IMG/VR virus record: IMGVR_UViG_3300021091_000516
Location: 1 to 20,345 of that record
Origin: a virus
Reading direction: 5' to 3' (one strand)
Length of the DNA stretch: 20,345 nt
Positions 1 through 20,345 of this stretch are shown here, one piece after another. Every line of letters begins with the position of its first letter. Positions within the stretch are counted from its first letter, which is position 1. The notes beneath the pieces are model-generated. The model saw nothing but the letters and a program-made list of their open reading frames with translations, was not told the origin of the DNA and ran no database searches. The translations under genes were made by a program, and so were the position numbers.

Positions 1-385
1 TGATGGTGGCTGGTCCGTTCTTTGCCTTGTTCTTGAGGTGCGCCACGTACTGGTCGACGTCAGCGGTCTTGATCGTGTCAAGCCCACGGTCATCGCCAAA
101 GAACTCAAGCGCCTCCTCAGCCGTAGCTTTGGCCTTAGTTTCGTTTTTGCTGTTGGTCCAGCGCACTGCCATTGAAGTGTTCAATGCCATGCGCAAAGTC
201 CAGCAGGCAGGGTCAGCTTGTTGTTGGTTTGCTACCCCGCTGCGCATATCGGCTTCGAGCTGAAGCCGCTTAATCCGTGCCTCGTCGTAGGTGTGGCAGG
301 TGGCTGTGCGCCGCGTGCCGTTGACTTGGACATCCACCAACCAGCTGTTGCCGCGCTGACGGATGCCGTCCCTTTTGCCTGACAT
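1..385 (-). CDS. int: Tyrosine recombinase (phage integrase), N-terminal part, cut by window edge
   Basis: The reading frame is open from an ATG at 385 to the left edge, giving 128 residues; the C-terminal catalytic domain lies outside the window. Residues about 1-45 (start MSGKRDGIRQRGNSWLVDV) have the form of the AP2-like arm-type DNA-binding domain of phage integrases: a short beta-rich segment with a 'Q/R-G-x-W-x-V' core and a 'T-x-x-E-A' end. Residues about 65-128 (ending ALEFFGDDRGLDTIKTADVD and a Lys-rich tail) match the SAM-like core-binding domain that precedes the catalytic domain. The start is supported by a strong AAAGGAG ribosome site 8 nt upstream. Such enzymes carry out site-specific recombination between attP and attB during lysogeny. 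The catalytic R-H-R-Y residues cannot be seen, so activity is inferred. It is the last gene of the leftward block in this window. Confidence 0.85.
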   Translation of the reverse strand, partial: MSGKRDGIRQRGNSWLVDVQVNGTRRTATCHTYDEARIKRLQLEADMRSGVANQQQADPACWTLRMALNTSMAVRWTNSKNETKAKATAEEALEFFGDDRGLDTIKTADVDQYVAHLKNKAKNGPATI

Positions 386-443
386 TGCAATTACTCCTTT
401 CTTTGTGTTTTTAAGTTTTTTAGTCAACAAATAACCTTGTGCC

Positions 444-472
444 TTGCCGTACACATTTACCGTGTACGGCAA
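444..472. repeat. 11-bp perfect inverted repeat, probable operator or hairpin
   Basis: TTGCCGTACAC (444-454) and GTGTACGGCAA (462-472) are exact reverse complements separated by 7 nt. The repeat overlaps the predicted transcription start of the integrase promoter, as expected for a repressor operator. It could also fold as a leader hairpin in the integrase mRNA or be an integrase-related site. It has no T-run typical of an intrinsic terminator. Confidence 0.55.
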
Positions 473-473
473 T

Positions 474-502
474 ATTGTGCCCATAAAATAACTGGTTGAC
501 AA
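474..502 (-). promoter_or_regulatory. Candidate sigma70-type promoter for the integrase gene
   Basis: On the minus strand TTGTCA (497-502, five of six consensus bases) is followed after 17 nt by CACAAT (474-479, four of six bases, including the key A and final T). Transcription would start near 466, about 80 nt before the integrase ATG, and inside an 11-bp inverted repeat. Sequence match only; no transcript evidence. Confidence 0.4.
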
Positions 503-520
503 AGGGATTTGGGGACAGAA

Positions 521-545
521 AAGTTGTACAACGTATGTACAACTT
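521..545. repeat. 10-bp perfect inverted repeat, possible second operator
   Basis: AAGTTGTACA (521-530) and TGTACAACTT (536-545) are exact reverse complements around a 5-nt centre. The repeat lies just upstream of the candidate integrase -35 box and touches the stop codon of the DUF551-like gene. Spacing and symmetry suit a dimeric DNA-binding protein; no regulator gene is identifiable in the window. Confidence 0.5.
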
Positions 546-882
546 ATTCGTAAGCTTGGTAACCAGCTTCGTAGCCCAGGCGCAGTAACGCCCTGGTTGC
601 AGGCTCAACCCTGGGAAACATCCGGTTGACCCATCTGTCAAACGATTGATCTAACCTTTCCTCCAGAGTTTCCTTTATTGGCGGGCGCTCCGGCAGGTAA
701 GTCCAGTGGGTCACGTCAGGCATGTGCGAATTTGCGTAATAAGCAACATGCCATCCAACAGATCGGCTGTAGTACAACAAAAGGCCTTTTTCGTTGGCAT
801 CTTGCTTGCAGGGTTTTACATCTGCCAGCAGGTAGACATTCTCAGCGGGTAACTCGTCCATTGGACTTGAAGTGGGTTGCAT
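544..882 (-). CDS. DUF551-like small phage protein
   Basis: This 112-aa protein carries in its middle a segment (GLLLYYSRSVGWHVAYY, then VTHWTYLPERPP) that resembles the DUF551 family, whose members end in a 'VTHWMPLPEPP'-type motif. DUF551 proteins are common in phages and prophages and have no established function. About 35 further residues follow the motif here, longer than usual for the family. No Shine-Dalgarno sequence precedes the first ATG (882) or the alternative ATG at 861, which would shorten the protein by 7 residues and reduce the overlap with the upstream gene from 41 to 20 nt. It ends 159 nt before the integrase start. Family assignment is from motif memory and moderately sure. 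Confidence 0.7.
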   Translation of the reverse strand: MQPTSSPMDELPAENVYLLADVKPCKQDANEKGLLLYYSRSVGWHVAYYANSHMPDVTHWTYLPERPPIKETLEERLDQSFDRWVNRMFPRVEPATRALLRLGYEAGYQAYE

Positions 883-1096
883 TGGGGTAACGGTTTTTGG
901 AAAATTGGAGAGCCTGGCTTTTGTTTTTTGCCAGGATTGTGGTGCGCATCACCCGGTTGCCCGGGAACATAACGTCGACAGACCAGAACTTTGCTCCGTG
1001 CTCCGACGTCCTGCTGATGCCTTCACCCAGGAGAGGCAGGGCCTCTTCCTTTGCCTGCTCAATAGCGGGCAGGATCTCTTTGGTGGGCTTTACCAT
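842..1096 (-). CDS. Hypothetical protein, 84 aa
   Basis: I do not recognise a family. The N-terminal third is a charged helix-like segment (KEILPAIEQAKEEALPLL), the middle has alternating residues that suggest beta strands (AKFWSVDVMF, NRVMRTTILA), and the end is a helix plus basic tail (SQALQFSKNRYPNATHFK, then SNGRVTR). This two-part shape, a short sheet followed by an 'A-x-x-F-x-K-N-R-Y-P-N-A' helix, resembles other small phage proteins that handle short peptides or nucleic acid, but no function follows. Its ATG overlaps the stop of the preceding 52-aa gene (ATGGTAA), so the two are probably translationally coupled. Confidence 0.72.
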   Translation of the reverse strand: MVKPTKEILPAIEQAKEEALPLLGEGISRTSEHGAKFWSVDVMFPGNRVMRTTILAKNKSQALQFSKNRYPNATHFKSNGRVTR

Positions 1097-1248
1097 CCCC
1101 TGTCCTGGTACTTGGCGTGCAGCCCTGTGTAGGTGCCCTTGAGTGGGTGTCCATTAGGCAGGTGCTTGCGTCCGTCAAGGAAATACAGGCGCTCAAGGCG
1201 ATCTATGCGAGCCTCGTCCTCTTGGCGCCATTCCGGTTGGTAGGTCAT
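1090..1248 (-). CDS. Hypothetical protein, 52 aa
   Basis: A short frame (MTYQPEWRQEDEARIDRLER at the start, HLPNGHPLKGTYTGLHAKY near the end) fills the gap between two neighbours exactly. It begins 3 nt after the stop of the 73-aa gene and its TAA overlaps the ATG of the 84-aa gene. The first half is a charged helix (RQEDEARIDRLERLYFLDGR) and the second half is Gly/Pro/His rich. No family recognised. The tight fit and the even amino-acid composition make it a real gene despite its size. Confidence 0.68.
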   Translation of the reverse strand: MTYQPEWRQEDEARIDRLERLYFLDGRKHLPNGHPLKGTYTGLHAKYQDRGW

Positions 1249-1251
1249 AGG

Positions 1252-1473
1252 TCAATGGGTGTGGTTGGATTCACGCACTAGGCGGTCGGCCACCTCGTTG
1301 ATGGCCAAGTAACAGATGCGTGCTTGTTCTTTGTCAGGTGCCCAGGTCCTGATCACGGCGGCCATCTCTTGCATGACAGCAGCCATGCGAGGGTGACCGT
1401 CGATCAAGGCATGCTGGTCTTCCCAGTAAGCCTTCATCAGCTTGGTGCACAACGAATCAGAAGGGGTTTGCAT
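1252..1473 (-). CDS. Hypothetical helical protein, 73 aa
   Basis: The protein starts MQTPSDSLCTKLMKAYWEDQ and is predicted almost entirely helical, with a repeated Ala/Met/Val pattern (MAAVMQEMAAVIRTW) and an 'AINEVADRL' helix near the end. I chose the ATG at 1473; a TTG at 1497 in the same frame would add 8 residues. The ATG lies 17 nt inside the end of the upstream DUF6378-like gene, a usual overlap in this block. No family recognised; the neighbours do not reveal its job. Confidence 0.65.
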   Translation of the reverse strand: MQTPSDSLCTKLMKAYWEDQHALIDGHPRMAAVMQEMAAVIRTWAPDKEQARICYLAINEVADRLVRESNHTH

Positions 1474-1738
1474 TGCGCCGTAAGCGGTCAGCAACAAGCG
1501 TGGCGTAACCGGCGATGTCGTCCCAGCTGTCCACGTAATTCGGGTCGCCGTTCAGGATCCGTCCAATTTTGTGGCAGATCATGTCCAACGCCTCCTCTTG
1601 ATCGCACTTCAGCCTGCGATCCCTGTCGGCACAGAAGCTACGGATCACGTTCTTCAGCTGCATCGTTACCTCTGCGTGGGCGAAGAACTCCCCGTATCGC
1701 TTGCCGCGTTCAGTCAACAACTCCGTGATGCTGTTCAT
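1457..1738 (-). CDS. DUF6378-like phage protein, 93 aa
   Basis: The pattern 'ERGKRYGEF...H...' at residues about 10-22 followed by 'ALDMICHKIGRILNGDPNY' and 'DSWDDIAGYATLVADRL' at residues 50-88 is the hallmark of DUF6378, a small all-helical family frequent in phages. It is sometimes discussed together with MazG-like nucleotide pyrophosphohydrolases because of its helical, metal-compatible Asp/Glu/His pattern; that link is not established. Length agrees with the family (about 85-100 aa). It starts at an ATG overlapping the preceding stop (ATGA) and runs into the next gene by 17 nt. Family call is fairly sure, function unknown. Confidence 0.82.
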   Translation of the reverse strand: MNSITELLTERGKRYGEFFAHAEVTMQLKNVIRSFCADRDRRLKCDQEEALDMICHKIGRILNGDPNYVDSWDDIAGYATLVADRLRRNANPF

Positions 1739-2025
1739 GCAGCGTCCTTTGGTGGTTGATTAAAGAAACGTGCTGCCTGCTGCCTGTCCTGCCTGCCACG
1801 TTCAGTGACCGTGAAGCCACCTGCTGCAGTACGCACCAGGTTTGCGTGTTGCAAGATGCCCAGCTGTTCGTTGACAGCATCAACAAACCAGGCCTGATCC
1901 CTTGTCAGGAACCTAGTTCTGCACTTGTCCATCAGCGCAGCGCGGTCAAGCGAGCTGGGAAATGCGTGGTACATGGCATTCAGCAGCTCGTTACGCAGCA
2001 CTGCCATGGCGTGCGTGTCACTCAT
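1735..2025 (-). CDS. Hypothetical winged-helix-like protein, 96 aa
   Basis: The protein runs from MSDTHAMAVLRNELLNAMYH to a basic C-terminus ending FFNQPPKDAA. Residues about 25-75 have the rhythm of a winged helix: helices 'RAALMDKCRTRF' and 'RDQAWFVDAVNEQLGILQHA', then a hairpin 'NLVRTAAGGFTVTERG'. This could mean DNA binding, but the family is not recognised. I use the ATG at 2025 because it overlaps the upstream stop by only 8 nt (ATGAGTGA); an ATG at 2082 would add 19 residues and a 65-nt overlap. The stop overlaps the next start by 4 nt. Confidence 0.68.
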   Translation of the reverse strand: MSDTHAMAVLRNELLNAMYHAFPSSLDRAALMDKCRTRFLTRDQAWFVDAVNEQLGILQHANLVRTAAGGFTVTERGRQDRQQAARFFNQPPKDAA

Positions 2026-2383
2026 CGACGGTGTTGTGGGCAGTGGTGTGCCGTACATGCCAAAGTTCATAGCGATGTCCATGGTTTTTAGTAGCTGTGG
2101 CTTGGCTGAACTGACCAGTCGGGCAGATGATGCCCCGGCTGACTAATGCACGAGTCAGACCGCCCCATGCATTGGGATGGTGCGGCTGCACGCCGTGCTC
2201 AACGCAGGTTTTGCGCCATTGCTCAGCCAGCAACGTCTCACCCGCATGCAACGACTCAACCAGTACGCAGGCGCGGTCAACAAATACGTTGCCCGCACGT
2301 TCCAACACCAGCTGGATACCGGTGTCTCGTGCGCTGCGTGCCAAGGCCAGGTTAAACAGCGGCAGATCAGAGAAATCAACCAT
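2018..2383 (-). CDS. Hypothetical protein with a replication-initiator/HTH-like C-terminus, 121 aa
   Basis: The start MVDFSDLPLFNLALARSARD overlaps the end of the preceding gene by 8 nt; GGAG lies about 14 nt upstream. The second half contains 'AEQWRKTCVEHGVQPHHPNA' followed by 'WGGLTRALVSRGIICPTG' and 'HGHRYELWHV'. This 'W-x-x-L-x-R-A-x-x-x-R-G-x-I-x-P-T-G' signature recurs in small phage proteins and looks like a winged-helix-type fold (helix, helix, wing) that could bind DNA. I cannot name a characterised family. It sits in the early-type block, where such a protein could act in transcription or replication control, but that is inference. Confidence 0.7.
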   Translation of the reverse strand: MVDFSDLPLFNLALARSARDTGIQLVLERAGNVFVDRACVLVESLHAGETLLAEQWRKTCVEHGVQPHHPNAWGGLTRALVSRGIICPTGQFSQATATKNHGHRYELWHVRHTTAHNTVDE

Positions 2384-2540
2384 CGGGCTTGCTCTCCATC
2401 TGTCTGGCACCCCAGCGTGCAGCACGGGTTGCTACGTCGTTGATCCAGTAGACAAGCTCTGGGTCGCTTGATGCCTGGGCATCCCGCCACCATTCCTTCA
2501 CCAGTTCAAGTGGTGGTGTGACTGCATGTGGATCAGTCAT
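2376..2540 (-). CDS. Hypothetical protein, 54 aa
   Basis: Sequence MTDPHAVTPPLELVKEWWRD at the start, then an acidic turn and 'NDVATRAARWGARQMESK' helix. The 'PPLELVxEW' opening with a later 'ATRAARWGA' helix is a pattern I associate with short aquatic-phage proteins of unknown function. An upstream in-frame ATG at 2591 would add 17 residues but would extend 58 nt into the preceding gene, so I use the ATG at 2540, whose ATGACTGA overlaps the upstream stop. It overlaps the next gene by 8 nt. Confidence 0.68.
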   Translation of the reverse strand: MTDPHAVTPPLELVKEWWRDAQASSDPELVYWINDVATRAARWGARQMESKPDG

Positions 2541-2688
2541 CTGCTTTGTCCTGGTACGTGGCCAACACATGGCGTGCAAAGGCCGCGGCAATGGTTGCGT
2601 TCTGTGCGTTAGGCACCACGGAGTAGCTGTCCTGCCACCAATCCCGATAGAGCTGGATCAGTTGCGTGTCAGTGAGTTCGGTTTTCAT
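2533..2688 (-). CDS. Hypothetical protein, 51 aa
   Basis: A short frame encoding MKTELTDTQLIQLYRDWWQD, a loop, then 'ATIAAAFARHVLATYQDKAD'. It reads as two helices joined by a polar loop. The 'LTDTQLIQLYRDWW' opening resembles N-terminal helices of several short phage proteins with no known role. The stop TGA sits inside the overlap with the next ATG, the usual arrangement here. Together with the 54-aa gene after it, it may be translated as a coupled pair. Confidence 0.7.
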   Translation of the reverse strand: MKTELTDTQLIQLYRDWWQDSYSVVPNAQNATIAAAFARHVLATYQDKADD

Positions 2689-2794
2689 TGGGCTGTTGAA
2701 GTTGCGGGATGTTGGGGCTGAGTTGATTGGCTAGTGCACCCAGGGACCAAACGACAATGGCCCATGCGCACAAATCAGAAATGCTCTTGCTCAT
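2669..2794 (-). CDS. Possible small single-span membrane protein, 41 aa
   Basis: The frame starts MSKSISDLCAWAIVVWSLGA and ends in a polar Asn/Gln/Pro-rich tail. Residues about 7-25 are hydrophobic enough for one membrane segment. GAGG lies 6 nt before the ATG. It overlaps the end of the upstream frame by 20 nt and the start of the 51-aa gene by 20 nt, and it covers an otherwise empty 86-nt gap. I see no family. It could be a chance frame, but the ribosome site and coherent hydrophobic stretch favour a real microprotein. Confidence 0.45.
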   Translation of the reverse strand: MSKSISDLCAWAIVVWSLGALANQLSPNIPQLQQPNENRTH

Positions 2795-2954
2795 CAAGGT
2801 CCTCATACACGGTGCGTGCGCGGCCACACAACTCCCGGTCCTCCTCTGGTGTCCACCGCTTGGCTAGCTGCCGGATGTCGGCGGCCAGACAGCAGTGGCC
2901 GTCAGCAAACAGACGAAGAGATGCCTCAAGAAGAAGGCGGTGCGGTTGCTGCAA
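2775..2954 (-). CDS. Hypothetical helical protein, about 59 aa, start uncertain
   Basis: A frame ending in TGA at 2775 encodes 'HRLLLEASLRLFADGHCCLA' then 'DIRQLAKRW-TPEEDRELC' and an acidic C-terminus (VYEDLDEQEHF). The composition and helix-turn-helix periodicity look protein-coding, but the frame has no ATG: the first usable codon is a TTG at 2954. Upstream it stays open to the TGA that ends the 73-aa coiled-coil gene (3012), which lies in the same frame. It may therefore start at TTG, be reached by stop read-through, or represent a gene that lost its start. No family recognised. Confidence 0.5.
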   Translation of the reverse strand: MQQPHRLLLEASLRLFADGHCCLAADIRQLAKRWTPEEDRELCGRARTVYEDLDEQEHF

Positions 2955-3011
2955 GGTGCGTGGCGGATCCGGCAGAGCATGCCGCCTTACCTGCCCATAG
3001 ACCGCTGCTGT

Positions 3012-3233
3012 TCACGGTTTGTTGCAATCCTGTTCCGACAGCTGCGCGGCCAGACGTTGATAGGTCCGTTGGCACTGGCGTATGTCGGCACGGATGGCCC
3101 CGATCTGCCCGTTAATCTGCAGCAGCTGACGGCTGGCGCCGTCTTTGCCGAGTTGCCGAGTCAGTCGCTCGTGGGCCTCGTGGAGCTGGTGCAGGCGCAC
3201 AGATAGCTGCGCCAGGTCTGATAGGTCTGCCAT
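3012..3233 (-). CDS. Hypothetical coiled-coil protein, 73 aa
   Basis: After MADLSDLAQLSVRLHQLHEA the protein continues with heptad-like spacing of Leu/Ile (RLTRQLG, LLQINGQIGAIRADI, YQRLAAQLS), typical of a helical coiled coil. Function unknown. I start it at the ATG at 3233 because the nine upstream residues (MGPTTHPPP) would be encoded inside the repeated hairpin/leader element. A CCACCACCC run directly abuts the ATG in place of a Shine-Dalgarno sequence. The gene follows hairpin element 3252-3271. Confidence 0.65.
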   Translation of the reverse strand: MADLSDLAQLSVRLHQLHEAHERLTRQLGKDGASRQLLQINGQIGAIRADIRQCQRTYQRLAAQLSEQDCNKP

Positions 3234-3251
3234 GGGTGGTGGGTGGGTAGT

Positions 3252-3271
3252 GGGCCCCATTGCTGGGGCCC
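3252..3271. repeat. Intergenic hairpin element 1 (GGGCCCCA/TGGGGCCC)
   Basis: Perfect 8-bp stem with a 4-nt TTGC loop (plus-strand sense) placed 11 nt after the stop of the 70-aa gene and 18 nt before the start of the 73-aa gene. On the transcribed strand no T-run follows, so it is not a canonical intrinsic terminator. Confidence 0.8.
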
Positions 3272-3282
3272 GTGGTGGTGGG

Positions 3283-3495
3283 CTAGTCAGCCTGAGTGGC
3301 TGCCATTGCCTCGGCCTCTAGCTGCTTGACCGCTTCTTCAACGTTCAGCTCAGTGCCGGGCAAAGAGGGTTCACGATCGAAAAAGTAAAAGCGGACGCCT
3401 TCGGCCAGCAGCAGGCTCAGCATCTGGGATCTGCCGCGCATTTCTGCGTTGCTCACCAGCTGCAGAACCTTGGCCTGGGTTTCTGTGAGTTTCAT
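3283..3495 (-). CDS. Hypothetical protein, 70 aa
   Basis: Starts MKLTETQAKVLQLVSNAEMR; then a hydrophobic patch 'MLSLLLAEGVRFYFFDREPS' and an acidic helix 'NVEEAVKQLEAEAMAATQ'. The opening 'LTETQAKVLQLV' resembles the first helix of winged-helix proteins, but the rest does not complete such a fold convincingly. The gene is one unit of the hairpin-separated array: hairpin 3516-3535 precedes it, CCACCACAC lies 6 nt before the ATG, and hairpin 3252-3271 follows 11 nt after the stop. Unknown function. Confidence 0.68.
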   Translation of the reverse strand: MKLTETQAKVLQLVSNAEMRGRSQMLSLLLAEGVRFYFFDREPSLPGTELNVEEAVKQLEAEAMAATQAD

Positions 3496-3515
3496 GGTGC
3501 TGTGTGGTGGGTAGT

Positions 3516-3535
3516 GGGCCCCATTGCTGGGGCCC
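3516..3535. repeat. Intergenic hairpin element 2 (identical to element 1)
   Basis: The same 20-nt palindrome as at 3252-3271, with identical loop. It lies 8 nt after the stop of the 66-aa gene and 20 nt before the start of the 70-aa gene. The flanks (GTAGT before and CGTGGTG after, plus strand) are also shared with element 1. Confidence 0.8.
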
Positions 3536-3543
3536 GTGGTGAA

Positions 3544-3744
3544 TCAGTAGTAGTGAACCTCCCCATCCACAAATGAGTTAGGGTAACGGTTCTGGTATTG
3601 CTCAATGGCGTGCTCGCAATCCCGTCTGCTGAAATAGCAGCCAAGGTTTTGCCGCCTGATGTAGGCCGGAAAATTTTCGTCAGTGAACTTGCGGAACACC
3701 TGCCAAACCATGCGGCCTGGCTGGCGTGTTGGTGTGCTTGTCAT
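3544..3744 (-). CDS. Hypothetical protein, 66 aa
   Basis: A basic N-terminus (MTSTPTRQPGRMVWQVFRKF) is followed by aromatic residues and a 'SRRDCEHAIEQYQNRYPNSF' helix, ending in GEVHYY. The 'A-x-x-x-Y-Q-N-R-Y-P-N' helix echoes the 'FSKNRYPNA' helix of the 84-aa protein at 842-1096, so the two might be distant relatives. The ATG at 3744 is chosen because a CCACCACAG leader lies 8 nt upstream. It is flanked by hairpins 3771-3790 and 3516-3535. No established family. Confidence 0.66.
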   Translation of the reverse strand: MTSTPTRQPGRMVWQVFRKFTDENFPAYIRRQNLGCYFSRRDCEHAIEQYQNRYPNSFVDGEVHYY

Positions 3745-3770
3745 GGTGTGTTCTGTGGTGGGTGGTTAAT

Positions 3771-3790
3771 GGGCCCCATTGCTAGGGCCC
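3771..3790. repeat. Intergenic hairpin element 3 (one-base variant)
   Basis: Same as elements 1 and 2 except one base, which leaves a 6-bp GGGCCC stem, a C-A mismatch and a further A-T pair around the TTGC loop. It lies 10 nt after the stop of the 61-aa gene. Confidence 0.75.
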
Positions 3791-3800
3791 GTGGTGGTCG

Positions 3801-3986
3801 TTACAGGGTGTGATGGTCTCGGGTTTGCATGTAGTGCAACACCTGCTCCTCTGTGATGGTTCGGCTTGCAACGGGCAGGCCTTGCTCGTAGGCCATGGCA
3901 CACCAGCCGGTGTGTCCGATGGTGGTGCGCAGGAACTGCACGGAGCTGCCCGGGAACTGCACCCGGGAGACGTTTTGTAGGTCCAT
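3801..3986 (-). CDS. Hypothetical protein, 61 aa
   Basis: Begins MDLQNVSRVQFPGSSVQFLR, continues with 'TTIGHTGWCAMAYEQGLPVA' and ends in a short helix 'TEEQVLHYMQTRDHHTL'. The arrangement, short strands around 'W-C-A-M-A' then a helix, suggests a tiny alpha/beta domain; no family recognised. CCACCACAC lies 6 nt before the ATG and hairpin 4025-4042 stands 38 nt upstream. The stop is followed after 10 nt by hairpin 3771-3790. Confidence 0.65.
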   Translation of the reverse strand: MDLQNVSRVQFPGSSVQFLRTTIGHTGWCAMAYEQGLPVASRTITEEQVLHYMQTRDHHTL

Positions 3987-4024
3987 TGTGTTGTGTGGTG
4001 GGTGGTGCTGGAGAACCCAGCAGA

Positions 4025-4042
4025 GAGGCCCACAGGGGCCTC
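4025..4042. repeat. Intergenic hairpin element 4 (GAGGCCC/GGGCCTC)
   Basis: 7-bp perfect stem with a 4-nt ACAG loop, different in sequence from elements 1-3 but in the same position: 10 nt after the stop of the 43-aa gene and 38 nt before the start of the 61-aa gene. Confidence 0.7.
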
Positions 4043-4052
4043 AGTGATGGGA

Positions 4053-4184
4053 TCAGGGGCCCGGGTAGACCGTCATGGTGCGACGGTCGGGCAGGGTGTA
4101 CCTGGGGCTTGCTAGGTCCTGGAGGATGACCGCCCAAGCCACCGTTGAGGCGACCAGGGCGAACGCTGCGGGTAGGTAGCGCAT
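4053..4184 (-). CDS. Small membrane or exported protein, 43 aa
   Basis: The frame starts MRYLPAAFALVASTVAWAVI and ends with a polar tail (SPRYTLPDRRTMTVYPGP). Residues 4-22 form one hydrophobic segment after a single Arg, so the protein is either membrane-anchored or carries a signal-like anchor. Its ATG lies 3 nt after the stop of the 52-aa gene at 4188-4346 with no hairpin between, so these two form one translational unit in an array where all other genes are separated by hairpins. No family recognised. Confidence 0.6.
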   Translation of the reverse strand: MRYLPAAFALVASTVAWAVILQDLASPRYTLPDRRTMTVYPGP

Positions 4185-4187
4185 GGG

Positions 4188-4346
4188 TCAGGCCTTGTCG
4201 TAGCAATCAAACCACTCCCCTTCCTTGCGGGTGTTGGGGTCTTTGCAGTGCTCCTGCGCCTGTTCCAAGGTCAAACCACGCTTAACGATGCGGTCAACCC
4301 TCTGCAGGTGTGGTGCGTAGCAACGAATGATTTTGTAGGTGTCCAT
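4188..4346 (-). CDS. Small phage protein of the 'LTLEQAQEHC-DP-WFD' type, 52 aa
   Basis: The sequence opens MDTYKIIRCYAPHLQRVDRI, then 'KRGLTLEQAQEHCKDPNTRK' and ends 'EGEWFDCYDKA'. This layout, a strand 'YKIIR-Y', a basic second strand, a 'GLTLEQAQEHC' helix, 'DP-T' and a terminal 'WFD-Y', is a widespread small-protein type in phages infecting many hosts; its function is unknown. The start is fixed by the family pattern and by a CCACCACAC leader 8 nt upstream; longer versions would read through hairpin 4385-4402. It is followed at 3 nt by the 43-aa membrane protein gene. Confidence 0.78.
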   Translation of the reverse strand: MDTYKIIRCYAPHLQRVDRIVKRGLTLEQAQEHCKDPNTRKEGEWFDCYDKA

Positions 4347-4384
4347 GGTGTGCGGTGTGGTGGGTGTGAGGGTGAGCCCCTCAG

Positions 4385-4402
4385 AGGGCCCCGTAGGGCC
4401 CT
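4385..4402. repeat. Intergenic hairpin element 5 (AGGGCCC/GGGCCCT)
   Basis: 7-bp perfect stem around a 4-nt loop, 9 nt after the stop of the 62-aa gene and 38 nt before the start of the 52-aa gene. On the minus strand it contains GCCCTACGGG, a 10-mer that recurs at 5175-5184 in the control region. Confidence 0.72.
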
Positions 4403-4411
4403 GGGAGAGGG

Positions 4412-4600
4412 TCAGCCGATAACGAACACCGCCTCGGGGTGGTGCTGCTCGGCCCAGAAGCACTGGACGCGACCCATGTCGCGCAAGTGAGCGTTGAGCC
4501 TGTCGACCTCGTCCTCGGCCTGTTGTTCGGTCAGGTGGCTGTAGTGCACGCTGACCTCGCCCCAGTGCCGGGAGTAGATCGCAAAGGTGCCGGTTGCCAT
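4412..4600 (-). CDS. Hypothetical protein, 62 aa, first gene of the leftward array
   Basis: Starts MATGTFAIYSRHWGEVSVHY, followed by a helix 'TEQQAEDEVDRLNAHLRDMG' and a last strand 'CFWAEQHHPEAVFVIG'. This strand-helix-strand plan with an 'A-x-x-x-V-x-R-L-N' helix resembles small phage proteins that modulate host enzymes, but no specific family can be named. CCACCACAC lies 12 nt before the ATG. It is the promoter-proximal gene next to the large control region, so it is probably among the first leftward products. Confidence 0.68.
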   Translation of the reverse strand: MATGTFAIYSRHWGEVSVHYSHLTEQQAEDEVDRLNAHLRDMGRVQCFWAEQHHPEAVFVIG

Positions 4601-4662
4601 GTGTCTAGGTGCGTGTGGTGGGCAGCAGTCAGCACGTGGCCGTCTGCTGTTCCCCCATCCTA

Positions 4663-4680
4663 GCCCCTACCGCTAGGGGC
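4663..4680. repeat. Hairpin element 6, upstream of the first array gene
   Basis: GCCCCT (4663-4668) and AGGGGC (4675-4680) pair around a 6-nt loop, 62 nt upstream of the first leftward gene. It appears to be the leading member of the hairpin series and would lie in the 5' leader if transcription starts further right. Confidence 0.55.
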
Positions 4681-4700
4681 GCATCGTTTCGGACCTGCTG

Positions 4701-4750
4701 TTGCCTTGGTGCTCTGTGGTGCTCTCTGGTGTTGCCTGGTGTTGCCTGGT
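4701..4750. repeat. Five-copy 10-bp tandem repeat
   Basis: Five consecutive decamers (TTGCCTTGGT, GCTCTGTGGT, GCTCTCTGGT, GTTGCCTGGT twice) all end in GGT and share a pyrimidine-rich core. The 10-bp period places each copy on the same face of the helix, as in iterons or clustered protein sites. Confidence 0.65.
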
Positions 4751-5069
4751 GTGGGGCGGCAAACAAGCAACACGCAGGCCCCCAGCTGCCGCCCTGCTGC
4801 AGTCTGCGGACGCCCCCCTGCCCGCCCTTGGGTTATGTAGTCCCCTGGGATCCCAGTTGTGCCAATGGGTTAGGGCCTGCTGTTGCGGCTGTTGTTGCAA
4901 TGCACCCCCCCAGCCCCTGTCACAAATTGCCGGCAGGGCCCCTACGGGGGGTGATTGCGGCCAGGGGTGTACGCGTAAGCCCCTCACATTTTCGGAGCAA
5001 AAAAGCAAGCCTGGGTTACCAAGGACGACCAAGCGTTTAACAGGGTTTAACTAAGTACAACTTAGGTTG

Positions 5070-5128
5070 TATAGGGTACTTAGGTGTACCTAAGTGAACT
5101 ATGTATTAGATATTAGGGAGTACTAAGG
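5070..5128 (+). promoter_or_regulatory. Two T7-promoter-like cores, candidate phage polymerase promoters
   Basis: TATAGGG followed by TACTTAGG (5070-5084) and TATTAGGGAG followed by TACTAAGG (5111-5128) are two imperfect copies of one motif. Both resemble the initiation half of the T7 class promoter (CACTATAGGGAG), while the upstream recognition half does not match. They point rightward, toward the terminase genes, about 330-390 nt upstream. No RNA polymerase gene is in the window. Confidence 0.3.
5078..5095. repeat. 18-bp near-perfect palindrome ACTTAGGT-GT-ACCTAAGT
   Basis: Two 8-nt arms are exact reverse complements around a GT centre. It overlaps the downstream end of the first promoter-like core. 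A related shorter inverted repeat (CTAAGT/ACTTAG, 5051-5065) lies just upstream. Possible operator. Confidence 0.55.
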
Positions 5129-5197
5129 ACCTAATACTTAATACACCTTGTATCTATAGTTCAAAGGGGTTAGAGCCCTACGGGAGTAGATCCAGCC

Positions 5198-5216
5198 GGT
5201 GCAGCAGAGCTGCACC
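5198..5216. repeat. 8-bp stem hairpin GGTGCAGC/GCTGCACC
   Basis: Perfect 8-bp inverted repeat with an AGA loop. It lies between the AT-rich segment and the AACCATAGTT palindrome. No T-run follows on either strand, so it is not an obvious terminator. Confidence 0.55.
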
Positions 5217-5219
5217 TAT

Positions 5220-5249
5220 AACCATGGTGAACCATAGTTAACTATGGTT
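5220..5249. repeat. Three AACCAT(A/G)GT copies including a 20-bp perfect palindrome
   Basis: AACCATGGT (5220-5228) is followed by AACCATAGTT joined to its exact reverse complement (5230-5249). Repeated short units with dyad symmetry next to an AT-rich tract are typical of binding sites for replication initiators or repressors; which applies cannot be decided from sequence. Confidence 0.6.
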
Positions 5250-5250
5250 A

Positions 5251-5298
5251 CCCCTTCCCCCCCTTACCCCCCCTTCCCCTATTGCCCCTATTTCCCCC
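5251..5298 (-). other. G-quadruplex-type tract on the minus strand
   Basis: The minus strand carries six runs of four to seven G separated by two to five nt. This satisfies the usual G4 pattern several times over. It is placed between the 20-bp palindrome and the small terminase gene. Confidence 0.6.
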
Positions 5299-5347
5299 TA
5301 TTCATTATTGCGCAGTACATGTGTTCTCGTCCCCAGTTGGCAGGTAA

Positions 5348-5374
5348 GGGGGTGATGGGGTTAGGGTGATGGGG
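5348..5374 (+). other. G-quadruplex-type tract on the plus strand
   Basis: Four G runs (5, 4, 3 and 4) separated by TGAT or TTA, with GGTGATGGGG present as a direct repeat. It lies 84 nt before the small terminase ATG and, with the minus-strand tract, gives G4-type sequences on both strands within 125 bp. Confidence 0.55.
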
Positions 5375-5457
5375 TGCCTGTGGTGGGCACTGCTGAACAG
5401 GGAGGAGGGTTGCCGCTCTCCTCTCCACAAACCCAAAGGAGACAGCAGGAGGCCCCT

Positions 5458-5700
5458 ATGGCCCGCAAGGACATCAACGAGCAGCTAGCTGACCTGCATG
5501 CAGGCTTGGCAATGCACCTGAAGGACAAGCTGGATGAGGGCACCATCACGGGCAGTGAGTTAAATGTCCTGCGGCAGTTCCTGAAGGACAACCAGATCAG
5601 TGCGCAGCCAGTAGAGGGCACGCCATTTGGTGACCTGGTGTCGTCCCTGCCTGATTTGGACAAGGTGGTGCACATGGCACCACGTCGTAAATCGGCTTGA
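5458..5700 (+). CDS. terS: Terminase small subunit (T7 gp18-type DNA maturase A)
   Basis: 80-aa protein starting MARKDINEQLADLHAGLAMH, helical in its first half ('LHAGLAMHLKDKLDEGTITG', 'ELNVLRQFLKDNQISA') and extended in its second. Size (T7 gp18 is 89 aa), helical start and position directly before the large terminase identify it. It would recognise the packaging site and feed DNA to the motor. AGGAGG lies 5 nt before the ATG at 5458, which rules out the longer in-frame start at 5374. Its TGA overlaps the next ATG (TGATG), so the two subunits are coupled. The call rests on synteny and size more than on sequence motifs. Confidence 0.85.
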   Translation: MARKDINEQLADLHAGLAMHLKDKLDEGTITGSELNVLRQFLKDNQISAQPVEGTPFGDLVSSLPDLDKVVHMAPRRKSA

Positions 5701-7430
5701 TGGCCACCAAGATCAACTGGCAACCACTACCGGAGCCTTTCAGCAGCGACTTTCGGTACTTCCTGGTGGTGGTGTGGCGGCATCTGCAGCTACCAGATCC
5801 CACACCCATCCAGTTGGACATTGCTGGGTACATGCAAGAGGGCCCCAGTCGTCGGGTGATCCAAGCCTTCCGAGGTGTGGGTAAGTCATGGATGGCCGCG
5901 GCCTATGCCCTATGGCTACTGCGCAACGACCCACAGAAAAAAATCATGGTGGTGTCGGCCTCCAAGACACGGGCTGATGACTTCGCCATGTTCTGCATCC
6001 GCCTGATCCGGGAGATGCCCCTGTTGCAATGCCTGGAACCAGACCGTGATGAACAACGGGCAGCCAGTAACCGGTTTGATGTACGGCCTGCTTTTCCTGA
6101 TCAGTCACCGTCGTTGAAGTCAGTTGGCATCTTTGGTCAGCTCACCGGTAGCCGTGCTGACCTGATCCTTCCTGATGACGTAGAGACCCCTAACACCAGC
6201 TGGACTGTTGGCATGCGGGAAAAGCTGCTGGCTGCTGTCGGTGAGTTCCAGGCCATTCTCAAGCCCGGTGGGGACGTCATGTTCCTGGGCACGCCCCAGA
6301 CTGAGGAGAGCCTGTACAACAAGCTGCAGTTACGGGGGTTCACAGCCCGTACATGGCCCGCTCGTTACCCCGAAAAGCCAGAGAAGTACGGCGAGGTCCT
6401 GGCACCAGTGATCCTGGAAGCGGACAAGGCTTTGGTCGGTAAGCCAACAGACCCGCGGCGGTTCTCCGAGATGGACCTCCTGGAACGGGAGACCAGCTAC
6501 GGACGATCGGCCTTTGCCCTGCAGTTCCAACTAGACACCACCCTGTCAGACCTGATGCGCTTCCCGTTGCGCCTCAGTGACCTGATCGTGTTGGAGGTGT
6601 CAGACCATGCCCCAGAAAAGCTGGTGTGGTCCGGTGGGGCTGAATACCGCATCACTGACCTGCCAGCTGTTGGCTTCAGCGGTGACTTCTACCACCGTCC
6701 TGCCTTCATCCATGGCGATTGGTTGCCCTTCCAGGGCTGCGTCATGTTCATTGACCCCTCAGGTCGCGGTCAAGACGAAACCGCATACGCCATCGTCGCT
6801 CACCTCAACGGCAGCTTGTTCCTGCTAGAGGTTGGTGCTTACAAAGATGGCTACACCGATCAGGTGCTGGAAGGCTTGGCACAGGCTGCTAAGCGCCGCA
6901 AGGTCAACCTGATTCTCCTGGAGGACCAATTCGGCCAAGGCATGCTTGAGAACTTGCTCAAGCCCTACCTGCAGATCCATCACCCCTGCACCATCGAGCC
7001 CGTCAGGTCGAACGTGCAGAAGGAACGGCGGATCATTAACGCCCTTGAGCCCGTCATGAACCAGCACCGGCTCATCGTCAACCGCTCAGTCGTTGAAAGT
7101 GATGCCAAGGGACGGGAGGACGACGCCATTGAACGGCGCCTTAGCTACCAGCTCTTCCACCAGCTCACCCACATCACGGTGGACAGAGGCTGCTTGCAAC
7201 ACGATGACCGTCTGGATGCCGTGGCAGGTGCCGTTGAGTATTGGAACGAAAGCCTTGCCATCGACGAGGACCGGGCGATCAAAGAACGTAAAGCTGAGCT
7301 GTGGGATTTGGAGCTTGAGGCTTTCATAGGCAACATAGAAGGAGCCCTTGACGCCCAGTTGCTCGGTGTCCCTCTTACGAATCTTCCAAAGGCTCCTGCA
7401 AATGGCTCATGGATCTCCCTGCAAAGATGA
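5700..7430 (+). CDS. terL: Terminase large subunit (T7 gp19-type DNA maturase B)
   Basis: 576-aa packaging motor, close to T7 gp19 (586 aa). The ATPase domain shows Walker A 'FRGVGKSW' (residues 57-64), Walker B 'LILPDDVE' (155-162) and the coupling motif 'FLGTPQTEESLY' (195-206). The C-terminal RNase-H-like nuclease shows Asp352 in 'FIDPSGRGQDETAYAIV', the acidic pair Glu408-Asp409 in 'LILLEDQFGQG' and Asp503 in 'DDRLDAVAGAVEYW', the expected metal-binding set. It translocates genomic DNA into the prohead with ATP and cuts concatemers. T7-type terminases usually make genomes with direct terminal repeats, so this phage probably does too (inference). I start it at the ATG at 5700 that overlaps the small-subunit stop. 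Confidence 0.96.
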   Translation: MATKINWQPLPEPFSSDFRYFLVVVWRHLQLPDPTPIQLDIAGYMQEGPSRRVIQAFRGVGKSWMAAAYALWLLRNDPQKKIMVVSASKTRADDFAMFCIRLIREMPLLQCLEPDRDEQRAASNRFDVRPAFPDQSPSLKSVGIFGQLTGSRADLILPDDVETPNTSWTVGMREKLLAAVGEFQAILKPGGDVMFLGTPQTEESLYNKLQLRGFTARTWPARYPEKPEKYGEVLAPVILEADKALVGKPTDPRRFSEMDLLERETSYGRSAFALQFQLDTTLSDLMRFPLRLSDLIVLEVSDHAPEKLVWSGGAEYRITDLPAVGFSGDFYHRPAFIHGDWLPFQGCVMFIDPSGRGQDETAYAIVAHLNGSLFLLEVGAYKDGYTDQVLEGLAQAAKRRKVNLILLEDQFGQGMLENLLKPYLQIHHPCTIEPVRSNVQKERRIINALEPVMNQHRLIVNRSVVESDAKGREDDAIERRLSYQLFHQLTHITVDRGCLQHDDRLDAVAGAVEYWNESLAIDEDRAIKERKAELWDLELEAFIGNIEGALDAQLLGVPLTNLPKAPANGSWISLQR

Positions 7431-7653
7431 GCCGGTGCGGCTAAAGGCTTACGTGATCCGTTTGCCAGGCGTGTTTATTAGCGTTGACGGCCACAAGGAG
7501 CGCGGATCCTTCCAAACCATTGTCATGGCACTCAGTGAGGACATGGCCTGGGACGTCGCTATCCAGCACGATGTCTGGGAACGGCTGCCGTTCAAGGTTT
7601 CCGACGTCCAAATCTTCCCTAAAGACCCCGTGTTGACCCATGGCAGCCATTAA
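7402..7653 (+). CDS. Hypothetical protein between terminase and endolysin, 83 aa
   Basis: The likely start is the ATG at 7402, inside the 3' end of the terminase gene (29-nt overlap), giving MAHGSPCKDEPVRLKAYVIR. The protein has alternating strands ('RLKAYVIRLPGVFISVDGH', 'GSFQTIVMALSED') then an amphipathic helix 'AWDVAIQHDVWERLPFKVSD'. This looks like a compact alpha/beta domain of the kind found in small phage proteins; no family named. It overlaps the endolysin start by 14 nt. Position in a packaging-lysis operon suggests a late role. Confidence 0.65.
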   Translation: MAHGSPCKDEPVRLKAYVIRLPGVFISVDGHKERGSFQTIVMALSEDMAWDVAIQHDVWERLPFKVSDVQIFPKDPVLTHGSH

Positions 7654-8632
7654 GCTGACTGACGCGGCTAAGCACTACAAGGAGCTACCCCATCAGATAG
7701 CGGCCTGGAACGCCCTACAAGGCCTGTTGACCCCCGATCAGCTATCTGAGTTCGCTGAGGTCTATAGGGCGGCTCCTAGGCCCAAGGAGACGCCTTTCAC
7801 GAACACTTGGGATGGCGTTACGACTCTTGCCCGTCAGGCTGGCGCCAAGTACCCCGAGCTGGTAGCAGCCCAATGGGCTCTTGAATCAGGCTGGGGCAAG
7901 CACTTTTCAGGCACCTGGAACGCATTTGGCCTCAAAGGCGTTGGTGCTGACGTTGAAACCAAGGAGTTCATCAACGGCAAGTGGGTCACCATCACCGCTG
8001 GCTTCATTAACTTCCCTGACCTGGCCACCTGCGTTCAGTACTTGGTTGACCGTTGGTACAAAGACTTCAGAAATTTCCGTGGTGTTAACCACGCTTGGAC
8101 GCGCAATGCCGCAGCTAAACAGTTAGTCAACGAAGGCTACGCCACAGATCCGACCTACGCCGAAAAGCTTATTCGATTGATGGATGAGCAAGGGTCGCCT
8201 GTTGTTCAGGCACCAAAATTCACACCGACGTCACCGTTTTCTTTTCAGCTAACTCCCAACATCACCTACGGAGAGCTTGCTCTTCACTCTGAGGCACGTC
8301 GTTTCAAGTGGCAACACCAATGCGACACCGCCATAGTGCTTGCGCAGTATGCCCAAAAGGCCCGCACTCACTTCGGCAAGCCCGTTGTCATCACTTCCGG
8401 CTACAGGCCTCCCAAGATCAACGCTCAAGTTGGTGGTGCTGCCCGTTCTGAGCATCTCTACGACGCACCAGACACAGGTGCCATCGATTTCTACGTCGAC
8501 GGCATGTCAGTAATAGAGCTACAGCGTTGGATGGACAAGCAATACCCGTATTCCCTTGGCTACGGCGCACCCAAGGGCTTTGTTCACATTGGCATCCGCC
8601 CTGGGCGGCCCCGTATTCGCTGGGATTACTAA
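7640..8632 (+). CDS. Bifunctional endolysin: glucosaminidase-like plus M15-type peptidase
   Basis: 330 residues in two parts. Residues about 55-185 match the glucosaminidase (FlgJ-like, GH73 type) fold: 'LVAAQWALESGWGKHFSGTW' with Glu82 as the likely catalytic acid, then 'NAFGLKG', 'FINFPDLATCVQYLVDRWY' and 'LVNEGYATDPTYAEKLIRLM'. A short linker follows. Residues about 203-330 match peptidase M15 (M15A-type, DUF882-like): 'ITSGYRPPKINAQVGGAARS' with 'SEH' (His272), 'AIDFYVD' (Asp283) and 'FVHIG' (His316), the expected zinc ligands. The enzyme would cut both the glycan strand and the peptide stem of peptidoglycan during host lysis. No signal peptide, so a holin is required. It starts inside the preceding gene and its TAATG joins it to the next. 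Confidence 0.9.
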   Translation: MAAIKLTDAAKHYKELPHQIAAWNALQGLLTPDQLSEFAEVYRAAPRPKETPFTNTWDGVTTLARQAGAKYPELVAAQWALESGWGKHFSGTWNAFGLKGVGADVETKEFINGKWVTITAGFINFPDLATCVQYLVDRWYKDFRNFRGVNHAWTRNAAAKQLVNEGYATDPTYAEKLIRLMDEQGSPVVQAPKFTPTSPFSFQLTPNITYGELALHSEARRFKWQHQCDTAIVLAQYAQKARTHFGKPVVITSGYRPPKINAQVGGAARSEHLYDAPDTGAIDFYVDGMSVIELQRWMDKQYPYSLGYGAPKGFVHIGIRPGRPRIRWDY

Positions 8633-8820
8633 TGAAACGACTGTTGCCGCGGCCTGAATTGGCCAAGCTCATTGCCCTTGTGGAACAGCACAAGGACCAG
8701 GAGCCGTTCCTCCACCAATGGCTGACCATGGCCTATGAAGCTAACGGCGGATCCACGCTGTACCCGATGCACGAGGACGGTGCTATTGCAGGGCAGCATC
8801 ACTTGCGCGATTTTGACTAA
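8632..8820 (+). CDS. Hypothetical protein, 62 aa
   Basis: Starts MKRLLPRPELAKLIALVEQH at an ATG overlapping the endolysin stop (TAATG), then 'KDQEPFLHQWLTMAYEANGG' and an acidic end 'DGAIAGQHHLRDFD'. It is predicted to be helical in the first two thirds. The first helix is amphipathic, not long or hydrophobic enough to be a clear membrane span. The close coupling to the endolysin suggests a late or lysis-related job, but no family is recognised. Confidence 0.65.
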   Translation: MKRLLPRPELAKLIALVEQHKDQEPFLHQWLTMAYEANGGSTLYPMHEDGAIAGQHHLRDFD

Positions 8821-8844
8821 GCTGTAACTACCCGGAGCAACACC

Positions 8845-8895
8845 ATGAAAAAAGGCGGCAAAGGCGGCAAAGGCGGCGGCAAGAAGGGGTATTGA
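8845..8895 (+). CDS. 16-aa Gly/Lys-rich peptide
   Basis: A minute frame, MKKGGKGGKGGGKKGY, preceded by GGAG 9 nt upstream and followed after 2 nt by the next gene. Strongly basic and unstructured. Peptides of this composition could bind nucleic acid or fill a structural role, but none is established here. The ribosome site, the clean fit and its place in the operon support translation; it is far too short for ordinary gene callers. Confidence 0.5.
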   Translation: MKKGGKGGKGGGKKGY

Positions 8896-8897
8896 TT

Positions 8898-9053
8898 ATG
8901 GCTCCTAAGAAAGGCCTCTACGCCAACATCCACGCCAAGCGCGAGCGCATTAAGGCCGGTTCTGGCGAAAGCATGCGCAAGCCAGGCGCTAAAGGCGCCC
9001 CTACGGCCAAGGCTTTCAAGGACTCAGCCAAAACAGCCAAGAAAAAGAAGTAG
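8898..9053 (+). CDS. Small basic phage protein (DUF6321-like), 51 aa
   Basis: The sequence starts MAPKKGLYANIHAKRERIKA, then 'GSGESMRKPGAKGAPTAKAF', and ends in a poly-Lys tail. The 'GLYANIHAKRxRIxAGSGExMRKPGxKGAPTA' pattern is a conserved small phage protein family that I know as DUF6321; it occurs beside structural and terminase genes. Function unknown; the charge suggests contact with DNA or capsid. It is the last gene of the rightward unit and is followed by a convergent hairpin. Confidence 0.85.
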   Translation: MAPKKGLYANIHAKRERIKAGSGESMRKPGAKGAPTAKAFKDSAKTAKKKK

Positions 9054-9070
9054 CCCTGGCGACGCGCAGG

Positions 9071-9091
9071 AAAAGGGCGGCAAAGCCGCCC
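9071..9091 (-). terminator. Rho-independent terminator for the leftward unit
   Basis: GGGCGGC and GCCGCCC (9075-9081, 9085-9091) form a 7-bp GC stem with a 3-nt loop. On the minus strand the stem is followed directly by TTTT. It lies 2 nt after the stop of the leftward gene at 9094. The strong stem could also slow rightward transcripts arriving from 9053, so it may separate the two convergent units. Confidence 0.7.
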
Positions 9092-9093
9092 GC

Positions 9094-9249
9094 CTAGCGG
9101 CCCCGGCTTCTGCGCAACAGCTGCAGGCCCTGGAACACCAGCTGGACAATGCTGTTGCTTTTCAGGCGGCTCATGCCAATTAGCTCACTGGCCGCGGCTA
9201 CCACGATCCACGTGGCTGGGCTGTTGAGCACTGAGTCAATTCCTTCCAT
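9094..9249 (-). CDS. Small membrane-associated protein, 51 aa
   Basis: Starts MEGIDSVLNSPATWIVVAAA; residues about 12-27 (ATWIVVAAASELIG) are hydrophobic, followed by 'KSNSIVQLVFQGLQLLRRSR', an amphipathic helix with a basic end. The plan, one short membrane segment then a basic amphipathic helix, is seen in small phage membrane proteins, including holin accessories. AAGGAG lies 7 nt before the ATG, one of the strongest ribosome sites in this window. It is the last leftward gene before the terminator, and it lies opposite the endolysin unit. Confidence 0.68.
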   Translation of the reverse strand: MEGIDSVLNSPATWIVVAAASELIGMSRLKSNSIVQLVFQGLQLLRRSRGR

Positions 9250-9490
9250 CTGAAACTCCTTGGTTGTGTGTTGTTGTACCGCGGGTGGCCGTGTAGGCCT
9301 CTGCCAGGTTATCCGCGGCTTCCTTTGCTAGCCATTTGGCGATGGCCGACTGCTGATGCCACGCAGCGTTCAGTATCTCCGCTGCTTGCATCAGGTTGTC
9401 CCATTGTTGCTCTTCGTAAAACGACTGCAGCAGCCGCTGTATTGACTCTTTGCGGAGAGCCAGCTCCAGCGGCATCTCCGTCAGGTTCAC
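9236..9490 (-). CDS. Hypothetical helical protein, 84 aa, GTG start
   Basis: Mostly helix: 'LTEMPLELALRKESIQRLLQ', 'YEEQQWDNLMQAAEILNAAW' and 'AIAKWLAKEAADNLAEAY', ending in a polar tail. The 'MPLELALR' opening followed by two or three helices resembles small phage proteins without known function. The first codon is GTG at 9490, overlapping the upstream stop (GTGA); an ATG at 9475 is the alternative and would remove five residues. It overlaps the next gene by 14 nt. Confidence 0.68.
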   Translation of the reverse strand: MNLTEMPLELALRKESIQRLLQSFYEEQQWDNLMQAAEILNAAWHQQSAIAKWLAKEAADNLAEAYTATRGTTTHNQGVSDGRN

Positions 9491-9732
9491 TGGTGCGGCA
9501 CCTCAAGCCGTGCAACCCGCTGCTCAAGGTTGTTTAGGCGAGAGAAGGTCTCCCTGCGGTCCGCCTTGATGTCCACGTGCAGCTGCTCAAGGCGTGCTGC
9601 CACGTTGTCCACGCTGGCTGCAAGGCGGATAACGGCGTCTCGGCCTTCGCGGCTACGGGAACCTATGGACCCCATGCCCAAGGCGCCCACGGTGATCACC
9701 GCACCCGCAACCGCCGCCGCTACTTCGATCAC
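9487..9732 (-). CDS. Holin or spanin candidate: one membrane segment plus coiled coil, 81 aa, GTG start
   Basis: Residues about 3-23 (EVAAAVAGAVITVGALGMGS) are a Gly/Ala-rich membrane segment. Residues about 33-77 ('DAVIRLAASVDNVAARLEQL', then 'SRLNNLEQRVARLEV') have clear heptads of Leu, Val and Ile. An N-terminal membrane helix followed by a coiled coil fits a class of short holins or i-spanin-like proteins, and no other holin candidate stands next to the endolysin. The only possible start is a GTG at 9732. Function is inferred from topology alone; a structural membrane protein is an alternative. Confidence 0.6.
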   Translation of the reverse strand: MIEVAAAVAGAVITVGALGMGSIGSRSREGRDAVIRLAASVDNVAARLEQLHVDIKADRRETFSRLNNLEQRVARLEVPHQ

Positions 9733-9783
9733 TGGTCTTGTTCTTGTTCAGCCAAAGCGTATCGCGGACTGTCCAGACCCGCT

Positions 9784-9921
9784 TTAACGGCCCTGACCAA
9801 TCCGCTTCTTGCGCCCAGGCTTTGCTTTTGTCCTTACAGAATTGCCGATGCTGGTTTTTTTGTAGCGAGCACGAGAGACATGCTCGACCTTTGCAGCACC
9901 GGTCTTGCTTTTAGCGACCAT
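9784..9921 (-). CDS. Small basic phage protein 'KTSIGNS-R' type, 45 aa
   Basis: Starts MVAKSKTGAAKVEHVSRARY and continues 'KKTSIGNSVRTKAKPGRKKR' with a short basic tail 'IGQGR'. A 'KTSIGxSxRxKxKxxxKRxxxGQGR' end is common in very short proteins of aquatic phages, usually located among late genes. Function unknown; the charge suggests nucleic acid or capsid contact. Its ATG overlaps the stop of the DUF7936-like gene (TGATG). I support it by composition, fit and resemblance. Confidence 0.75.
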   Translation of the reverse strand: MVAKSKTGAAKVEHVSRARYKKTSIGNSVRTKAKPGRKKRIGQGR

Positions 9922-10235
9922 CAGCCCCAGGGGACGCCGCTAGCCTTGGTGGGCTCACGCTGTTCCGAGAGCTGGTTCAGCAGTGCTTGAGCAACCTCTT
10001 GCACTTTCTCTTCCCCAAGGGCTGCTTGCACCCAGCCCACCACGATTTCTTCAGTGAGGTCGGCGTAGGGAATCAGGGTCTCAGGGCGCTTAAAGCCAAT
10101 CGAGCCGTAGGCGCCAGCACGGTAGGTGCCGTCCTCTACGTCCACGGTGTAGTGAGCGGTGTAGACAAACCCGTCAGCGGTTTCCCGCTCAAGGTTTGCA
10201 ATCTTCCAGGTTGAGGTGGGGTTTTCAGCGGTCAT
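9921..10235 (-). CDS. DUF7936-like phage protein, 104 aa
   Basis: The sequence 'WKIANLERETADGFVYTAHY' then 'TVDVEDGTYRAGAYGSIGFK', 'TLIPYADLTEEIVVGWVQAA' and 'ALLNQLSEQREPTKASGVPW' follows a conserved pattern in aquatic phages: strands with 'G-x-V-x-T-x-H-Y', a 'Y-x-A-G-A-Y-G-S-I-G' loop, an 'LTEE' helix and a 'P-T-x-A-x-G-V-P-W' end. I know this family as DUF7936; its role is unestablished, and its regular location near tail-fibre genes hints at a virion or assembly function. Length agrees. It starts 74 nt after the tail-fibre gene, across a hairpin. Confidence 0.82.
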   Translation of the reverse strand: MTAENPTSTWKIANLERETADGFVYTAHYTVDVEDGTYRAGAYGSIGFKRPETLIPYADLTEEIVVGWVQAALGEEKVQEVAQALLNQLSEQREPTKASGVPWG

Positions 10236-10269
10236 TGGTTTGGTCGTGTCAGGTGGAAATTAAAGGATA

Positions 10270-10292
10270 CGGGAGGCGTTGCCAACCTCCCG
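10270..10292 (-). terminator. Hairpin after the tail-fibre gene, possible terminator or processing site
   Basis: CGGGAGG and CCTCCCG form a 7-bp stem around a 9-nt loop, 17 nt after the tail-fibre stop. On the minus strand the following bases TATCCTTTAATTT are only partly T-rich, so termination may be incomplete and the downstream genes partly read through. Confidence 0.45.
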
Positions 10293-10309
10293 ACTAGAAG
10301 TGAAGGGGA

Positions 10310-13300
10310 CTACTGGGCTTTGAGAGCTGCTACTTCAGCTTCCAAAGTTTCCACCTTGCTAATCAGTTTTTGAATTGTGCCGTACATAGCAGCGTAAAGC
10401 TGGTCTGCATTTAAGTCTCGGCAATCTTCAATCACTTCTTCGCTGATCAGCTCGCCTTTTTCGATGCGTTCAGGCTGGGCAGGTGTAATTACATTACCAT
10501 CACTGTCTAGTTCTTCTTCAACAACAGGAACAATTATTTCTTCAAAAACTTGATTATATTTCAACTCATAGACGCCAACAGACTTTGGAAACACTGCTTC
10601 TACGTCTTGAGCAATCCAACCAAGTTTATGGCGGTCGCGCACCTGTTGCTCAGTATAAACATCGTCTTTCCACTTAAAACGCTTAAGCGGAATGTTTTTA
10701 ATAGCTTCATAGCAGATGTCAAGATCAGCTAATTCAATCTCCTCCTTGATGCGCTCATCAGAGACAATCGTCCAAGTATTTGTAGATGGCTTGCCAGCGG
10801 AATCTGTTGAAAGTTGTAACTGATGCGCAGGGCTCGTGGTGCCAATCCCTAGTCCAGTTGAGGTAAAACGCGCTCGCTCCGTGTTTGCCGTCCTAAACGC
10901 AATCCATCCACCGATAGGTGACCCGTTCCATCCAGAGTTTACGTCAATTTGAGTCAGGACACTTGCCGTGGTACCGGCTCGTATGGCTAACGCAGAGTTG
11001 TCAACGCCATCATTAGCATTGATTACAGCAGGGGAAGACTGACTGCCTGCAAAAGTCAGATTTCCGGGCAGATCGAGAAGTTGGCGTGGCGAACTAGTCC
11101 CCACGCCTACGAGGCCAGCGGAGGTGATGCGCAGGCGTTCGCTTACAGATCCACCACTTGCCGTAAATAACGCAATAGCGCCATTTCTGCTGCTTGTGTC
11201 ACTAGCAAGCATTCTAATATTGGCGTAATCAGTTTCTTGGCCGGCTGCTGATACGCCTCTAAAATTAATAGAAACACCAGTATTGTTTGTGTTGCCTCGA
11301 TTCAGCAACGCTAAAGGGGTTAACGTGCTGCCACTACCTGTTGTTTCAATGTTTAGACCGCCACTGTCAGTAGCTTGAATAGAGGAATTAATTCTTACCG
11401 ACCCGTTTGCATCAACAAACAACCTGCCAGACCCAGCAGTGCTGATGGCTACGCTGTTTGCAACAGGTAGATAAACCCCGTTGGTTGGAACGCTGCTGTT
11501 AGTGGGGACCAAGCTGGCGCCTGCAACCGTGCCAGTGGTGGTGACGTTTTGGCTACCAAAGTCAGGACTGACCTTGGTGCCAGCAATAGCAGCAGAAGCA
11601 TTGACATTGGCGTTGATTATGGTGCCGCCAAGGATCATCGTGCTGGTGACGGTGCCGGTGTCACCCACGGTCACAACGTTGTTGCCGCTTTTGGTGAGGG
11701 CACCACTAACGGCCACATTGCCGGCGCTGTCAATGGTCAACCGAGCCGTGCCACCTGTAGTTAAAGCCAGTTGATCCGCCCCTGGGCTTGTAATTCCAGT
11801 ATTGGTGTCGCCAGATATAAATAGGCCAGGCAGCGCGCTTGTTCCAGCCGTCACACCCAGCGCACCTGTCATGGTGTCGCCGGACTTGCTCATCAAGTTG
11901 CCAGTAGCCGTAACGCCACCTTGCCAAGCTGCGCCGTTGTAGACACGCAACTCACCAACAGTGGTGTTAAAAACTAAATCGCCAGTGTCAAGGCTGGTTG
12001 ATGGGTCCGTTGCAGCTACGCGATACCGAGCCGCAAAATCATTGACTGTGCCAAGGTTGCTAGCCACAGAATTAACGTTGGCAATGCTGCCCCCAACGGT
12101 GTTGACATTGGCAATACTGCCTGCAACGGTGTTGATGTTGGCAGCATTTCCAGCAACTGCCGTGACGTTGGCATTGTTAGTTGCAACCGTGGTTACGTTT
12201 GCGCTAATGCCAGCGACAGTGGTCACCTCCGTTGCCTTTGGCACCAGGCGGTGGAAGGTGTAGGTGTGCAGGGTGGCGGTAGTTTCCACCAACACCCCAA
12301 ACCCAGCTTCCAGAACCGTATTGCCGCAGCCAGTAATGGTCACCACGTTGCCGCCAGAGCCACCGGCAATGGTCACCGTGCCGCTCGCAGGCGTCCGTGT
12401 AGTAACGATTTCCTTGATGCTGATAATGGTCCCTGTGCCATCTGGGTTGTTGATGTCCGGGTTGGTGGCAGGGAAGCTGGTCTCGTTGGCAATCGGTACA
12501 AAACCGCCAACATCGTCCACCAAATCAATGATTCTGGCGTCAATGGCTGCAGTAGTGGCAACAAAGCTGTCGCTACCGCTCCACCCCATCCCGCTGTTAA
12601 TGGTTTCGCTGCTGTCCTGACGGAAGTACCGCAGGTCAGAGGCAGAGGTGGTGAAGAAACTGGTGTCGTTGGGAGAGACGCCAGCTACCTCAGCGTTGGT
12701 GACGACTGTGGCTGGGTTCAGTTTTGCGCTGGTGATTTCACCGTCCTTGATCTTGGCGACGGTGACGGCATCCGTTGCCAGCTTGGCTTCAGTGATGCTG
12801 GCGTCTGCCACCTTGGTGGTGGTGACAGCACTGTTGACGATCTTGGCTGTGCTGACGCTATCGGTGGCCAGCTTGGCCTCCGTAACGTTTGCGTTCAGGA
12901 TCTTGGCCGTAGTAACTGCATCGGCTGCCAGCTTGGCCTCAGTTACGTTGGCGTCTGCCAGCTTGGCAGTGGTAACAGCTGCGTTAGCGATGTTGGCCGT
13001 CTGGCTTTGAAAGGCGTCGGTATATGCCTTTGTTGCTGCGTCATTGGCGGCAACGGGTGCGCCGACGTTGGTGATGCGCTGGTTGCCAGCTGACGGCAAA
13101 CCTGTAGCTGCGTCAATACTGACGGTCTGCTTCAGGCTGTCGTCCAGCTCCTGCTCCAAAAACAAGTGCTGCAGGTTGCTGGTGTCCAGGTCACTGGCTA
13201 CCAGCGTGGACCCATCAACAAAGTCAACCAAGGGGGTGTTAGCCGGTGTGAACCGGCGTACTTCCACCCTGGCCCCGTTTGCTGGCGCAGAGGCCAGTAG

Positions 13301-13444
13301 CACCGTGGTGTTGTTGACGTAGGTGTACGCCGTGTCGACGAAGTTGACAAGGACCTTAACGTGCTCCTTCCTGATGTACTGAAAGGGGATCGCGTACTGG
13401 GTCGTAGCCCCGTTGCCGGTGTAGACAGCGTAGGAGTAGGGCAT
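10310..13444 (-). CDS. Tail fibre with T7-type N-terminus and C-terminal S74 chaperone
   Basis: 1044 residues. Residues 1 to about 105 match the T7 tail-fibre N-terminal domain (start MPYSYAVYTGNGATTQYAIP, with 'DLDTSNLQHLFLEQELDD' at 85-102), which anchors the fibre to the tail. Residues 155-244 hold nine tandem decapeptides of the type xxVTxAKLxD, and 407-467 hold six of the type VNTVAGSIAN. The pattern 'DPSTSLDTGDLVFNTT-ELRVYNGAAWQ' and 'LTIDSAGNVAVSG' segments are usual in phage fibres. The last 150 residues are a peptidase-S74 intramolecular chaperone: 'SDERIKEEI' with Ser895 and Lys900 as the autocleavage dyad, ending in a coiled coil. The trimer would bind the host surface. The ATG overlaps the preceding stop (TGATG). 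Confidence 0.93.
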   Translation of the reverse strand: MPYSYAVYTGNGATTQYAIPFQYIRKEHVKVLVNFVDTAYTYVNNTTVLLASAPANGARVEVRRFTPANTPLVDFVDGSTLVASDLDTSNLQHLFLEQELDDSLKQTVSIDAATGLPSAGNQRITNVGAPVAANDAATKAYTDAFQSQTANIANAAVTTAKLADANVTEAKLAADAVTTAKILNANVTEAKLATDSVSTAKIVNSAVTTTKVADASITEAKLATDAVTVAKIKDGEITSAKLNPATVVTNAEVAGVSPNDTSFFTTSASDLRYFRQDSSETINSGMGWSGSDSFVATTAAIDARIIDLVDDVGGFVPIANETSFPATNPDINNPDGTGTIISIKEIVTTRTPASGTVTIAGGSGGNVVTITGCGNTVLEAGFGVLVETTATLHTYTFHRLVPKATEVTTVAGISANVTTVATNNANVTAVAGNAANINTVAGSIANVNTVGGSIANVNSVASNLGTVNDFAARYRVAATDPSTSLDTGDLVFNTTVGELRVYNGAAWQGGVTATGNLMSKSGDTMTGALGVTAGTSALPGLFISGDTNTGITSPGADQLALTTGGTARLTIDSAGNVAVSGALTKSGNNVVTVGDTGTVTSTMILGGTIINANVNASAAIAGTKVSPDFGSQNVTTTGTVAGASLVPTNSSVPTNGVYLPVANSVAISTAGSGRLFVDANGSVRINSSIQATDSGGLNIETTGSGSTLTPLALLNRGNTNNTGVSINFRGVSAAGQETDYANIRMLASDTSSRNGAIALFTASGGSVSERLRITSAGLVGVGTSSPRQLLDLPGNLTFAGSQSSPAVINANDGVDNSALAIRAGTTASVLTQIDVNSGWNGSPIGGWIAFRTANTERARFTSTGLGIGTTSPAHQLQLSTDSAGKPSTNTWTIVSDERIKEEIELADLDICYEAIKNIPLKRFKWKDDVYTEQQVRDRHKLGWIAQDVEAVFPKSVGVYELKYNQVFEEIIVPVVEEELDSDGNVITPAQPERIEKGELISEEVIEDCRDLNADQLYAAMYGTIQKLISKVETLEAEVAALKAQ
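12713..12982 (-). repeat. 30-bp tandem repeats encoding nine xxVTxAKL decapeptides
   Basis: The DNA repeats with a 30-bp period (minus-strand GTNACNNNNGCCAAG-type core), in line with the decapeptide repeats of the fibre at residues 155-244. Copies diverge by synonymous and nonsynonymous changes. Such repeats can change copy number by recombination. Confidence 0.75.
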
Positions 13445-16400
13445 CAGTTCAAAGCCTCGATAAAGGCACGAGGGTCAATCTCTTGACCGTATTTAAGCCG
13501 AAACTGGACGTCACGGTTAGCTCCTTCAGAGTAATCCTTGTTCTCCATCAGCCGCACGCCGTAAGGCCCTGTAAGGAAGGTCTCGCGGCCTAGCGCCAGG
13601 TACTTGCTAATCACGGTGTTCAAAGCAGCAACGCGCAGGCTTTTCACCTGCTCACTGGGTTCGCCCTGTGGGTTCTGCTGGTACAGGTCGCTCTTTATTT
13701 CTTCATCCAGTGCCTGCAGCAGCGTCCTGCCGAACTGATCGGGTGTACGGCTGATGGCCAGGATGTACTGCTCAAACTCAACAGGGCTCAAGCGGTTGTC
13801 CTTAATTGTCCCGCCATTGGTAAAGTCCGTGGACCTGGGCCCAACAAAGCCAGCGCCGCGGCCAGCAAGTTGACCCATCTCTCGCAGCACTGCTTCGCCA
13901 GGGTCACGCTTCAGCTGGAATGGCGACGCAGGGCTCAGCTGCAGCAACGACGCAAGCCACGGCTGATCAGCTGGCAGGAACGAATCACCCCACACGCCGC
14001 TCAGGATAACGGGATCTCCCGTAATCCAGTTGCGCTTGGGAGGTAGGGACTCAGACCACCCAGGGATCATGTTTTTAATTTCGCTTGCGGTTTCTTCAAA
14101 CAACCGCATGGCCAAGTTGGGGTTGTTGCTGGGTTCAGGCTCTCGGGCAATAGGGTCGGCAAGGCGACGGCCAGCACGTAGTGCGCTGCTGCCAGGCAGG
14201 AAACTTGCCACTAGCCGCTCAAGGTAACGGGCGGTGGGGTGCCTGCGGTTAGGGCCAACGTCGGTCTCACCCAAGCCCATGGCCATTTCGTAAAGTTCCA
14301 TAACACCCTGAAAATACGATTTATTTACTTGGCCAAGGCCTACTGCAGTTATGAAATCAATAATCATTGCTGAGCCCATGCGCTCACGGGCTTCCACGCT
14401 CACTTTGTTGGCAAGTTCTTGGTAGTCGCCCAAGCCTGCAAACAAAGACGCAAAAGGTTCTAACGTTCGCATGCTGATCCAATCGGTAAAGATTGGATTG
14501 CCGTTCTCGTCAGTTCCTGTGCGAAACCGCAGAGAATACGGCTGCTTACCTTCTTGCTCCAACCATTTGCGCCTTGCATCTGGGTTAACAGGGCCACCAC
14601 CCGTGAACTGTATGCGGCCATGAGTTGCAGCAAGACTTAGCAGGGCGATAGCAGTGGCACCACCCGCTACTTCGCCATATGCCCGGTCACGGGTCATAGC
14701 ATCTTCAGAAAAAACATCTCGCCACCACGTATCAACCAAAGGAGCCAGTGGCGTCTTGCGAGCTGCCGACTTAATAATATCTCCAGGAGTGCGGTTAAAG
14801 GGCTGCACTAAGGCAAACAAGGGGGCAAATTGCGAGTCCAGGCCTGTCTGCCACATTTTTGGAATTGCGCTAAAAGTACGTGCATAGAACGGCATGTTGT
14901 CGACGCGCTTGCCAAAAAAACCTTCAGGACCCTTATTTACATACTCCTCGGCGTAGGCCTTGGCTTCTGCATCTTTGAAGCCCTTGGCTTCGGCAATTTC
15001 CATGCCCCGCTGCATAGTGCGCGGCTCCATGCTTGCCCAGATGTCGTCGGTGAAGGTGGCCCACCTAGCCGCAGTTTGCGCATGGGGGCTATCCATGACG
15101 CCATCAAGAATGGTCTTGCCGTCAATTACAACGTCTTGCAGGCGGCGATCTACTGCAGCCTGCGCATAGTCCTGTGCAAACCGCCAAGCCTCCTTGCTGT
15201 TGTTAACAAGCCCTAGGCGGGCAGCGTGATCAAGGCCAGGTTGCAGGTTGCGCACGTATTCAAACGATTGGCCCACCAATGTTTTAAAAGCAGAGTCAAC
15301 AGATACTTGCAAACGGCTGCTGAGATTAAGGGCTTGCCACATTCGCTTTTGCGCTATGGCCCAGTTGCTTCTGTCTTGCACCGCCACCCAAGGCAAGGTG
15401 TTCAAGTTCCATTCGCCTTTGGCAGCAGTATCAGTAAGTTCGGCATTGGCATCTTGCTTTGCCAAGCGGTCCAAGAAGTCCACCTGGCTGCGATCTAAGT
15501 CAAAAAGGCCGCGGCCTACTTTGAACGACTCGACGCCCATACGGATAGCGTTAGACAAGTTGCTGACGTATTGGCCGTAAATCATTAAATGCCGGCTAGC
15601 CCGCTGTGGGTTACCAGTCACTAATGCACCGTAAGCTTGCGTAAGCGGCAGTTCCACCGTGCGCAGGGCGCTGTTAATAAGGTTGCCCCACAAGGTGATG
15701 CCTGATGACAGCAGCTGGCTGGAGCGGTACAGCATCAAGCCCTCAGCCCCAAGGCTTACGCTTTTGTTCATCTTGGAATAAAAGCCTCGGCTAAAGCCAG
15801 GCGTAACGGCGCTGTACGCCATATTGGCGGCTAAAGCGTCTAGTTCCGCAAGCACCTTTGGGTTGTCAATTTGGCCGGTGATAATGGCTTGCTGCATTTC
15901 AGGGCTGATCTTGGCGCCAATGGTGTCAGCAATTAGCTCTTCTTGATCCTTAGCCAGCTCTTTTTCAAAGTCAGCGCCAATGCTCTTGCCAGGTTGCACC
16001 ACCTCAACATCGACCACAGCAGTAGCTGCGTCGCCGTCCTTGAACGGAACAGAGCCAGGCTCAGGCCGTGGTATTTGGGTGCTACGCAGCAGCTGACCCA
16101 AGGGTCTAGTGACAGACTCAAAGGCACGGTTGGCACGATCCTGCTTAGCTGCGTTGACCATAAGCTCGGCAAATAACTGAGCCCTGTCAGCACTTTCGTC
16201 AACGGCGCTGTTTAACCAGCGAAAAGCAGCAGTGCCTCCCTCTAAATTACTAGCGTCAACTTGCAAGGCGGCTGCACGCAAGGCAACTAGGTTTTCTTTG
16301 TAAGCCGACAGCGGGCCGCTCAGGCGCTTCAAGTTTTCAAATACTGCTTCGGTGCTGTAGTTGTTCTTTGCAAGCCATGCAGCTGTCTCACTGGCAATTT

Positions 16401-18738
16401 GCTCGTCAGTCATTGTCCGAATGCCGGTGGCATCAACCCGACTTACCAAGTCGCTCCAAGACCGGTAGCCCTCAACCATGGCCTGTGGCTGGACAGGTTG
16501 ATACGTGGTGGCACCAGAGGGCGACTCAATCTTCTGGATGTTGTTGGCCAGCAGATCGTCAATAGTCATCTCACCGGCATCAATAGCTGCACGGTTGGCT
16601 TGGATTTGCTCTGCAAAGCGACGTGCCCATTCGTCATCTGGCACAGGTGCCTGGACAAGCGTGGGGGGCGCAGGGGGCGCAGGGGGCGCAGGGGGCTCAT
16701 CCGGTGAGCCTGTGCCGTACTTCTGAGCTAGTTGCTTGTCTCGCAGGGCAATGCGCTGCTCTGGCGACAAGTCCACAAAGGCCCTTGCAAGCAGGTCATC
16801 TAGCTGCTGGATTTCCTGTTGAGTGGGGCTAGCGGCAGTTGCAGCTGCAGGAGGCGCAGAGGGCATTGCAGCCGCTTCGGCCTCAATGGCATCACGTTGG
16901 GCGTAGTAGTCGTTGTAGGCCTTGAGCTGAGCCTCGTATGTCTCGCGGGCAGCAGCGTCTACATCTGTAACCACACCAAAGCCTTGAGGATCGGCTTGCT
17001 GTTCCGGGCGAGTGACCTGCGGTGGCGTGGGCAGTTCAGGCTCAGGGCCCAAAGCTGCAATGCGAGCTTGGATGTCAGGTGGCGTTACTGCTTGCTCAGG
17101 AGCAGCAGCTGCGGAAGGAACTGCTGCATCGGTTGCCGGAACGGCTGCCTCGTCAGCTACACGGGCTACAGGTGCAACAGCTTGAGGCGTTACGGCCTGG
17201 TCAAGCGGGGCAGCTGCAGGAGCAACCGGTGCTTGTTCTGCAGGCAATTCATCAGCAGCTTTTTTAAACTTGTCAGCCAACTTGATCATTGACCTGCGGG
17301 TGGCTGCAGAAACTCCATCAACGCCGCCTTGCAAAGGCGGTGCGTAATCGCTGCGAATGCTTTGCTCTAACGCTTCCAGCTGTGGCCGTGTCAGTCCTTG
17401 TTTTAGATCAATTCCCATTTCCCCCATAAGGGAGGAGTTTGACGTTTCCAGCTCAAAACGCTGGGTAGCAGTGAGCTTGACTTGCGCTCGCGGCTCAGGT
17501 GCAGCCGCTGCAGGGGGTACTGCGGCCTCTGTCGCTAAGACAGCAGCCTCGTCAGCCGCACGGGCAACAGGTGCGGCAGCCGGGCTAGGAACCTCAACGC
17601 CTCTTCCAATGTCTTGTAGGGCGCTAACGGCACGTACTTGTTCTGCAGCAGCAGTGCCCTGCTGCGTCATGACCTGCTTTAGGTCGTTAGCCGCTTCAGC
17701 TGCGACAGCAGCAGCAGCAGGCCTTTCTTCAGGCGTTGCGTTACGCAGGCGTTCCACGTACTTGCCTGCGCGGAAAGCCCGCATCAGGAACTCGACAGTG
17801 GAGCCAACAAACACGCCTTCTACGGCGTTCTTAAGACGGCCCTGGACGCCAACGTCACCAGGCTTGGACTTGAGGTAGTCAAAGAAAGGAACCTCTAGCG
17901 GAGTGCCTGTGACCTCTGTTTTAAGCTTGTCGGCCAGGTCATACAGGCGACCTTCGTTTTGGTCAAAGCCAGCAAAGTCAATTAACGCACCAGTCGCTGC
18001 GCCTTTGCCCACCAGGTTGCTTGCTACGGCCTCAGCACCACCAGCGGCGATAGTTGCAGGCTTTTGCAGTCTTGGTGCCAGCTTGGCGATCTGCGCAGCC
18101 TTAGCGGTTTGGTATGCATCACCCGCTTTGTCAGCGACCTTTACGACTCGCGCTGCACCAGGCAGTGCCTTAAGGCCAGCACCCGCAAGGCTTACAGCTT
18201 TAGTGGCAGGGAAAAATTCAATAGCTACCTGAGCAATGCCAGTGGCTAGGTCCTCAGCAGGGCCGCTGCTTTTTGCCTTAGCCAGAGGCGGCAAGAATCC
18301 CAGGAAGGGTGCATCTGGCATCTCCTTGCTGGTGGGTTTAATAGCCGTATCACCAAGTGCAGCAGGAAGGTCAGCTGTTACAAGGTCGCTGGCCTCTTGC
18401 AAAAAATTGCGGGCTGCATTGGAGATGACCCGCAGCGTTGCCTTGTTAGGGCTTGGCCCTTCAAGAGACCGCATGTATGCCTTACTACTTGCTCCAAAGG
18501 CCTCAGGGATACTGCGACCACGTTGCAGCTCACTAATGCCTGTACCTATGGAGCTGCCGCCTGCCTGCAGCAGAAGGCTTATGGGGTTGTTGTCAATGAA
18601 ATCAAGCAAAGGATTGGCGTTTGACTGCTGAGGCTTGGCAGCAGGCTTGGCAGCAGGCTTAGCAGCAGCCCTTGGCGGGGCAACGTATACCTCCCGAACC
18701 TCGCCGGTCTGCGGATCCTTAATCTGTTGATATGGCAT
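13444..18738 (-). CDS. Very large internal virion (ejection) protein, 1764 aa
   Basis: The size, the place between the lysozyme-like protein and the tail fibre, and the composition identify it as the functional counterpart of the T7 gp15/gp16 ejectosome proteins. Residues 1-45 are basic with KPAA repeats; 50-330 alternate helices and Gly/Ala-rich hydrophobic stretches ('ATKAVSLAGAGLKALPGAAR', 'NLVGKGAATGALIDFAGFD'), candidates for membrane contact. About 335-740 are low-complexity Ala/Pro/Glu with an internal duplication and a PPAPPAPPAPP run. The last 900 residues are helical and contain 'RFRTGTDENGNPIFTDWISM', a pattern found in large phage internal and polyvalent proteins. No catalytic domain is visible here; the lytic domain is in the neighbour. 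The start is 3 nt after the upstream stop. Direct sequence similarity to T7 is not obvious. Confidence 0.8.
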   Translation of the reverse strand: MPYQQIKDPQTGEVREVYVAPPRAAAKPAAKPAAKPQQSNANPLLDFIDNNPISLLLQAGGSSIGTGISELQRGRSIPEAFGASSKAYMRSLEGPSPNKATLRVISNAARNFLQEASDLVTADLPAALGDTAIKPTSKEMPDAPFLGFLPPLAKAKSSGPAEDLATGIAQVAIEFFPATKAVSLAGAGLKALPGAARVVKVADKAGDAYQTAKAAQIAKLAPRLQKPATIAAGGAEAVASNLVGKGAATGALIDFAGFDQNEGRLYDLADKLKTEVTGTPLEVPFFDYLKSKPGDVGVQGRLKNAVEGVFVGSTVEFLMRAFRAGKYVERLRNATPEERPAAAAVAAEAANDLKQVMTQQGTAAAEQVRAVSALQDIGRGVEVPSPAAAPVARAADEAAVLATEAAVPPAAAAPEPRAQVKLTATQRFELETSNSSLMGEMGIDLKQGLTRPQLEALEQSIRSDYAPPLQGGVDGVSAATRRSMIKLADKFKKAADELPAEQAPVAPAAAPLDQAVTPQAVAPVARVADEAAVPATDAAVPSAAAAPEQAVTPPDIQARIAALGPEPELPTPPQVTRPEQQADPQGFGVVTDVDAAARETYEAQLKAYNDYYAQRDAIEAEAAAMPSAPPAAATAASPTQQEIQQLDDLLARAFVDLSPEQRIALRDKQLAQKYGTGSPDEPPAPPAPPAPPTLVQAPVPDDEWARRFAEQIQANRAAIDAGEMTIDDLLANNIQKIESPSGATTYQPVQPQAMVEGYRSWSDLVSRVDATGIRTMTDEQIASETAAWLAKNNYSTEAVFENLKRLSGPLSAYKENLVALRAAALQVDASNLEGGTAAFRWLNSAVDESADRAQLFAELMVNAAKQDRANRAFESVTRPLGQLLRSTQIPRPEPGSVPFKDGDAATAVVDVEVVQPGKSIGADFEKELAKDQEELIADTIGAKISPEMQQAIITGQIDNPKVLAELDALAANMAYSAVTPGFSRGFYSKMNKSVSLGAEGLMLYRSSQLLSSGITLWGNLINSALRTVELPLTQAYGALVTGNPQRASRHLMIYGQYVSNLSNAIRMGVESFKVGRGLFDLDRSQVDFLDRLAKQDANAELTDTAAKGEWNLNTLPWVAVQDRSNWAIAQKRMWQALNLSSRLQVSVDSAFKTLVGQSFEYVRNLQPGLDHAARLGLVNNSKEAWRFAQDYAQAAVDRRLQDVVIDGKTILDGVMDSPHAQTAARWATFTDDIWASMEPRTMQRGMEIAEAKGFKDAEAKAYAEEYVNKGPEGFFGKRVDNMPFYARTFSAIPKMWQTGLDSQFAPLFALVQPFNRTPGDIIKSAARKTPLAPLVDTWWRDVFSEDAMTRDRAYGEVAGGATAIALLSLAATHGRIQFTGGGPVNPDARRKWLEQEGKQPYSLRFRTGTDENGNPIFTDWISMRTLEPFASLFAGLGDYQELANKVSVEARERMGSAMIIDFITAVGLGQVNKSYFQGVMELYEMAMGLGETDVGPNRRHPTARYLERLVASFLPGSSALRAGRRLADPIAREPEPSNNPNLAMRLFEETASEIKNMIPGWSESLPPKRNWITGDPVILSGVWGDSFLPADQPWLASLLQLSPASPFQLKRDPGEAVLREMGQLAGRGAGFVGPRSTDFTNGGTIKDNRLSPVEFEQYILAISRTPDQFGRTLLQALDEEIKSDLYQQNPQGEPSEQVKSLRVAALNTVISKYLALGRETFLTGPYGVRLMENKDYSEGANRDVQFRLKYGQEIDPRAFIEALN
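16664..16697. repeat. GGGGGCGCA 9-bp microsatellite encoding Pro-Pro-Ala
   Basis: About 3.5 copies of a 9-bp unit within the large internal virion gene encode PPA repeats on the minus strand. Its repeat structure makes it prone to slippage in multiples of three codons. Confidence 0.75.
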
Positions 18739-18741
18739 GGC

Positions 18742-20345
18742 TTAGTTGCGATTGGAGAGGTAAGCCCGACGAGCCTCCTGTAAGGCTGCGCGAACTCTTG
18801 CTGCCGGTACACTGGCCATATTGCCAGCACTGTCGTTGTCGTACAGGCCGCGGCCACCAGGGCCTTCTAATGACGCCCATTCACTAGCAATGTCTAGGTG
18901 AGCGGCGTTGATGTCGTTGCTCTTGCCACGAATGTAATCAGCAAGGGCAGGTCGCTTAGTGCCAAGCACTAATGCCATTGCCATGGCGTTTTGATTGGCC
19001 GGTGTCATTAGTGCATTAGGTGACAATCCAGCTTCTCTACGTGCCCTGGCAAGTACGCCTGGTGTGAATTGATAGGCGCCAACTGCAAACACACGGTTGC
19101 GCTTTTGCATGTCCTCAACCACGCCAATAGGCAGAGCAGTCAAGTTAGGAATTGGATTGCTGTCACCAGCACGGCCACGGTTCACGCTGTTCCAACCGCC
19201 TTCACCGCTGCGGAGCACTCCCAGCAAACCTCCCATGCCACCGGTCACAGCTATTGGTTGAGTTGTTGCCGCAGCCGCAGGGGGCACAAAGGCATCAAGC
19301 ACGGTGCTGGCAAATTTCAGACCAAGCGTTTGCGCTATTGGCAGGTAGCGGTTGGTAGGCATCATGGCCAAGCCACCACTGCCTGTCGGGGCTTGTGACA
19401 CCAGGTCACCGCCATCAAGCTCTTGCAGGCGTTTTTGTGTTTCGTCGTCTAGGGGAATGCCATGCAACTGCATTTGCCTGGTAAAAAACGCGCTGGGCTT
19501 TAGGCCGGTGCGGCGAATGATTTGCCGTGTTGCATTGTCCAGAGGCTTACCAGCAAGGATTGAATCCAGCTGGTCGCCCATGCGTTTCTTGTCGTAAAGA
19601 GGTTCTGTCTCAGCGCGACGACGCAGCGTTGCGTTTTGCGAAGCTCCCCTTGAACCACCCCGGCCTTGCAAGCCTTGAATGATGGTTTCGGGTGTGGCGC
19701 CAGGCGGGGCTTGTCGTTGTTGCTGAGGCAAGGACTTGCTGAGCGCATTGCCGTATAAGTCGCCTAGCTGTCTTGTGAGGTCTTGGCCTGGGGTCTTCCG
19801 AATTAAGTCATCGCCTGATCTGTACAAGTTGCCCAGCGTTTCATACAGCTCCCTAGCTTCTTTTGGAGTAAAAGTGGCACCACCGTCTGAGCTGCCGCGA
19901 GCGTATTGAGCTTCAAGGCGTGTCTTTAAGTCATTTTGCAAACCACGTAAAACTTGATAGTTGGCTTTGTTGCCTTCCCGGTTGCGGCTTTCTTGATTAG
20001 CCAGAAAACCTTTAGCGGCGCTAAAGCTGATTTGCCCTGATTCTTGCAATTGCTTAATGCGTTGCGTAAAATCAGCATTGGTGTTTTGCGCCATCTCAGC
20101 CCACAGGTTTATTGCATTTTTTTCTTGCACTGGCTGCACGTAACCAGTATTGATTCCTGAGGTGTGCTTTTTAACGGCCTCTTCATAAGCCAAAGCCTTG
20201 CTTGGATCATTGGCGTAAAACTGACGGCCACGAGCTAGCAAGATTTCTTCCGTGGCTTCAATCTTGGCAGGATCTGCCAGGACCTCTGGTGTAAAAGCAT
20301 TTGCAATGTCAACCCTTACTTGTTCCTGTGCCTCACGGCTATCAA
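18742..20345 (-). CDS. Internal virion protein with C-terminal lysozyme-like domain, cut by window edge
   Basis: The frame stays open through the right edge (533 residues visible; the N-terminus is outside). The first visible part is helical and charged, like a virion scaffold or channel protein, with Gln/Pro and Gly/Arg-rich spacers. The C-terminal about 200 residues carry a lysozyme/transglycosylase-like signature: 'VLRSGEGGWNSVNRGRAGDS' with a Glu in the catalytic position, 'RVFAVGAYQFTPGVLARARR', 'AGLSPNALMTPANQNAMAMA' and 'GPGGRGLYDNDSAGN'. Such a domain opens peptidoglycan when the virion injects DNA, comparable in role to the lytic domain in T7 gp16, although there it belongs to the largest protein. 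A TAA three bases before the next ATG couples it to the 1764-aa gene. Confidence 0.82.
   Translation of the reverse strand, partial: DSREAQEQVRVDIANAFTPEVLADPAKIEATEEILLARGRQFYANDPSKALAYEEAVKKHTSGINTGYVQPVQEKNAINLWAEMAQNTNADFTQRIKQLQESGQISFSAAKGFLANQESRNREGNKANYQVLRGLQNDLKTRLEAQYARGSSDGGATFTPKEARELYETLGNLYRSGDDLIRKTPGQDLTRQLGDLYGNALSKSLPQQQRQAPPGATPETIIQGLQGRGGSRGASQNATLRRRAETEPLYDKKRMGDQLDSILAGKPLDNATRQIIRRTGLKPSAFFTRQMQLHGIPLDDETQKRLQELDGGDLVSQAPTGSGGLAMMPTNRYLPIAQTLGLKFASTVLDAFVPPAAAATTQPIAVTGGMGGLLGVLRSGEGGWNSVNRGRAGDSNPIPNLTALPIGVVEDMQKRNRVFAVGAYQFTPGVLARARREAGLSPNALMTPANQNAMAMALVLGTKRPALADYIRGKSNDINAAHLDIASEWASLEGPGGRGLYDNDSAGNMASVPAARVRAALQEARRAYLSNRN

Follow-up and report, generated by a model that had tools for sequence, protein, structure and literature searches.

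The small genes between positions 3233 and 4680 of the window can best be described as exchangeable early-gene cassettes, which are joined by RNA linkers and each of which would form a self-contained cistron. In one of the two types of linker, type II, three RNA segments (A, B and C) would compete for pairing under the control of the ribosome. The probability of this reading is about 0.6. Such linkers would represent a concrete molecular joint for the gain and loss of small early genes, without disturbance of the neighboring genes, in T7-like cyanophages, which are abundant in lakes and seas. The A/B/C pairing is a candidate for a new class of intercistronic RNA switch. It is conserved between phages whose terminases are about 43% identical and is present in a cultured isolate. 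With the linkers as markers, real small genes can also be recognized, and their limits set, in viral sequence that lacks annotation.

The virus and its relatives

The window, which is the whole stretch of DNA that was analysed, is a 20,345-base record of a virus of freshwater cyanobacteria. The terminase of the window is about 76% identical to its closest counterpart among the deposited phages, that of the Prochlorococcus phages P-SCSP1. These phages are MPP-C cyanopodoviruses (PMC9860041). The family is Autographiviridae, according to the records of P-SCSP1, Syn5 and S-SRP02, and the array is probably situated in the early region. An integrase gene is found downstream of the array (Pfam Phage_integrase match on the full-length copy in the relative L005). 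A search of a bacterial and archaeal genome collection for host or prophage copies found no relative of TerL.

The DNA of the window array has no match among the deposited phages, and that of the array in L023 has only 58-nt matches, to the P-SCSP1 phages. P-SCSP1n, P-SCSP2 and P-SSP7, when examined, contained no such hairpins, and Syn5 contained nothing convincing. The window cassette proteins that were compared with PHROGs had no match. When 25 cassette proteins, some of the window and some of its relatives, were compared with PHROGs and Pfam, a few had matches to families without known function and one matched FlxA weakly. The genes were called with a home-made codon-score caller, and the relatives are mostly fragments.

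Organization of the array

All hairpins, leaders and genes of the array are on the minus strand, and a C/A-rich leader precedes the ATG in every linker. A hairpin at 4623-4649 (CAGCAG-A-CGGC...GCUG-A-CUGCUG) adjoins the leader of the first cassette. Its stem is CAGCAG/CUGCUG in the window and CAGCGG/CCGCUG in the near relatives L004, L005 and L006, which is a compensatory change. The gene of the first cassette (4412-4600, 62 aa), called by its open reading frame and codon score, has an unknown function, and other genes are present instead in L004, L005 and L006. It is followed by a type II linker (4347-4411) with the leader CACCCACCACACCGCACACC. Hairpin 1 of this linker, GGGCCC-UACG-GGGCCC (4385-4402), starts 9 nt past the stop codon, and segments A, B and C occupy positions 4404-4410, 4377-4383 and about 4367-4372, respectively. 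The place of the next cassette gene (4188-4346, 52 aa) is taken by unrelated genes of 137, 87 and 97 aa in L004, L005 and L006. This gene forms a tight junction, TGA-CCC-ATG, with a 43-aa gene of family F7 (4053-4184), so not every gap of the array has a hairpin. The second type II linker (3987-4052) has the leader ACCACCCACCACACAACACA, segments A at 4045-4051, B at 4016-4022 and C at 4006-4012, and a hairpin 1, GAGGCCC-CUGU-GGGCCUC (4025-4042), which starts 10 nt past the stop. The hairpins of these two linkers are elements 4 and 5, and each is accompanied by another hairpin as well as by a competing pairing.

The three other linkers belong to type I and consist of a hairpin and a leader. The 61-aa cassette gene of family F45 (3801-3986) is followed by the linker 3745-3800 with the hairpin GGGCCCUA-GCAA-UGGGGCCC (element 3, 3771-3790, 10 nt past the stop). 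The linker 3496-3543 (hairpin at 3516-3535, 8 nt past the stop) is located between a 66-aa cassette gene (3544-3744), which is related to a gene in L090 and L098, and a 70-aa cassette gene (3283-3495), which the arrays of L004, L005 and L006 do not contain. The linker 3234-3282 (hairpin at 3252-3271, 11 nt past the stop) leads to the 73-aa gene of family F21 (3012-3233). This gene joins the array to the conserved early block, and the flank has about 95% DNA identity in the near relatives. Elements 1 and 2, the hairpins of the latter two linkers, have the same sequence, GGGCCCCA-GCAA-UGGGGCCC. Element 3 is one base off, with the changed pair retained as U-G, and the stems of elements 4 and 5 differ from those of elements 1-3.

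The first-pass annotation had described five GC hairpins 8-11 nt past the upstream stops, two of them identical, one changed at a single base and two with other stems in the same position. All five distances and these relationships were reproduced, on the minus strand. Its sixth hairpin, at 4663-4680, was rejected as a member of the class: the stem carries an uncompensated G-to-T change in L004, L005 and L006. The annotation mentions neither the leader before the ATG nor the alternative pairing of A, B and C.

The linker hairpin is an RNA element

The linker hairpin is an RNA element, as follows from its tetraloops on the sense strand, its placement relative to the stop codon and the covariation of its stem. 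To avoid circularity, a set of 43 distinct gaps between same-strand genes in the relatives was chosen by the start-side motif CCACCAC/CCACCGC alone. A hairpin of at least 6 pairs is present in 36 of the 43 gaps (1.8 in dinucleotide shuffles), starts 6-11 nt past the stop in 35 (0.30 in shuffles) and has a GNRA, UNCG or CACG tetraloop in 28 (0.00 in shuffles). Some of the loci had been fetched via a hairpin pattern; when these are omitted, hairpins are found in 29 of 35 gaps. The distance from the stop to the hairpin is narrow (mean 9.3, sd 1.9 nt), whereas the distance from the hairpin to the next start is loose (18-59 nt, sd 10 nt). The hairpin thus belongs to the end of the upstream gene.

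Among 71 distinct linkers, GNRA or UNCG loops occur 45 times on the sense strand and once on the antisense strand (an inverted GNRA in L090). Such strand specificity is expected of RNA and not of a DNA site. The covariation score of hairpin 1 is 0.727, part of which is due to the selection of the linkers by pairing, and both sides are changed in 40 cells versus 17 in shuffles. Many linkers contain two competing RNA folds, which are retained despite a complete change of the sequence. The earlier proposal that a hairpin is under selection is borne out by the covariation of the stems, and the sense-strand tetraloops and stop-relative placement assign this selection to the RNA level. A scan of the window against Rfam 15 gave no match at the gathering score.

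The leader and signals for transcription

The linker leaders contain 83% A+C (49% C and 34% A), compared to 57% for other genes, and Shine-Dalgarno-like strings are found in 8 of 46 linker leaders versus 152 of 384 other genes. As stated in PMC3121790, a local absence of structure allows translation without ribosome-binding sites. The cassettes do not have a uniformly higher unpaired probability around their starts than the other genes of the window, which runs counter to the reading favored here.

A search of positions 2400-5700 found no sigma-70-type promoter sites; cyanobacterial or phage promoters may differ. A resemblance of the stems to the promoter of the Syn5 RNA polymerase was considered and dropped, as the sequence of the stems changes and their fold is retained.

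GC-rich hairpins with stable tetraloops soon after stop codons look like the stems of terminators, and the linkers might serve as attenuators or leaky intrinsic terminators, by which expression would be graded from one end of the array to the other. In L048, L055, L075 and L083, a similar stem with a T-rich tail comes after a gene of 321-327 aa, a late gene that is probably the capsid gene. The array hairpins are unlike this one. No T-run directly follows their stems, as had been noted in the first-pass annotation, where simple termination was considered unlikely, and for this reason they were not identified as intrinsic terminators. Moreover, terminator-like sites in the array region are at chance level, none of them coincides with an array hairpin, and a series of such hairpins would starve the distal genes. 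Attenuation is quite improbable.

Exchange of genes at the linkers

L004, L005 and L006 match the flanks of the window at 91-95% identity. The number of genes between the 43-aa and 73-aa genes is three in the window, one in L004, zero in L005 and two in L006, and these genes are all different. At the junction in L005, the linker of the 43-aa gene meets the leader of the 73-aa gene inside CCCACCAC, that is, in the leader and not in the hairpin. These differing gene sets between nearly identical flanks agree with the earlier suggestion that the hairpins are cassette boundaries. A role as RNA stabilizers or processing sites had been offered as the alternative; both the RNA element and the cassette boundary stand, and it is the choice between them that the evidence does away with.

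Pairwise comparison of 37 distinct arrays, in which the counts are not independent, showed a different following gene in 89% of the cases at linkers, 64% at tight junctions and 59% at other junctions of the array. Neighbors change at junctions without linkers too, and exchange is not confined to linkers, an observation counter to the favored reading.

It had been proposed that relatives with the same genes and no hairpins would speak against a selected element. This situation was found for one family, F7, which in L017, L070, L087, L196, L197 and L198 ends tightly against the next gene without a linker. The linker-free joining of F7 also runs counter to the favored reading. Because F7 occurs without a linker in some relatives, the linker is not bound to a gene, as is also seen from the presence of the same A segment (UCCCAUCAC) behind different genes. 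It is a joining device.

Genes are swapped at linkers, the sequences of which recur both in one genome and in different genomes, as would be expected if the linkers were repeats kept for shuffling of DNA alone, with no function in RNA. However, the stems and A:B:C covary, and such changes of sequence destroy DNA homology. The strand specificity of the tetraloops and the fixed distance to the stop also argue against linkers that act as DNA only, and this explanation is highly improbable.

Competing pairings in the type II linkers

Type I linkers have a single hairpin, usually that of elements 1 and 2. They lack A:B:C, which is another observation counter to the favored reading. In type II linkers, hairpin 1 (mostly with a UNCG loop) is followed by segment B, which begins with UG, and then by segment C, which pairs with B to form hairpin 2. 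Segment A, at positions 2-8 after the stop, is complementary to B as well. A:B and B:C draw on the same bases of B and are mutually exclusive.

The collection comprises 33 type II linkers, two of them in the window, and A played no role in choosing them. The mean energy of the A:B duplex is -7.7, compared to -5.0 +/- 0.37 with A permuted among the 33 linkers (0/20,000); for unique A/B pairs, the values are -8.1 and -5.0 +/- 0.45. The covariation score of A:B is 0.371, versus 0.123 in shuffles and at most 0.153 in slid controls. That of B:C is 0.490, partly by selection, since C was taken as the best match. A is not a mere copy of C, as several positions at which the two differ still pair with B through G-U (for example, GCUUGCA versus GCCUGC in S-SRP02).

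The predicted energies of the A:B and B:C states differ by at most 3 kcal/mol in 24 of the 33 linkers (median 1.0) and by more than 3 kcal/mol in 9. In the window, they are -24.1 and -24.4 kcal/mol, respectively, for the linker 4347-4411, and -22.3 and -23.2 kcal/mol for the linker 3987-4052. B:C is thus predicted to be slightly favored in both even without a ribosome, counter to the favored reading.

Possibly, A:B is a mere extension of hairpin 1 and B:C is a separate hairpin, with no regulated switch; the chances of this are considerable, while less than even. The 9 linkers with the larger energy gap fit such an arrangement. So do L114, L116 and L182, in which the hairpin is about 20-22 nt past the present stop and A:B is still kept, an observation that is also counter to strict gating by the ribosome. 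Nevertheless, the two pairings share the B bases and both are conserved, S-SRP02 included. The absence of a switch would concern the type II part only and is compatible with linkers that join cassettes.

In the type II linkers, A:B and hairpin 1 together amount to about 13-16 pairs, interrupted by an internal loop. This extended hairpin might be cut by RNase III or a similar enzyme, as in the early region of T7, to free separate mRNAs. The virus shares the family Autographiviridae with T7, and the probable location of the array in the early region is in line with such processing. However, the type I hairpins have just 7-8 pairs, which is short for RNase III, and the strong preference for tetraloops is not known to be a requirement of this enzyme. 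The linkers are unlikely to be processing sites of this kind.

Linkers of a cultured phage

The distant relative L111, used as a query, pointed to the cultured Synechococcus phage S-SRP02 (MW822601), which infects Synechococcus SR-C1 and was examined only after the A/B/C rule had been set. The terminases of L111, L115 and L108 are about 43% identical to that of the window. The linkers of the S-SRP02 early genes obey the same rule with different sequences; two of them span record positions 11,608-11,691 and 12,022-12,102. Segments A/B/C are CACUGCA/UGCAGUG/CACUGC in linker 1, where the stem is 10 nt past the stop, GCUUGCA/UGCAGGC/GCCUGC in linker 2, where it is 9 nt past the stop, and CUCUGCA/UGCAGGG/CCCUG in linker 3. 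A:B pairs at 7 of 7 positions in all three linkers (chance about 0.001 each). A keyword search of the S-SRP02 paper (PMC8790148) turned up nothing on such hairpins or linkers.

A possible mechanism

The events at a linker may be pictured as follows. The array would be a set of swappable early-gene cassettes read from a single strand. The footprint of a terminating ribosome extends about 10 nt beyond the stop codon. The extra-stable hairpin, about 9-10 nt past the stop, would then be at the leading edge of this ribosome, in the nearest position that is not melted. It would end and protect the upstream cistron, and would shield the next cistron from upstream structure and ribosomes. The leader, which is poor in U and G and rich in C and A, would present an open landing site for the next gene, generally without a Shine-Dalgarno sequence. 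Recombination within linkers would lead to cassettes being added, dropped or swapped, and the neighbors would not be harmed because the linkers are alike.

In the type II linkers, A would be masked while the stop is occupied by a ribosome, and B:C would be favored. When the stop is empty, A:B would form and extend the hairpin down to the stop. Type II linkers may in this way sense the ribosome at the stop. We infer the protection and insulation of the 3' end, the gating by the ribosome and an origin of the swaps in recombination. Possibly, though this is doubtful, the type II linkers are ribosome-gated switches at many early-gene borders in several cyanophage lineages, where they would report on upstream translation, set the stability or expression of the neighbors, and be carried with the swappable cassettes that they define.

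Relation to known systems

The nearest known system is that of the T4 PeSLs (promoter early stem-loops), which were reportedly described by Arbiol in 2010 and Comeau in 2014. PeSLs of T4-like myoviruses are repeated stem-loops between small ORFs, and gene shuffling among related phages is proposed for them in PMC4503421. Like PeSLs, the linkers have a stem-loop between ORFs, are situated in a hypervariable region and are sites of gene exchange. An early promoter is part of the PeSL, whereas none was found in the linkers by the sigma-70-type search, and the linker is not filed as a PeSL for that reason. In addition, the linkers have a C/A-rich translation leader as the downstream half, a fixed distance to the stop and A:B:C, and they are found in T7-like cyanophages and not in T4-like phages.

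The SAS/ESAS of cluster K mycobacteriophages are likewise repeated intergenic elements with inverted repeats upstream of the starts of small genes. According to the authors of PMC3203893, the repeats of ESAS do not support pairing as RNA, whereas the RNA pairing of the linkers covaries and their hairpin keeps its place relative to the upstream stop. The 13-bp SAS GGGATAGGAGCCC is next to the start, where the linkers have a CCCACCAC-like leader. Identity with ESAS was rejected because of this leader and the covarying stems. On reading the linkers by eye, no attC R/L boxes (RYYYAAC/GTTRRRY) were seen around the hairpins, which agrees with the first-pass annotation, where a likeness to integron attC sites had been denied.

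In the early region of T7, the RNase III sites are intercistronic RNA stems in early genes, and the linkers resemble them in this respect and in the virus family. The linkers differ in being short stems with GNRA/UNCG loops at a fixed distance from the stop. T4 has intercistronic C(UUCG)G hairpins, which are also extra-stable tetraloop hairpins between phage genes; those of the linkers, in contrast, are part of a composite with A:B:C and a leader and are tied to the exchange of cassettes. Finally, repA of the IncB/IncL plasmids is controlled by an RNA switch that depends on the termination of translation. In both cases, the presence of a ribosome at the stop would make one partner of the alternative pairing available. 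The linkers, where such gating is our proposal, differ in that they have no leader peptide and are repeated at many gene borders.

Hairpins that combine a stable tetraloop with a T-rich tail lie behind a late gene in the related viruses L048 (position 16342), L055 (16303), L075 (8948) and L083 (8309), 10-11 nt past the stop codon of a gene encoding 321-327 amino acids, which is probably the capsid gene. These hairpins look like true terminators, in contrast to the hairpins of the cassette array of the window, which have no T-run.

One type I hairpin, the single-hairpin linker of the cassettes, is inverted in the relative L090 (2130-2149), so that its loop reads UUGC rather than GCAA in the sense strand, and it keeps the usual location between the stop codon and the leader. 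The 97-aa cassette protein of L102 (GWRNHATW...), a locus that is one and the same contig as L006, is similar to DUF7249 and is probably the source of the DUF7249 Pfam match among the cassette proteins.

Read along the minus strand, window positions 4695-4750, which lie upstream of the first cassette, contain tandem-like repeats roughly 10 nt long (GGCAACACCA / GAGAGCACCA), altered versions of which are found in L004, L005 and L006. At 5030-5250, where AT-rich DNA separates the two divergent blocks of genes, there are several inverted repeats, for example ACTTAGGTGTACCTAAGT and AACCATAGTT/AACTATGGTT, possibly operators or an origin. A predicted two-domain lysin, comprising a glucosaminidase and a peptidase M15, is encoded on the plus strand at 7640-8632.
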